Shown here piece by piece: positions 1-61,564 of a stretch of 61,564 nucleotides of DNA. The stretch covers positions 1 to 61,564 of the forward strand of contig NZ_AUPM01000056.1 of the NCBI RefSeq assembly GCF_003265365.1, given 5' to 3'. Source of the DNA: Petrotoga sp. 9PW.55.5.1 (GTDB taxonomy: Bacteria > Thermotogota > Thermotogae > Petrotogales > Petrotogaceae). A program made the translations under genes and the position numbers. Numbering within the stretch: the stretch's first letter is position 1; every line of letters begins with the position of its first letter. The notes beneath the pieces were generated by a model. That model did no database searches and was not told the DNA's origin. It was given only the letters and a program-made list of their open reading frames with translations.

Positions 1-5
1 CGTTA

Positions 6-146
6 TTATGTTCTGTTTGTCTCTCTTTTTAAATCTTCTACTTTTATTTTATCTGTTATTTCTTTTGGTAGAAAGGCTTTTAGAAAGTCATAGAATATTT
101 CATTGTCTTCAAAGAGTTCTTTGAATATTGAGTCTTTGTTCGACAT
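6..146 (-). pseudogene. Truncated N-terminus of an Rpn/YhgA-like nuclease (putative transposase family)
   Basis: Reading leftward from an ATG at 146, 46 codons precede two consecutive TAA stops. The start MSNKDSIFKELFEDNEIFYD and the following FLKAFLPKEI resemble the N-terminus of the Rpn/PF04754 family of recombination-promoting nucleases, whose members are usually about 250-320 residues. GGAGAAG lies upstream of the ATG as a ribosome binding site. Only the N-terminal helical part is present and none of the PD-(D/E)xK catalytic core, so it is probably a broken gene. A short real protein cannot be excluded because the window ends here. Confidence 0.45.
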
Positions 147-494
147 TGTTCTTCTCCTTTGTTTGTAGGATTGAGGTCATCTATTTAAATTATACCATAA
201 TAGTGATGGTTTTAGTTTGGAAAGTAAAATTCACCTTTTGTGAAGTAGAAATAGCTTTATTTAATAGAGTATTTGAGAAGTATTTTGGTTCAATTCCCCT
301 TCCTCGAAGGGGTGGATGCAGCGTTTTATGCTGCAGACGGGGTAGTCACTCTTTAATTTGCTTTTAGCAAATCTGTATTTGTCAACCTAAGAATCACAAT
401 TAAATGTTACTGAAATGATAACATATCCTTCTTGATAAATTCTTTATTTTTTCCTGTATTTACTGTATTTATCTTAGCAAAGGCCAGTTCGTTA
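147..494. other. Intergenic region without a credible gene
   Basis: This stretch lies between the truncated nuclease and the 3' end of the GPH transporter gene. It holds repeat copy R1 at 292-372. An open frame at 128-367 on the plus strand runs through the hairpins of the repeat and has no family-like sequence, so I do not call it a gene. Confidence 0.5.
292..372 (+). repeat. Dispersed hairpin-rich repeat, copy R1
   Basis: Three small inverted repeats follow each other: CCCCTTC/GAAGGGG (296-312), TGCAGC/GCTGCA (317-335) and ATTTGC/GCAAAT (356-372). The reverse complement of this block occurs almost unchanged at about 22731-22814. Parts recur at 52930-53032 and 61456-61564. Confidence 0.8.
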
Positions 495-1826
495 TTAAGC
501 TTGTTTTTCTTCTTTGAACCTTACGAAAAAAGAAATAATAAAAGAAACTGCCATCAGCAAAGCAGGAAAAACTGAAATCATAAAACGTGCAGCTAAATCA
601 GGATGTTCCCCTGGATTATTACCATCAACAAAACCGAATATCAGTGTAACTAACAATAGTACTAAACTTTTTGCTAACCCTGAAAAATGTATAATAAACT
701 GAAAACCACTAAAATAGATCCCTTCACGCCTAAGGTTTGAAGCTTTTGCGTCCGCATCTATCACTTTTGCATATATCAAATCAATATTGGCAGTAACTCC
801 TGCAATCCCAACGCCTATAAGAACACCTGCAATCATAGAAAAAACTAAAGATTTAGCGGAGAAGATTGGTATAACTGCGATTCCTAAAAATAACAAAGAA
901 GTACGCCACGCTGTCAAAGCCCCAAGCTTATCTATTACTTTAACCCACAAATACATAGCTGGAATAGCTGTTATAAATACAGCGCCTGTTAAATAAGCCG
1001 CATTAGCCTCGCTTAAACCTAAGGTATATTTGATGAAATAAGGAATACTTAACAGTAGTATCGCAAGCGAAGCTTGATAAAAAAAGTTAGTTAAACTAAC
1101 TGCCCAAAAATTTTTGTTTGCCATTACGGCCTTTAAAGATTCTTTTAAAGTTGGAGCTTCACTTTCTATATATTCAGGTCTTTCGTGAATACTAAAAACT
1201 GCAATTAGATAAAAAAACATACCTATTAGTATCATGAAAGTAGCTGTTATGGAATATCCATATCTTTCAATTAAGATAGGAGCTAATGTTACTCCCACAA
1301 TTAATCCGACAAATTGAAAAGCTTGTCTTAAAGCATTTGATCTTGTCCTTATTTTACTATCTATAAAAAGTTCCGGAAATAGTGAATGATAATTAACCGA
1401 AGCAATAGTAGATAAGGTTTCAGTAAACATAGAAAAAATGGCAAAATAAACAACTAATAAAAAAACCTTTCGAACTGATAAAGGAGGCGAGAATAAAAAA
1501 ATATACGATATACAATATAGCGGTACAGATATTAACATCCAGGGTTTACGCCTACCTATTTTGGTACGAGTACGATCGGAAAAATATCCAAAAAGAGGGT
1601 CGTTTATAGCATCCCAAATAGTAGCAAAAACTGTAATCAACGATATCATTGTTAACGAAATACCTAAAACATCGTTATAAAAAAATACTAAATATGCCCC
1701 TATCATCTGTCCTGGAATTGTAATGCCTAACATTCCTAAGGCATATGGGAAAGGATGAGTTTTACGATAAGAAATGCTATTTATTGTACTAATTTTATCC
1801 CTCCTATGAATTCTTTCTTTGCTCAC
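495..1826 (-). CDS. GPH-family (MelB-like) sugar:cation symporter
   Basis: A 443-residue, strongly hydrophobic protein with about 12 membrane segments. The hallmark loop of the glycoside-pentoside-hexuronide:cation symporters is present near residues 70-95 (NDPLFGYFSDRTRTKIGRRK). The family carries melibiose, xylosides, glucuronides and similar sugars with Na+ or H+; the substrate here cannot be read. Start choice is uncertain. GTG at 1826 has no ribosome binding site and lies inside a conserved dyad motif that sits in the 5' untranslated region of two other genes here. An AGGAGGGAT box occurs downstream and is followed after a normal spacing by ATT (about 1793), so initiation at a rare ATT is possible. 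The next gene leftward of its start, a PIG-L deacetylase, carries the same motif. Confidence 0.85.
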   Translation of the reverse strand: MSKERIHRRDKISTINSISYRKTHPFPYALGMLGITIPGQMIGAYLVFFYNDVLGISLTMISLITVFATIWDAINDPLFGYFSDRTRTKIGRRKPWMLISVPLYCISYIFLFSPPLSVRKVFLLVVYFAIFSMFTETLSTIASVNYHSLFPELFIDSKIRTRSNALRQAFQFVGLIVGVTLAPILIERYGYSITATFMILIGMFFYLIAVFSIHERPEYIESEAPTLKESLKAVMANKNFWAVSLTNFFYQASLAILLLSIPYFIKYTLGLSEANAAYLTGAVFITAIPAMYLWVKVIDKLGALTAWRTSLLFLGIAVIPIFSAKSLVFSMIAGVLIGVGIAGVTANIDLIYAKVIDADAKASNLRREGIYFSGFQFIIHFSGLAKSLVLLLVTLIFGFVDGNNPGEHPDLAARFMISVFPALLMAVSFIISFFVRFKEEKQA

Positions 1827-1846
1827 TTTAGAAATTTTAAAACTTA
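1822..1846 (-). promoter_or_regulatory. Conserved dyad motif (site A) at the GPH transporter gene
   Basis: On the minus strand the core AAATTTCTAAAGTG is preceded by AAGTTTTA. It matches sites at 2820-2844 (minus) and 20455-20478 (plus) at nearly every position over about 24 bases. The centre forms an imperfect palindrome of the type TTTnGAAATTTCnAAA. This suggests an operator for an unidentified repressor (inference). Confidence 0.55.
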
Positions 1847-1929
1847 AGTTTTATTAATATTTTAGTTTTAAATTTTTTAAAAAATACTTCCCTAACTATA
1901 ATCCTTACTAACTCCGAATTTCTTTAGCT

Positions 1930-2010
1930 TTTTCGGTACGAATACCGAAGAATACCTCACACCTTGTCTTTACGTTTTAGTGAATTTACCTCTCTGGGGA
2001 GAGGAATTAC
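1930..2010. other. Small inverted repeats between the GPH and PIG-L genes
   Basis: TTCGGTA and TACCGAA (about 1932-1949) form a hairpin with loop CGAA, and a short CCTCTC/GAGAGG hairpin lies near 1990-2003. No clear U-run follows the first in the direction of the PIG-L gene, so terminator function is uncertain. The second resembles part of the dispersed repeat. Confidence 0.3.
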
Positions 2011-2066
2011 ACTTAATTTAACTTTGGCTTAATTACCTACACCATTCGCGAGAGAACCATTTGTAA

Positions 2067-2789
2067 TTATATCCACATGGCTTCTTCAAAACAATGCAAC
2101 ATTATTGGAAATAAAACTTTAAAATTTTCAGCATATTTGCATCCTATTTTTTCTCCATATACATTCGCTTTTAATCCAAAATATTGTTGAATAATTAAAA
2201 AGAATTCTTTTGTAATTTGACTTTTATGAATTTTAATAGCTTCCATTTTTTTCTCCCAAAAATCATCAACAGAAACATACTGATTAGGGTACGCGGTAAA
2301 GAAAAAAGCAATTAAAGCTTTAGGATTTAAACTATTAGCTGCTGCCTGTGCCGTAGCTAATCCACAAATTTTATGATCTTGATGAGTTTCATAAGGTAAA
2401 AATGGATCTACCGTTAAAATTAAATCAGGCTCAACATTTTCAATATTTTTCTTTAAATCATTTCTTACATCGTTTATATCGTATCTCCCACCATCAGGAT
2501 AGTTTAACCAAATAATTTGATCAACACCCAATAATTCTGCAGCATTTTCTTGTTCCTTCTTTCTTATCTTGGCTGTTTCTTCACGGCTTTTTCCCTTAAT
2601 CCCCGCACCTCCTTCTGTAACCATGAGATAAGTAACCCTTGAACCTAATGATTTTAATTTTGCAATAGTTCCCCCTGCCCCTATTTCTCCATCATCTGGA
2701 TGAGGAAGAATACACAACACATTACGTTTATCTTCTATTTTCGGAATAGGGAGCATTTTCTTTAAACTTTGTAGAATTTTTTCCTCCAT
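2067..2789 (-). CDS. PIG-L (LmbE-like) family deacetylase
   Basis: 240 residues. The zinc-binding HPDD motif occurs near residue 31 (HPDDGEIGAGG) and the distal histidine motif HQDH near residue 137, the arrangement of the LmbE/PIG-L fold. Members remove N-acetyl groups from GlcNAc-linked substrates such as GlcNAc-PI, GlcNAc-malate (BshB) and mycothiol precursors; diacetylchitobiose deacetylases also belong here. The ATG at 2789 is preceded by GGGGATGAT. The gene points the same way as the GPH transporter, about 240 bases from it, and both carry the same upstream dyad motif. A shared role in amino-sugar or glycoside use is an inference. Confidence 0.85.
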   Translation of the reverse strand: MEEKILQSLKKMLPIPKIEDKRNVLCILPHPDDGEIGAGGTIAKLKSLGSRVTYLMVTEGGAGIKGKSREETAKIRKKEQENAAELLGVDQIIWLNYPDGGRYDINDVRNDLKKNIENVEPDLILTVDPFLPYETHQDHKICGLATAQAAANSLNPKALIAFFFTAYPNQYVSVDDFWEKKMEAIKIHKSQITKEFFLIIQQYFGLKANVYGEKIGCKYAENFKVLFPIMLHCFEEAMWI

Positions 2790-3110
2790 ATAAAATCATC
2801 CCCTTTAAAAGATTATTCACCACTTTAGAAATTTCAAAACTTAGATTTTTATAAAATTTAACTTTTTTGTTTTGTGAAGTCAAGGAGAGGCAAGAGGGCT
2901 CCGCCCTGAACCCATTTTAAATTCAAATACGTATTTTTAGAAACACTTCATTTATAAAGTCTCTATCTAATGTGCCTAACCATATTCTACTAATCAATCT
3001 ATTCTATGTTTTTGGGAACAATGTAACCATAAGCAGTTGCATATGTAATGTAATAGACCTTGTCCGGCGACTACAATCTTCCACTATTTTAATGTTTCCA
3101 AAATATGAAC
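2790..3110. other. Intergenic region, dyad motif only
   Basis: Apart from the motif at 2820-2844 I see only a short AGGGC/GCCCT inverted repeat near 2898-2910. The remainder shows no gene, RNA or mobile element that I can support. Confidence 0.4.
2820..2844 (-). promoter_or_regulatory. Conserved dyad motif (site B) upstream of the PIG-L gene
   Basis: On the minus strand this reads TAAGTTTTGAAATTTCTAAA followed by GTGG. It has the best dyad of the three sites: TTTnGAAATTTCnAAA is fully symmetric. It lies about 30 bases upstream of the PIG-L start codon, in the likely 5' leader. Confidence 0.55.
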
Positions 3111-6100
3111 TTAACTCTCAAATTTAAACAAATCTTTGATTTCTTTGTTAGATAGTTCTGTTATCCAATTTTCCCCACTTGTTATTATGTTTTCAGTTAA
3201 TTCTTTCTTTTTTTCAAGAATTTCATTAATTTTTTCTTCAAAGGTGTTTAAAGAAATAAATCTGTGCACTATAACATCTTTTGTTTGGCCTATTCTGAAT
3301 GTTCTATCTGTAGCCTGGTTTTCAACAGCAGGATTCCACCATAGATCATAATGAATTACATGATTAGCTGCCGTAAGGTTTAAGCCAGTTCCGCCTGCTT
3401 TTAAAGAGAGTATCATTATTGGATATCTATGCTTGTTTTGGAAATTGTTAACAAGTTCATCGCGTTTTTTTCTGTTTAATTGACCATGAAAAAACAACGG
3501 TTCGATTTTAAGTTCTTTAGAAATAATTTCTGATAATATATCTCCCATTTCCTTATAATGTGTAAATAATACGGCCTTTTCGTTTTTTTCTATAATATTT
3601 TGTATTAAATCCATAAGTTTCTCAGTTTTTCCTGAATCAAGCGCTTTGGGAATGCCTTTTTTTGTGTAATTTACTGGGTGATTACATATTTGCTTTAGAG
3701 AAGTTAGCAGCTTAAATATTAATCCTTTTCTTTTAATGCCGTTTTCTTGCATGGCTTCTAGTTCTTCTTCAATATTTTCTACAACTTCTTTGTATAGCGC
3801 TATTTGTGAAGGCTTTAGATAAATGTATTCGTTGTATGTAAATTTTTCAGGTAAATCTTTTATTATATTTTTATCCGTTTTTATTCTTCTTATTAAAAAT
3901 GGATTAATCATATTTTGAAGTCTTTCTATTGCTTTTGTATCGCCGTTTTTTTCAATGGGATTTGCAAACAAAGTTACAAAACTTTTTTTCTTTCCCAAGT
4001 ATTCAGGCATCAAAAAATCATAAATACTCCACAGTTCAGTTAGCCTGTTTTCAATGGGTGTTCCAGTCATAGCAATCCTTCTTAAGGCTTTTAAAGATTT
4101 TACTGCCTTTGTTTGTTGTGCATCAGGATTTTTAATATTCTGAGCTTCATCAATAACTACCAAAGAAAAATTTTTTTCTTTTAAGAATTTTATGTCGTTC
4201 CTTACAATACTGTATGTTGTTATAATGACTTCGGAACTGTCTGGGAATTCTCTATTCATACCATGATAGATACTCACTTTAAGATTCGGAGCGAACTTTT
4301 CACATTCCTTAAACCAATTCCCAACGAGAGTTGTTGGACATATAATTAAAACAGGTTCTTTTAGATTATTCTCTTCTTTCATTTTTAATATAACTGAAAT
4401 AACTTGTACAGTTTTTCCGAGCCCCATATCATCAGCAATACATACGTTGAACCCTTTATTAATATTCGTATAGAGCCACCTGTACCCCGTTTCTTGATAA
4501 GGCCTTAGTTCTGCTTTGAGGTATTTTGGTATTCTTACCGGAGATATTTTTCTTAAATCTTTTAAGAATTCTTCAAGGTTGTTATCTAAGATTAACGGCA
4601 AGCCGTTAATTCGGCGGGATAGTATAACTTTTAATGCTTCAAAATTCGACGTAATTTTTATTTTTTCTATCTTTTGCATTATAGATTCAAATTCATCGGG
4701 AGCTAAAAAAACATAATTTTCTTTAATTTTAACTATTCCTTTTGTTTTTTCTGCTAAAGTCTTAAACTCTTCGAGAGAAATTTCAGATTCTCCAACTACT
4801 ATTTTGTAATCGAAATCTAGTAGTTGACCTAAAGAAAGGAAAGAAAGATTGTTAGTAGAAGAGCTAGCTTTTACAGCCAATTTCGGTCTTGAGATTTTTT
4901 GGAGGCCTTTTGGGGCTAGTATCTCAACGTTTAAAAGTCTGAGTATTGGCATCGCGTTTATCATTATTTCACTTAGTTGCTGTGGAATAACTGTTATTTT
5001 TGAACTTTTTTTCTTTAAAAACTGCCCAAAGAATTCAGCGTATTTGGCAATAGTAGCGATTTCTTTCAATACATCTGATTTTCCTTCTTCGTTACTTTCA
5101 AAAAAGGTTTTAATGTCTGTATATGTATCAAAAGGTTCGTCTTTTCTATATATATCAAGAGAGAGGTTGAAAAACATCTCTCCAATTTCTTCCAAGCTTA
5201 TTACCAATTGATGTTTGCTTTGTCTTAAAAACAAAGGTTCGAGGTAATTTTTAATGCTTTCATATGTTCTTTTTTCTTCAAACTTTTCTGCTGTATAAAC
5301 TTTGGATTTAAAAAACACTTCAGTTATCTTATTTTCTTTTTCTACCGTATAATATTTTGCTATTATGTATTTTATGTACTGTGAAATAAGGTATTCAACT
5401 ACTTTATCTTTTTTCATATATTGATCTTTTTCGTTTACTACAATTCCAGTTGGAACGATTGATTTGAGATAATCAAGATATTCTTTTACATAATCGTTAA
5501 AATCAAGTGCTAAATAGTCAATAACAAAATTGTTTTCGTCGATTTTTTTAGGAAAAGGTATGTAGGCTTTTAAGTCTATGAGATTATGTGCAAAAGAAAT
5601 TATTTTTTTTAAAAATAAAGATTGTTCACTATCACCATCATTTTGGATAAGAGAAATGCTTTCAAATAAATCAAAGAAATCTTGACTTGTACTTTCAAAA
5701 TGATTGTTGACTTTTTTTAATTTGGCTTCTTTTATTTCTTCTCCTTTTAAAATTACTTTGGGAGTTATGGGAGAGTATAAGAAGTTTATATCAGAATCTT
5801 TGAAATAAGGGTTGACTTCCTCTGTTATATTTTCAGTATTTTCTAACAATATTCTAGGCAATTTATTGTACATATTTAACAGAAGAGTTTTGAAGTCGTA
5901 TCCATCGTAGAAATATGCTTCATCTGGTAATAGTTTTATTACCTTTTCAATTTCGTATTGTTCGTAAGATACTTCCGGTTGTTTTTTAGGGATTGATTTT
6001 TCTTCGATCTCATTTGTAAAAAGTGGGTCTGTGTTTTTCCCTGTTTCTTCAGCAATTTCCATTAATTCTTTTTTTTGCATACCACGCATTTCAAAAATTA

Positions 6101-6569
6101 GAAACGGATCTTTATCTATTTCATCGGCTATAATATAATAAACCGCGGCCAAATGTTTACAAGGGTTTGCCCAATCAGGGCAGGAACAATGAGCGTCTAT
6201 ATCGTCCCAACTTTTTGGAAATAATTCAACGCCCTCTTCTTGAGCGATAACAAGAAGTTCGTGAGGAAGGTTACCACTTAATAACATCGCTGATAGGTCA
6301 AGCCTTTCGTTCAAAATCTTTTTAATCTTTTCCTTTTCTTCATTTGTGAAAAGAGGTAATGAAATTTTTTCTCTGTAAGGATTTGGTCTTGTTCCCTGTA
6401 CCCTTGCTGCTATCTTAAAGTTTTTTTGAATCTTTATTTCTAAAACAGAGCCGTTTTTTGCATACCTCCTCCCACGTGGTAGTCTGTTTGTATCCACATC
6501 TATCTTCTCAAGAGCTTCTACCCATTTTTGACCCCACCAGCTTTTACCAAAAACATATTTTCTTCCCAT
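3111..6569 (-). CDS. SNF2-family helicase with N-terminal SWIM zinc finger
   Basis: 1152 residues. A SWIM-type zinc finger (C128, C130, C137, H139; CSCPDWANPCKH) is followed by a long middle region without recognisable motif. The SNF2 motor has Walker A DDMGLGKT near 715, the DEAQ box VIDEAQNIKN near 806, motif III MTGTPIENR, and a C-terminal helicase lobe with GGTGLNLTAANHVIHYDLWW and ATDRTFRIGQ near 1080-1110. This is the bacterial SWIM-SNF2 type, a double-stranded DNA translocase whose cellular role is poorly known. The ATG at 6569 follows AAGGAG. Its 5' end lies close to the ABC ATPase gene upstream (45 bases), so the two may be cotranscribed. No restriction-modification or defence genes flank it. 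Confidence 0.92.
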   Translation of the reverse strand: MGRKYVFGKSWWGQKWVEALEKIDVDTNRLPRGRRYAKNGSVLEIKIQKNFKIAARVQGTRPNPYREKISLPLFTNEEKEKIKKILNERLDLSAMLLSGNLPHELLVIAQEEGVELFPKSWDDIDAHCSCPDWANPCKHLAAVYYIIADEIDKDPFLIFEMRGMQKKELMEIAEETGKNTDPLFTNEIEEKSIPKKQPEVSYEQYEIEKVIKLLPDEAYFYDGYDFKTLLLNMYNKLPRILLENTENITEEVNPYFKDSDINFLYSPITPKVILKGEEIKEAKLKKVNNHFESTSQDFFDLFESISLIQNDGDSEQSLFLKKIISFAHNLIDLKAYIPFPKKIDENNFVIDYLALDFNDYVKEYLDYLKSIVPTGIVVNEKDQYMKKDKVVEYLISQYIKYIIAKYYTVEKENKITEVFFKSKVYTAEKFEEKRTYESIKNYLEPLFLRQSKHQLVISLEEIGEMFFNLSLDIYRKDEPFDTYTDIKTFFESNEEGKSDVLKEIATIAKYAEFFGQFLKKKSSKITVIPQQLSEIMINAMPILRLLNVEILAPKGLQKISRPKLAVKASSSTNNLSFLSLGQLLDFDYKIVVGESEISLEEFKTLAEKTKGIVKIKENYVFLAPDEFESIMQKIEKIKITSNFEALKVILSRRINGLPLILDNNLEEFLKDLRKISPVRIPKYLKAELRPYQETGYRWLYTNINKGFNVCIADDMGLGKTVQVISVILKMKEENNLKEPVLIICPTTLVGNWFKECEKFAPNLKVSIYHGMNREFPDSSEVIITTYSIVRNDIKFLKEKNFSLVVIDEAQNIKNPDAQQTKAVKSLKALRRIAMTGTPIENRLTELWSIYDFLMPEYLGKKKSFVTLFANPIEKNGDTKAIERLQNMINPFLIRRIKTDKNIIKDLPEKFTYNEYIYLKPSQIALYKEVVENIEEELEAMQENGIKRKGLIFKLLTSLKQICNHPVNYTKKGIPKALDSGKTEKLMDLIQNIIEKNEKAVLFTHYKEMGDILSEIISKELKIEPLFFHGQLNRKKRDELVNNFQNKHRYPIMILSLKAGGTGLNLTAANHVIHYDLWWNPAVENQATDRTFRIGQTKDVIVHRFISLNTFEEKINEILEKKKELTENIITSGENWITELSNKEIKDLFKFES

Positions 6570-6614
6570 ATCTTACTCCTTTTTTTTAAATCTTCATTCT
6601 AGAAAAAAATTTAA

Positions 6615-7586
6615 TCATACTTCAAAATATTGAGGATTTGTTGGTATAAAAAAGAACTCTTCGGGTGTTTCTTTATTTACTAAAAGTCTTATGGGTTTAC
6701 CTTCGTATTCGCATTCTACTAAATCATGAGTTGAATCGTATATATAGCTTTCAATGATCTTTGCTTTAAAACCCTTTTCTTTAACTTCTATTTCTTCTGG
6801 TCTAAAACATAGTTTGTATTTTTCACCTTTGATTTCAACGTCTAGGGTATTTAACCCCAATCTGGAAGTTAGCTCCATAGATTTTAAGTTAGCTGGATTT
6901 TTGTAAACGTCGAACGTCTCGCCAAATTGTAATATTTCTCCATCATTGATTATTGCTAAATAGTCACTGACTGATAAGGCATCCTCAGGATCGCTAAAAA
7001 CAATTACTGTAGTTTTTCCTAACTCGTGAATGAATTTCTTTAGTAAAGCTCTCATCTCAACGTGAATTTTTCTATCCAGTTGACTCAACGGTTCATCAAG
7101 TAATAACAACTTACAATCATGTAATTTTTCTCTACCAAAAGCAATTAATTGTTTGATTCCTTCGGGTAATTCATCAGGTCTTAATTCTAAGTAATTAGGC
7201 AGACCATTAAGCTCTTTTGCAGCTTTTATCGCTTCTGAATATACTTCTTTCTTCTTTTTGCCACTGATGTACAACGGAAAGCCTAGGTTTAATTTTGTAT
7301 CTAAATGTGGAAAAAGCGCATAATTTTGAAAAACAAACCCTACTTTTCTTTCTCTAGGTGAGTACTTTTCGATTCGCTCATTATCAAATGTTATAGTTCC
7401 AGAATCCGTTTTGTTTAAACCTGCTAAAGTTCTTAAAAGAACTGTTTTCCCTGATCCTGAAGGGCCTAAAATTGCCAAAACATTTCCAGCGGATAATTCA
7501 AAAGAGATATCTTTTAATTTAAATTCTCCAACATGGGAGTTTAAATTTTCAACCTTCAAAGAAACATTGTTAGCTATCGATACCAT
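6615..7586 (-). CDS. ABC-type ATPase (sulfate/molybdate/sugar CUT1-like) with degraded catalytic motifs
   Basis: 323 residues with an ABC domain (about 10-220) followed by a short C-terminal beta domain like those of MalK/CysA proteins. Walker A (GPSGSGKT, 41-48), Q-loop (FQNYALFPH) and Walker B (LLLLDEP, 160-166) are intact. The signature, normally LSGGQ, is replaced by LPEGIKQ (140-146). The switch histidine is replaced by serine (VFSDPEDA, S198). No permease or binding protein is adjacent. It may be a weak ATPase serving transporters encoded elsewhere, or a regulatory paralogue. The ATG is preceded by GGGGGTG. Confidence 0.8.
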   Translation of the reverse strand: MVSIANNVSLKVENLNSHVGEFKLKDISFELSAGNVLAILGPSGSGKTVLLRTLAGLNKTDSGTITFDNERIEKYSPRERKVGFVFQNYALFPHLDTKLNLGFPLYISGKKKKEVYSEAIKAAKELNGLPNYLELRPDELPEGIKQLIAFGREKLHDCKLLLLDEPLSQLDRKIHVEMRALLKKFIHELGKTTVIVFSDPEDALSVSDYLAIINDGEILQFGETFDVYKNPANLKSMELTSRLGLNTLDVEIKGEKYKLCFRPEEIEVKEKGFKAKIIESYIYDSTHDLVECEYEGKPIRLLVNKETPEEFFFIPTNPQYFEV

Positions 7587-7661
7587 CTTTTTTCACCCCC
7601 TTTTTAAAAAGTTTTTACAATCTTAAGCTTACACAAAAATTATAGCATATTTGTTTTCAAT

Positions 7662-7690
7662 TTGACTTTCAAATTATATTGTATTAAAAT
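7662..7690 (+). promoter_or_regulatory. Sigma-70-type promoter of era
   Basis: TTGACT (7662-7667), a 17-base spacer and TAAAAT (7685-7690) lie about 40 bases before the era start codon. Confidence 0.65.
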
Positions 7691-7727
7691 ATGTACATAA
7701 TAAGAATGATAGTAATGGGAGGAAAAG

Positions 7728-8651
7728 ATGGAGGATAATAATTTCAAAAGTGGTTTTGTGGCTTTAGCCGGAAAGCCCAATGTTGGGAAATCCACCTTGA
7801 TAAATGCTTTAATGGGTCAAAAGGTAGTTATAGTTTCAGAAAAGCCCCAAACTACGAGAAATAGAATAAATTGTATTTTAACTGAAGCGAATTATCAAAT
7901 TGTTTTTGTGGATACCCCAGGGATACACAAACCGTTAAAAAAAATTGGAGAATATATGGTTAATATTGCTGTTAACGCTTTAAAAGGCGTTGATGTAATT
8001 CTCTTTATGATAGATGCCACAGAAGGTGTTAGAAATTCAGACTTAAGAGTAGCTGAAATAGTTAACAAATCAAAAATTCCTACTATTTTATTAATTAACA
8101 AAATAGACCTTCTAAAAAATAGATCAAAAGTAAAAGAAATGGCAGAAATTATAAAAGGAGAATGTTCAAACATTGTTGAAACTTTGGAAATCTCTGCAGT
8201 AACTGGCGAAAATCTTTCAAAACTTAAAGAATGTATAATAAATCTCTTACCCACTGGCCCACAATATTATCCAGAGGATATGATTACTGATAAACCTTCA
8301 AGGTTTATAATCGCTGAATTGATAAGAGAAAAAATATTCCTTCTAACAAAAGAAGAAATTCCACATTCAAGTGGTGTGGTTGTTGAAGAATTAAAGGAAA
8401 GAGAGAACGGAATGTTGTATGTAAGAGCAGAGATATATGTCGAGAAGAAAAGTCAAAAACCAATTATAATTGGAAAAAATGGTAGTATGATAAAAAATAT
8501 CGGCCAACAAGCCAGAAAGGATATAGAAGAACTCTTTGAAAAAAAGGTTTTTTTAGACCTGTATGTAAAAGTTCGCGATAAATGGCGCGATGACAAAAAT
8601 ATTCTAAATAATATTATGGAATATAAAATGGAAGAAGTAAAAGACAAATAA
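7728..8651 (+). CDS. era: GTPase Era, ribosome assembly factor
   Basis: 307 residues, the normal Era length. The G-domain has G1 GKPNVGKST (residues 15-23), the switch region QTTRNR, G3 DTPGIHKP and G4 NKID. The C-terminal KH domain carries IIIGKNGSMIKNIG and then ARKDIEELFEKKVFLDLYVK. Era binds the 3' end of 16S rRNA and acts in 30S maturation. The ATG follows GGGAGGAA. The gene stands alone on the plus strand between two minus-strand blocks and has its own promoter. Confidence 0.97.
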   Translation: MEDNNFKSGFVALAGKPNVGKSTLINALMGQKVVIVSEKPQTTRNRINCILTEANYQIVFVDTPGIHKPLKKIGEYMVNIAVNALKGVDVILFMIDATEGVRNSDLRVAEIVNKSKIPTILLINKIDLLKNRSKVKEMAEIIKGECSNIVETLEISAVTGENLSKLKECIINLLPTGPQYYPEDMITDKPSRFIIAELIREKIFLLTKEEIPHSSGVVVEELKERENGMLYVRAEIYVEKKSQKPIIIGKNGSMIKNIGQQARKDIEELFEKKVFLDLYVKVRDKWRDDKNILNNIMEYKMEEVKDK

Positions 8652-8665
8652 TATGAGTATATATT

Positions 8666-9253
8666 TTAGTCTAATCTGAAAGCTTTGTCTGCTTCTATAA
8701 TCTCATTTGCAACGTCTACTATTTTTTTATTTGAGTTTCTGCTCTTCTTTTGAAGAAATTTCATAGCTTCGCTTTCACTTAACTGTAATCGTTCCATAAC
8801 TATTCCTTTCGCTCTTTCTATTATTTTTCGAGATTCTAAAGCTTCTTTTGTGGTTTCTAGCTCGCTTTTAAGCTCTTTTATATCTTTGAATCTAGAAAGG
8901 GCTATTTCTATTGCTGCTTTTAAATCAGATTCGTCTATTGGTTTAATCAGATATCCTAACACTCCTATATCTTTTGCTTTGCTTATTAATTCTTCATCAT
9001 CATATCCGCTAACGATAATTGAGGGGACAAACTTTGTTTGAGAAATATATCTTAATGCCTCCAAACCATCCATTACAGGTAAATTTATATCAGCTATTAT
9101 TAAATCGGGGCTTTTTTCTAAAACAATTTTTACCAGCTCTTTGCCGTTAGTAGCCTCTCCTACGACTTCATAACCTAAATTTTCTAAATTATTTTTCATC
9201 CCCATTAAAATAATATATTCATCTTCAGCGATAACAATCTTTAATTTTTTCAT
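8666..9253 (-). CDS. ANTAR-domain response regulator (RNA-binding antiterminator)
   Basis: 195 residues from the ATG at 9253; an upstream ATG at 9301 would add 16 residues but overlaps the kinase gene more deeply. The receiver domain opens with KIVIAEDEYIILMGM and has a phosphoacceptor aspartate in IIADINLPVMDG. A coiled linker leads to an ANTAR domain with ERAKGIVMERLQLSESEA, matching the family core. Such regulators (EutV, NasR, AmiR) bind tandem hairpins in leader RNA and block termination. It is the partner of the HisKA_2-type kinase directly upstream, and the likely ligand RNA is the leader at 11324-11415. Confidence 0.92.
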   Translation of the reverse strand: MKKLKIVIAEDEYIILMGMKNNLENLGYEVVGEATNGKELVKIVLEKSPDLIIADINLPVMDGLEALRYISQTKFVPSIIVSGYDDEELISKAKDIGVLGYLIKPIDESDLKAAIEIALSRFKDIKELKSELETTKEALESRKIIERAKGIVMERLQLSESEAMKFLQKKSRNSNKKIVDVANEIIEADKAFRLD

Positions 9254-9275
9254 CGAATAACCCCCCCAATATTTT

Positions 9276-10793
9276 TCAAACTTTTTCAATTTTTTCTTCA
9301 AAAATATTTTCTTTATCTTTCTTAAAAGGTATCTCTATGAATACTTTTGCTCCCTCATCATTTTCAGTCTTTATTTTTCCACCTAATTGTTTGGTAACTA
9401 TTGAATATACGATTGACAATCCCAATCCATTATTTGTTGTGAGGTGAAAATTTTCTGGAAATCCTTTACCATTATCTGAGATTACTAATTGTATCTTTTC
9501 GTTATTATATTTACAAAAAACTGAAATTTTTCCTTTATTTTTTTCAGAAAAAGCATACTTTAAGCTGTTGGTAACTATTTCATTCACAACAAGTGCGATA
9601 GCAGATGCCTTACTATATGAAACAAAGACATTATCTAAATTATATTCAAACTCAGTTTTATCCTTTGTTCCTTTCATAAATTTTATAATCTGAATTATCA
9701 TTTCTTTTAAGTTAATTATACTTCTTCCTAACTTATCTTTTGATAGTAAATCATGAACAGCGGCTATACTTTTTATTTTAGAAATCAAATCATCAAGCAT
9801 TTCGTCAATATTTTTTTGAGAATCTTTTTTGAAAGACATTTTATAGAGTGACATTAAACTAATAATTGATTGTAAATTATTTTTTATTCTATGATGACTT
9901 TCTTGTAGGAGAACAGAATTTCCCATTAGTCGAGTATCATGAATAGCTAAAGCGGCTTGATGAGCAATAGTTTCTAAATATTTTATCTCCTCTTCGCTAT
10001 ATAGATAAAAATCTTTATAATAAATTTGTATTATACCGCTTAATCTTGATCTAATGTACAAAGGCACACAAATAAAGCTAAAAATATCTTTATTAATTTT
10101 GAAAAACTTTTCAAAACCTCTGTCTCTTTTAGTAAAATAGTAAACTTCCGAATCACTTATCAAGTTTAAGATTTCTTCTTCATTTGATACAAAATAAATA
10201 TTTTTATCTTTTTTGTAAAAAGATTTTCCTATTATTGTATTTGTCTCTTCATCTAATAAAGATATACTACAAGCATCAGCTTTCATTGCTTTAGCAGCAT
10301 TTTTTGCAAGTAAATTTAAAATGTCATCTAATTCGTATTCTGAAGATAAATATTCAGCTGCTTCGAATACTGACTCTATTAATTGTCTTTCTTCCCTATT
10401 TTCAGTATTATCATCGAAGCTTATTCCCATTATCTTATTGATAAGCTTTTTAGGATTATTTTTTACTTCATCTGAACTTAAAATTTCTGTTATTTCTCCA
10501 TCATTCAATATTGCCATTCTATCCGCAATTTTTAAGGCATCTTCCCACTGCTTGGTTATGTAAATTACGCTTTTTCCTTCTTTTTTATGCTTTCTTATCA
10601 TCGAATGTAAATTCATCAAAGAATTTAAAGAAATATTTTCAGCCGGTTCGTATAAAATTACTACATCAGGGTTCACTGAAAAAGCCCTAACAAATGCTAA
10701 ATTTTTTTTTTCTTCTAAAGTAAGATTCTTTACTTTTGTATTTGGATCCAATTTCAGATTGAAACTTTTTAGGATTTTTTTTTGTCTGCTCAT
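9276..10793 (-). CDS. Sensor histidine kinase (GAF, HisKA_2, HATPase) with remnant of an ABC domain at its N-terminus
   Basis: 505 residues as encoded. Residues 1-120 are the second half of an ABC ATPase domain with Walker B changed (VVILYEP, aspartate to tyrosine), a non-canonical signature (LTLEEKKNLAF) and lysine for the switch histidine (YITKQWEDA). About 140-285 is a GAF domain. H301 in HHRIKNNLQ is the phosphoacceptor of the HisKA_2 family, and a HATPase domain fills the C-terminus (NEIVTNSLKYAF, DNGKGFPENF). The ATG at 10793 lies just before a run of nine A and has a GGAAAG box. The first half of the ABC domain lies upstream in another frame, so the intact product was or is a 623-residue fusion. 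It is the cognate kinase of the adjacent ANTAR regulator. Confidence 0.88.
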   Translation of the reverse strand: MSRQKKILKSFNLKLDPNTKVKNLTLEEKKNLAFVRAFSVNPDVVILYEPAENISLNSLMNLHSMIRKHKKEGKSVIYITKQWEDALKIADRMAILNDGEITEILSSDEVKNNPKKLINKIMGISFDDNTENREERQLIESVFEAAEYLSSEYELDDILNLLAKNAAKAMKADACSISLLDEETNTIIGKSFYKKDKNIYFVSNEEEILNLISDSEVYYFTKRDRGFEKFFKINKDIFSFICVPLYIRSRLSGIIQIYYKDFYLYSEEEIKYLETIAHQAALAIHDTRLMGNSVLLQESHHRIKNNLQSIISLMSLYKMSFKKDSQKNIDEMLDDLISKIKSIAAVHDLLSKDKLGRSIINLKEMIIQIIKFMKGTKDKTEFEYNLDNVFVSYSKASAIALVVNEIVTNSLKYAFSEKNKGKISVFCKYNNEKIQLVISDNGKGFPENFHLTTNNGLGLSIVYSIVTKQLGGKIKTENDEGAKVFIEIPFKKDKENIFEEKIEKV

Positions 10794-11148
10794 TATTATC
10801 TTTCCAGTGATAAAAAAATTGAAATTTTCTGTAAAAAGAAATATGCAAAAAAAGATTTTGAGAAACAGTTAAATTTCCAAATAATCTCAATTTTTGATCA
10901 ACTATTTCAATCTTATTTTTTTTAAAATCAAGTAAGTTAAAATGTAGGATTTGCCCAATATGAATCAATTTACCACTTGCTGGCAAGTTACCAATTAATC
11001 CATCTATAATCGCATTCTTACCTGAACCATCCTGTCCAACAATGGTTATTACTTCTTCTTTATGCAATATTACACAGAATTTTTTTAAAACCTCTACTCC
11101 TTGATCTTTTACATAAAAGTTTTGAATTTCTAAAATTTTTTCTAACAT
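10687..11148 (-). CDS. N-terminal half of the pseudo-ABC domain of the sensor kinase, separated by frameshift
   Basis: From the ATG at 11148 (AGGAGT upstream) the frame encodes an ABC N-terminal lobe. The phosphate loop reads GQDGSGKNA (residues 38-46), with asparagine where Ser/Thr must coordinate magnesium. Homology runs to about residue 120 (HWKDNNEQTKK) and then becomes nonsense at a run of nine A (10775-10783). Dropping one A joins this frame exactly to the kinase frame. The tail after the run is therefore probably not a real protein end. Transcriptional slippage, a true mutation or a base-calling error would all fit. Confidence 0.7.
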   Translation of the reverse strand: MLEKILEIQNFYVKDQGVEVLKKFCVILHKEEVITIVGQDGSGKNAIIDGLIGNLPASGKLIHIGQILHFNLLDFKKNKIEIVDQKLRLFGNLTVSQNLFLHISFYRKFQFFYHWKDNNEQTKKNPKKFQSEIGSKYKSKESYFRRKKKFSIC

Positions 11149-11184
11149 TGCTTTTACTCCTTTATTTTCAATTTTTCATTTTTT

Positions 11185-11193
11185 ATTATAACA
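11185..11193 (-). promoter_or_regulatory. Extended -10 promoter element of the kinase/ANTAR operon
   Basis: On the minus strand TGTTATAAT (TGn plus TATAAT) lies about 37 bases before the ATG at 11148. The -35 region is only T-rich. Confidence 0.45.
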
Positions 11194-11278
11194 TTTTTAA
11201 TTTATAAGAAAAAACAATTATTTGCTTTCTAATTGTAATTATTTTCCTTAAATTCATTCTAATTAAATATAATTAGAT

Positions 11279-11307
11279 TTGACACTAAGATAAGAAAGTT
11301 ATAAAAT
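11279..11307 (+). promoter_or_regulatory. Consensus promoter of the sugar operon leader
   Basis: TTGACA (11279-11284), a 17-base spacer and TAAAAT (11302-11307) form a near-perfect promoter divergent from the kinase operon. Transcription would start near 11314, just before the tandem hairpins. Confidence 0.7.
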
Positions 11308-11323
11308 TATACCAACATGAAAT

Positions 11324-11382
11324 TTTACGCCCATGAATGGTGTAGATATATAATTTAAAAATAAAAAGGTCATGAATGCCTT
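11324..11382 (+). promoter_or_regulatory. Tandem hairpins with identical loops, candidate ANTAR target
   Basis: Hairpin 1: arms 11324-11331 and 11339-11346 (TTTACGCC / GGTGTAGA with G-U pairs), loop CATGAAT. Hairpin 2: arms 11366-11370 and 11378-11382 (AAGGT / GCCTT), loop CATGAAT. Both share the octamer CATGAATG, 39 bases apart. The 3' arm of hairpin 2 lies inside the 5' arm of the terminator at 11375-11415, so the two structures exclude each other. This is the known architecture of ANTAR antitermination leaders. The loop differs from the published hexaloop rule (A at 1, G at 4): AUGAAU has A1 but G3. Confidence 0.65.
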
Positions 11383-11415
11383 CGTATATTGAAAAATATA
11401 CGAAGGCATTTTTTG
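11375..11415 (+). terminator. Leader terminator (attenuator) upstream of the sugar operon
   Basis: A perfect 16-bp stem, AATGCCTTCGTATATT with its reverse complement (11375-11390 / 11395-11410), has a 4-base loop and is followed by a T-run. It lies in the 5' leader, about 255 bases before the first gene and with no gene before it on this strand, which points to regulated early termination. Confidence 0.85.
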
Positions 11416-11669
11416 TTTAAAGGAGTTTTTTCATAATCATTTTTTAAATTTTGGAAATAATTTATTGCATAATCAAAAAGATAAAATTAATGAAAGAACT
11501 TTTAAGAGAATTCCCACCATCAAAATAATTTTTAAAACATGCTAATTAAATATGTTATTTAATGTATCAATATTTTAAAGAGAGGTGATAATTATGTCTT
11601 AAAAAATGTAGAAATGAATCAAATTGATAGGTTTTTTGTTCAAAATTATTTTATGAGGAGGTAATCAAA
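11416..11669 (+). other. Second part of the operon leader, with a two-codon mini-ORF
   Basis: A strong GAGAGGTGAT box precedes ATG TCT TAA at 11594-11602, a minimal start-stop frame 67 bases before the binding-protein gene. It may be chance or a ribosome-loading site. Nothing else is recognisable here. Confidence 0.3.
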
Positions 11670-12626
11670 GTGAAAAAAGGTCTATTAGTTGTAATTCTAA
11701 CTGCATTGTTTAGTTTAGTAGCTTTTAGTGAAGTAGAACTAAAAACAGTTGCTTTCACTTGTCAAGATTTAGGAAATCCTTTTTTTAAACTAATGGGAGA
11801 TGCTGTAACTCAAGCAGCAAAAGATATCGGAGGTGAAAACGTTCGGGTGTTAGTTGCTTCTGCTGACAATGATTTAAACAAACAATTTACGCAGATAGAT
11901 GATTTTATAATTGCAGGAGCTCAAATAATAGTTTTAAACGCAGCAGATAGTGCGGGAATTGCGCCGGCAGTAAGAAGGGCGAAAGAAGCAGGTGTAATTG
12001 TTATAGCATCTGATGTAAGTGCTGAAGGTGGGGTGAATTATACATTAACTAGTAATAACTACCAAGCTGGCTATATTGTAGCAGAATACATAGCTGAAAA
12101 ACTTGAAGGCAAGGGAAATGTTGTTGCCATTATAGGGGATCCTGTTTCAGCTTCTTTAGATAGAAAAAAAGGATTTGATGATGTTATGTCTAAATATCCC
12201 GACTTAAATGTTTTATCTGACTCACAAAATGGTAAAGGCAGAAGAGAATTGAGCATGATCCTTATGTCTGATCTATTAACTGCTTTTCCACACATTGATG
12301 CAGTATGGGCAGTTAATGATCCTACTGCAATTGGTGCAGAACTTGCTATAAAGCAGTCTGGAAGAGCTAATGAAATCTTTGTGGTTGGAGTTGACGGATC
12401 TCCTGAAGTTGTTGCAGCCATGAAAGAAGGAGGAAGTATTATTGAAGCTACAGCTGCTCAGGACCCATGGTATATGGCTTATCACGCTGTTGAAGTTGGA
12501 TGGCAAATATTAAACGGCAACATACCAGAAGAAAAAATTGAATTAGTCCCCGTTCAACTTGTTACCAAAGAAGATGTTTTGAGTGGAAAATATACTGGTT
12601 GGCCTGTTCCTGAACAATACAAATAA
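11670..12626 (+). CDS. Sugar ABC transporter substrate-binding protein (ribose type)
   Basis: 318 residues starting at GTG with AGGAGG eight bases upstream. A signal peptide (MKKGLLVVILTALFSLVAFS) directs export. The mature part is a periplasmic binding protein type 1 domain (RbsB-like): VAFTCQDLGNPFFKLMGDAV, DFIIAGAQIIVLNAAD, AVWAVNDPTAIGAELAIKQ. It binds the sugar for the ATPase and permease encoded downstream. Expression is probably set by the attenuator at 11324-11415, and a stable hairpin follows its stop codon. The ligand is not evident, but the operon's kinases and aldolase suggest a hexose or ketose. Confidence 0.92.
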   Translation: MKKGLLVVILTALFSLVAFSEVELKTVAFTCQDLGNPFFKLMGDAVTQAAKDIGGENVRVLVASADNDLNKQFTQIDDFIIAGAQIIVLNAADSAGIAPAVRRAKEAGVIVIASDVSAEGGVNYTLTSNNYQAGYIVAEYIAEKLEGKGNVVAIIGDPVSASLDRKKGFDDVMSKYPDLNVLSDSQNGKGRRELSMILMSDLLTAFPHIDAVWAVNDPTAIGAELAIKQSGRANEIFVVGVDGSPEVVAAMKEGGSIIEATAAQDPWYMAYHAVEVGWQILNGNIPEEKIELVPVQLVTKEDVLSGKYTGWPVPEQYK

Positions 12627-12637
12627 TTATAGGTGCA

Positions 12638-12672
12638 ATATCCAGGAGTGTGTAAACACAACTCCTGGATAT
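12638..12672 (+). other. Intercistronic RNA hairpin after the binding-protein gene
   Basis: A 12-bp perfect stem (ATATCCAGGAGT / ACTCCTGGATAT) with three further pairs after a bulge. No U-run follows. It may stabilise the mRNA 3' end of the binding-protein transcript so that this protein is made in excess over the membrane components. Confidence 0.6.
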
Positions 12673-12923
12673 CTAAGTCAAAATAAATAAACGTGTTTTT
12701 TGGGTTACATTTAAGTTTAGAATAATTAAAAATATTTTATAAAAAGAGGAAATTCCAAAAAATAAAATTATAGAAAATTATAACCTTATACAAGATAAGA
12801 AACTAAAAAAGTCAGAGAAATTGGAGTAATTGATAAGATTTGGAATCAAAAAAATTATTTTTTACATTTCAAATTTTTTTGGAATTTCTAAAAGGTAATA
12901 GTAAAATCAGGAGGAAAATAAAA
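12673..12923 (+). other. Intercistronic gap
   Basis: A-rich sequence before the ATPase gene. A TTG-initiated extension from 12840 in frame with the ATPase is possible but has no homology-like sequence. I see no promoter that I would defend. Confidence 0.3.
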
Positions 12924-14432
12924 ATGGAACAGAATAAAGTCTTAATTGAGATAAGGAAAGTATCCAAACAATTTCCTGGAGTGAGAGCTTTAAAATCTGT
13001 TTCTTTCAATATAATGGAAGGAGAGATTCATTGTATTGTTGGAGAAAATGGAGCAGGAAAATCAACACTTATGAAAATTCTTGGTGGGGTTGAAACAATG
13101 ACTTCAGGGGAAATTTTAGTAGGTAAAAAGTCTGTGAAATTTAACAATGTTGGAGAAGCACTGAAAAGTGGAATAGTACTTATTAGCCAAGAATTAAATA
13201 TTGCTGCTAATATGAAAGCGTATGAAAATATTTTTATGGGAAATGAATTAAATGAACACGGGATTCTTTCTATTAAAGAAATGAAAGAAGTTTCGAATAA
13301 CTTGTTGAGAAGTTTGGGTGCCGAATTTCCAGTAGAAGTGTATGCTGAAGAACTAAGTGTCGCTGAGCAACAGCAAATTGAAATTGCAAGAGCTTTGCAT
13401 TATAATAGCAAAATACTAATAATGGATGAACCAACAGCATCTCTATCGGAAAAGGAAACAGAAAAGCTTTTTAATGTAATGAAAGAATTGAAGAAAAAAA
13501 ACATTACTATTATTTTTATAAGTCATAGACTTTCAGAAGTTATGAAAATAGCAGATTCTGTAACAGTCTTAAGAGATGGAGAGTATATAGGGACATTGCA
13601 AAAAGATAAACTGGAAGAAGAACAGATAGTTAAATGGATGGTTGGAAGAACTTTAAAAGATTATTATTATCATAAATATAATGATAAATTACCAGATAAA
13701 GAATATATTACATTTAAAAATTACTCCGATAATAAAAAGGTATTTGACGTTTCTTTTTCTGCTAAAAAGGGAGAAATATTAGGCATTGCAGGATTGGTTG
13801 GAGCAGGGCGTACTGAGCTTTTTAACTTAATATTTGGGATTAATAAAAAAACTAGTGGCAAGTTATTTTTAAATGGCAAAGAATTATTTATAAAAAATCC
13901 GTATAATGCAATTGAAAATGGTTTGGGGTATATTCCAGAGGACAGAAAAAAACAAGGTTTGTTTTTAGAATTATCTGTTGCATTTAACTTAACGATTAAT
14001 ATCATGGATACTGAATTAATATCAAAATATAATATTATAAGTAAAAAGAAAATGATTGAAGAAGCAAGTAGAATCGTAAACTTAAGAAATATAAAGACTC
14101 CAGATAGTAATAGAGAAGTTAAATATTTATCAGGAGGGAATCAACAAAAAGTATTATTATCTCGATGGTTGGCAACAGAGCCAGATGTTATTTTTTTAGA
14201 TGAACCCACAAAAGGAATAGATGTCGGAGCCAAGAGTGAAATTTATGAGTTAATTGGTGAATTAAGTATTAAAGGAGTAACAATTATATTTATATCAAGT
14301 GAGTTGCCAGAAATTATAGGCCTTTCTCAACGAATTCTTATTATGCATAACGGAAAGATAAGTGGAGAGTTAACAGAGAAAAAAGATTTTACACAAGAAA
14401 ATATACTTAAATATGCTGCAGGACTTAAATAA
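12924..14432 (+). CDS. Sugar ABC transporter ATPase, two-domain (RbsA/MglA type)
   Basis: 502 residues from ATG 12924, which follows AGGAGG; an upstream TTG at 12840 lacks both. It has two ABC domains. The first contains GENGAGKST, IEIARALHYNSKILIMDEPTA and a switch histidine in FISHRLSEV. The second has the degenerate Walker A (GLVGAGRTE) usual in this family and a canonical LSGGNQQKVLLSRWL. It energises the permease encoded 32 bases downstream. Confidence 0.95.
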   Translation: MEQNKVLIEIRKVSKQFPGVRALKSVSFNIMEGEIHCIVGENGAGKSTLMKILGGVETMTSGEILVGKKSVKFNNVGEALKSGIVLISQELNIAANMKAYENIFMGNELNEHGILSIKEMKEVSNNLLRSLGAEFPVEVYAEELSVAEQQQIEIARALHYNSKILIMDEPTASLSEKETEKLFNVMKELKKKNITIIFISHRLSEVMKIADSVTVLRDGEYIGTLQKDKLEEEQIVKWMVGRTLKDYYYHKYNDKLPDKEYITFKNYSDNKKVFDVSFSAKKGEILGIAGLVGAGRTELFNLIFGINKKTSGKLFLNGKELFIKNPYNAIENGLGYIPEDRKKQGLFLELSVAFNLTINIMDTELISKYNIISKKKMIEEASRIVNLRNIKTPDSNREVKYLSGGNQQKVLLSRWLATEPDVIFLDEPTKGIDVGAKSEIYELIGELSIKGVTIIFISSELPEIIGLSQRILIMHNGKISGELTEKKDFTQENILKYAAGLK

Positions 14433-14464
14433 TCTAAACAAATTCCTGAAAGGAGCCAATTATA

Positions 14465-15445
14465 ATGGAAGAAAAAAATTTAAAAAAGAGTGAAAATAAT
14501 ATAGTTAAAGACCGAGTAAAAACTGTTATGAGGGATTTTGGGATTTTACCAATTTTAATAGTGGTAATAATTATTTTTGCTTTAATGTCTCCTAATTTTG
14601 CAACTTTCTCTAATACTATGAATATCTTAAGAGCTACTTCAATTAATTTGGTAGTTGCTGTAGGGATGACTTTTGTTATTTTAACGGGGGGAATTGATTT
14701 GTCGGTAGGATCAACGGCGGCTTTAGCAGCAGTTGTTGCTCTTAAGGTTTCATTGACTCCTTCTGCAATTTTATCTGTTCCCACGGCTTTATTAATAGGA
14801 GCAGGAGCAGGTTTGATAAACGGACTTTTAGTTGCCTATGTGGGTATTCCTCCGTTTATTGCTACTCTTGGAGCCATGACTTATCTTAGAGGGGCTTCTT
14901 TCCTTCTAGCAAATGGTGTTTCTATTATAAATAGCAATCTAAATTTTGCTTGGATAGGGAATGGTTATTTAGGTCCAATACCTTGGTTAGCAGTGATCGC
15001 ACTTCTTGCAGTTTTTATAGGTGCTTGGATATCAAAAAAAACTGTATATGGTATGAGAATATATGCAGTAGGAGGCAATTTAGAAGCTGCTAAATATACA
15101 GGAATAAAGACAAAAAGAATTTTAATGTCTGTTTACATTATAAGTGGTTTAGCTAGCGCTCTTGCTGGTATAATGATCGCGAGTAGAATGTATAGTGCAA
15201 ATGGTTTAATTGGTCAAGGATATGAATTAGATGCTATTGCAGCAGTTATTATAGGAGGAACAAGTTTTACGGGAGGAAAAGGAACTCTTGTAGGGACACT
15301 TTTTGGAGCTATACTTATGGGAGTATTGAATAACTGGATGACATTAATGGGAATTTCCTATTATTGGCAACAAGTCGTTAGAGGCTCAGTAATTGTAATA
15401 GCTGTTATAGTTGATACTTTAAGAACAAAATATTCCAGAAGTTGA
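14465..15445 (+). CDS. Sugar ABC transporter permease (RbsC type)
   Basis: 326 residues with a hydrophilic N-terminus and about 8-10 membrane segments. BPD_transp_2 hallmarks are ILTGGIDLSVGSTAALAA and, near the C-terminus, ELDAIAAVIIGGTSFTGGKG. A homodimer of this protein would form the membrane channel with the ATPase encoded just upstream. The ATG is preceded by AAAGGAG. Confidence 0.95.
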   Translation: MEEKNLKKSENNIVKDRVKTVMRDFGILPILIVVIIIFALMSPNFATFSNTMNILRATSINLVVAVGMTFVILTGGIDLSVGSTAALAAVVALKVSLTPSAILSVPTALLIGAGAGLINGLLVAYVGIPPFIATLGAMTYLRGASFLLANGVSIINSNLNFAWIGNGYLGPIPWLAVIALLAVFIGAWISKKTVYGMRIYAVGGNLEAAKYTGIKTKRILMSVYIISGLASALAGIMIASRMYSANGLIGQGYELDAIAAVIIGGTSFTGGKGTLVGTLFGAILMGVLNNWMTLMGISYYWQQVVRGSVIVIAVIVDTLRTKYSRS

Positions 15446-15485
15446 ATATATAATTAAACACAAATTGATTTTGAGAGGTAATATT

Positions 15486-16652
15486 ATGAAAATATCTGGA
15501 GTTGGATGTTGGATAGTTGATTATATTTATAAAGATATTAACTTTTTAGATTTTTCAACGAAGAAATACGCTAGTAAAGATGGTAAAAATGGTATTATAA
15601 TTGGCGAAGCTAATCTTGTTAATGAACTGGAGAATTATTTTAATGAATCTATAAATCACATTATAAATGATATATCAAAAGGTCAAAAACCTATCAAAAG
15701 ATTAGGCGGAGTAGCAATTATTGCAACAATAGGGGCTTCACAATTACTATACGATTTTAAAGATATAGATTTTTATTATTATGCTAATATTCCCGATACT
15801 ACTATAGGAAAATACGTGTATGACACATTAAAAAATACCCCCCTTTCTTTGGAGCACATTCAAATTAAAAAAGGACAAGATACCTTAACTTATATACTTT
15901 GTGAAAAAGAAAAAAATGGAGAATCTTCTCGTACTTTCATCGGTTCTCCTCACATCCATCCTTCAACAGCTTTAAAAGTACAACAGCTTAGCAATGATTT
16001 TTTTTTGAGTGATATTAATTATTTTGGTCATATAGCTTGGGAATATATAGTAAATAATGACTTTTCTTATATTTTAAAAAAATGTAAAAAAAATAAAAAT
16101 ATTACAATTGTTAGTACTGCAAGTGATGCGTCAATGAGAAATAAAAAAAGATGGATTTTGGGTGATTCTGATGATGTATACAATTTTATTGATTTTATCA
16201 TTATGAATAAATCGGAAGCGCTTCATTATAGTGGAGGGAATGATTTATATGATGCTTTAAAATTTTTTAAGTCTTTTCCAATAGAAGGAATACTAATTAC
16301 TGACGGTACAAACCCAACATATATTTACAGTAGAGGAAATATGTCTTTTCCATTTGAAGGATTTATTCCTATAGCTGAGGATATCATTAACGATAAAGAG
16401 AGAGGCATACTTTCAAAAGGAGATACTGTAGGATGTGGAGATAATTTTGTAAGTGGTGTAATTGCTTCAATTGCTTTACAATTGACGAACAATAACAAGC
16501 AAATAGATTTAAAAGAAGCCGGTATATTAGGAAATATAAATGGAGCTCTTGCTTCAACAATTCACGGAGGATTTTATGAAGAAAATATACAAGGAGAAAG
16601 AAAAAAGATTGTTGAAAATTATTACTACAAATATAAAATTAAAAATGAATAA
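15486..16652 (+). CDS. PfkB-family carbohydrate kinase
   Basis: 388 residues from ATG 15486, preceded by GAGAGG; a TTG at 15465 is less likely. The C-terminal PfkB signature is KGDTVGCGDNFVSG, where the usual GAGD anion hole reads GCGD and D is the catalytic base. The N-terminal sugar-binding part with GGVAIIATIGASQL is divergent and long, about 60-80 residues more than ribokinase. It lies between the permease and a class II aldolase, so phosphorylation of a sugar phosphate before aldol cleavage (as by 1-phosphofructokinase or tagatose-6-phosphate kinase) is a reasonable inference. Confidence 0.82.
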   Translation: MKISGVGCWIVDYIYKDINFLDFSTKKYASKDGKNGIIIGEANLVNELENYFNESINHIINDISKGQKPIKRLGGVAIIATIGASQLLYDFKDIDFYYYANIPDTTIGKYVYDTLKNTPLSLEHIQIKKGQDTLTYILCEKEKNGESSRTFIGSPHIHPSTALKVQQLSNDFFLSDINYFGHIAWEYIVNNDFSYILKKCKKNKNITIVSTASDASMRNKKRWILGDSDDVYNFIDFIIMNKSEALHYSGGNDLYDALKFFKSFPIEGILITDGTNPTYIYSRGNMSFPFEGFIPIAEDIINDKERGILSKGDTVGCGDNFVSGVIASIALQLTNNNKQIDLKEAGILGNINGALASTIHGGFYEENIQGERKKIVENYYYKYKIKNE

Positions 16653-16666
16653 AAGGAGAAGATTTT

Positions 16667-17512
16667 ATGGCTATTGTTAATTTAAGAGAAGTATTAACAG
16701 ACGCAAATAAAAGGAATTATGCAGTGGGATGTTTTAATACAATAAATTATGAATCAGTACGAGGAGTTCTTGAAGCAGCAGAAGAAACTAGATCTCCAGT
16801 AATAATTGGTATTGCCGAATCTCAACTTGTTGATGTGGACCTTTTTTCCATTATGAATATTATGACTTATGAAGCAAAAAGATTTTCAATCCCCATAGTT
16901 ATTCATCTTGACCATGGGACTACTTTTGAAACAATAAGAAGAGCTATAGAATTGGGGTGTAGCTCTGTTATGTATGATGGTTCTTCTTTGCCTTTAGAAG
17001 AAAATATAAAAAATACCAAAAAAATTGTTGAATACGCAGCGTCCTTAAATGTGTTTGTAGAAGCCGAAGTTGGCGAAATGGGGAGTGAAACTAAAGAGAT
17101 TTCACTTGAAAGAGCAGAAGAAACAGATTTATTATTGGCATTAGAATTTGTAAAACATGTTACTGTAGACGCTTTGGCAGTATCTTTTGGTACAAGGCAC
17201 GGTATAACCAGCGAAACCCCAAAGCTGAATATAAAATTATTGGAAGAAATTCATAAAAAATTGAACATTCCTTTAGTAATGCACGGAGGATCAGGGCTAA
17301 GACAAGAAGATTATAAATGTGTTATAAAAAATGGGATTAGAAAAATCAATTATTTTAGTTATGGATATTTAGAAGTTGCAAACAAAATACGAAACTTAAT
17401 AAACAAAAGTCCTTCTATTTTGTATGATAAAATTTCCTATTTTTCAAAAGAAGCATTTAAAGAAGTTTACAAAGAAGTAATGAAAATGTTTGAATGTGCA
17501 GGGAAGGCTTGA
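16667..17512 (+). CDS. Class II fructose/tagatose-bisphosphate aldolase
   Basis: 281 residues of the FbaA/GatY/KbaY family. Metal and substrate motifs: HLDHGTTFETI (zinc histidine near residue 83), a central VEAEVGEMG with the second metal ligand, and the phosphate loop VMHGGSGL. The length fits the short GatY/FbaA type. It cleaves a ketose 1,6-bisphosphate to DHAP and an aldehyde. It sits between two sugar kinases, consistent with two-step activation of an imported sugar. Confidence 0.9.
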   Translation: MAIVNLREVLTDANKRNYAVGCFNTINYESVRGVLEAAEETRSPVIIGIAESQLVDVDLFSIMNIMTYEAKRFSIPIVIHLDHGTTFETIRRAIELGCSSVMYDGSSLPLEENIKNTKKIVEYAASLNVFVEAEVGEMGSETKEISLERAEETDLLLALEFVKHVTVDALAVSFGTRHGITSETPKLNIKLLEEIHKKLNIPLVMHGGSGLRQEDYKCVIKNGIRKINYFSYGYLEVANKIRNLINKSPSILYDKISYFSKEAFKEVYKEVMKMFECAGKA

Positions 17513-17517
17513 TAATA

Positions 17518-18924
17518 ATGAATACTTTAGGAATAGATTTTGGTACAACTTCATATAGTGCTTGTTTCTTTAGTAACGAAACAAGAAATTTTTTATTTAA
17601 AAATAGAAAAAATGATAGTCTTATTATTGATGGACTAAATAATGAATTTAAAATAACAAAAGTAAGATCCGAATTTAAAAGTTTTATTAATGATTTAGGT
17701 GAAGTTTTTAATTTAAATGAAGTTGAGGCAATTACTATAACGGGTAATATGCATAGCTTTTTCTTAGTAAAAAATGATACTCCTATTACGAATATAATCA
17801 CTTGGCAAGATCAAAGATCTTTAGAAAAATATAAAGATAATGAATCATATATTGAATATATAAACAAGAATTATCGAGAACTTTTTTCAAAATTTCAACA
17901 TTATCTTACTTCAGGATATGCAGTCACTACCTTGTTGCCTTTATCTCAAATCATAGATTTTAAAGGTTGTTCTTTGCATTTCGCACCTGAATTTCTTTTA
18001 AAAGAACTATTAGGTGATAAGCCATATAGTGAAATACCAACTGACCATTCTTTGGCTCATAGTAGTGGTTTTTATGATTTGGAGACTAAAGATTGGAATT
18101 ATAGATTAATTGAAGAGTTAGGTTATAAAGATCTTTTGCTTCCTAGAATTGAAGACGCTGGTAGCTTTATTGGATATGTAGGAAACCATATTCCACAATT
18201 ATCGGGAGTTCCAATTTATTTGGGAATGGGAGATAATCAAGCATCTGTGCTAGGCTCTATTTTTGAAAAGAAAATTAATGATGAATTTGCAAATATTTTT
18301 GATGAGTCAAAAATATTAGTCATGAATATAGGCACAAGTGGACAAATATCTTCTGTTACGTGTAAGACAAATAATGTTTCGGAATTTTTAGAATATAGAC
18401 CTTTTGTTGATGATTATTTATTATTGGTAGGGGCAAGTTTGTCGGCAGGTAAAACTATCGAGATTATTAAAAATTTCACAAAGGAAATATTAAGAAAAAT
18501 AACTAAAAAAAGCTATGATGATAATAAAATTTATGAAATTATCAAAAATTCTGTTTTGCCCTATTCAACATTAAAATTTCGTACTACGTTAAATGGAACG
18601 CGTTATGACCCTTATTTAAGAGGTTTTATTGACAATATAGGTTTAACTAATTTTACTTACGAAAATTTGATAACTGCTGCAGCATATGGAATAATAGAAG
18701 AGTTATATTTTTATTATCAAAAAATGGATTTTGATTGTGAAACTATAATTGGTATTGGAACTGGATTACAGAAAAACCCCTTTTTCCAAAATATTATAAA
18801 AAAAGTGTTTAAAAGAGATTTTTTTTTGAGTAAATTAAAAGAAACTACTAGTTTTGGAGCGGCCATATGTGCATTAAATGCTAGATTATATGGAAAGGAG
18901 GTTTTAGATCATGATTTTAAATAA
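17518..18924 (+). CDS. FGGY-family carbohydrate kinase
   Basis: 468 residues from ATG 17518, preceded by GGGAAGG and six bases after the aldolase. The N-terminal ASKHA phosphate loop is GIDFGTTSYSACFF. ITGNMHSFF and ITWQDQRS correspond to the substrate-binding segment of xylulokinase- and sedoheptulokinase-like enzymes, and GMGDNQASVLGSI precedes the second domain. The TGQMHG element of xylulokinases is altered to TGNMHS, so the substrate is uncertain (ketohexose, sedoheptulose or similar). Confidence 0.85.
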   Translation: MNTLGIDFGTTSYSACFFSNETRNFLFKNRKNDSLIIDGLNNEFKITKVRSEFKSFINDLGEVFNLNEVEAITITGNMHSFFLVKNDTPITNIITWQDQRSLEKYKDNESYIEYINKNYRELFSKFQHYLTSGYAVTTLLPLSQIIDFKGCSLHFAPEFLLKELLGDKPYSEIPTDHSLAHSSGFYDLETKDWNYRLIEELGYKDLLLPRIEDAGSFIGYVGNHIPQLSGVPIYLGMGDNQASVLGSIFEKKINDEFANIFDESKILVMNIGTSGQISSVTCKTNNVSEFLEYRPFVDDYLLLVGASLSAGKTIEIIKNFTKEILRKITKKSYDDNKIYEIIKNSVLPYSTLKFRTTLNGTRYDPYLRGFIDNIGLTNFTYENLITAAAYGIIEELYFYYQKMDFDCETIIGIGTGLQKNPFFQNIIKKVFKRDFFLSKLKETTSFGAAICALNARLYGKEVLDHDFK

Positions 18925-20038
18925 AGGTGAAATTATTAAACAATTAAATAAACCTCTTTTAATTAAAGAGAATAGAGTTCGCAGGTTATATAAAGGAGGT
19001 GCTTTAATTGATAGATTTAGAAGACATATGGTGGCGAAAGATGATTTTTTACCAGAAGATTGGATAGGTTCAACTACTTTAGCTATAAATAGGGATCCTA
19101 TTCCTGAGGAAGGAATAGGAAAATTAATAATTAAAGATCCTAAAATTAGTTCCGATATGGAAATATCTTTTAAAAAAATTTTGGAGATTCCTGAATATGC
19201 TGAAACATTATTTGGGGATGGAATTGAAAGAGGAAAAACACCCGGCATATTGGTTAAGTTATTAGATTCAATTACCAGGCTTCCTTTACAAACTCATCCT
19301 AATAAAAAATTTACCTCTAAATATTTTCACGATAATCATGGAAAGTGTGAAAGTTGGATAGTTTTAGAGGGAAGAAAAATAAATAATGAAGACCCTTATG
19401 TTTTGTATGGTTTTAAAGAACACGTCACTAAAGAATTGTTCATAAAAGCATACAATGAGCAAAAAATAAAATTAATGGAATCTTTTATGAATAAAATTTA
19501 TGTTAAACCTGGAGATATATTTTATATTGAGCCAAATATTATTCATGCAATTGGACCAGGAGTATTTTTATTGGAAATTCAAGAACCTACAGATTATGTA
19601 TTTCAATTTGATAAAAAAGGAGAATATTGGGAACTTAATGATTATGAAGTACATATGGGTCTTGGTGAAGAAGTGATGCTTAATACAATTGAGTATGAGT
19701 TGAAAGGATCTAAATTGGTAAATAAAAACTTTTCACATATAGACATTTATAAGAATTATAATGATATAATTCCTTTATTTAAAAAGGAACAAAATGAATA
19801 CTTTGGATGTGATTTAATAACATCTGAAAAAAGTATTCAAAGAGTGCATAAGGAAATAAGAATAGGAGTTGTAATAGAAGGATCTTTAAATTTAAATTTA
19901 AATGGCTCAATTTTACAAGTACAGAAAGGTGATACCTATATGTTGCCAGCACCTTCTGGAACTGCATTTCACATTTGTAATTATAATAATATAAAAGGCA
20001 AAGATTATTTTTCCATTTTAGAAGCTTTTCCAATTTAA
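18911..20038 (+). CDS. Class I mannose-6-phosphate isomerase-like cupin
   Basis: 375 residues overlapping the kinase gene by 14 bases, which implies translational coupling. The type I PMI motifs are in order: LPLQTHPNKKF (zinc ligands Q and H), ESWIVLEG, and DIFYIEPNIIHAIGPG with the distal zinc histidine. A second cupin half follows (VIEGSLNLNLNG). It would interconvert mannose-6-phosphate and fructose-6-phosphate, or act on a related phosphosugar supplied by the FGGY kinase. It is the last gene of the operon. Confidence 0.85.
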   Translation: MILNKGEIIKQLNKPLLIKENRVRRLYKGGALIDRFRRHMVAKDDFLPEDWIGSTTLAINRDPIPEEGIGKLIIKDPKISSDMEISFKKILEIPEYAETLFGDGIERGKTPGILVKLLDSITRLPLQTHPNKKFTSKYFHDNHGKCESWIVLEGRKINNEDPYVLYGFKEHVTKELFIKAYNEQKIKLMESFMNKIYVKPGDIFYIEPNIIHAIGPGVFLLEIQEPTDYVFQFDKKGEYWELNDYEVHMGLGEEVMLNTIEYELKGSKLVNKNFSHIDIYKNYNDIIPLFKKEQNEYFGCDLITSEKSIQRVHKEIRIGVVIEGSLNLNLNGSILQVQKGDTYMLPAPSGTAFHICNYNNIKGKDYFSILEAFPI

Positions 20039-20506
20039 TATAAATTTTTTTTAATGATTGGTATTAAAGTTAATGATTTAAACATAATATCTCACTTTAA
20101 AAGGATACTCTTTAAAAATAGATCATAGGAAAATTTAAAGTGATAAAATCTAAAAAATCATAATGAAATTCTTAAAATCAAAAGGGATATGAGAAAAATT
20201 TCGTGTAATCAAGTGGTGGATTAAGTAACTTGGAATTAGGATATAGGGAAAATATGTTTTATCATGAAATATAAAAAAAGTTCAATTACCTATTTTTAAA
20301 AGTCTAAATCATTTAACTAAAAAATAAGAAGATAAATAGTATAAATAAATATAATAGTAACATTTTTAAACAGTATAAACTTACTCATTGGTACTTAAGT
20401 TCAAAAAAATATTTAAATAAAGGAATCATTTGTACAGCAAAATTCTTTAAAAGGTAGTTTTAGAATTTCTAAAGTGAGTAAAACAATTAAAAGAGGAGGA
20501 TAAAAA
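20039..20506. other. Intergenic region of 468 bases
   Basis: It holds an inverted repeat TCACTTTAAA / TTTAAAGTGA (20092-20101 / 20134-20143) with a 32-base loop and no U-run, possibly marking the 3' end of the preceding operon. The conserved dyad motif C lies at 20455-20478. No gene is visible. Confidence 0.4.
20455..20478 (+). promoter_or_regulatory. Conserved dyad motif (site C) upstream of the aldolase gene
   Basis: TAGTTTTAGAATTTCTAAAG then TGAG matches sites A and B. It lies about 30 bases upstream of the start codon and ahead of the GAGGAGG box, in the same position relative to the gene as site B. Confidence 0.55.
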
Positions 20507-21337
20507 ATGGGAATAAAAGATCTTAGAATATCACACATTTTAAATTCAAAAAGTGGTAAATCTGTTATTATTCCGATAGATCATGGATTAGTAATGGGAA
20601 ATATTGAAGGACTTCAAGATCCCATAGATATATTAGAAAAGCTTATTAAACTAGGAATAGATGGAACTCTGATGAGCCCTGGTATAACTAAAATAACCAA
20701 TGAATATTTCTGTTCAAAAGATGCCCCAGGGAGGATATTAACTATAGACCTTCCCTTATCATCAACAATCCCTGGTGAAAGTGGAAGAATAATTGGGCAT
20801 GAAGTAATTTCAGATATAGAATTTGCCATAAGGAATGCTCTAGATTTAGTTAAAGTATTACTACCCTGGGGAGAAAAAGAAAATGTTCAAATGGAAAGTA
20901 TAAAAGTTGTGTCAAAAGTCGCTACTGAATGTGACAAATGGAATATTCCATTGATGGTAGAGCCAGTTTTTTGGGGTAGTCATACGTCGAAAGATAAAAA
21001 AAATGACCCAAAATTAATTGAACATGCTGCTAGAATGGCACTTGAACTAGGGGCTGATATTTTAAAAATTCCATACACAGGGAATGTATCAGAATTTAAA
21101 CAATTAATTAAGCATTTGAAAGTACCTGTATTTGTACTAGGTGGGCCAAAGATGGATAATATAAAAGATATATTAAATGCTGCTAAAGAATCCATAGAAG
21201 CAGGTGCAAAAGGAATAGTATTTGGAAGAAACGTATGGCAAAACCCTAAGATGGAATCTCTTATAAAAGGTCTTAAAGAAATTGTTCACGAAAACGCTTC
21301 GGTTGATGAAGCCATTAAGAAGTATGACTTATTTTAA
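20507..21337 (+). CDS. Class I aldolase of the DeoC/LsrF/FbaB type
   Basis: 276 residues forming a TIM barrel with IPIDHGLVMG near the N-terminus, the Schiff-base lysine in ADILKIPYTG, and a C-terminal phosphate-binding GAKGIVFGRNVWQ. This is the archaeal-type fructose-bisphosphate aldolase / LsrF branch. The ATG follows GAGGAGG. It is paired with a PfkB kinase 50 bases downstream, so the kinase product may be its substrate. Phospho-AI-2-like, fructose or deoxysugar phosphates are all possible. Confidence 0.87.
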   Translation: MGIKDLRISHILNSKSGKSVIIPIDHGLVMGNIEGLQDPIDILEKLIKLGIDGTLMSPGITKITNEYFCSKDAPGRILTIDLPLSSTIPGESGRIIGHEVISDIEFAIRNALDLVKVLLPWGEKENVQMESIKVVSKVATECDKWNIPLMVEPVFWGSHTSKDKKNDPKLIEHAARMALELGADILKIPYTGNVSEFKQLIKHLKVPVFVLGGPKMDNIKDILNAAKESIEAGAKGIVFGRNVWQNPKMESLIKGLKEIVHENASVDEAIKKYDLF

Positions 21338-21387
21338 AAGCATTATCAATGATATTGATTTTGCATTCATAAAAGGAGAAGCGTAGA

Positions 21388-22404
21388 ATGGATAGAGTAG
21401 GTATTACAATTGGTGGAATTATTGTATATGATTACATAAAAATTATTGATAACTATCCTAAAGTTGGTCAATTAGCAAACATATTATCAATGGGCTATTC
21501 AGTTGGAGGAGCTGTACCTAATACTTTAATAGACTTAGCAAAAATAGACAAATCTTTGTCCCTTCAGGCTATAGGAATGATTGGGGATGATGAATCAGGT
21601 AAGTATGTTTTAAAATTTTTAAAAGATAACGGTATAAATACAGAAATGGTATATACACAAAATAAAATTGGAACTTCTTTTACTGATGACATGATTATTG
21701 AGTCGACAGGTGAAAGAACTTTTTTCCATTATCGTGGAGCCAATTCATTACTTGATTTCTCTCATTTCGATTTCGAAAAAATAAAATCAAAGATATTACA
21801 TATAGGGTATCCTTTATTATTAGATAGACTTGATTCTTTCGATCCTGAATACGGAACAGTATTGGCAAAAACGTTTGCGATGGCTCAAAAAAAGGGAATA
21901 AAAACATCTTTAGATTTAGTAAGTGAAAATTCTGATAGATTTTCCAAAATTATTCCACCTTCTTTAAAATACACTGATTATTGTACTATAAACGAAATCG
22001 AAGCTTCTTTAACAACTAATATTCCTATAAGAGACGCTGGCGACAATTTGATGATTAATAATATTAAACCTATATGTATCAAATTAAAAGAAATGGGAGT
22101 AAGAAAGTGGGTGATAATTCATTTCCCAGAAGGAGCTTTTGGGATAGATGAGAATAATAATTTTTATGAGCAACCATCGTTTGAACTACCAAAAGGATAC
22201 ATAAAAGGAGCAGTTGGTGCAGGTGATGCCTTTTGTGCGGGGGTTTTATATTCAATCCATCAAGGATGGAATATGACTCAAGCTCTAAAGGTAGGCACAG
22301 TAACAGCAACTTGTTGTCTTTCAAAAAGTGGAACAACTGAAGGAATAGAAAATATAGAAAGCATGATGAAATCATTTGATAATTTTCCATTAAGAAAATT
22401 ATGA
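21388..22404 (+). CDS. PfkB-family sugar kinase (ribokinase-like)
   Basis: 338 residues. N-terminal GGAVPNTLIDLAKI is the first PfkB region, and GAVGAGDAFCAGVLYSIHQG is the C-terminal signature with catalytic aspartate. The ATG follows AAAAGGAG. It is cotranscribed with the class I aldolase and followed by a perfect terminator. The last bases of the gene and the terminator are repeated at 24181, beyond the nuclease gene. Confidence 0.88.
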   Translation: MDRVGITIGGIIVYDYIKIIDNYPKVGQLANILSMGYSVGGAVPNTLIDLAKIDKSLSLQAIGMIGDDESGKYVLKFLKDNGINTEMVYTQNKIGTSFTDDMIIESTGERTFFHYRGANSLLDFSHFDFEKIKSKILHIGYPLLLDRLDSFDPEYGTVLAKTFAMAQKKGIKTSLDLVSENSDRFSKIIPPSLKYTDYCTINEIEASLTTNIPIRDAGDNLMINNIKPICIKLKEMGVRKWVIIHFPEGAFGIDENNNFYEQPSFELPKGYIKGAVGAGDAFCAGVLYSIHQGWNMTQALKVGTVTATCCLSKSGTTEGIENIESMMKSFDNFPLRKL

Positions 22405-22519
22405 GTTATTAATAACACTTATCTAATTTTAGTTCTGTTCCTAGCTAAATAAATTTTAGCTAGGATTTTTTATTAGATTGCTTTTTCAAGGCTTTTATTA
22501 TGTTTTTTGAAATTTATGA
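22390..22519 (+). repeat. Direct repeat DR-1 flanking the nuclease island
   Basis: Begins within the last codons of the PfkB gene (TTAAGAAAATTATGAG), spans its terminator and ends at TTTTTTGAAATTTATGA. It recurs in the same orientation at 24181-24339 with few changes and one insertion of about 26 bases. Confidence 0.8.
22440..22472 (+). terminator. Rho-independent terminator after the aldolase-PfkB operon
   Basis: Perfect 10-bp stem CCTAGCTAAA / TTTAGCTAGG, loop TAAAT, followed by ATTTTTTATT. Confidence 0.9.
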
Positions 22520-22523
22520 CGTA

Positions 22524-22603
22524 TTAGATCATAATTGATTGTCATTGAAAGAGTGAACTGGAAGGACATGATATCATTTCAAAGGCATCTAATTATGATC
22601 TAA
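22524..22603. repeat. Inverted repeat pair of 13 bp
   Basis: TTAGATCATAATT (22524-22536) and AATTATGATCTAA (22591-22603) bound a segment of 80 bases directly inside the left direct repeat. It could be the remnant of a small mobile element or a large hairpin. Confidence 0.45.
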
Positions 22604-22675
22604 CCAATTGTTTTCACGGACAATAAATATACTAACACCATTTCCCTCCGTGGTCACAGACGAGAAATTGGCTTA

Positions 22676-22876
22676 AATTCCCCTCTTGAGAGGGGTGTCA
22701 GACTGAAAGTCTGACAGGGTGTGGTACATATAATTTGCTAAAAGCAAATTAAAGAGTGACTACCCCGTCTGCAGTATAAAACGCTGCATCCACCCCTTCG
22801 TAGAAGGGGAATTGCCTTAAATTCCAATCTTGAGAGGTTTATTGGTTTTTATTCCCCTTTTTGAAAGGGAATTTTG
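22676..22876 (-). repeat. Dispersed hairpin-rich repeat, copy R2
   Basis: The longest copy. It contains CCCCTC/GAGGGG, a perfect 9-bp stem TGTCAGACT/AGTCTGACA, ATTTGC/GCAAAT, then the reverse complement of R1 and a further CCCCTTT/AAAGGG hairpin. It lies at the 3' end of the nuclease gene. Confidence 0.8.
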
Positions 22877-22920
22877 GACTTAAGTCAAGATAGTAGACAG
22901 AAAAAAGTAGTGAAATGTCC

Positions 22921-23985
22921 CTATATCTTTCTCCAAACAGTTGATTTACCATGCCCAAAATTGTCTATTAAACCCTCTTTTTTGAGGTCGTTCATCACTT
23001 TTCTAATTGTGGAGTCAGAGGCAACTGGGAATTTGTCTCTTAAGGTATTTATAGTGAAGTCCCCCTCAATATTTTGGATAATTTCTTTCCTTATATCGTA
23101 ATAAATACCTCCCTTAAAATCCTTAGAAGAAGTGAATTGCATGGTTTCTTCCTCAACTATGTTGGGTATAGATTCTTTTTCGTGAGAAACAACTGCTTGA
23201 AAAAATCTAAGGGTCCATTCGTTTGCTATCTTTCTGTTTCCAGCGAAGATAATTTGAAAGTTTGGATGAAACGCGAAAATTTCTGCTACTACTTTTGAAA
23301 TATACGAAGGGGAATAAACTTTTAATTTATCCGGATTCAAAAAATCAGAGTAGTTGGCTTCGATAACAAGTGCTGAATGCTTATATTTTTCTAATTCACC
23401 AAGTTTCAAATGAAAAATAGGCAAATTTTTAATGTCTGAAATTATATTTTCAAAGCTCTTCCTTTCAACCACCGCAATTATTACATCATTAAGTATTAGA
23501 GCATAATCACCAGCTTTAAGTTGAGTTTTTTCAACAGTGCAATTTGTAAATTTCCAAGGGTATTTTTCGTTTTTATCTATTAATATGTGGAGATAGTTGT
23601 TGCCTTTTGCTGTCAATTTAACACGAGGTTTGTGCTCTTTCATGCCTTGTTCGGTACGCCAAAATATTTGTTCGTATTCGCCAGCTTTGTTTTTGTATTG
23701 TTTTTTTAAAAAGAGAAAGTCACATCTTTTATTAACATTTCTATCAAGGACCACAGAAAGTCTTTTACCATAACGGTTAATAGAAATAATGGGTATTCTT
23801 TCTACCTCTGAATAAATGTTGGCAGATTCTTCTTTATCTCTGAGGCAAAATATATGTTTACCTGCTCCAGGCCACTTGTCTTGCACAAATAATGCCAACA
23901 ATATTTTATTATTTTTTCTTATAGACACTCTATATGGGAAATTTTCTTTATCTGTTGATTCAAGGATCCACAATAGAGAGCTCAT
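22921..23985 (-). CDS. ERCC4 (XPF-type) nuclease domain protein with C-terminal winged helix
   Basis: 354 residues. The middle carries GDYALILNDVIIAVVERKSF and then ENIISD, matching the ERK...D catalytic motif of the XPF/ERCC4 nuclease fold (about residues 150-195). The N-terminal 130 residues are unassigned, and the C-terminal 60 (FTINTLRDKFPVASDSTIRK) look like a winged helix-turn-helix. It lacks helicase and helix-hairpin-helix domains, so it is a stand-alone structure-specific nuclease candidate. The ATG is preceded by AAAAGGAG. It is the only gene in a segment of about 1.7 kb bounded by direct repeats and is oriented against its neighbours, which suggests acquisition. Confidence 0.8.
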   Translation of the reverse strand: MSSLLWILESTDKENFPYRVSIRKNNKILLALFVQDKWPGAGKHIFCLRDKEESANIYSEVERIPIISINRYGKRLSVVLDRNVNKRCDFLFLKKQYKNKAGEYEQIFWRTEQGMKEHKPRVKLTAKGNNYLHILIDKNEKYPWKFTNCTVEKTQLKAGDYALILNDVIIAVVERKSFENIISDIKNLPIFHLKLGELEKYKHSALVIEANYSDFLNPDKLKVYSPSYISKVVAEIFAFHPNFQIIFAGNRKIANEWTLRFFQAVVSHEKESIPNIVEEETMQFTSSKDFKGGIYYDIRKEIIQNIEGDFTINTLRDKFPVASDSTIRKVMNDLKKEGLIDNFGHGKSTVWRKI

Positions 23986-24180
23986 AATTTTTTCTCCTTT
24001 TAAAAAGTAAGCAAGCTCTTAGAACTTTTCTTATCTTTATTTTACTATATTATGTCGTTTTTCACAAAACTTGATTGATTATTTTTTTAAAACGGCCACA
24101 CCCCCTGTTATTGGAGAATAAATAAAGAAATCTTACTTTTTCACAAAAATGGTTTTGGAATTAAAACAATTATTATCATC

Positions 24181-24339
24181 TTAAGAAAATTATGAGTTAT
24201 TATTAAAACTTATCTAATTTTAGTTGTATTGTATTCCTAGCTAAATAAATTTTAGCTAGGATTTTTTATTAGATTATAAATTAGTTCCGAATATTAGATT
24301 ACTTTTTAAGGCTTTTATTGTGTTTTTTGAAATTTATGA
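24181..24339 (+). repeat. Direct repeat DR-2 flanking the nuclease island
   Basis: Second copy of DR-1. It includes the last codons of the PfkB gene, now without the gene, the same terminator hairpin, and about 26 extra bases (around 24280-24305) relative to DR-1. It ends just upstream of the alcohol dehydrogenase. Confidence 0.8.
24236..24268 (+). terminator. Duplicated terminator within DR-2
   Basis: Same 10-bp stem CCTAGCTAAA / TTTAGCTAGG and T-run as at 22440-22472. No plus-strand gene precedes it directly, so it is a relic of the duplication. Confidence 0.8.
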
Positions 24340-24470
24340 AAGATAGTTTTGTAAATTATGTGGTACCATTTACAATACATCTAATTGTTGAATTTACTGT
24401 TTTTATTTTCCATGAATTAATAGAGGTTGTCGGAAATGAAGAAATTACAATAATCAAGAAGGTGGAGCTA

Positions 24471-25445
24471 ATGCAATCAATTTATATTAAAGAACCTCAT
24501 AGTATTGGAATAATTGAAAGTGACATTCCTCAGCCAAAAGAAGATGAATCGTTGGTAAAAGTTTTGGGATGTGGAGTTTGTGGGACGGATTTAAAGATTT
24601 TTAAAGGAGAAACACTTGCAACTTATCCTCTTATACCCGGTCATGAGATTGTAGGAGAGATAGTGAGTTCTCAAACATTAGAAAAAGGAACAAAAATCAC
24701 AATAGACCCTAATATTCCATGTGGTTCTTGTCAGTATTGTAGAGAGGGAAAAATACATTTGTGTGAAAATTTAAGAGCCGTTGGAGTTAATAGATCCGGT
24801 GGATTTTCAGAGTTATTGGTAGTTCCTAATAGACAAATTTATGTTTTAAATAAAGATATAGATGTTAGAAGTGCAATATTTTCAGAGCCTCTTTCTTGTA
24901 TTATTCATGGATTGGACCTCTCAAATTTCAAATATACTGATGACATTGCGATAGTTGGTGGAGGAGCTATTGGAATAATATTTTCGATGTTATTAAGCAG
25001 ATTATCAATAGGTAATACATTAATTTTTGAAATTTCTCAAAAAAAGATTGAGTTTATCGAAAATGAACTAAAATTAGAAGTTACACATCCTGATAATTTT
25101 TCTAATAAACAAAAATTTGACATTGTATTTGAGTGTTCAGGCAGTATCCCCGGATTAGAGACCGCTTTTTCCTTAGTAAAAAAAGGTGGTAAAATTATAG
25201 ACTTTGGTGTAACTCCAAAAGGCATGAATGCAAAAGAAACCGAGCCTTTCAAAATCTATAGTCAAGAATTATCTATGATTGGATCCTACGTAAATCCATT
25301 TACAATGCAAAGAGCGGTAAAAATAATAAATAGCAAAGAATTTGAATTTCAAAAATTATTAACTGATGAAGGAAATCTTTCGGAGATTCAAGGTTATATC
25401 ACCTCTTCTAAAAAGCCTTTTTTAAAAGCTGCATTTATAAGATAA
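24471..25445 (+). CDS. Zinc-dependent alcohol/sorbitol dehydrogenase-like (MDR superfamily)
   Basis: 324 residues from ATG 24471, preceded by AAGGTGGAG; the open frame upstream to 24318 is hydrophobic and unrelated. Catalytic zinc site: CGVCGTDLK and GHEIVGEI. Structural zinc site: CGSCQYCREGKIHLC. NAD-binding glycine motif: VGGGAIG. Related to threonine, sorbitol and galactitol dehydrogenases that oxidise a polyol or sugar. It may belong with the aldolase-PfkB pair from which the nuclease island now separates it. Confidence 0.87.
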   Translation: MQSIYIKEPHSIGIIESDIPQPKEDESLVKVLGCGVCGTDLKIFKGETLATYPLIPGHEIVGEIVSSQTLEKGTKITIDPNIPCGSCQYCREGKIHLCENLRAVGVNRSGGFSELLVVPNRQIYVLNKDIDVRSAIFSEPLSCIIHGLDLSNFKYTDDIAIVGGGAIGIIFSMLLSRLSIGNTLIFEISQKKIEFIENELKLEVTHPDNFSNKQKFDIVFECSGSIPGLETAFSLVKKGGKIIDFGVTPKGMNAKETEPFKIYSQELSMIGSYVNPFTMQRAVKIINSKEFEFQKLLTDEGNLSEIQGYITSSKKPFLKAAFIR

Positions 25446-25469
25446 ATAAAAGACCTCTTCTTTTGATTA

Positions 25470-25506
25470 ATCCCATCTTTATAATTAAGATGGGATTTTT
25501 ATTTTG
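25470..25506 (+). terminator. Terminator after the alcohol dehydrogenase gene
   Basis: Stem ATCCCATCTT / AAGATGGGAT (10 bp), loop TATAATT, followed by TTTTATTTT. Confidence 0.88.
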
Positions 25507-25725
25507 CTTGAAAGTTTTAACTATCCTTTCTAAATAATAGGACATGTCTTAAATTTATATGTAACATAATCTTATAGTAAAAATAATTTAAGCAATTTAC
25601 CCCAATAAGAAGGGGTTCTAAGTTGATTTGACAAAAATATCCGATTAGGTTCGATTAAAGGGAAATATTTAGAATTATATATGTTTAAGAAGACATATCT
25701 TTAAATATCTTAGTAATTATTCATT

Positions 25726-25753
25726 TTGAATTTATATTTTATTCATGTATAAT
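25726..25753 (+). promoter_or_regulatory. Promoter of the LacI regulator / fucose-like operon
   Basis: TTGAAT, a 16-base spacer and TATAAT (25748-25753). The operator at 25767 lies just after the predicted transcription start. Confidence 0.6.
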
Positions 25754-25766
25754 AAGAAATAGAAAC

Positions 25767-25778
25767 GTAAACGATTAC
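25767..25778 (+). promoter_or_regulatory. LacI-type operator
   Basis: GTAAACGATTAC, a dyad with central CG and 10 of 12 symmetric positions, as typical for LacI-family regulators. Its place downstream of the -10 box suggests autorepression by the protein encoded at 25888. Confidence 0.6.
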
Positions 25779-25887
25779 TGAAATATTACTTTGCGAAACT
25801 TGATAATAAGGGTCAAAAAAAAGGACTAGTTGAGAGTTTTAAGATTTGAAAAAGGAATGATTTTTTAATGAAAGGCGTGCTGATATT

Positions 25888-26943
25888 ATGACAAAAAAAA
25901 TAACAATTAAAGATATAGCAGAGAGAGCTGGAGTTTCAGTAGCTACGGTGTCAAGAGCATTATCAGGAAAACCTGGTGTTAGCGATCAATTAAGAAAAGA
26001 AATTCAAATAAAAGCAGAGGAATTAGGATACTTAAAAAATTCTGCAGCAATTTCTTTGAAAACTTCCAAATCTAAAACAATTGGAGTAATAGTTTCCGAT
26101 ATAAGGAATCCATTTTTTTTGGATTTTCTTACAGGAGTAGACAATGTTTTATTTTCAAGAGGATATAAGTTTTTACTGAGTAATTCAGATGAAAATGTGG
26201 AAAAAGAAAAAGTATATCTTAATTGGATGGTTGAACATGGTGTAGAAGGTATTCTAGCTTCGCCAGTTTCGGAAAAAGACGGCAAAAGTAGCGTAAATTT
26301 GTATCGAAAATTTTATAAATTGGGTATCCCCATTGTTTTATATGATAGAACTTTTCCTAAAGAAACACAGTTTTCTTCTGTAACAATAGATAATAAAGAT
26401 AGTATAATACAAGCTTTGATTTATTTAAAGAATAAAGGACATGAAAACATAGGTATTTTTTTATCAAAAAGTGGGATTTATACTATCGAGGAAAGATTAA
26501 AAGGGTTTATAGAAGGATGTAAACTTTTGAATTTACCTTTCAAAGAAGAATGGATAGGAAGGGATCTCTATCCTGAAGAAATGACATATAACAAGTTAAA
26601 AGAATTATTAGATAAAAAGAATTTACCAACAGCGATAATAGCTACTAATAATAAAATAACTAAATTGTTAGTAAGTGCTTCCAGAAAACTTAATATAAAT
26701 ATTCCTAAAGATCTTTCAATAATGGGATATGATGATTTGCCCGAAAATGAAATTATTTCACCACCTATTACATGTATTAAGCAGCCGGTTTTTGAAATTG
26801 GTAGGATTGCTTCAACTATGCTTTTAGGGAAAATAAACGATAATTTTTCTGAACCTACTAAAGTAATTTTAAAAGCTGAAATAATTGAGAGGAAATCTAT
26901 TCAAGATTTAAATAAAAAAGTTTCTCATTTCATCAAAACTTAG
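25888..26943 (+). CDS. LacI-family transcriptional regulator
   Basis: 351 residues. The N-terminal helix-turn-helix is TIKDIAERAGVSVATVSRAL and the hinge follows near residue 50. The rest is a sugar-binding type 1 periplasmic-binding-protein domain (IGVIVSDIRNPFFLDFL, DLSIMGYDDLPENEIISPP). It heads the operon of ABC importer and fucose-like catabolic genes and probably responds to its sugar. Only 12 bases separate it from the next start codon. Confidence 0.95.
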   Translation: MTKKITIKDIAERAGVSVATVSRALSGKPGVSDQLRKEIQIKAEELGYLKNSAAISLKTSKSKTIGVIVSDIRNPFFLDFLTGVDNVLFSRGYKFLLSNSDENVEKEKVYLNWMVEHGVEGILASPVSEKDGKSSVNLYRKFYKLGIPIVLYDRTFPKETQFSSVTIDNKDSIIQALIYLKNKGHENIGIFLSKSGIYTIEERLKGFIEGCKLLNLPFKEEWIGRDLYPEEMTYNKLKELLDKKNLPTAIIATNNKITKLLVSASRKLNINIPKDLSIMGYDDLPENEIISPPITCIKQPVFEIGRIASTMLLGKINDNFSEPTKVILKAEIIERKSIQDLNKKVSHFIKT

Positions 26944-26955
26944 GAGGTGCGTGGT

Positions 26956-27984
26956 ATGAAAAAGAGTTTAACTGTTTTATTGACTTTTATGATTCTTTTG
27001 AGTTTTTCTTTGGTAGGTTTTGCACAAACAAGCTTTTTTGATATTTCAAAAGCAAACCCACCTAAGGCTATTGAATCAAGTGACATGACAATTTTTTTCA
27101 TCGTAAAAGCAAGTGAAAATGAATTCTGGCAGATAGTCTTAGATGGAGCTCAAAAAGCGGCGAAACATTTTGGTGTGGAATTTATACATCAGGAAGCAAC
27201 TTCTGAGTCAGAAGTTTCAAGACAAGTTTCAATATTAGAAACTGCCATAATTACTAAACCTTCAGCAATTGTATTGGCTCCAACCGTAGCAGATGCCTTA
27301 GTTCCAGGGATCGAAAGGGCTATGGAAAGTGGGATACCTGTTATTATTATTGACTCTATGGCAAATACGGATAATTATGTTTCTTATCTTGGATCAGACA
27401 ACTATGTGATTGGCCAGAAATCAGCGGATGAACTTGCAAAGGCCTTAGAAAAGAAAAACGGATCTGCGTCAGGTAAAGTTGCTGCGATTACTTATATGAG
27501 TGGAGTTGGCTCATTAGAAGCTCGAATGTCTGGATTTTTGGACAGAGTCAAAGAAGCTTATCCTGATATAGAAGTAGTAGCGGTTAGAGATGCGATGGGT
27601 CAAGTAGGTAATACAATAAATATCACAATAGATTTATTGACAGCTCATCCAGATTTGGACGGTTTATATGCTAATAATCAAATGACTGGAGATGACTTAG
27701 TTAGAGCTTTGGATATGCTGGGAAGAAAAGATTTAGCAGCTGTAGCTGTTGATTCAAGTGCACAAGAAATTTGGGGCTTAGAAAATGATTATTTAGATGC
27801 TGTTTTAGTTCAACAACCTTGGGTGATGGGTTATGCAGGTGTCGCTTATGCTGTGATGGCAAGAAATGGAGTTCCTTTGGCTAAAAATGTTGATACAGGT
27901 ATTTTGGTAATAACCAAAGAAAGTTTAGCTAGTGGAGAAGCAGATGCTGCGATTAATCCTTTTGAATATTATAAAAATTGGTAA
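26956..27984 (+). CDS. Sugar ABC transporter substrate-binding protein
   Basis: 342 residues from ATG 26956, with AGGAGG at optimal spacing; a GTG at 26947 is less likely. Signal peptide MKKSLTVLLTFMILLSFSLV. Ribose-type fold: FFIVKASENEFWQIVLDGAQ, AIVLAPTVADALVPGIE, GLYANNQMTGDDLVRALD. A terminator-like hairpin follows the stop codon, which would limit read-through into the ATPase gene. Confidence 0.92.
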   Translation: MKKSLTVLLTFMILLSFSLVGFAQTSFFDISKANPPKAIESSDMTIFFIVKASENEFWQIVLDGAQKAAKHFGVEFIHQEATSESEVSRQVSILETAIITKPSAIVLAPTVADALVPGIERAMESGIPVIIIDSMANTDNYVSYLGSDNYVIGQKSADELAKALEKKNGSASGKVAAITYMSGVGSLEARMSGFLDRVKEAYPDIEVVAVRDAMGQVGNTINITIDLLTAHPDLDGLYANNQMTGDDLVRALDMLGRKDLAAVAVDSSAQEIWGLENDYLDAVLVQQPWVMGYAGVAYAVMARNGVPLAKNVDTGILVITKESLASGEADAAINPFEYYKNW

Positions 27985-28001
27985 AAGTTCTTAAAAACAT
28001 C

Positions 28002-28028
28002 AAAAGGGGAGTTTTAACTCCCCTTTTT
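28002..28028 (+). terminator. Intra-operon terminator-like hairpin after the binding-protein gene
   Basis: AAAAGGGGAG / CTCCCCTTTT (28002-28011 / 28018-28027) followed by T. It lies between stop codon and ATPase start, so it probably acts as a partial terminator setting the binding protein to ATPase ratio. Confidence 0.75.
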
Positions 28029-28052
28029 GAAAATAAGGGCGAGGTGATTTTT

Positions 28053-29576
28053 TTGAGTGAAAAAAACTCAAATGAAAGCGTAATAATGAGAAATATAACA
28101 AAAACTTTTCCTGGTGTTGTTGCTTTACAAAACGTTAGTTTTGAAGTAAAACAAGGAGAAGTTAGAGGATTAGTTGGAGAAAATGGTGCGGGAAAATCTA
28201 CTTTGATAAAAATTTTAACGGGGGCATATAGACCTGACGAAGGAGAGATAATTGTTTTCGGAAAAAAGTATTCAAAAATGGATCCTACGCTTTCCGAAAA
28301 GCTGGGGATAGCAGCTGTTTATCAAGACTTAATGCTTTCAAATCATTTATCAGTTCAAGAAAATATTTTTTTGGGAAACGAAATAAAAAATTTGGGATTT
28401 ATAAATAAAAGTGAAATGTATAGAAAGGCTGAAGAATTACTTGATAATTTAGGGTATAAAGGAATTATTAGTCCAAGAAGCAAGTTATCTGAAATCAGTC
28501 CCGCCCAAAAAGGAATGGTAGCTATTGCAAAAGCTTTAATGAAAAATGCAAAAATAATGATACTTGATGAACCCACAGCTATTTTGGCAGAAAGAGAAGT
28601 AAAAGAATTATTCAGAGTAGTGAAACAGTTGAAACAAAATAATATTACAATCATTTATATTTCTCATCGTTTAGAAGAAGTTTTTGAACTATGTGATACA
28701 GCTACAGTATTAAAGGATGGGAAAGTTGTTGGTAGTAAAAATATTAAGGAAACCACAGAAGATGAATTAGTTAACATGATGGTTGGTAGAGAATTAAAAA
28801 AACAACATTATATTAATAGAAAGATAGGCGAAGAGATTTTAAAAGTGCAAAATTTAAAAAATGATAAGTTAAAAGGATGCTCTTTTTCTTTAAGAAAAGG
28901 AGAAATAGTTGGGTTATACGGTTTGGTAGGATCTGGAAGGACTGAATTAGCAAGAGCTTTATTTGGTGCTGATCCAATTGAAGAGGGAGATATATATATA
29001 AAAGGACAAAAAATTGCTAAATTATCTCCTAATAAAGCAATAAAGAAAAGGATTGGCTTGCTTCCAGAGGATAGAAGAGAACAAGGTTTAGCAGTAAAAC
29101 TAACGGTAAAAGATAATATTAATCTTCCTATATATTCGAGAATAAGTAAACTTGGGATTATTAATTCTAAAAAAGAGAAAGAAAACACGTTCCGTTTTGT
29201 GAAGTCTTTGTCAATCAAAACTCCTACGATCTATCAAAAAGTTGAGAATTTAAGCGGAGGGAACCAACAAAAGGTTGTACTTTCTAAATGGTTAGCAAGT
29301 GAATCTCAAGTTTTTATTTTAGATGAGCCTACTAATGGGATAGACGTAGGTGCTAAGGAGGAAATATATCAATTAATAAATGAATTAGCTTCAAATGGAA
29401 ATGCGATATTGCTTATTTCATCTTATATACCTGAATTAATTTCAATATGCGATAGAATACTTATCATGAGAGAAGGAACGATTGCGGGCGAAGTAATAAG
29501 AGAAGAATTTTCCGAGGAAGGTATACTTTCAATAGCTATTAAAACAAAAAATAGTAAGGTGGGTGTAGGATCATGA
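28053..29576 (+). CDS. Sugar ABC transporter ATPase, two-domain
   Basis: 507 residues from TTG 28053, which follows GGGCGAGGTGAT; a longer frame from 27978 would run through the hairpin and the previous gene. Domain 1 has GENGAGKST, a poorly conserved signature (ISPAQKGMVAIAKAL) and YISHRLEEV. Domain 2 has GLVGSGRTE and LSGGNQQKVVLSKWL. RbsA/MglA family. It overlaps the permease gene by 4 bases. Confidence 0.94.
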   Translation: MSEKNSNESVIMRNITKTFPGVVALQNVSFEVKQGEVRGLVGENGAGKSTLIKILTGAYRPDEGEIIVFGKKYSKMDPTLSEKLGIAAVYQDLMLSNHLSVQENIFLGNEIKNLGFINKSEMYRKAEELLDNLGYKGIISPRSKLSEISPAQKGMVAIAKALMKNAKIMILDEPTAILAEREVKELFRVVKQLKQNNITIIYISHRLEEVFELCDTATVLKDGKVVGSKNIKETTEDELVNMMVGRELKKQHYINRKIGEEILKVQNLKNDKLKGCSFSLRKGEIVGLYGLVGSGRTELARALFGADPIEEGDIYIKGQKIAKLSPNKAIKKRIGLLPEDRREQGLAVKLTVKDNINLPIYSRISKLGIINSKKEKENTFRFVKSLSIKTPTIYQKVENLSGGNQQKVVLSKWLASESQVFILDEPTNGIDVGAKEEIYQLINELASNGNAILLISSYIPELISICDRILIMREGTIAGEVIREEFSEEGILSIAIKTKNSKVGVGS

Positions 29577-30544
29577 AAGGTCAGAAAGAATTAATAAATT
29601 CTTCAAAGAAAAAAATATCTTTTATATGGAACACTCAAACAGTTATCTTGTTAGTTTTAATCGCTATGTGGGTTTTTTTAGCCATTGCAACTGAGAATTT
29701 TTTCACATTACCAAATATTCAAAATATTTTAAGGCAAGTCACTATTCAAGGGGTTAATGCAGTAGGAGTTACGTTGGTTATTATTACCGCTGGAATAGAT
29801 CTTTCTATTGGTTCAGTAGTAGCTCTTGTTAACATACTATTCGCAACACTTTTGGTTGGAGGATCATCTATTTGGATATCAATTTTACTTGTATTGGCAT
29901 TAGCTACAGGCTTAGGGTTTGTAAATGGGTTTTTTGTTCATCAGTTTAGAGTTCCACCATTTATTGCCACATTAGCAATGATGAGTATCGCAAGAGGAGC
30001 AGCTTTGCTTATTTCTGGAGGAAGAAATGTGTTTGGCCTTCCAAGGAGTATAGCGAATTTTTCTTCTGGTACTTTTTTGGGGATACCAAATCTTTTTTGG
30101 TTTTTGATTTTAGTTATTGTTTTTATGGAAATATTATTAAGAAGGACCACATTTGGTAGATACGTTTATGCCGTCGGAAGTAACCCCGAAGCTGCAAGGT
30201 TATCTGGAGTGAATATAAGGTGGGTTATTATAGGTGTTTATATGATAGCAGGTTTTTTGTGGGGACTTTCTGGAATACTTGAAACTTCAAGAATTTGGAT
30301 GGGTGTTCCAAGTACGGGAACAGGTTATGAATTAGATGCTATAGCTGCAGCAGTATTAGGAGGAGCAAGTTTAATGGGTGCTCAAGGAAGTGCTATAGGA
30401 GCATTTTTAGGTGCGATGGTGATGACTACAATATACAATGGATCGGTTCTTTTAAATATAAATCCCTTTTGGCAAAGAATAATAGTTGGTATTATTTTAA
30501 TTATAACTGTTTCTATTGATCAGGTGAGAACAAGAAAAAAATAA
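29573..30544 (+). CDS. Sugar ABC transporter permease
   Basis: 323 residues, about 8-10 membrane segments, RbsC family: IITAGIDLSIGSVVALVNIL and ELDAIAAAVLGGASLMGAQG. Start codon overlaps the ATPase stop (ATGA), indicating translational coupling. Forms the channel of the fucose-like operon importer. Confidence 0.95.
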   Translation: MKGQKELINSSKKKISFIWNTQTVILLVLIAMWVFLAIATENFFTLPNIQNILRQVTIQGVNAVGVTLVIITAGIDLSIGSVVALVNILFATLLVGGSSIWISILLVLALATGLGFVNGFFVHQFRVPPFIATLAMMSIARGAALLISGGRNVFGLPRSIANFSSGTFLGIPNLFWFLILVIVFMEILLRRTTFGRYVYAVGSNPEAARLSGVNIRWVIIGVYMIAGFLWGLSGILETSRIWMGVPSTGTGYELDAIAAAVLGGASLMGAQGSAIGAFLGAMVMTTIYNGSVLLNINPFWQRIIVGIILIITVSIDQVRTRKK

Positions 30545-30565
30545 AATCTTTTATGAGGTGAAAAA

Positions 30566-30988
30566 ATGCTTAAAGGTATCCCTCCTGTAATTTCTCCACA
30601 ATTAATGAAAGCTCTTTTAGAAATGGGGCATGGTGATGAAATTTTATTAGCTGACGGTAATTATCCCTGTCATTCCAGTGGAATTCAAGTTGTTAGATTA
30701 GATGGTCATGGAATTCCAGAAATATTAGATGCTGTTTTAATGTTTTTACCTTTAGATACTTTTGTTGAAAGCAACGTAATTTTTATGGACAATGGATTAA
30801 ATGAGAAACCAAAAATATGGGAAAAATATGAATATGTTTTAAAAAAATCTGAAGAGGACTACAGAATAGAAAGAATGGAAAGGTTTAAATTTTATGAAAG
30901 AGCTAAAAACGTTTTTTGTGTTATAGCTTCAAGTGAAACCGAGCTATATGCTAATATTATTCTTAAAAAGGGAGTTGTGATCTATTGA
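30566..30988 (+). CDS. fucU: RbsD/FucU-family mutarotase (L-fucose mutarotase-like)
   Basis: 140 residues, normal FucU length. N-terminus MLKGIPPVISPQLMKALLEM is followed by GHGDEILLADGNYP with the active-site histidine H22; C-terminal NVFCVIASSETELYANIILK matches the family. It interconverts anomers of an imported sugar. FucU-type rather than RbsD-type sequence favours fucose or a related sugar as the operon substrate. Confidence 0.88.
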   Translation: MLKGIPPVISPQLMKALLEMGHGDEILLADGNYPCHSSGIQVVRLDGHGIPEILDAVLMFLPLDTFVESNVIFMDNGLNEKPKIWEKYEYVLKKSEEDYRIERMERFKFYERAKNVFCVIASSETELYANIILKKGVVIY

Positions 30989-31629
30989 TATACATTGATT
31001 CCTTGGAAGAGAAAGCAGTATTATTATTAAAAAATTCACCTATTAGTGGATTAACAACTAATCCTACAATAATAAAGCGAGATAGAAATGCCTGGGGGTT
31101 TACTGATACAATAATATATCTACAAAATAATCCAGGTAATCATTTTATTCAAGGAAGTGTGAAGAACAATAATTGGTTTAAAAGATTAGAGGAACTTTTA
31201 GAAAAAAAAGAAATAGACTCGAAAAAATTTACAATTAAATTACCCTGGGATCCTTTATTAGCAACATTTTATATAAAACCATTAAAGATCTTAGGGTTTA
31301 AAGTTTGTGCCACAGCAGTTTACAACTTACAGCAAGCATATACGGCACTTTGTGCAGGGGTTGACTATATTGCATTTTATTATGACAGGATGAAAAAAAG
31401 CAATATAGACATTGAAAAAAAGTTATTAGATATTGTAAATATGTGTAGTAAACATAAACCAGAACTTCGTTTGTTAGGTGCTAGTATAAAAGATATTCAA
31501 ACTGCAAATGAATTAGTGAAATTAGGTGTCCATGATCTTACTTTACCTTTGAATATAGCAGAAGAATATTTGAAAGTATATTTTCCTCAAAATGATTTAG
31601 AAATATTTGAAGATGATTTTAAGTTATAG
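30985..31629 (+). CDS. Transaldolase-like / fructose-6-phosphate aldolase family protein (TalC/FSA type)
   Basis: 214 residues starting at TTG 30985, which overlaps the stop of the mutarotase gene. The class I aldolase signature ISGLTTNPTIIKRD lies at about 19-32 and the Schiff-base lysine in KFTIKLPWD near residue 85. CATAVYNLQQAYTALCAGVDYIAF agrees with the FSA/TalC family (split here into two halves in reading). In place of a class II fuculose-phosphate aldolase, this enzyme may cleave or transfer the dihydroxyacetone part of the operon's ketose phosphate. Exact reaction unknown. Confidence 0.82.
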   Translation: MIYIDSLEEKAVLLLKNSPISGLTTNPTIIKRDRNAWGFTDTIIYLQNNPGNHFIQGSVKNNNWFKRLEELLEKKEIDSKKFTIKLPWDPLLATFYIKPLKILGFKVCATAVYNLQQAYTALCAGVDYIAFYYDRMKKSNIDIEKKLLDIVNMCSKHKPELRLLGASIKDIQTANELVKLGVHDLTLPLNIAEEYLKVYFPQNDLEIFEDDFKL

Positions 31630-31689
31630 AGATTAATGGCTTCAGAAATCTTATAATATTTACTATAAAATTCTATTGGAGGTAGTAAC

Positions 31690-33105
31690 ATGCAGAAAAG
31701 AAAAGTCGGATTAATCACATTTTCAGATGGGAGAGATTTTGTTCATGAAGAAACTTTGGAGATGAACAAAAAATTCGAGGATAGGTTAGCAAAAGCATTA
31801 GAAAATACTGGAGAAATTGAAGTTGTTAGAGCTTCAGACATAGTCAATAAACCTTCAAAAGCTAAAAAAGCTGGAAAAGAAATGATGAAAGCAGAAGTTG
31901 AGATGACGATTTTTAATTATTCTATATGGTGTTGGCCACATTTAAGTGTGATAGCCTCTCTTTATGCACCGGGACCTTATTTGACTTATGGACAGATAAA
32001 CCCAAAATATCCAGGAATGGTGGGGTTGTTAGCAGCAGCCGGAGCTTTAGAACAAATTGGAATTTTCCCTGAAAGAGTGTGGGGAGAACCTGAAGATTCC
32101 AAAGTAATAGAGAAATTATTGAAATTCGTTCGTGCAGCAAGTGCAGCTCATAGGTTAAAAGGTGAAAGATATGGTATGTTTGGGGGAAGGCCTATGGGTA
32201 TGTATACAGCATCTGCAAATGGAGATCAATGGATGAAAGAATTTGGTATAGATGTTGAACAAATAGATCAATATGCACTTGTTTTAAAAGCCGAGAAAGT
32301 ACCTGACGAAAAGAAAAAGAAAGCCAGAGAATGGCTTGAAAAGTTGTCAAATGTACAATATGATGGTAAAAGGCTAACTCCTGCGATTTTAGAAAAACAG
32401 ATAGGTTTGTATTATGCTGCATTAGAAATAATTAAAGAAGAAGAACTTGACTTTGTCGGCTTCAAAGGTCAACCAGAAATGACAAACAATTACGCAACGA
32501 TGGATATAGCAGAAGCCTTTCTAAACGATCCTTACGATTTTGATGGACCTAAAGAACCAATAGTTGCTGCTACGGAAACGGATATGGACGGGGCATTAAC
32601 TATGGAGATATTCAAATATATAGCTCAGACTCCAGTATTATTCGCGGATGTTAGACATTACTTTAAGGAAGAAAATTTACTTGATTTAGCAAATTCTGGA
32701 CAGCACGCAACATATTTTGCTGGAAAGTCTATTAAAGCTGAAGAAAATTTAAAAAACGTAATTATACATCCGGAAGACTTTTATTTTCCTGCTGGTGGTG
32801 GGGCAGTCAAACATTTTGCTGCACCAGGAAGGGTAACTCTTGCTAGATTGGCAAGGCAAGATGGAAATTATGTAATGACGATAGTCCCAGCGGAATTTGT
32901 AGAATTGAGTGATGAAGAAAAGAAAAGACTCAGTGAGCAAGTTCAAATTGAATGGCCGCATGCTTATGTAAAGTTAGACACAGATATGGAAACATTTTTA
33001 GAATATTATCCATGTAACCATACACATGGAGTTTATGGAGATTATGTTGATGAATTAGTACATTTTTGCAAGATTAAGGGTATTGATTATCAGATTTTGG
33101 ATTGA
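31690..33105 (+). CDS. L-fucose/L-arabinose isomerase family protein
   Basis: 471 residues. The N-terminal KVGLITFSDGRDFVHEET and the central GQPEMTNNYATMDIAEAF (with metal-binding glutamate and aspartate) place it in the fucose isomerase superfamily, shorter than E. coli FucI (591). VAATETDMDGALTMEIF is another conserved block. It should convert an aldose such as L-fucose, D-arabinose or a pentose to its ketose, feeding the kinase encoded 32 bases downstream. ATG preceded by GGAGG. Confidence 0.85.
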   Translation: MQKRKVGLITFSDGRDFVHEETLEMNKKFEDRLAKALENTGEIEVVRASDIVNKPSKAKKAGKEMMKAEVEMTIFNYSIWCWPHLSVIASLYAPGPYLTYGQINPKYPGMVGLLAAAGALEQIGIFPERVWGEPEDSKVIEKLLKFVRAASAAHRLKGERYGMFGGRPMGMYTASANGDQWMKEFGIDVEQIDQYALVLKAEKVPDEKKKKAREWLEKLSNVQYDGKRLTPAILEKQIGLYYAALEIIKEEELDFVGFKGQPEMTNNYATMDIAEAFLNDPYDFDGPKEPIVAATETDMDGALTMEIFKYIAQTPVLFADVRHYFKEENLLDLANSGQHATYFAGKSIKAEENLKNVIIHPEDFYFPAGGGAVKHFAAPGRVTLARLARQDGNYVMTIVPAEFVELSDEEKKRLSEQVQIEWPHAYVKLDTDMETFLEYYPCNHTHGVYGDYVDELVHFCKIKGIDYQILD

Positions 33106-33137
33106 TAAAGGGAATATCTTTCATAGGAGCGATCGAT

Positions 33138-34595
33138 ATGTATTTAATAGGGGTAGATATAGGAACTCAGAGCACTAAAGCAGTAATAACTGATGAAAAA
33201 GGGAATGTATTAGCGGAGTCTTCAAAAGAGTATTCTGTTTTAACTCCACATCCTAACTGGGCAGAGCAATGGCCAGATGTATGGTTTAACGCTGTATTAA
33301 GCACTTTGAAAGAAGTTGTTGATAAATCAAAAATATATTCAAAAGAAATTGCTGGTATTGCAATAAGTGGACTATATGGTGGCTCTGGTATACCTGTTGA
33401 CAAGAATTTTAAACCATTAAGACCATGCTTGATTTGGATGGATAGAAGGGCTACAAATGAAACAGATTGGGTTAAAAAGAATGTCTCTAAAGAAACCATT
33501 TTTAAAATAACAGGAAACTATGTAGACAGTTACTTTGGATTTACTAAAATAATGTGGATAAAAAATAATGAACCGGATATTTGGGAGAAAACGTATAAAT
33601 TTGTAACACCAAAAGATTATGTAATATACAAACTAACAAGTGTAAATGCTATAGATTACTCTTCTGCAGGAAATATTGGAGGTATTTTTGATATTAATAA
33701 GAAATGCTGGTCTAAAGAAATGAGTGAGATTTTAGGTATTGACATAGATAAACTTCCAGAAAATATAGTAAGATCATCTGATATTGTAGGAAAGTTACAA
33801 AAGGAATACGCAGAAATAACAGGCCTTTATGAAGGGACTCCGATTATAGCTGGAGGTATTGATGCTCCTGTTGCCCAGTTGAGTGCAGGTTCAGTTTTTG
33901 AAGGAGAACATGTTGCTATGGTGGGGACCTCAACCTGTTGGGGAAACATACATGATGGTAAATATTTAACACCCGAATTAATAAGTTATCCATATGTTGT
34001 AGATGATTTATCAAAAATTTATACATTTGGAGGAGGAGCAACCTCGGGCGCTATTTTAAAATGGTTTAGAGAAGAATTTGGAGAGTACGAGAAGGAATTT
34101 GAAAGCAAAAGGGGAGTATCTGCTTACACTCTTTTAGAGTTGGAAGCTAAAAACATTGATGCAGGAAGTGAAGGTCTGATAGTACTCCCGTATTTTATGG
34201 GAGAAAGATCTCCGATATGGGATTCCAAAGCTAAGGGAACAATAATAGGACTCAGTTTGTATCATAAAAAAAGTCATATCTACAAAGCATTTATGGAGGC
34301 GGTGGCTTATTCTTTGAGACACAATATAGAAGAAGCTGAAAGAACTGGAATGAAGTTGAATGATGAATGTTATCTTGTGGGTGGAGCTGCAAAAAGCGAT
34401 ATATGGGCACAAATTTTTGCTGATGTGACAGGATATAAGATGAGAAGAACAAAACAAGAAGTTGAAGCTCCACTAGGAGATGCTTTTTTGGCAGGTTTAG
34501 GAACAGGAGTGTTTAAATATTCTGAAGATATAAAAAAATGGGTGGAATATAAAGAAGATATCAAACCAAAACCAGAAAACAAAAAAAATTTATGA
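33138..34595 (+). CDS. Xylulokinase-like FGGY kinase, 3' end shifted out of frame
   Basis: 485 residues from ATG 33138 (AGGAGCGAT upstream). Phosphate loop GVDIGTQSTKAV, substrate loop AISGLYGGSG, WMDRRAT, second-domain GTSTCWGN and FGGGATSGAILKWF, and CYLVGGAAKSDIWAQIFADV near the end. The frame ends with PENKKNL at a run of eight A (34581-34588). Removing one A continues the protein with YDKYFELYKKLYQDTKEIMK to a TAA at 34659, which is the expected FGGY C-terminal helix and would make 506 residues. So the gene is either mutated, expressed through slippage, or miscalled in the sequence. It likely phosphorylates the ketose made by the upstream isomerase. Confidence 0.88.
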   Translation: MYLIGVDIGTQSTKAVITDEKGNVLAESSKEYSVLTPHPNWAEQWPDVWFNAVLSTLKEVVDKSKIYSKEIAGIAISGLYGGSGIPVDKNFKPLRPCLIWMDRRATNETDWVKKNVSKETIFKITGNYVDSYFGFTKIMWIKNNEPDIWEKTYKFVTPKDYVIYKLTSVNAIDYSSAGNIGGIFDINKKCWSKEMSEILGIDIDKLPENIVRSSDIVGKLQKEYAEITGLYEGTPIIAGGIDAPVAQLSAGSVFEGEHVAMVGTSTCWGNIHDGKYLTPELISYPYVVDDLSKIYTFGGGATSGAILKWFREEFGEYEKEFESKRGVSAYTLLELEAKNIDAGSEGLIVLPYFMGERSPIWDSKAKGTIIGLSLYHKKSHIYKAFMEAVAYSLRHNIEEAERTGMKLNDECYLVGGAAKSDIWAQIFADVTGYKMRRTKQEVEAPLGDAFLAGLGTGVFKYSEDIKKWVEYKEDIKPKPENKKNL

Positions 34596-34674
34596 TAAAT
34601 ACTTTGAACTTTACAAAAAATTATATCAAGATACGAAAGAAATTATGAAATATCTTTAAAAAGAGTAGAATTAT

Positions 34675-34698
34675 AAAACCCCCTTTTGGGGGTTTTTT
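34675..34698 (+). terminator. Terminator of the fucose-like operon
   Basis: AAAACCCCC / GGGGGTTTT (9 bp) with loop TTTT and a T-run. Confidence 0.92.
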
Positions 34699-34949
34699 AT
34701 TTAATATCTACATTTTTCCACTGTTACTAACTACCTATCTTTTGATAAAAGAATTGAAAATAATGAAATTTCTATATTCTATCAAAAAATTTAAAAATTC
34801 ATTATTCCACTTTGAAAATAGAAAAGGTTGGAGAATTTTCTGAAGAAAAAATGTTAAAAATATTTATTTTATTTGTTTTTAAAAGAAAATTAATATATCA
34901 TAGTAATAAATAAAACAAAAATAATTGATTTGATGAGGTGGTATTATAT
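34699..34949. other. Intergenic region before the activase gene
   Basis: A possible promoter is TTGTTT (34873-34878), 17 bases, TATCAT (34896-34901). Otherwise A/T-rich sequence without visible gene. Confidence 0.35.
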
Positions 34950-37900
34950 ATGTATTACGTAGGTTTTGATATTGGCTCATCAAGTATCAATGCTGCAGTT
35001 ATAGACAATGAGGGTAACCTTAAATATGTAAAAGAAGGAATTCCACATTTTGGAATCCCTTTAAAAAGATTGCCGGAAATTTGGAAGTTAATCAACACAA
35101 AGATTGAAGGAAAGATAATATCTACAGCTTTCACGGGAATAGGTGCCCAATATTTCAATAAAGTTTTCCCCTCATTGTTGTTTGATTATGAAAGTGTAAG
35201 TATCCCAAAAGGGGCTTTTTTTCTTGAGCCGAATGCTTCTTATGTCTTTCACATAGGAGCAAAAGATTCTTATTTTTTCCGTCTGGGTCATTTAGATGAA
35301 AAAGTGAACCTTTTAGAGTTATCAGCTAATAGTAAATGTGGTGGGGGTTCAGGGATATTAATTGAAAAACAATTAAAGAGATTGTTTTTAAAGAATGATT
35401 CAATCTTTTTCAAAAATCAGAATTATCAAAAGAAAATTCAACTAATGAACGAACTTTATCAACAGGCAGAAGAAGAAGTTAAGAAATTCACCGATATTCA
35501 AGGGTTCAACGCAAGATGCGGAGTAGTCATACAATCAGACTTAATTCATGAACAGAATGAAGGTGCTGAAAGGCCATTCTTAGTTGCTAAATTGTATTCA
35601 ACTGTTGCTAGAAATTATAAAAATGATGTTGTAGGATCACGCGAGTTAGATCCTTCTTTACTCTCTATTGCTACAGGCGGAGTATTCACGAGCGATTATA
35701 TATTAAAAAATTTCAACAAATTGTCAAGTTTAAAAGTAAAGCGACCAAAATATCATAAAGCAGTTGCAGCAATTGGCATAGCTTTAGAGGCTTTAGAAAA
35801 GAAAAATGAGTTTGTAATAGATTTTGATCAATTATCAAAGATTTCTAATTTTTCAAAAAGCAAACGTCCGTTCGAAAAACCTCTTTACACGTTTATTGAT
35901 AAGGTTCATGCATTTGAAAGTGAAATTCCTAAGCTGGAATCTGATAAAGTAAAAGATGTAACTATCGGTGTTGATGGTGGTTCTACAACAACCAAAGCAG
36001 CCATTGTAGATGTTGATACGGGAAAGCTTTTAGATAAAATATACATCAGCACGCATGGTGACCCTGAAGGAGCATTGAAAGAAGTATTCAGACATCTTGC
36101 AAAAAAATCTGAGTATTACAACGTCATAGGAGTTTGTACAACTGGGTCTGCCAGAAAGTTGTATGAAAGAATTTTGATAAGTCAAAATAAAAAGAAACGT
36201 TTAGAAGAAGAAGGATATGTTGTTTTGGATGGAGCGGTAGATGAAGTTACCTGTCATGCCAAAGGTATTAAATTTCATGATAACGAGATCGACACGATTT
36301 TTGAAATCGGTGGTCAGGATATGAAGTTTACTTCTTTCAAACTCATAGATAATAAAGCAACAGATGAAATTAGAGAGGCTAGAATGAATTATTCATGTCA
36401 AGCAGGGGCAGGACAAACGTTGGAAAATATGGCGCAGATATTGGATTTGGATGTAAAAACAACTTTACAAGAAGCTGCATTGAAAGCAGAGAAGGTTCCT
36501 ATAATTGATTCCACATGTGGCGTATTTATGGAGATGGAGGAGAATAGACTAATATCCGAAGGTTTTTCCAAAGAAGAAATTGCCGCGGCAATTATAAGAT
36601 CAACTGCTGCGAGTTATTTCAATAAATTTGTCGGAGGGCCACAACATGTTCAAAACAAATGTTCTTGTCAAGGTGGGCCGGCGTTGGGGAAAGCCTTTCT
36701 AGCAGCAATGGCACAGGTTACTGAAAAAGATATATACGCTTATCCTCACAGGGAACTTTTCGGGGCATGGGGTGCAGGACTTTTCTTAAGCGAAGAGATT
36801 CTAAAATTAAGAAAAGAAGGAAAAGAAGTACGATCCGCGTTTAGAGGTTTTGAAGTAGTAGATATGGAATTTGAAAAGAAAGAAATGCTGTGTTCAGAAT
36901 ATTTTGGAAAATTATCATGCAAAACCAGAGATTGCAAATTAAAAATATTTAATATATCAAACGAAGAAGTTATAACAGGCGGATTTTGTCCGAGAGGCAA
37001 CAGTGAAGGCACAGGAAAAGTAAAAGTCGATTATGTTGATATTTACCACCGTTTATTTGAAAAACATTTTGAAGGAATAAAATATCAGGAATTAGACAAC
37101 TTGGATAATAATGACAAGATAACTGTAGGCATTCATAGGTCTGGTGTAACGTTAGGAGAAATAGGTATTTGGTCTGGAGCGTTGTTAAATAAACTAGGTT
37201 TCCTTCCAGTAATTTCACCCGTTTCAGATGAAGAAATCGCCCAAAGAGGGATAAATATAGCCCCAACTGAGTTTTGTATCGCGATGAAACTTGTTGTTGG
37301 ACATGCAGATTTACTATCAAAAGACAAAAGAATCAACCATCTCTTCAATCCTTCAGTAATAGAAGAAGTTAGAGATAAAAAACCCATGAGAAAGTTTTGT
37401 ATATATACAGAAGCAGAAGGGTATCTGCTTCAAGACATATTAAATCTTGATGAAAAACGAGAGATTTTACCTATTCTTTATTGGAAAGATAAAGAAAGAT
37501 CTGCTAAAGCGATATATGAAGAGCTAAAAAGGATTGGATACGATATTTCTAAAGAGGACGTTTTGAAAGCTATTGAATATGCAGATGAAAAAGTTCAAGA
37601 GTTCAAGAGCGATCTTTCTAAACAAGGCAAAAGGTTTTTAGAAAAATTAGAAAAAATTGATGAAGAAGGCTATGTTGGATTAGGAAGAGATTATGTTATT
37701 CTTGATCCTCAGGCATCTTCTCAATCTGGATCAATGTTTGCAAAACAAAGAGGTATGAACTACATTCCACAAACATTTTTAGAAGAATATTACAAAGATA
37801 TACCTATCGATCAACTTTCTTACAACGAATATTGGTATCAAAACTCTCATATTCTTCAAGCGTCTATCTTTGTTGCTCAACATCCCAAATTATTTCCAAT

Positions 37901-39416
37901 AAGACAAATGAATTTCGCATGTGGACCAGATTCTGTGAAATTTTACCATGAAGACGAAATATTCAAGAGGGTAGACAAACCATTTTTACATTTGGTTACT
38001 GATGCTCAGACTAACAACGCCCCTTTTGTTACAAGAGCAGAAGCACACGAACGTGTAGTCAAAAAAAGTAACCCAAGAACTGATTTACAATTGAAAGATT
38101 TTGTATTATTTCCTGATGGTCATAAGGATAAATTAAAATTGGGTCAAAGAATATGGCTTATCCCTTATATGGGTGAAGCCAGTAACTTAGGAAAAGCTAT
38201 ATTAAAGCATTATGGAATAGAGGCAAGGGTTTTGCCAACTGCAACAGTAAAAGCTACAGAAGCGGCTGACAGGTTCATAACAACTGAAGTTTGTTTTCCT
38301 TTACGAGGGGTCGTAGGAGATGCTATGGCAACGTTGGAAGAAATTGCTAAAGAAAAAGGTAAAAAGTGGATAAATGATAATATTGTAATCTTCCTGCCTA
38401 CAACATCAGGTCCATGTAGATTTGGAAAGTATGGAGAGGTATTGAAGATATTTTTGCATAAAGAAGGAATGGATAATATCCCGATTATTAGTCCATCAGT
38501 TGATACAGGGTACCTTCAAATAGATGCACCAGAACAATTTAAAACTTTGTATCAGAAAGCTGATGCTTTAATTAATGTATTTCGGGCAATTAAAATGGCA
38601 GATTTAACAGATGATCTAATAAGAAGATTTAGACCTTACTGTGATGATTTTTCAAAATTTGACAAAACAACAGACGAGTTATGGAAAGATTTACAGCAGT
38701 TGTTAATTCAAAAAGGTGGGGCTATAAAAAATTTGAAAAAGTGGGTTAAAAGTGCAACTCGAACATTTATAGATTTAGCGCCTCAAGCAAATGAACATTC
38801 GTTACCTCTAGTACTCTACATTGGAGAGATATATTCTAGACAACATGATCCTTATACTGATTATGTAATTCAAAGGTTAGAAGAAGAAAGGCTAGAAATA
38901 ATCAGAGGAACCATTGTAGAATGGTTAGAATATGTAATATACATAAACGAAAGAAGAAACCCGAAATTTTTGTATAAGTTTGTTGATAATTATATGGCTT
39001 TCACCGATTGGCGATTTGAGAAGATATTTGGAAGTTATTCGAAAGATCATGAAGTTTTACCCAAACCTCATAAAATAATCAATGACATGCAAAAAAACCG
39101 AAAATATCACGGGGATATAATAGGTGAATCTCCTTTGGTTATTGGTATATTTCTCAAATTTTTAAATGGTGAATTAACGAACGAAAAAAGACAAGTATCT
39201 GGTATATTTCATGTGGGGCCATTTACATGCATGCAGGAAGGTGTTGCAATGGCGAAGATGGATGCTATAGCTGAAAAAGTATCAAAAGAGGATCCGTCTA
39301 AAGTAATTCCAATGATTCATGCCTTTTTCGGTGATTCAGCCAATACTAATCTTGAAGCAGAAATCGCAGCTTTTAGAGAGCAATGTTATTTAAAACATAA
39401 AATGATTAGGACATAA
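34950..39416 (+). CDS. Giant 2-hydroxyacyl-CoA dehydratase activase-like protein (two ASKHA ATPase domains, DUF2229, dehydratase-like C-terminus)
   Basis: 1488 residues from ATG 34950 (GAGGTGG upstream). Two BadF/BcrA-type ATPase domains in tandem: the first begins GFDIGSSSINAAVI, the second (about 340-620) GVDGGSTTTKAAIV, with GGQDMKF and NYSCQAGAGQTLENMAQILD. The iron-sulfur cysteines typical of the activator dimer appear in CGVFMEMEENRLISEGF and NKCSCQGGPALGK. After about residue 700 comes the DUF2229 region, and the C-terminal 400 residues resemble dehydratase D-components (NFACGPDSVKFYHEDEIF). Known activators inject an ATP-driven electron into 2-hydroxyacyl-CoA dehydratases. No dehydratase subunits are adjacent, and the function of this long form is not established. 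Isolated transcription unit between two terminators. Confidence 0.9.
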   Translation: MYYVGFDIGSSSINAAVIDNEGNLKYVKEGIPHFGIPLKRLPEIWKLINTKIEGKIISTAFTGIGAQYFNKVFPSLLFDYESVSIPKGAFFLEPNASYVFHIGAKDSYFFRLGHLDEKVNLLELSANSKCGGGSGILIEKQLKRLFLKNDSIFFKNQNYQKKIQLMNELYQQAEEEVKKFTDIQGFNARCGVVIQSDLIHEQNEGAERPFLVAKLYSTVARNYKNDVVGSRELDPSLLSIATGGVFTSDYILKNFNKLSSLKVKRPKYHKAVAAIGIALEALEKKNEFVIDFDQLSKISNFSKSKRPFEKPLYTFIDKVHAFESEIPKLESDKVKDVTIGVDGGSTTTKAAIVDVDTGKLLDKIYISTHGDPEGALKEVFRHLAKKSEYYNVIGVCTTGSARKLYERILISQNKKKRLEEEGYVVLDGAVDEVTCHAKGIKFHDNEIDTIFEIGGQDMKFTSFKLIDNKATDEIREARMNYSCQAGAGQTLENMAQILDLDVKTTLQEAALKAEKVPIIDSTCGVFMEMEENRLISEGFSKEEIAAAIIRSTAASYFNKFVGGPQHVQNKCSCQGGPALGKAFLAAMAQVTEKDIYAYPHRELFGAWGAGLFLSEEILKLRKEGKEVRSAFRGFEVVDMEFEKKEMLCSEYFGKLSCKTRDCKLKIFNISNEEVITGGFCPRGNSEGTGKVKVDYVDIYHRLFEKHFEGIKYQELDNLDNNDKITVGIHRSGVTLGEIGIWSGALLNKLGFLPVISPVSDEEIAQRGINIAPTEFCIAMKLVVGHADLLSKDKRINHLFNPSVIEEVRDKKPMRKFCIYTEAEGYLLQDILNLDEKREILPILYWKDKERSAKAIYEELKRIGYDISKEDVLKAIEYADEKVQEFKSDLSKQGKRFLEKLEKIDEEGYVGLGRDYVILDPQASSQSGSMFAKQRGMNYIPQTFLEEYYKDIPIDQLSYNEYWYQNSHILQASIFVAQHPKLFPIRQMNFACGPDSVKFYHEDEIFKRVDKPFLHLVTDAQTNNAPFVTRAEAHERVVKKSNPRTDLQLKDFVLFPDGHKDKLKLGQRIWLIPYMGEASNLGKAILKHYGIEARVLPTATVKATEAADRFITTEVCFPLRGVVGDAMATLEEIAKEKGKKWINDNIVIFLPTTSGPCRFGKYGEVLKIFLHKEGMDNIPIISPSVDTGYLQIDAPEQFKTLYQKADALINVFRAIKMADLTDDLIRRFRPYCDDFSKFDKTTDELWKDLQQLLIQKGGAIKNLKKWVKSATRTFIDLAPQANEHSLPLVLYIGEIYSRQHDPYTDYVIQRLEEERLEIIRGTIVEWLEYVIYINERRNPKFLYKFVDNYMAFTDWRFEKIFGSYSKDHEVLPKPHKIINDMQKNRKYHGDIIGESPLVIGIFLKFLNGELTNEKRQVSGIFHVGPFTCMQEGVAMAKMDAIAEKVSKEDPSKVIPMIHAFFGDSANTNLEAEIAAFREQCYLKHKMIRT

Positions 39417-39425
39417 AATCAAGGG

Positions 39426-39455
39426 AAAAGAGGCTTTTTAGCCTCTTTTTTCTTT
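39426..39455 (+). terminator. Terminator of the activase gene
   Basis: AAAAGAGGCT / AGCCTCTTTT (10 bp), loop TTTT, T-run, 10 bases after the stop codon. Confidence 0.92.
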
Positions 39456-39500
39456 AAGAAAAGAAAAATTTAATAATTTGAATGAAAAATTGAGTATTAA

Positions 39501-39550
39501 GCTTATAATCGGCTTTAATCTCTTTTAATTATCTTTAATCGATATTAATC
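39501..39550 (+). repeat. Five 10-bp units ending in TAATC upstream of the LacI promoter
   Basis: Consecutive decamers read GCTTATAATC, GGCTTTAATC, TCTTTTAATT, ATCTTTAATC, GATATTAATC. The period is exactly 10 bases, one helical turn, and the array stops four bases before the -35 box at 39555. Confidence 0.7.
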
Positions 39551-39554
39551 GGAT

Positions 39555-39583
39555 TTGCTAAAAATAATTCAAGAGGTTATAAT
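39555..39583 (+). promoter_or_regulatory. Promoter of the second LacI regulator operon
   Basis: TTGCTA (39555-39560), 17 bases, TATAAT (39578-39583). It is flanked upstream by the phased array and downstream by a palindromic operator. Confidence 0.65.
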
Positions 39584-39585
39584 AA

Positions 39586-39597
39586 GAATACGTATTC
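39586..39597 (+). promoter_or_regulatory. LacI-type operator, perfect palindrome
   Basis: GAATACGTATTC, 12 of 12 symmetric with central CG, overlaps the predicted transcription start. Probably the autoregulatory site of the regulator encoded at 39669. Confidence 0.65.
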
Positions 39598-39668
39598 ATA
39601 TAATAACAATCATAATTATAATTAATAATTCTATAAAGCGAATGCACAACAAAAAAGGAAGATTAAAA

Positions 39669-40676
39669 ATGAAAACTATGAAAGAAATTGCTAAATTAGC
39701 GGGAGTTTCTCAAGCAACTGTTTCAAGAGTTATTAATAACAATCCAAATGTCAATCCGGAGATTAGAAAGAAAGTTTTAGAATACATTAGAAAATATAAT
39801 TACCAACCTAATAGAATCGCAAGAAGTTTGGTTAATAATAAAAGTTATTTAATAGGAGTAGTGCTTCCTGAAATTTCTAATCCGTATTTCCCAGAGATTT
39901 TAGAATCTCTCGAAGAAGAAGCCAACAGACTTCAATACAATATTGTTTTGGCGATAACTAACGGAAGTTTACAAAAAGAAAAAGAGCAAATACAGATGTT
40001 GTTAAGTAGAAGAGTAGACGGTTTGATTATTAATCCTACAGATTTAACAAATATAGATCATATTAAAGAAATTCGAAAAATATTACCTGTAGTAATATGC
40101 GCACAAGATCTTGATGGGTTTGACTTTGTTTCAGTTGATCATTATTTGGCGGGAAAGATAGTGGCAAAGTATTTAATAAACAAAGGACACGTAAATATAG
40201 GATACGTTGGATATTTAAAAGATAAAAAGTTTAAAGGTTTTTATGAAGAAATAAAAATGAACAGCATTGATTTTACTGATGATAATCATTTAGCAACGCC
40301 AGAAGATATGCTAAAGTTAACTGAAAACGACTCAAAAAAGCAAGAAGAAAGGCTATTAAATAAAATACAAAAAAAATCTATCACAGCGATCTATACAATC
40401 AATGATATTATGGCAACAAAAATAATGAATCTCTTGCAAAAAAATGATCTTAAAGTTCCAAAAAATGTTTCAATAGTTGGATTTGATAATACCATTTTAT
40501 GTAACCTAACAAATCCACCCTTAACAAGTGTGGCTCAACCTACAATGGAAATTGGTTCAAAATCTATTGATATCCTTACGAAAAAAATAGAAGATAAAAA
40601 ACTAGAAGTAGAAAATGAAGATAAATTAGAGCAAATTTTCCTACCACCACGTTTGGTAGTTAGAAAATCAACTTGA
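39669..40676 (+). CDS. LacI-family transcriptional regulator
   Basis: 335 residues from ATG 39669 (AGGAAG upstream); an upstream TTG at 39555 falls in the promoter. The helix-turn-helix is TMKEIAKLAGVSQATVSRVI with the hinge helix near residue 50 (QPNRIARSL). Effector domain: YLIGVVLPEISNPYFPEIL and NVSIVGFDNTILCNLTNPPL. It is followed after 16 bases by a solute-binding protein gene and then GH4, the likely targets. Confidence 0.95.
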   Translation: MKTMKEIAKLAGVSQATVSRVINNNPNVNPEIRKKVLEYIRKYNYQPNRIARSLVNNKSYLIGVVLPEISNPYFPEILESLEEEANRLQYNIVLAITNGSLQKEKEQIQMLLSRRVDGLIINPTDLTNIDHIKEIRKILPVVICAQDLDGFDFVSVDHYLAGKIVAKYLINKGHVNIGYVGYLKDKKFKGFYEEIKMNSIDFTDDNHLATPEDMLKLTENDSKKQEERLLNKIQKKSITAIYTINDIMATKIMNLLQKNDLKVPKNVSIVGFDNTILCNLTNPPLTSVAQPTMEIGSKSIDILTKKIEDKKLEVENEDKLEQIFLPPRLVVRKST

Positions 40677-40692
40677 AAGGGAGGAGAAAAAC

Positions 40693-43453
<2,761 letters not shown>

Positions 43454-43470
43454 ATACTATAAAAAATTCA

Positions 43471-43493
43471 GGGGCTAACTTTAGCCCCTTTTT
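43471..43493. terminator. Shared terminator of convergent GH4 and DeoR genes
   Basis: GGGGCTA / TAGCCCC with a short loop, T-run on the right for the plus strand and an A-run on the left (43461-43466) giving a U-run for the minus strand. Confidence 0.8.
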
Positions 43494-44239
43494 CAATAAA
43501 TAAAGTTTTTATTGAAAATTTTTGTTAGGCATGCATTATAGCTATCGCTAATTAATTTATCTATCTCTTCTACTCCAAAAGTTCTCATTATAGCTTTTTT
43601 ATCAAATTTAGAGCTATCTACAAGCATAAAAATTTCATTGCAATTCTTTCCAACTATTTTTTTAATACTTGCACTTTGAGGAAGATTCTCAAAAGCCCCT
43701 TCTTCGTAAGAAAATGCACTACAAGAAAAAAATGCTTTTTCTACTCTCATTTCTTTCATCAGATTTTCTGGAATAACTCCTATTGTAACTCCGTTTTTAT
43801 TATCCAGGGTTCCCCCTGCCACTACAATGTTGTGAGTGGGATTTTCTGAAAGAGCTAAAGCAGTGTAAAGGTTATTAGTTACAATATTTAAAAATTCCTT
43901 ATTTTGGGCAATTTTTTGAGCTAGTATATAACAAGTACTGCTTGCATCTAAAAACAAAGTCGTATCTTTATTAATAAATTGAAGAGTAAGTTCAGCCATT
44001 TTTTCTTTTTTATTTTGATTGATTTTAACTCTCTCAAAAAACCTAGCTTCGGCAAATTGATTCCTTTTTTTTATACCACCGTAAAATTTCTCAATTAATC
44101 CTCTTTTATATAATTCTGAAACATCTCTTCGAAGAGTTACCATAGATACATTTAATTCTTGAGCTAAATCTTCCAGATTTGCAGAATTTTCTTTTTCTAA
44201 AATTTCTAAAATTCTATCTTGTCTCATAACTTTTGTCAT
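43493..44239 (-). CDS. DeoR-family transcriptional regulator, probable rhamnose regulator
   Basis: 248 residues from ATG 44239, preceded by GGAGAG. N-terminal winged helix: RILEILEKENSANLEDLAQE followed by VSMVTLRRDVSELYKRGLIE. DeoRC sensor domain: DTTLFLDASSTCYILAQKI, NIVVAGGTLD. DeoR regulators sense sugar phosphates. It is divergent from rhaD and probably controls the rhamnose operon through the dyad at 44421-44444. Confidence 0.93.
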   Translation of the reverse strand: MTKVMRQDRILEILEKENSANLEDLAQELNVSMVTLRRDVSELYKRGLIEKFYGGIKKRNQFAEARFFERVKINQNKKEKMAELTLQFINKDTTLFLDASSTCYILAQKIAQNKEFLNIVTNNLYTALALSENPTHNIVVAGGTLDNKNGVTIGVIPENLMKEMRVEKAFFSCSAFSYEEGAFENLPQSASIKKIVGKNCNEIFMLVDSSKFDKKAIMRTFGVEEIDKLISDSYNACLTKIFNKNFIY

Positions 44240-44420
44240 AGAAATCACTCTCCGTGCTGTTTATAATAATATTGAGTTAAAAGAACATTAAAAAATCAAA
44301 ATCATGCAAAAAATCTATTTAGAGATAATTATTAGAGATTATTTTCAATTAAACAGAAAATACTTTGATTATCTATGTTTTGTATTTTATCTTAAAATTG
44401 ATATACTATGTTGAAATTAT

Positions 44421-44444
44421 ATCATAATAATATCATATTATGAT
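44421..44444 (+). promoter_or_regulatory. Candidate operator of the DeoR regulator
   Basis: Perfect 9-bp arms ATCATAATA and TATTATGAT with a 6-base spacer lie between the divergent deoR-type and rhaD genes, about 40 bases before the rhaD start. A possible -35 (TTGAAA, 44411-44416) directly precedes it. Confidence 0.5.
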
Positions 44445-44485
44445 CATATGTTACAAAAATATAATAAAAAGTTAGGAGGATAAAA

Positions 44486-45121
44486 ATGGAATCAAATCAA
44501 TTAAAAAAAGAAGTAGCAGAGTTTGCAAAACTAGTATGGGATAGGAAATTAACTGACGGAACAGGGGGAAATATGAGCATCAAAAATGGGGACGAAATAT
44601 ATATAACTCCAACAACTACGATAAAACATTTTTTGACAGAAAAGGATATTATTACCATTGACAAAAATGGCAATAAAATAGAAGGAGAAAAGGAACCCTC
44701 TTCAGAAAGAAAAATGCATTTAAAGATATATGAAAAAGTTTCTGATGTTAAAGCTATTATTCACGCTCACCCCCCGTATTCAACTTCATTTGCCATAACG
44801 TTTAACGAACTACCTATTTATGCCCTTCCAGAATCAGCTTTAGTTTTGGATCCAATAACTTATATAGAATATCAAATGCCTGGAACCCAAGACTTTGCAG
44901 ACGCTTTTGAAAAGGGATTAGAAAAAGGTTCAAAAGTCTTTGTTCTTCAGAATCATGGTGTAACTGTTGTTGGAAAAGATATGAGTGATGCTTACATGAA
45001 ATTAGAAACTTTGGAATTCTTGGCACAAGTTTCTTTTATCTCAAAACTGCATGGAAATCTAAATGAAATACCTGTAGATAAAATAAAAGCGTTTAAAGAG
45101 TTTGTTAATAAGAAAAATTAG
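44486..45121 (+). CDS. rhaD: L-rhamnulose-1-phosphate/L-fuculose-1-phosphate aldolase (class II, AraD/FucA family)
   Basis: 211 residues. GGNMSIKNGDEIYITPT binds phosphate; ERKMHLKIYE carries the catalytic glutamate region; zinc histidines sit in IIHAHPPYS and NHGVTVVGK. The length matches FucA and the Thermotoga RhaD type. It cleaves rhamnulose-1-phosphate to DHAP and L-lactaldehyde. Assignment to rhamnose rests on the isomerase, importer and kinase of the same cluster. AGGAGG precedes the ATG. Confidence 0.88.
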   Translation: MESNQLKKEVAEFAKLVWDRKLTDGTGGNMSIKNGDEIYITPTTTIKHFLTEKDIITIDKNGNKIEGEKEPSSERKMHLKIYEKVSDVKAIIHAHPPYSTSFAITFNELPIYALPESALVLDPITYIEYQMPGTQDFADAFEKGLEKGSKVFVLQNHGVTVVGKDMSDAYMKLETLEFLAQVSFISKLHGNLNEIPVDKIKAFKEFVNKKN

Positions 45122-45133
45122 GAGGAATACTTC

Positions 45134-46276
45134 GTGAATTTAGAACAAATAAAAGAAAAAGTTAAAAATTTTAAAGTTGAAGTTCCATCATGGGGATTTG
45201 CTAGGTCAGGTACAAGGTTTCATTCATTTCATATCCCTGGGGAAGCACGAAATGTATATGAAAAAATAGACGATGCTGCCTTAGTGAATAAAGTAACTGA
45301 TGCTGTATCTGCTGTAGCTATTCACATTCCTTGGGATAAAGTTGACGATTATAAGGCTTTAAAAGAGTATGCAGAAAATAAAGGCTTAAAAATAGGGGCA
45401 GTTAATCCCAACTATTTTGAAGATGAAGATTATTTATATGGTTCTTTAAGTAATTCAAATATAAAAATACGGGAAAAGGCTATAGATCAAACCTTTGAAT
45501 GTATAGAAATTATGAGACAAGTAAACTCAAAAGTACTCTCTATGTGGATACCAGATGGTTCTAATTACCCTGGACAAATAGATTTTAAGCGTTCTTTTGA
45601 ATTACTAGAGGACTCTTTAAGGCAAATCACCAAAGAATTAGATGATGATATGACGATGCTTCTTGAATACAAGTTTTTTGAACCTGCATTTTATTCAACT
45701 CTTTTATGTGATTGGGGAACTTCCTATATGTTGTCTAAAGAATTAGGAGAAAAAGTCAAAGTCTTAGTAGATTTAGGACATCATCCACAAGGAACAAACA
45801 TAGAATATATTGTTTCGTTAATGTCTTTCAAAAGGAAATTAGGTGGATTTCATTTCAACTCACGAAAATACGCTGATGATGATTTAACCGTTGGTTCTCT
45901 CAATCCATATGAATTATTTTTAATATTTGTTGAGTTAAACAAAAATTTTGATCTCTCTTTAGAAAATAAAGAAATAAGTTTAGTTTTAGATCAAAGTCAT
46001 AACGTAAAACCAAAAATTCCAGCAGTGATTCAATCTATAAACAATCTACAAATAACATACATAAAATCTTTATTAGTTGATTTTGGGAAATTAAATAAGG
46101 CACAAGAAGAACATGATGTAATAAAAGCAGAAGAAATTCTAAAATCAGCTTATGAAACAGATGTAAGAGAAATTCTAAGGGAGGTGAGAAAAGAAAAAGG
46201 ATTACCTGAAGATCCGATAAAACACATAAAGGAGAGTGATGAGTATTGGAAAATAGTGAAGGAAAGGGGAAAGTAG
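45134..46276 (+). CDS. rhaI: L-rhamnose isomerase (RhaI/Thermotoga type)
   Basis: 380 residues starting at GTG 45134, 12 bases after rhaD, with TAGGAGG upstream. A TIM-barrel sugar isomerase: RFHSFHIPGEARNVYEKIDD, AVNPNYF, metal-ligand regions LLEYKFFEP, VLVDLGHHPQG and GFHFNSRKYADDDL. This is the Pseudomonas/Thermotoga form rather than the E. coli RhaA form. It converts L-rhamnose to L-rhamnulose. Confidence 0.88.
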   Translation: MNLEQIKEKVKNFKVEVPSWGFARSGTRFHSFHIPGEARNVYEKIDDAALVNKVTDAVSAVAIHIPWDKVDDYKALKEYAENKGLKIGAVNPNYFEDEDYLYGSLSNSNIKIREKAIDQTFECIEIMRQVNSKVLSMWIPDGSNYPGQIDFKRSFELLEDSLRQITKELDDDMTMLLEYKFFEPAFYSTLLCDWGTSYMLSKELGEKVKVLVDLGHHPQGTNIEYIVSLMSFKRKLGGFHFNSRKYADDDLTVGSLNPYELFLIFVELNKNFDLSLENKEISLVLDQSHNVKPKIPAVIQSINNLQITYIKSLLVDFGKLNKAQEEHDVIKAEEILKSAYETDVREILREVRKEKGLPEDPIKHIKESDEYWKIVKERGK

Positions 46277-46310
46277 GAAAATCAAAACTAAAAAAGGAGG
46301 TTATTAAATT

Positions 46311-47279
46311 ATGAAAAAAGTTACTTTTATATTTCTTTTTGTCATTTTAGTTTCCATGGGATTAGCTCAATATGATATCGTTTTTATTCCAAAACTTGTG
46401 GGAATTCCATATTTTAATGCCATGGAGAAAGGTGGAGAACAGGCTGCAAAAGATTTAGGAGTTAATTTTATCTATAGCGGATCAACAACGGATAGCGTTG
46501 CTGAACAAATACAGATGGTTGACAATTTTATAACAAGAGGAGTTGATGCTATAGCTGTAGCTCCTAATGATCCTGCTGCAATATCTCCTGTTTTGAAAAA
46601 ATCAATGACAAATGGAATTCTAACAATGACAAGTGATACTGATGCGAATCAGGACGCAAGGGACTTGTTTATAAATCAGGCTAGACCAAAAGAAATTGGT
46701 TATCAAGTGATGGATACAGTCGCAAAAATTTTAGAAGGTGAGGGAAAATTTGCAATAGTTTCTGGAGGTCCAACAGCTTGGAATTTAAATACATGGATTT
46801 CATATTTACAAGAAAGATTAGCCGAATATCCAAATATAGAATTAGTAACTATTAGATACGCTGGTGAAGATGTACAAAGGGCTATGGATGTTGGGTTAAG
46901 TATAATGCAAGCTTTTCCTGATGTTGAAGTTTTGGTAGGTATGAATTCAACTTCTGGCCCAGGATTGGCTCAAGCAATAAAGGTTGCTGGAAAGACAGGA
47001 GAAGTCTATGCAACTGGTATCACAACTCCAAGTATGTTCAGAGAATATATGAAAGAAGGTATAGTTCCTGAATTTATATTATGGGATCCTGTTGAATTAG
47101 GCTATTTAACTGTGTGGGCAGCAAAATATTTATTGGATGGAAATACTTTACCTGAAAATCAACCTATTAACGTACCAGGTATTTCTACTAAACCGATTTA
47201 TTATCCTGATACAAAAGAATTGGTATTGGGACCTCCATTGGTTTTTACTCCAGAAAATATAGATAATTATGATTTCTAG
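46311..47279 (+). CDS. rhaS: Rhamnose ABC transporter substrate-binding protein
   Basis: 322 residues. Signal peptide MKKVTFIFLFVILVSMGLAQ. PBP type 1 fold of the RhaS/AI-2-binding branch: VFIPKLVGIPYFNAMEKGGE, DAIAVAPNDPAAISPVLKK and GPTAWNLNTWISYLQE. It lies between the rhamnose isomerase gene and the two-permease importer genes. A 13-bp hairpin follows the stop codon. Confidence 0.9.
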   Translation: MKKVTFIFLFVILVSMGLAQYDIVFIPKLVGIPYFNAMEKGGEQAAKDLGVNFIYSGSTTDSVAEQIQMVDNFITRGVDAIAVAPNDPAAISPVLKKSMTNGILTMTSDTDANQDARDLFINQARPKEIGYQVMDTVAKILEGEGKFAIVSGGPTAWNLNTWISYLQERLAEYPNIELVTIRYAGEDVQRAMDVGLSIMQAFPDVEVLVGMNSTSGPGLAQAIKVAGKTGEVYATGITTPSMFREYMKEGIVPEFILWDPVELGYLTVWAAKYLLDGNTLPENQPINVPGISTKPIYYPDTKELVLGPPLVFTPENIDNYDF

Positions 47280-47284
47280 AAATA

Positions 47285-47314
47285 ATTAATGGGGAGCACA
47301 GGCTCCCCATTAAT
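47285..47314 (+). other. Intercistronic RNA hairpin after rhaS
   Basis: Perfect 13-bp stem ATTAATGGGGAGC / GCTCCCCATTAAT with loop ACAG and no U-run. It covers the whole gap between rhaS and the ribosome binding site of rhaT, probably protecting the rhaS mRNA. Confidence 0.75.
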
Positions 47315-47333
47315 GAAAAAGGGAGGAATAATC

Positions 47334-48824
47334 TTGGCATTACTAGAAATGAAAAATATCAAAAAAAGTTATGGAGGAGTTAAGGCCTTAAAAGGTATTG
47401 AATTTTCTTTAGAAAGAAGGGAATGTCATGCTTTAGTTGGAGAAAATGGAGCTGGGAAATCTACATTAATAAAATGTCTTACAGGAGCTACTAAAATGGA
47501 TTCTGGAAAAATAATATTAGAAGGAAAGGAAATTGTTTTAAATTCTCCTAGGGATGGATTAGAAAATGGGATAAATGCTGTTTATCAAGAACCAATGATT
47601 TATCCCCAACTTAGTGTAGTAGAAAATCTTTTTATTGGTAAAGAGTTAAGAAATGTTGATGGTTCAATAAATTGGAAAATTGAAAAAAGAAGAGCTTTAG
47701 AACTTTTAAGAAGAGTGGGAATAAAAGAAAACATATTAGACTATCCTATGGAAGAGTTGTCAACAGCTTTTCAGCAATTAGTATTAATAGCAAAGGCACT
47801 TTTGTTTACTGCAAAAATAATAATTTTCGATGAACCTACTGCTATACTTACTGAGCAAGAAACTTCTAGACTTTTTAATATAATTATAGATTTAAAAAAC
47901 CAGGGTTTAGGAATTATTTATATTAGTCATAGGTTGGAAGAGTTAGAAGTTATCGCAGATAGAATAACTATTATGAGAGACGGGGAAGTAAAAGGGACTT
48001 TTTTACAGAGAGAAATAAATAGAGATAAAATTATAGAATTAATGGCTGGCAAACATATTTTGGAAAAGAAGAAAAAAGAAAAATCTATAGGGAGGACCGT
48101 TTTAGAAGTAAAAAATTATAGTAAAGAGAAATTATTCAAAAATATAACTTTCGACTTAAAAGAAGGTGAAATATTAGGCTTTTCTGGTTTAGTTGGAGCG
48201 GGTAGAAGTGAATTAATGCAGGCAATTTTTGGAATTATCCATCCAGAAGAAGGAGAGCTCTTTTTTCAAAATAAACCTACAGAAATACTTGACCCAGAAC
48301 ATGCAGTTAAGATGGGAATAGCTTATTTACCTGAAGATAGAAGCTCTCAAGGACTTTTCTTGAATTTCAGTATTATAGAAAATATTAGAATAAGCATATT
48401 AGATCGTTTCAAAAAAAGTTTTGGTTTTATAGACGAAGAAAGTAGCTTTAATTTAGCCAATAATTACTTAAAATTATTAGAAATAAAAGCTCCCTCTGTT
48501 TTTACAAAGGTAAAAAATTTAAGCGGAGGTAATCAACAAAAGGTATTACTTTCTAAGTGGTTAGCTGTAAATCCGAGAATTTTGATTCTTGATGAACCAA
48601 CTAGAGGTGTAGATGTTGCAGTTAAAGCGGAGATTCACGATTTAATTATTAATTTATCGCTCCAAGGTATGCCAATAATTGTCGTATCTTCAGAATTACC
48701 TGAAATTTTGAAATTAAGTGATAGAGTAATCGTAATGCATGAAGGAGAGGTCACCGGTGTATTTGAAAAAGAAGAAATAAACGAAAAAAATTTGATCAAA
48801 GCTGGAATTGGTGAAAATACATAG
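47334..48824 (+). CDS. rhaT: Rhamnose ABC transporter ATPase, two-domain
   Basis: 496 residues from TTG 47334 after GGGAGG; an earlier ATG at 47289 lies inside the hairpin. Domain 1: GENGAGKST, IIIFDEPTAILTEQET, YISHRLEEL. Domain 2: GLVGAGRSE, YLPEDRSSQGLFL, LSGGNQQKVLLSKWL, LDEPTRGVDVAVK. The symbol follows the Rhizobium rhaSTPQ importer and not the E. coli rhamnose symporter RhaT. Confidence 0.92.
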   Translation: MALLEMKNIKKSYGGVKALKGIEFSLERRECHALVGENGAGKSTLIKCLTGATKMDSGKIILEGKEIVLNSPRDGLENGINAVYQEPMIYPQLSVVENLFIGKELRNVDGSINWKIEKRRALELLRRVGIKENILDYPMEELSTAFQQLVLIAKALLFTAKIIIFDEPTAILTEQETSRLFNIIIDLKNQGLGIIYISHRLEELEVIADRITIMRDGEVKGTFLQREINRDKIIELMAGKHILEKKKKEKSIGRTVLEVKNYSKEKLFKNITFDLKEGEILGFSGLVGAGRSELMQAIFGIIHPEEGELFFQNKPTEILDPEHAVKMGIAYLPEDRSSQGLFLNFSIIENIRISILDRFKKSFGFIDEESSFNLANNYLKLLEIKAPSVFTKVKNLSGGNQQKVLLSKWLAVNPRILILDEPTRGVDVAVKAEIHDLIINLSLQGMPIIVVSSELPEILKLSDRVIVMHEGEVTGVFEKEEINEKNLIKAGIGENT

Positions 48825-48843
48825 GTGGAGAGGTGAAATAATA

Positions 48844-49791
48844 ATGATAAAAATAAAAAGAATTATAAAAACTCGAGAATTTATTATTTTATGTACTATA
48901 TTATTACTAACTTTTTTTATCAGCTTATATTCAAAATCTTTTCTTCGACTAGAGAATATAAAAAATATTTTTATGCAAGTTTCTAGTGTTGCAATTAGTG
49001 CTATAGGTATGACTTTTATTATTATTACTGGTGGAATTGATGTTTCGGCGGGTTCAATTTTTGGTTTAAGTGCCTTAACAATGGCAAAATTAGCAACTTC
49101 TGGGATTAACCCAATTGTATCTTTAATTTTAGGAGCTCTTGTTGGTACTTTATTGGGTTTACTTAATGGTATTTTAATTAGCAAAATACATATTTCTCCT
49201 ATAATTGTAACTTTAGGAACTATGAGTTTATGGAGAACTATGATTTTTTTTATTTCTGGAGGAAGATGGATTCTAGGAATACCTTCTGAGGCTTTATTTT
49301 TTGGAACAGGTACTATAGGGGATTTTCCCTTTCCAATATTTTTAATGATTATATTTGTAATATTTTTCTCATATTTTAGCGTCAAAAGACCTTTCGCCAG
49401 GTATATTTATGCTTATGGAAATAACCCGGAATTTCTAAGAATATCTGGTATAAATACTAGCAATGTTCTATTGTTTACATATACTTTGGCAGGCTTTATG
49501 TATGCAATCTCAGCATTTATAGTTGTTGGTAGGACGGGTATAGTTCAAGCAAATATAGGAACTGGTTATGAACTGCAGGTAATAGCTGCTGTAGTTTTGG
49601 GGGGGACAAGTATAACCGGAGGTAAAGGAACAATAATTGGTAGTTTTTTAGGAGCTACTATGATAGCCGTAATTAGCAATGGTTTAATTATGTTGAATGT
49701 ACCTGCATTATTAGAAAATTTGATCTTAGGAATATTGATATTAGTTTCTGTTATTGCGGATATTTTAAGTAATAGAGGTGAAACCAAATGA
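48844..49791 (+). CDS. rhaP: Rhamnose ABC transporter permease 1
   Basis: 315 residues from ATG 48844 (GAGAGGTGA upstream). RbsC-type permease with IIITGGIDVSAGSIFGLSAL and ELQVIAAVVLGGTSITGGKG. It ends in a 4-base overlap with a second permease gene. Two different permeases indicate a heterodimeric channel as in RhaP/RhaQ and AI-2 importers. Confidence 0.92.
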   Translation: MIKIKRIIKTREFIILCTILLLTFFISLYSKSFLRLENIKNIFMQVSSVAISAIGMTFIIITGGIDVSAGSIFGLSALTMAKLATSGINPIVSLILGALVGTLLGLLNGILISKIHISPIIVTLGTMSLWRTMIFFISGGRWILGIPSEALFFGTGTIGDFPFPIFLMIIFVIFFSYFSVKRPFARYIYAYGNNPEFLRISGINTSNVLLFTYTLAGFMYAISAFIVVGRTGIVQANIGTGYELQVIAAVVLGGTSITGGKGTIIGSFLGATMIAVISNGLIMLNVPALLENLILGILILVSVIADILSNRGETK

Positions 49792-50771
49792 AAAATAATA
49801 TAGGAGTTATAGTTAGAGATAGAAATTTTATTTTATTGATGATTTTTATGGGAATATTTATTTATTTTACTTTTACCACAAGTGATTTTTTCAGTTATTA
49901 TAATATTGTTAATTTAACAAAATATGGTGTAGAAATAGGATTACTTGCTTTAGCTGAAACTTTAATAATAATATCAGGAAAAGGTGGAATTGATTTATCA
50001 ATAGGTTCCATTTTAAGTCTAAGTGCGATGACAATTGGGGTTTTATCCGGAAATATTGGTTTAAATATATGGATAGCTGCAATTATTGGTGTGGGCGTGG
50101 CAACATTGGCAGGGTTATTTAATGGAATAGCGGTATCTTTAATAAGAATCCCCCCTTTATTAGTAACTTTATCAACAATGTATATATATGATTCTTTAGC
50201 ATTACTTATATCTATGGATAAATATGGGAATGCTATGCCCGTTTCTAATTTTCCAGAAAGTTATTTTTTCATTGGACAATATGAAATATTAAATATACCA
50301 ATTCAAATATTTATTATTTTTATTCCTATAGTAATAATTCTTCATCTTCTTTTGTCAAAAACGATTTATGGAAAACATTTGTATGCAATTGGGTTAAATG
50401 ATAAAGTTGCAAGATTTTCTGGGCTCCCTAATAATAAAGTGAGAATATTAGCATACACTATAGGGGGGTTTTTAGCCGGTATAGCTGCATTAACAATGAC
50501 TTCTAGAATAGGAAGTGCTCGTCCAGATTTAGGTGCTAACCTAAATTTAAGAGCGATAACTATTGCTGTACTCGGAGGTACTAGTATAACTGGTGGCCAA
50601 GGTACAATAATAGGAACCGTTATTGCAATAGTACTAATAACTTTTTTAAATAACGGATTGCAACTCTCCGGAGTAAATCCGATATGGCAAGATGGAATAT
50701 TAGGTATAATCCTTATTGCAAGTGCAATTATTAATTTTATTGTTTATAGAACAAATAGTTCAAGAAGTTAA
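49788..50771 (+). CDS. rhaQ: Rhamnose ABC transporter permease 2
   Basis: 327 residues. ISGKGGIDLSIGSILSLSAM (with an inserted lysine-glycine compared with permease 1) and LNLRAITIAVLGGTSITGGQ define the family. ATGA overlap with rhaP. After it the operon is interrupted by a transposase remnant. Confidence 0.92.
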   Translation: MKNNIGVIVRDRNFILLMIFMGIFIYFTFTTSDFFSYYNIVNLTKYGVEIGLLALAETLIIISGKGGIDLSIGSILSLSAMTIGVLSGNIGLNIWIAAIIGVGVATLAGLFNGIAVSLIRIPPLLVTLSTMYIYDSLALLISMDKYGNAMPVSNFPESYFFIGQYEILNIPIQIFIIFIPIVIILHLLLSKTIYGKHLYAIGLNDKVARFSGLPNNKVRILAYTIGGFLAGIAALTMTSRIGSARPDLGANLNLRAITIAVLGGTSITGGQGTIIGTVIAIVLITFLNNGLQLSGVNPIWQDGILGIILIASAIINFIVYRTNSSRS

Positions 50772-50929
50772 CTAGTTAAATTTTATTTATATTACATGAA
50801 TAATATAAAAAAGTTAAAACATCATTCAGCAACAATTATAATACCCACTTCAGAAATAGCAAAAATAGTTGTTAAGCTGTGGTAAAAAAGATTAAATAAA
50901 GGGAAAGAAGAACTAAAATGAAGAAGTCC
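50772..50929. other. Intergenic part before the transposase remnant
   Basis: A/T-rich sequence with no clear terminator after rhaQ and no gene. Short minus-strand frames here may be more of the decayed insertion sequence, but I cannot align them to a family. Confidence 0.3.
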
Positions 50930-51160
50930 TAAGAGGGATAAAAGCGGTAGACTCACTCTCCAAATGAACAAAGTCGTAAAGATCAGAAGAATCGTAAACG
51001 GCATCAACCAAGAAATTAAACCCAGAAAGATTCAAAAGTTCTTTAGCTTTATTTAGTAAAGGGAAAGCATAATTTTTATCGTGGTGGCTAGCAGGAGAAA
51101 CAACGCTAAACAGGGGGACATTTAAAAAAGAAAGGGTATGAACCTTGTAACCAAGATTAG
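50930..51160 (-). pseudogene. Fragment of a DDE transposase (IS4/IS1182-like)
   Basis: On the minus strand about 75 residues read like a transposase core: GYKVHTLSFLNVPLFSVV, SPASHHDKNYAFPLL, and FLVDAVYDSSDLYDFVH with an aspartate typical of the second DDE residue. It has no start, breaks off after AFIPL, and ends directly before the dhaK ribosome binding site. It is an insertion sequence relic between the importer and dhaK genes. Confidence 0.6.
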
Positions 51161-51183
51161 AAAGAAAGGAGGTATTTTTTTGT

Positions 51184-52182
51184 ATGAAAAAAATCATTAA
51201 TAATCCTGACAATGTAGTTAACGATCAAGTTGAAGGGTTTATAAAATGTCATCAAGAAATAATTGAGAAAACTACAAATCCAAGGGTATTAAAATATAAC
51301 AAATCTCCAGTTTCAGGGAAGGTAGGCATTGTAACAGGGGGAGGTTCTGGTCATTTACCAGCGTTTATTGGGTATATAGGAGAAAATATGGTGGATGCTG
51401 TTGCCATAGGAGAGATTTTTTCTTCTCCTACTCCTCAAGCTTTTCTTGACGCGATAATTGCTTCAGAATCCGGCAAAGGAGTAGCATGTTTATTTGGTAA
51501 TTACGCAGGAGATAAAATGAATGTAAAACTTGCAATTAAAATGGCTAGGGCAAAAGGAATAGAAGTAAGAACTGTCGTAGCAAATGATGATGTTTCTTCT
51601 GCTCCAAAAGAGAAAAAAGAAAGGCGAAGAGGTGGAGGTGGAGAAATATTAATGTGGAAAATAGCTGGGGCAAAGTCTTCAGAGGGGGGAATATTGGATG
51701 AAGTAATAGATGTGGCACAAAAAACAGTTGATAATATGAGAAGTATTGGTGTAGGGTTATTTCCCTGTACAATTCCTGCATTCGGAAAACCCAATTTTGA
51801 GATAGAAGAAGGAAAGATGGAAATAGGAATAGGGCATCATGGGGAAAAAGGATTAGAAATAATGGATTTAAAGCCTTCTAAAGTTATTGCAAATATTATG
51901 TTAGATAAAATACTCCCTGATTTACCTTTTATTGAAGGAAATGAGGTAGTAGTTATGCTTTCAGGTTTAGGTGCCACACCTGTTGAAGAGTTATATATTT
52001 TATATAGCAATATATATAATGAATTAAAGGACAAAAAAATAGTTGTTTATAAATCTTATGTTGGGAATTTTTACACTTCGCTTGATATGGGAGGAGCTTT
52101 CTTAACGTTGCTTAAATTGGATGAAGAATTGAAAAGATTAGTCGATGTGAATGCATATAGTGTGGGGCTAAAACAATTTTAA
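51184..52182 (+). CDS. dhaK: Dihydroxyacetone kinase subunit DhaK-like
   Basis: 332 residues. GGGSGH (52-57; H57 equals the E. coli catalytic histidine), NYAGDKMN (D110) and IGIGHHGEKG with H219, the residue that binds the ketone covalently in E. coli DhaK. The usual GGGSGHEP has leucine instead of glutamate. ATG follows AAAGGAGG. Paired with dhaL and without a PTS DhaM in the window. ATP-dependent DhaK-DhaL pairs also act on erythrulose and other short ketoses, so the substrate is open. Confidence 0.9.
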   Translation: MKKIINNPDNVVNDQVEGFIKCHQEIIEKTTNPRVLKYNKSPVSGKVGIVTGGGSGHLPAFIGYIGENMVDAVAIGEIFSSPTPQAFLDAIIASESGKGVACLFGNYAGDKMNVKLAIKMARAKGIEVRTVVANDDVSSAPKEKKERRRGGGGEILMWKIAGAKSSEGGILDEVIDVAQKTVDNMRSIGVGLFPCTIPAFGKPNFEIEEGKMEIGIGHHGEKGLEIMDLKPSKVIANIMLDKILPDLPFIEGNEVVVMLSGLGATPVEELYILYSNIYNELKDKKIVVYKSYVGNFYTSLDMGGAFLTLLKLDEELKRLVDVNAYSVGLKQF

Positions 52183-52196
52183 GCCAGGAGGAAATT

Positions 52197-52856
52197 ATGA
52201 AAGAATCATTTAAGAATGAAAGAGGAAAAATAATTGTTGAAAATATGGTAAAAATTATTCAAGATAATAAAAATCATTTGAGTGAAATAGATGCTCAGTT
52301 AGGTGATGGAGATCATGGTATAAATATGAATAAAGGGTTTTCTATCTGTTATGATAGAATAAAAGATAAACAATTAGGGTTTTCCGAATCTTTAGAGGTT
52401 TTAGGAAATGTTTTACTAAATGAAATAGGTGGTTCGATGGGACCGTTGTATGGAGTGTTTTTTCTTGAAATGGCTGAAGTTATAAAAAGTAAAGAAGTTA
52501 TTGATAAATTTGATTTTTCAAAAATGTTGCATAAAGCTTTAGAAGGGATTAAAGAGCTAACTGATGCTAAAATTGGAGATAAAACATTGTTAGATACCCT
52601 GATTCCATCGATAGAGGCTTTTGATAGAACTATAAATAACAATGGAAGTTTTGTGGAAGCTTTGAATGATTTAATAGAATCAGCAGAAAAGGGTAAGGAT
52701 TCAACAAGAGATCTGATATCCAAATATGGCAGAGGAAATAGATTGGGAGAAGCTTCAAAAAACATTTTAGATGCAGGAGCTGTGTCTTGTTATCTCATAT
52801 TGAAATCAATGTCAGGTTCTATAAAAAACTTACTTGAAAGTTCCTCTTATTTATAA
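52197..52856 (+). CDS. dhaL: Dihydroxyacetone kinase subunit DhaL-like (nucleotide-binding)
   Basis: 219 residues. The magnesium-nucleotide site is IDAQLGDGDHGINM with D32, D37 and D39 matching the three metal aspartates of DhaL. GGSMGPLYGVFF and DAGAVS are further family blocks. It follows dhaK by 14 bases (AGGAGG). With no DhaM gene visible, phosphate may come from ATP directly or from a DhaM encoded elsewhere. Confidence 0.9.
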   Translation: MKESFKNERGKIIVENMVKIIQDNKNHLSEIDAQLGDGDHGINMNKGFSICYDRIKDKQLGFSESLEVLGNVLLNEIGGSMGPLYGVFFLEMAEVIKSKEVIDKFDFSKMLHKALEGIKELTDAKIGDKTLLDTLIPSIEAFDRTINNNGSFVEALNDLIESAEKGKDSTRDLISKYGRGNRLGEASKNILDAGAVSCYLILKSMSGSIKNLLESSSYL

Positions 52857-52880
52857 GAGATCTTAAAAATAACATAGGAC

Positions 52881-52903
52881 TTTAGAAATGAAACATTTCT
52901 AAA
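52881..52903 (+). promoter_or_regulatory. Inverted repeat TTTAGAAATG / CATTTCTAAA
   Basis: Arms of 10 bp are separated by AAA. Each arm contains the half-site TTTAGAAAT found in motifs A-C, so it may be a variant operator for the decayed glycosidase, or a hairpin after dhaL. There is no U-run. Confidence 0.4.
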
Positions 52904-52929
52904 AATAAATGTTTAAATTTAAAATGGTT

Positions 52930-53032
52930 AAACTACCCCGTCTGTTACCACACCCTGGCTGTGACAAAGAGCGTCGCATCTACCCCTCTCAAGAGGGGAA
53001 TTTCTATTACATTTAGCTTCGTAGAAGGGGAA
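52930..53032 (-). repeat. Dispersed hairpin-rich repeat, copy R3 (degraded)
   Basis: Contains ACTACCCCGTCTG, ACCACACCCTG, CCCCTCTCAAGAGGGG and TTCGTAGAAGGGGAAT, all found in R2 but rearranged and partly mutated. Confidence 0.7.
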
Positions 53033-53167
53033 TGGCGCAGCCCAGTTCACATAAAAAATTCAAATCTGAAACATATATAAAATAGTAAATTTTAGAATTT
53101 TTAAAAACAGTGCAAGGCATAAAAAAAGAAACTAACAATATCATATCCAAAAAATGAAAGAAATTTA

Positions 53168-53777
53168 TCACGAGATTTATTTAAAAACCCATTAAGAATA
53201 TAAAGGAACACCTTTTTGGGCTCGGAACTCAAAATTAAATAAAGAAGATTTGATGGAACAAATTGAAAACTTTAAAATAATGGGGATCGGTGGTTTTCAT
53301 ATTCATTCACGAACTGGTATGACTGTTGATTATTTAAATGATGAGTTTAATTAAATTATTTAACCAAAGAGCAAAAGAAGAAGATATGCTGTGTTGGTTG
53401 TATGATGAAGATCGCTGAACTTAGGGTTTTGCAGGAGGATATGTTACAAAAGATGAACAATATAAGCAGCGTTTCCTTGTTTTTACACCTTTTGAAAAAG
53501 ATAAATTAAGGCAAGATAAAAAAAGAAGTTACAAAGGGAAAATTGCCTTTGCGCCTTATAAATAGAGTTAGGCAAAATAAGCAAAGGTAAGCACATTATT
53601 GATATAACAGCATATGGTAACAGGATAAACGCTTTTGGGACGGTTTATAATTGTGATGACGCGTATTTTTGGTTTGGACCAGATGCCTGGAGAACCACTG
53701 GAAACCAATGGTCATACGAGTACAGGCTTAAACCAATGGGAATTCTTATTTCTCCAAAAATTTATTGGATGAAATAA
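53168..53777 (+). pseudogene. Decayed glycoside hydrolase-like gene
   Basis: Reading across frames gives NPLRI, then YKGTPFWARNSKLNKEDLME, IMGIGGFHIHSRTGM and VDYLNDEFN, a stop, then MLCWLYDEDR, two stops, GFAGGYVTKDEQYKQRF, and in another frame DITAYGNRINAFGTVYNCDD and FGPDAWRTTGNQWSYEY to a final TAA. These blocks resemble the two ends of a large uncharacterised glycosidase family related to rhamnosidase-like enzymes (opening FW.NGKL, MGFGGFH.HSRTG). The catalytic middle is deleted and several stops and shifts are present. Loss of a rhamnoside- or glycoside-cleaving enzyme from the operon is a reasonable reading. Confidence 0.7.
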
Positions 53778-53811
53778 GTATCCAAATTTGAAAAAGGAGG
53801 AGGAAGAATAG

Positions 53812-55260
53812 ATGAGAAGATACAAACTTTTTATTGATGGTGAATTTTTAGAATCATCTTCAGGGGAAATGATTCAGGTTATAAACCCTGCAAATGAGGA
53901 AGTGATTTCCGAAGTCCCCCAAGCAACTGTGGATGAAACAAGAAAGGCCATCGACGCTGCACATCGGTCTCAAAAAAGATGGGAAAAATTGCCTGCTGTT
54001 GAGAGGGGAAAATATCTAAGAAAGATAGCAGAAGGTATTAGAAAAAATGCAAAATTATTAACCGAGACTCTAATGGAAGAGCAAGGCAAGGTTAGAAGTT
54101 TAGCTGAAACCGAAATAAACTTTACAGCAGATTATATTGATTATATGGCGGAGTGGGCAAGAAGAATAGAGGGAGAGATTATCCCTAGTGATAAACCCAA
54201 CGAAAATATTTATTTATACAGAGCACCGATAGGAGTAGTAGCTGGAATACTACCATGGAATTTTCCTTTCTTTCTTATAGCTAGAAAAATGGCTCCAGCT
54301 TTGATAACAGGAAATACCGTTGTCATTAAACCTAGCTCTGATACTCCAAACAATGCTTTTGAATTTGCCAAAATAGTTGCTGAAACTGACTTACCAAAAG
54401 GTGTATTCAACTTAATTACAGGAAGAGGATCGGTTGTTGGTGAAGAGTTGGCATCCAATCCCAAAGTTAGAATGGTTAGTTTCACTGGAAGCGTTGAAGC
54501 TGGCTCAAGAATAATGCAATTAGCTGCAAAAAATATAACGAAGGTTTCTTTAGAGTTGGGAGGAAAGGCTCCGGCTATAGTCATGGATGATGCTAACATA
54601 GACGATGCAGTTAAGTATATAAAACAATCAAGAGTTATAAATACGGGACAAGTATGTAACTGTGCAGAAAGAGTTTATGTACATGAAAAAGTTGCGGATG
54701 AATTTGTAGAAAAAATGACCAAAGCAATGCAAGATACCAAATACGGAGAACCCTTGAAATCAAATGACATAGAAATGGGTCCTTTGATAAACAAAAATGC
54801 CCTTGAATCTGTTAAAGGTTTTGTTGAAAGAGCGATAAAAGAGGGGGCTAAACTGTTAACTGGTGGAGAAGATGACAAATTTGAAAATGGATATTATTAT
54901 AAAGCAACGATGTTGGCTAATTGTACTCAAGATATGGAAATTATTCAAAAAGAAATTTTTGGTCCCGTTCTTCCAATTGTTACTTTCAAAGACCTTGATC
55001 AAGCAATTGAATATGCAAATGATTGTGAATATGGTTTGACATCTTCTATTTATACTCAGAATCTTGATGTTATGATGAGAGCAGCTAATGAAATAAAGTT
55101 TGGTGAAACCTACGTGAATAGGGAGAATTTCGAAGCCATGCAAGGATTTCATGCAGGCTGGAGAAAATCTGGAATAGGTGGAGACGATGGTAAACATGGT
55201 GTGGAAGAATTTTTAAATACACATGTACTATACATACAATACGACACTAACAAAAAATAA
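53812..55260 (+). CDS. aldA: Lactaldehyde dehydrogenase (aldehyde dehydrogenase A)
   Basis: 482 residues, very close in motifs to E. coli AldA: PWNFPFFLIARKMAPALITG, FTGSVEAGS, LELGGKAPAIVMDD with E248 as base, GQVCNCAERVYV with catalytic C282, and C-terminal YVNRENFEAMQGFHAGWRKS. It oxidises L-lactaldehyde from the RhaD reaction to L-lactate with NAD+. GGAGGAGG precedes the ATG. It opens a block of six tightly spaced genes. Confidence 0.93.
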   Translation: MRRYKLFIDGEFLESSSGEMIQVINPANEEVISEVPQATVDETRKAIDAAHRSQKRWEKLPAVERGKYLRKIAEGIRKNAKLLTETLMEEQGKVRSLAETEINFTADYIDYMAEWARRIEGEIIPSDKPNENIYLYRAPIGVVAGILPWNFPFFLIARKMAPALITGNTVVIKPSSDTPNNAFEFAKIVAETDLPKGVFNLITGRGSVVGEELASNPKVRMVSFTGSVEAGSRIMQLAAKNITKVSLELGGKAPAIVMDDANIDDAVKYIKQSRVINTGQVCNCAERVYVHEKVADEFVEKMTKAMQDTKYGEPLKSNDIEMGPLINKNALESVKGFVERAIKEGAKLLTGGEDDKFENGYYYKATMLANCTQDMEIIQKEIFGPVLPIVTFKDLDQAIEYANDCEYGLTSSIYTQNLDVMMRAANEIKFGETYVNRENFEAMQGFHAGWRKSGIGGDDGKHGVEEFLNTHVLYIQYDTNKK

Positions 55261-55277
55261 TTTTTTAGGAGAATTAT

Positions 55278-56600
55278 ATGAAAGTTATAATTCCATATGG
55301 AAAAAGTGAAAAAGAGGTAATTTTAGACGATAGGTTAAACATTAGAGTATTGAGGAAATCTAAAATAGAGGGGTTAAAGAATGTAAAGGATGTTATTAAA
55401 AAATCATTGGTTTCCCCTATCGGTACTCCTTCTCTTTACTCAATAGCGAAAGGGAAGAAGAATTGTTGTATAGTAATTTCTGATACTACAAGGCCTGTTC
55501 CTAATTATCTTCTTTTGCCCCCTATAATTAATACATTGAAATTAGCTGGAATGAAAGAAGAAAGTATAACCATCTTAATTGCTAACGGTTCCCATAACCC
55601 CGTTCCCGAAGATTTATTTGAAGAATTAGTAGGGGAAGAAGTACTTAAGTACAAGGTAAATATAATAAATCATGATGCATACGATGAAAATCATTTAAAA
55701 AATATCGGCAAAGTTTCTTTGGATTGCCCTGTAATAATAAATAAAAAATATTTAGAATCTGACTTAAAAATATGTACAGGTTTAATAGAACCTCATTTTA
55801 TGGCAGGATATTCTGGAGGAAGAAAGTCAATATGTCCAGGAATAGTTGGCATTGAGACTTTAAAAGTTTTTCATGGGGTAAAAGCTATGGGAGATCCCAA
55901 TTCAAAAAGTTGTCAGTTGGAAAATAATCCTGTCGACAAGATTGCTAAAGAAGTTGCGTTAATGACAGGTTGTGATTTTATTTTGAATGTTTCTTTAAAT
56001 GAAGAAAAAGAAATAACAGGGGTTTTCTCAGGGGACATTTTCAAGGCACATCAATTAGGGTGTAAACAGGTGGTTAATGGTTCCATTGTAGAGATCGAGG
56101 AACCAGTTGATATTGTAATTACATCAAACACAGGGTACCCACTTGACCAAAACTTTTATCAAACCGTAAAAGGCTTAGTAGAAGCATCACAAATATTGAA
56201 ACCTTCTGGCGTAATTATAATGGTTTCAGAGTGTAAAGCAGGTGTTGGTAAAGAAGAATTCAAAGAATTACTTTTGGAATTGAAAAAAGTAGGAATTAAT
56301 CAATTTTTGAAGAATCACAGTTCTTCAGGAACGTTCCAAAGTGATCAATGGGAAGTGCAGAAATTAATCGAGGTGTTGAAAAAAACGAATAATATATTGT
56401 TATTTTCTTCTCTGGAGGAAGAAGATTATAAATATACTTTTGCAAACAATATTAAAACATTGGAAGAAGGTTTAGAAAGAGCTTTAAAACTGAAAAGAGA
56501 TAATGCTAAGATAGCTGTAATTCCTGAAGGGCCATATGTTGTTGGAATGATAAAAAATCAAAAAGGAGATACATCAAATGGAAATATGCGTACTAATTAA
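55278..56600 (+). CDS. larA: LarA-family nickel-pincer lactate racemase
   Basis: 440 residues. H106 (ANGSHNP), H173 and K183 (IEPHFMAGYSGGRKS) and H199 (VFHGVK) fall at almost the same numbers as the catalytic H108, H174, K184 and H200 of Lactobacillus LarA; K184 carries the nickel-pincer nucleotide covalently. SDTTRPVP near 68 is also typical. It should interconvert L- and D-lactate, or a related 2-hydroxy acid. No larB, larC or larE cofactor genes are in the window. It follows aldA by 17 bases and overlaps etfB. Confidence 0.88.
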   Translation: MKVIIPYGKSEKEVILDDRLNIRVLRKSKIEGLKNVKDVIKKSLVSPIGTPSLYSIAKGKKNCCIVISDTTRPVPNYLLLPPIINTLKLAGMKEESITILIANGSHNPVPEDLFEELVGEEVLKYKVNIINHDAYDENHLKNIGKVSLDCPVIINKKYLESDLKICTGLIEPHFMAGYSGGRKSICPGIVGIETLKVFHGVKAMGDPNSKSCQLENNPVDKIAKEVALMTGCDFILNVSLNEEKEITGVFSGDIFKAHQLGCKQVVNGSIVEIEEPVDIVITSNTGYPLDQNFYQTVKGLVEASQILKPSGVIIMVSECKAGVGKEEFKELLLELKKVGINQFLKNHSSSGTFQSDQWEVQKLIEVLKKTNNILLFSSLEEEDYKYTFANNIKTLEEGLERALKLKRDNAKIAVIPEGPYVVGMIKNQKGDTSNGNMRTN

Positions 56601-57369
56601 ACAAGTTCCATCTACAGACCAAGTTAAAATAGATGAAAAGACAGGTACAATGATAAGAAGTGATTTGGAATCAGAACTCAATCCTTTAGACATGTATGCG
56701 GTAGAAGAAGCTGTAAGGATAAAAGAAAAGAATTCAGGGACAAAAATAACAGCGATATCCATGGGACCTGCTTCTGCAGAATACACTATAAAAGAAGCGA
56801 TATCTATGGGATGTGATGAAGGTGTGCTGTTAACGGACAGAAAGTTTGCTGGTGCTGACACACTAGCAACAGCATACACGATAACTCAATTTCTAAAAAC
56901 AAAAAAATTTGACATTATATTTGCAGGAGAAAGGGCAACGGACGGAGAAACAGGGCAGGTAGGACCGTCGGTTGGAGCACAGTTAGAGATACCGATACTA
57001 ACGTACGTAAATAAAATTACAAAAATAACAAACGAAAATATAACCGTTCAAAGAGCTATAGAAGGTGGAAATGAAGTTATACAGACAACACTTCCAGCGT
57101 TGATAACCGTGGTAAAAGAGATAAACGAACCAAGATTACCTAATTTGGAAAACAAATTAAGGGCCAAAAAAAGCAAGATAAAGATATTAACCAACGAAGA
57201 ATTAAAAATAAAAGAAGACAAAATAGGATTAAAAGGATCACCAACAAGGGTTGTAAAAGTATTTTATCCAAAAATATCAAGACAAGGTGAAAAAATAGTT
57301 GTAAAAACTTCACAAGAAGGGGTAGAAAAAATACTAATGTATTTAAGAGAAAAAGGCGTGGTATCATGA
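56578..57369 (+). CDS. etfB: Electron transfer flavoprotein beta subunit
   Basis: 263 residues. CVLIKQVPSTDQVKIDEKTG at the N-terminus, AGERATDGETGQVGPSVGAQ as the nucleotide-binding signature, and the EtfB arm LPALITVVKEINEPRLPN. It overlaps larA by 23 bases, with AAGGAG for its own start. The position before etfA and a GlcD-type dehydrogenase matches lctB of acetogen lactate operons, whose product carries the bifurcating FAD. Confidence 0.93.
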   Translation: MEICVLIKQVPSTDQVKIDEKTGTMIRSDLESELNPLDMYAVEEAVRIKEKNSGTKITAISMGPASAEYTIKEAISMGCDEGVLLTDRKFAGADTLATAYTITQFLKTKKFDIIFAGERATDGETGQVGPSVGAQLEIPILTYVNKITKITNENITVQRAIEGGNEVIQTTLPALITVVKEINEPRLPNLENKLRAKKSKIKILTNEELKIKEDKIGLKGSPTRVVKVFYPKISRQGEKIVVKTSQEGVEKILMYLREKGVVS

Positions 57370-58367
57370 AAAAGGAATACAAAGGGGTATGGACGATAGC
57401 AGAAGTAAAAGAAGGAAAAATCAACAGTGTATCGTATGAATTACTGGCATGGGGAAAAGACTTAGCAGAAAAACTCAACGTAGAACTATCAAGTGTAGTA
57501 TTATCAGACAAAGTTGAAGAGATTGAATCACTCATACACTACGGGGCAGACAAAATTTACTATATTGAACACAAAAAATTGGCCCATTTTTATCCCGACA
57601 TACACACAAACATATTAAAAAATATGGTAGAAGAATTAAAACCTGAAATAATACTAGCATCAGCCACCACCATGGGAAGAACGATTATGCCAGCTTTAGC
57701 AGCAAAGTTAAACACAGGTCTAACAGCAGATTGTACAAACTTTGAAATAGATGAAAAAACAAGATCGTTAATACAAATAAGGCCTGCAATTGGTGGAAAT
57801 GTCATGGCTAAAATAAAAACGGTCACAAAACCCCAAATGGCAACAGTAAGGCCAAAATCGAAACAACCGTTAGAAAAAGATGAAAATCGGAATGGAGAAA
57901 TAATAAAAAAGGAATATGAAAATGAAATATACGAATCAAAATACAAATGGATAAACTTTGAAAAAGACCGAAGTAGTGAGCAACCAATTCAACAATCTGA
58001 TGTGATAATAGCGGGAGGAAAAGGGATAAAAAAACCAGAAAACTTCAAACAACTGCAAAGAATAGCTGAAAAATTAAACGGAGCGGTAGGAGCAACAAGA
58101 GCTGTTGTAGATATGGGATGGATAGATTATTCTCATCAAATAGGGTTATCTGGTAAAACTGTAAGTCCAAAATTATACATAGCTGTAGGAATATCGGGTG
58201 CGGTACAACACATAGCAGGAATGTCAAGCTCAAAACACATAATCTCAATCAACAAAGATCCTGAAGCACCTATATTCAAAATATCAGACCTAGGAATAGT
58301 AGCCGATGCAACAGACATTCTTCCTCTTTTAGAAAAAGAAATAAAATCGGGTGATAAAAATGAATGA
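57366..58367 (+). CDS. etfA: Electron transfer flavoprotein alpha subunit
   Basis: 333 residues, ATGA overlap with etfB. C-terminal FAD domain: GAVGATRAVVDMGWI, GLSGKTVSPKLYIAVGISGA, INKDPEAPIFKISDLGIVAD. There is no CxxCxxC ferredoxin module at the N-terminus, unlike some long EtfA proteins linked to electron confurcation. It should pass electrons between the FAD-linked dehydrogenase and EtfB. Confidence 0.93.
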   Translation: MKKEYKGVWTIAEVKEGKINSVSYELLAWGKDLAEKLNVELSSVVLSDKVEEIESLIHYGADKIYYIEHKKLAHFYPDIHTNILKNMVEELKPEIILASATTMGRTIMPALAAKLNTGLTADCTNFEIDEKTRSLIQIRPAIGGNVMAKIKTVTKPQMATVRPKSKQPLEKDENRNGEIIKKEYENEIYESKYKWINFEKDRSSEQPIQQSDVIIAGGKGIKKPENFKQLQRIAEKLNGAVGATRAVVDMGWIDYSHQIGLSGKTVSPKLYIAVGISGAVQHIAGMSSSKHIISINKDPEAPIFKISDLGIVADATDILPLLEKEIKSGDKNE

Positions 58368-59778
58368 ATACAAAAAAATAAACGACAAGGTAGTAGAAAA
58401 AATAAGGAAAATAATGAAAAACGACGCGTTAATAATATACCAAGACGAAGAAAGCTTAAAAAGTTATTCAAACGACGAATCAGGGGGTGAATACTACGCC
58501 CACATGCCAGATATCGTTGTAAAACCTGAAACAAAAGAACAAATATCAGAATTAATTAAAGTTGCAAACGATGAAAATATACCAATAACCCCAAGGGGAG
58601 CGGGTAGTGGTTTAGCGGGAGCAGACATACCAATATATGGAGGGATAGTATTATCTCTTGAAAGAATGAACAGAATAATAGAAATAGACACAAAAAATCT
58701 GGTTGCAGTGGTAGAACCTGGGGTAGTAACAAACGATCTATGTAGGTTAGTATCAGAAAAAGGGTTGTACTATGCTGGATATCCAATGAGTGTAGAAACA
58801 AGTTTCATAGGAGGAAACGTTGCAACCAACGCAGGAGGAAGTAAAGTAATAAAATATGGTAACACGGCCCATCATATACTAGGACTGGAAGTAGTGATGC
58901 CCAACGGTGAAATTGTAGAGTACGGTGGAAAAAGAAGGAAAGACTCAAGTGGTTACAACTTATTACAACTGTTCATAGGATCGGAAGGAACACTTGGAAT
59001 ATTCACGAAAATATACGTGAATCTTATACCTCAACCGGGGAAAGTGGTTGATCTACTTGTACCGTTTAAAAGTATAGAAAAGGCGATAGACAATGTGGGA
59101 CCACTAATGACGGAAACAAAAAGTCTGCCATCAGGAATAGAATTTATAGACAAAAAATCTATCGATTATGCATCTAAATACACAGGAATGGAGTTACCTT
59201 ATCAAGATGAAGTGGGATCTTATTTAATAGTACAATATGAAGCAACAACATTGCAAGAGGTGGAGGAATTATACGAAAAAAGCGGCAAAAGTTTATTAAA
59301 AAATGGTGCAAAAGATGTATTCATAGCAGATAACAGGACAAATTCAGAAAAGATATGGAGGATGAGAAGGAACTGGTTAGAAAGTCTAAAAGCGGTGGAT
59401 CCATATGTTCCAAGTGGAGATGTTGTAGTACCTACATCTAAAATACCCGAGATAATGGAGTATATAACACAAGTAGAAAAAGAATACCAGGTAGATATAC
59501 CAGTAGCAGGACATGCAGCAGATGGGAACCTTCATCCAGCGCCTTTGAAACCCACCAACGTTTCACCACAGCAATGGAAGAATTTATCTGAAGAGATATT
59601 GGGAAAGATAGCAATTAAAGCTTCGGATATGGGTGGAGCAATAAGTGGTGAACACGGAGTAGGATTCATTAAAAAAGATTTACTTAAAAAGACAAAGCCA
59701 AATCAGTTTGAGAGAATGAAATTGATAAAACAAGTCATCGATCCAAACAATATTATGAATCCTGGTAAGTTGTTTTGA
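58360..59778 (+). CDS. FAD-linked lactate/2-hydroxyacid dehydrogenase (GlcD/LctD family)
   Basis: 472 residues from ATG 58360, overlapping etfA by 8 bases. FAD_binding_4 domain: TPRGAGSGLAGADIPIYGGI and ETSFIGGNVATNAGGSKVIK, GSEGTLGIFTKIYVNLIPQP. C-terminal FAD-oxidase domain: HAADGNLHPAP and GEHGVGFIKKDLL. This family holds D-lactate dehydrogenases and glycolate oxidase GlcD. Beside etfBA and a lactate racemase gene it most likely oxidises D-lactate to pyruvate with Etf as electron acceptor. Confidence 0.92.
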   Translation: MNEYKKINDKVVEKIRKIMKNDALIIYQDEESLKSYSNDESGGEYYAHMPDIVVKPETKEQISELIKVANDENIPITPRGAGSGLAGADIPIYGGIVLSLERMNRIIEIDTKNLVAVVEPGVVTNDLCRLVSEKGLYYAGYPMSVETSFIGGNVATNAGGSKVIKYGNTAHHILGLEVVMPNGEIVEYGGKRRKDSSGYNLLQLFIGSEGTLGIFTKIYVNLIPQPGKVVDLLVPFKSIEKAIDNVGPLMTETKSLPSGIEFIDKKSIDYASKYTGMELPYQDEVGSYLIVQYEATTLQEVEELYEKSGKSLLKNGAKDVFIADNRTNSEKIWRMRRNWLESLKAVDPYVPSGDVVVPTSKIPEIMEYITQVEKEYQVDIPVAGHAADGNLHPAPLKPTNVSPQQWKNLSEEILGKIAIKASDMGGAISGEHGVGFIKKDLLKKTKPNQFERMKLIKQVIDPNNIMNPGKLF

Positions 59779-59832
59779 AAAATCATCAATAAAATTGATC
59801 AAATAAATATAAAAAGAAAAAGGTGATAAAAG

Positions 59833-61293
59833 TTGAAACATGTACATTTGGCAGCAGATCTTGGTGCTTCCGGAGGCAAGGTATTTACAGGTAATGTTCA
59901 TAACGATAGGCTTACTTTGCAAGAAGTAAATAGATTTCCAAATAGACCTGTAAGTATAAACAGAATAGACTTTTGGAATGTTTTAGGGTTATACGAAAAT
60001 ATATTGGAAAGTATAAAGTTAGCTATGAATAAAAATCAAGAAATACTTTCTTTAGGAATAGATAGTTGGGGTGTTGATTTTGGCCTATTAAATAAAAACG
60101 GCCACCTAATAAGCAATCCTATTCATTATAGGAACATGTTTAAGACAAATATTATGCAAGAAACAATAGAAGAAGTAGGGAAAAAATGGATATTTGACCA
60201 TTCTCCAACCCAATTTCAGCCTTTCAATAGCCTTTATCAGATATTAGCTTATAAAAGGTATGCACCAGAGTTCTTAGAAATTTCTAAAGATTTACTAACT
60301 ATTCCTTCTTTGTTCAATTATTTTTTAACAGGAGAAAAAACTATAGATTTTACGATGGCCACGACAACTCAGATATACAATCATCGAAAAAGGGATTGGG
60401 ATGTAGAAATAATTGAAAGGTTTGAAATCACTGATATATTGCCAAAAATAGTTCCTGCTGGAACAAAAGTAGGAAAGATTAAAAAAGAAATCATCGATAA
60501 AAGTTCAAATATTGAGGTAATTCTACCTGCAAGTCATGATACTGGATCGGCTTTTGCTGCTATTGCTTCTGATCCAAAGGATACGCTGTATATAAGTTTG
60601 GGTACATGGTGTTTAACTGGGGCTATTGTAGATGAAGTTCCCTTTAGTTATGAACTTATGGAAAACAATCTGGCTGCAGAAGGATGTCTGGATGGTTCAT
60701 ATAGGATTTTAGCTAACGTTACAGGAATGTGGTTGATTCAGGGGATTATAAAAAGTTTGAATTTACCAGATAATGGTGAGACATATCAAAAAATCACAAA
60801 AATGGCAGAAGGCGCCGAACCATTTTCATCATATATAAACGTGGATGATCCTTCTTTGCAAAATCCCGATGATATGATTCAAGCTGTTAAACGACAATCA
60901 TTCAAAGATAGTAATATAGAATTAAAAGATGATTCACAAGTAATAAGAACAATTTTAGAAAGTATAGCTTTTAGAATAAATGAAACAAAAGAAAAGTTGT
61001 CAAAAATATTAAAAAATAACTTTAAAAGAGTTCATGCTGTAGGAGGTGGAACTAGAAACGAGTTACTCTGTCAATTTATTTCAGAAGCAACAGGATTACC
61101 AGTTATAACTGGTCCGGTGGAGGGAACAGCTGTAGGTAATTTAGTTTCCCAACTTTATGCTTTGGAATATTTAAAAGATTTTGATGAAATTAGAGAACTT
61201 ATAAAAAGATCGTTTGAATTTAAAAACTATGAACCAAAAAATCACGAGATTTGGCAAGAAGCCTTCAATAGATTTAAGTATAAAAATAAATAA
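59833..61293 (+). CDS. rhaB: L-rhamnulokinase
   Basis: 486 residues starting at TTG 59833 after AGGTGAT. FGGY/ASKHA kinase of the RhaB branch: LAADLGASGGKVFTG, DSWGVDFGLL, NPIHYRN, HSPTQFQPFNSLYQI, PASHDTGSAFAAIA, SLGTWCLTGA and HAVGGGTRNELLCQFISEAT. It phosphorylates L-rhamnulose at C1 for RhaD. Its location about 14 kb from rhaD, at the end of the lactate genes, ties both blocks into one rhamnose system. Confidence 0.93.
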   Translation: MKHVHLAADLGASGGKVFTGNVHNDRLTLQEVNRFPNRPVSINRIDFWNVLGLYENILESIKLAMNKNQEILSLGIDSWGVDFGLLNKNGHLISNPIHYRNMFKTNIMQETIEEVGKKWIFDHSPTQFQPFNSLYQILAYKRYAPEFLEISKDLLTIPSLFNYFLTGEKTIDFTMATTTQIYNHRKRDWDVEIIERFEITDILPKIVPAGTKVGKIKKEIIDKSSNIEVILPASHDTGSAFAAIASDPKDTLYISLGTWCLTGAIVDEVPFSYELMENNLAAEGCLDGSYRILANVTGMWLIQGIIKSLNLPDNGETYQKITKMAEGAEPFSSYINVDDPSLQNPDDMIQAVKRQSFKDSNIELKDDSQVIRTILESIAFRINETKEKLSKILKNNFKRVHAVGGGTRNELLCQFISEATGLPVITGPVEGTAVGNLVSQLYALEYLKDFDEIRELIKRSFEFKNYEPKNHEIWQEAFNRFKYKNK

Positions 61294-61372
61294 AAATATT
61301 CTGGTATGGTAAAAAAAGATATGATATAATTTGCAAAGAAAGAAGCGGATGAAAAAAGATGATATGATACCT

Positions 61373-61416
61373 CCAAAGTAGTTTTGTAATTTTTATTAAA
61401 CACGTGTCTACTTTGG
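61373..61416 (+). terminator. Long-loop inverted repeat after rhaB, possible terminator
   Basis: CCAAAGTAG (61373-61381) and CTACTTTGG (61408-61416) enclose 26 bases and are followed by TTGATTTTTATT. The distance from the rhaB stop (about 80 bases) and long loop make this a weak terminator call. A TATAAT at 61324-61329 could be a -10 box for the next gene. Confidence 0.35.
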
Positions 61417-61455
61417 TTGATTTTTATTCTCCTTTTTGAAGGGTTAATATAATAG

Positions 61456-61564
61456 AATTCCCCTCTTGAGAGGGGTGTCAGACTGAAAGTCTGACAGGGT
61501 GTGGTCACAGACGGGGTAGTTGCTTGTGAAGTGGATTTTCAATTTGCTAAAAGCAAATTAAAGA
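61456..61564 (-). repeat. Dispersed hairpin-rich repeat, copy R4
   Basis: Begins with AATTCCCCTCTTGAGAGGGG and TGTCAGACTgaaAGTCTGACA exactly as R2, then a variant middle, then ATTTGCTAAAAGCAAATTAA at the window end. Confidence 0.8.

Follow-up and report, generated by a model that had tools for sequence, protein, structure and literature searches.

Published work describes the RNA targets of ANTAR-domain proteins by a dual hexaloop rule, in which each loop carries A at position 1 and G at position 4 (A1 and G4; PMC3369931, PMC8934654, PMC8164766). Two EutV residues contribute to this recognition, Tyr164 by stacking on G4 and Met172 by plugging the loop (PMC8934654). The EutV/EutW targets of the Enterococcus faecalis eut genes (PMC3369931, PMC8934654) resemble the leader analyzed here, which lies in a 61,564-nt stretch of Petrotoga sp. 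9PW.55.5.1 DNA (hereafter the window). Both have two hairpins (P1 and P2) with related loops, an overlap between P2 and a terminator, an ANTAR-domain response regulator with a histidine kinase nearby, and G as the fourth loop base. However, the EutV/EutW loops are 6 nt long with A1 and are joined by linkers of 5-12 nt, whereas the window loops are 7 nt long with a pyrimidine in first position and are separated by 19 nt. Moreover, the window regulator lacks the Tyr164, Arg168 and Met172 of EutV, and its target is not ethanolamine but sugar transport, with a kinase that carries an ABC-ATPase-like domain.

The NasR-nasF and AmiR-amiE leaders (PMC3369931) likewise form a dual hairpin antiterminator overlapping a terminator, but their loops are hexaloops with A1 and G4, and the genes controlled are those for nitrate and amide. 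Neither NasR nor AmiR is known to be a two-component response regulator of the type found in the window. Sugar transporter genes have been proposed as targets of actinobacterial ANTAR RNAs (PMC8164766); these have hexaloops, are located for the most part at ribosome-binding sites or within coding sequences, overlap terminators in few cases, and are not accompanied by a dedicated kinase of the window architecture in the relevant sections of that paper. Genome G012, from the same family as the window, also has a dual hairpin with a terminator at its eut operon. There the loops, C[AATGAT]G and C[AATGAG]G, are canonical, and so are Met172 and Arg168 of the ANTAR domain. In that operon (L011 7887-10150), transposase genes split the EutV gene between receiver and ANTAR domain, and the split gene adjoins the canonical dual hexaloop leaders. 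Neither an ANTAR system with heptaloops nor one with such a kinase was found in the open-access literature searched, which excludes subscription papers and preprints.

A preliminary description of the locus, made without database searches, had proposed a consensus promoter followed by two hairpins with CATGAAT loops and a 16-bp terminator, and all of these elements are indeed present (Table 1). Transcription is predicted to start at ∼11314, and a TTGA-type promoter with 17-18 nt spacing precedes 14 of 16 scanned leaders, the one in the window included. A scan for terminator-like structures returned 2 sites against 0.0 expected in shuffled sequences. The octamer CATGAATG that the two hairpins had been noted to share is present, but taken alone it is at chance level (3 occurrences in the window versus 2.1 expected) and was not used as a signal. 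No Rfam family reaches its gathering score for the leader, and the weak matches below that score were dismissed as chance.

Table 1. Features of the ANTAR-linked sugar locus in the window.
Feature	Coordinates	Strand	Details
ANTAR response regulator, presumed RNA-binding antiterminator	8666..9301	-	likely start 9253
Kinase, C-terminal part	9276..10793	-	end of ABC-like domain, GAF, HisKA_2, HATPase_c
Kinase, N-terminal part	10687..11148	-	ABC-ATPase-like domain, ABC_tran 35.9 bits
Promoter of the sugar operon	11279..11307	+	-35 TTGACA (11279-11284), 17 nt, -10 TAAAAT (11302-11307); 11/12 consensus
Hairpin P1	11324..11346	+	8-pair stem TTTACGCC/GGTGTAGA (11324-11331 with 11339-11346); heptaloop CATGAAT (11332-11338)
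Hairpin P2 (putative antiterminator)	11366..11382	+	AAGGT/GCCTT (11366-11370 with 11378-11382); heptaloop CATGAAT (11371-11377); U-G closing pair
Intrinsic terminator	11374..11415	+	16-17 bp perfect stem (11374/5-11390 with 11395-11410/1), GAAA loop, T-run
Sugar-binding protein (Peripla_BP_4), operon gene 1	11670..12626	+	191 bits
RbsA-type double ABC ATPase	12840..14432	+	domain search
RbsC-type permease (BPD_transp_2)	14465..15445	+	domain search
Catabolic genes: PfkB kinase, class II aldolase, FGGY kinase, cupin isomerase-like protein	15465..20038	+	

The terminator 5' arm includes the 3' arm of P2 together with the last bases of the P2 loop. When RNA was folded from the predicted start to 11384, as a nascent transcript, exactly P1 and P2 were obtained, while the full-length RNA to 11415 folded into P1 and the terminator (-32.3 kcal/mol, z = -6.9). 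Since both states use bases 11375-11382, P2 and the terminator are mutually exclusive, as had been proposed. A competing helix that hides P1 appeared in a fold started further upstream; it was discounted, since essentially all of its 5' arm (11308-11314) precedes the predicted transcription start.

The kinase, correctly recognized beforehand as a HisKA_2 protein, starts 131 bp from the leader in divergent orientation. The ANTAR gene, which had been placed at about that distance, is in fact located on the far side of the kinase, at a distance of ∼2 kb. An N-terminal ABC-ATPase-like domain was also found in the kinase, which in the window assembly is split into two ORFs by a frameshift at an A9 run (∼10775-10785, minus strand); alignment showed that its intact homologues are one continuous ORF. 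For this split (10687-10868), sequencing error, pseudogene and slippage cannot be distinguished. Over its N-terminal 250 residues, the kinase matches Pfam ABC_tran and the first half of ATPases of the XylG/YtfR/AraG/RbsA type. Reading the motifs by eye, we found those for catalysis degraded in all aligned kinases: Walker A reads GKN/GKE or is lost instead of GK[ST], LSGGQ has become LTLEEKK-like, the Walker B Asp is Tyr or His, and the switch His is Lys. A TVAEN-like segment after the Q-loop is retained. The domain resembles a sugar-transporter ATPase that has lost its catalytic function. By inference, this likeness makes the state of the sugar transporter itself the likeliest input to the kinase, and docking of the domain on the permease is a hypothesis.

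The regulator has a receiver (Response_reg, PF00072, 95.8 bits) and an ANTAR domain (PF03861, 75.7 bits), both above the curated cut-offs, and its gene is the only ANTAR gene in the genome. Across the RNA-contact region it aligns to EutV without gaps, with EutV numbering checked against the residues named in PMC8934654. The contact residues Arg142, Lys143, Lys149, Glu160 and Asn173 are retained, while Tyr164, Arg168 and Met172 are replaced by Met180, Gln184 and Arg188 (numbering of the window regulator); in addition, Arg175 has become Asn, Arg177 has become Lys and Lys147 has become Arg. The EutV-type contacts (Tyr/Phe164, Arg168, Met172) are thus absent, with Met, Gln and Arg in the window and in all near relatives and Lys at 172 in L125 and G382. 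To place these changes we read the 80 best-scoring relatives returned when GTDB genomes were searched with the regulator alignment. Position 164 is Phe or Tyr (His once) in all but seven, which share Met164 with the window regulator (L061, L062, L063, L066, L125, L129 and L137). Residues 168 and 172 alone vary among other ANTARs, so Met164 is the more distinctive change. An ABC-HisKA_2 kinase adjoins the ANTAR gene at four of the Met164 loci (L061-L063 and L125), and leaders are present in all four genomes, the one in G103 on a different contig. For the distant Met164 ANTARs of L066, L129 and L137, no such kinase was recorded and no element was detected.

The conservation of the leader was analyzed in an alignment of 14 sequences. 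Because linkers vary in length, MAFFT alignments of full leaders broke P1, and fixed-length P1 and P2 segments joined by N were used instead. The loop consensus is the heptaloop YANGRNN (Y1-A2-N3-G4-R5-N6-N7), closed by a U-G or C-G pair. Judged by the features of ANTAR targets, the leader has two consecutive hairpins of at least 3 bp, an overlap of P2 with an intrinsic terminator, and G4 in every heptaloop (position 3 if the loop is counted as a hexaloop). It does not have hexanucleotide loops, the loop being 7 nt in every row, nor A1, position 1 being C or T in 14/14 rows. Outside this alignment, the P1 loop of G003 has 9 nt and the P2 loop of G382 is a hexaloop. Base pairing was supported by covariation: 95.6% of cells were paired, versus 39-54% when the sequences were slid, double-change cells numbered 34 versus 9.7 in shuffled data, and compensatory double changes occurred in 7 of 8 P1 pairs and 2 of 5 P2 pairs. 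Segment boundaries were set manually to follow the structure; this inflates the percentage paired and affects the double changes less. Related sequences were counted separately. The departure from the A1/G4 hexaloop rule noted in the preliminary description is thus confirmed. It likely amounts to a variant code in which the loop has seven bases, the first a pyrimidine and the fourth still G, although there are no binding data.

An ANTAR gene occurs in 10 of the 21 genomes of the window's family; nine of these genes, including the window's, are orthologues, and the tenth belongs to the eut operon. The leader is present in six of the nine ortholog-bearing genomes, each time divergent from the kinase, and the adjoining transporter differs among the six, with binding proteins only 23-32% identical to that of the window. 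When no more than one mismatch is allowed, the P2 pattern has a single match in each of these six genomes, beside the kinase. Genome-wide matches with two mismatches were mostly chance or coding, and only matches beside the kinase with at most one mismatch were retained; one-mismatch matches in G019 and G020 were rejected as coding. No leader was detected in G002, G015 and G017, where the ANTAR gene is intact. This is an outcome that had been named in advance as refuting the proposal. In G015 and G017, however, the kinase is interrupted by transposase-like sequence (L015 10419-11736, L019 9575-10214), and in G002 it lacks the ABC-like part. As all three leaderless genomes have a broken or truncated kinase, leader and intact kinase appear to have been lost together.

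The arrangement recurs in a second family of the order. In G045, G048 and G050, the kinase, the ANTAR gene and a sugar ABC operon with DhaK/DhaL point in the same direction; the stretch between ANTAR gene and operon holds one leader, and another is located ∼9 kb further on. Leaders of the same kind precede a GATase1_like-DhaK-DhaL-ABC operon in G044 and G038, two draft genomes in which no ANTAR gene was found (L160 9500-9800, L161 4700-5050). From these leaders at two operons we infer that one regulator might serve both. The covariance model R1, applied to 103 genomes from the phylum, gave matches scoring at least 30 bits in 11 of them, and all matches whose context was read lie ahead of sugar ABC or DhaK operons. 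G003, which was outside the training set, was recovered. The sole false match of this search, at 24.0 bits in G009, was rejected as it falls within a mutL-like ORF.

The same association was observed in Bacillota. Among 193 genomes of the Mesobacillus family, the four with the R1 element are the same four that have the ANTAR subfamily, and the element was found in none of the other 189; three of the four were outside the training set. Their subfamily ANTARs score 262-270 bits, with the next best at 179, and have Met164/Gln168/Arg172, versus Tyr or Phe164 with Met172 in the next-best ANTARs read. The Gracilibacillus family has the element in 3/3 subfamily genomes, two of them at threshold with R1 and the third (G635) found only by local search at 24.5 bits. 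In an Oscillospiraceae sample, R1 found G106. A match at 27.3 bits in G334 was rejected as coding. The Bacillaceae leaders at L062 10594-10900 and L163 330-530 have an extra hairpin upstream of P1, which in L062 bears the same kind of heptaloop (TACGATT), and would therefore offer three possible binding sites. In G382, also from the Oscillospiraceae sample, which encodes a Met164/Lys172 ANTAR and an ABC-like kinase, two tandem leaders stand ahead of a nucleoside-type ABC operon (L213 11850-12080). Their code is mixed, with P1 heptaloop TATGGCT and, by eye, a P2 hexaloop with A1 and G4. By inference, this suggests that an N-A-U-G core is read and that the variant has an extra 3' loop base.

A pattern finder that required an overlapping terminator and minimum stem lengths of 5 bp for P1 and 4 bp for P2 was run on both strands of 1.67 Mb. 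With the heptaloop YANGRNN it matched only at kinase/ANTAR loci of this subfamily and at none of ∼70 other ANTAR loci, while the reversed loop pattern gave no match in the 1.67 Mb. With the hexaloop ANNGNN it returned the eut operon of G012, L116 and L084. Since YANGRNN was written after the first leaders were known, their recovery is not independent, but its absence elsewhere is. Taken together, all 18 examined genomes with a subfamily ANTAR and an undisrupted kinase of the pseudo-ABC-GAF-HisKA_2 architecture carry the leader: nine in the window's phylum (G000, G001, G003, G013, G014, G016, G045, G048 and G050) and nine Bacillota (G103, G104, G105, G106, G120, G122, G123, G382 and G635), with a canonical P2 hexaloop in one (G382). 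This count covers the genomes looked at and is no census, and it sets aside the frameshift in the window's own assembly.

We consider it very likely that the leader attenuates transcription and that the neighboring ANTAR response regulator keeps it open through a variant loop code, with the reservation that no binding, expression or phosphorylation data exist. The structures, their mutual exclusion, conservation and covariation, and the linkage to one regulator subfamily are shown; RNA binding, control by phosphorylation and the identity of the inducer are inferred. In the proposed mechanism, RNA polymerase would start at the strong sigma-A promoter and, without a signal, P1 and the terminator would form and transcription would end at ∼11415. 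Upon a signal, the kinase would phosphorylate the regulator, which, presumably as a dimer by analogy with EutV, would bind the nascent RNA, first at the P1 loop and then at that of P2. With the terminator's 5'-arm bases held in P2, the terminator could not form and the sugar operon would be read. The variant heptaloop would be recognized by an ANTAR subfamily altered at the residues that in EutV stack on or position G4.

Three alternatives were considered. The leader could be a canonical target after all, with hexaloops AWGRRN closed by a Y1-G8 pair, the neighboring pyrimidine bulged, and the G at position 3. Y1 and the following G8 occur in every aligned P1 and P2, so this pair could form. 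However, a C0-G8 pair in the window P1 and in P2 of Mesobacillus, Gracilibacillus and further genomes makes a 7-nt loop simpler, folding gives heptaloops, and even in a hexaloop the G would not occupy position 4; this alternative is unlikely. Less credible still, and very unlikely, is an attenuator sensed by other means, such as a metabolite riboswitch, a BglG-type or another RNA-binding protein, with the ANTAR gene nearby by coincidence. Hairpin spacing varies and binding data are lacking, which leaves some room for it, but no Rfam family reaches threshold, two similar loops on simple stems offer no ligand pocket, and co-occurrence with one ANTAR subfamily is strict across unrelated lineages with different transported substrates. 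That the regulator blocks read-through, or that the second hairpin acts on translation, is also very unlikely: many actinobacterial ANTAR targets do overlap ribosome-binding sites (PMC8164766), but an intrinsic terminator overlaps each of the heptaloop leaders that the finder returned, the start codon of the operon in the window is ∼250 nt further downstream, and P2 cannot coexist with the terminator, which is also the case in EutV targets. The reading as an ANTAR-controlled attenuator is favored because the leader recurs with the compensatory changes that had been named in advance as support, and co-occurs with the altered ANTAR subfamily and its kinase. The earlier proposal that a sugar uptake and catabolic operon is under ANTAR control thus has comparative support, without binding or expression data.

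A bolder reading joins two ideas: a second ANTAR code, in which Met164/Gln168/Arg(Lys)172 reads YANGRNN, and a soluble kinase that senses transport through docking of its transporter-derived dead ABC domain on the permease; sugar flux would thereby open the operon's own terminator. As a joint claim, we judge it possible but less likely than not. Weighing against the main reading, that of an ANTAR-controlled attenuator, are the leaderless G002, G015 and G017, the leaders without ANTAR in G038 and G044, the 9-nt P1 loop of G003, a linker longer than those of EutV targets, the frameshifted window kinase, and L066, L129 and L137 without the element.

Sugar-linked ANTAR targets as such are not new, as the actinobacterial proposals, mainly of translational elements, show (PMC8164766). 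ANTAR targets have been sought with hexaloop-A1-G4 models, and heptaloop targets would therefore be missed. The RNA and protein changes coincide in both phyla. Since the two codes exist side by side in a single family, ANTAR specificity is directly testable by a few residue swaps. ANTAR antitermination would also extend to operons for sugar transport whose dedicated kinase apparently borrows the ATPase domain of a transporter.
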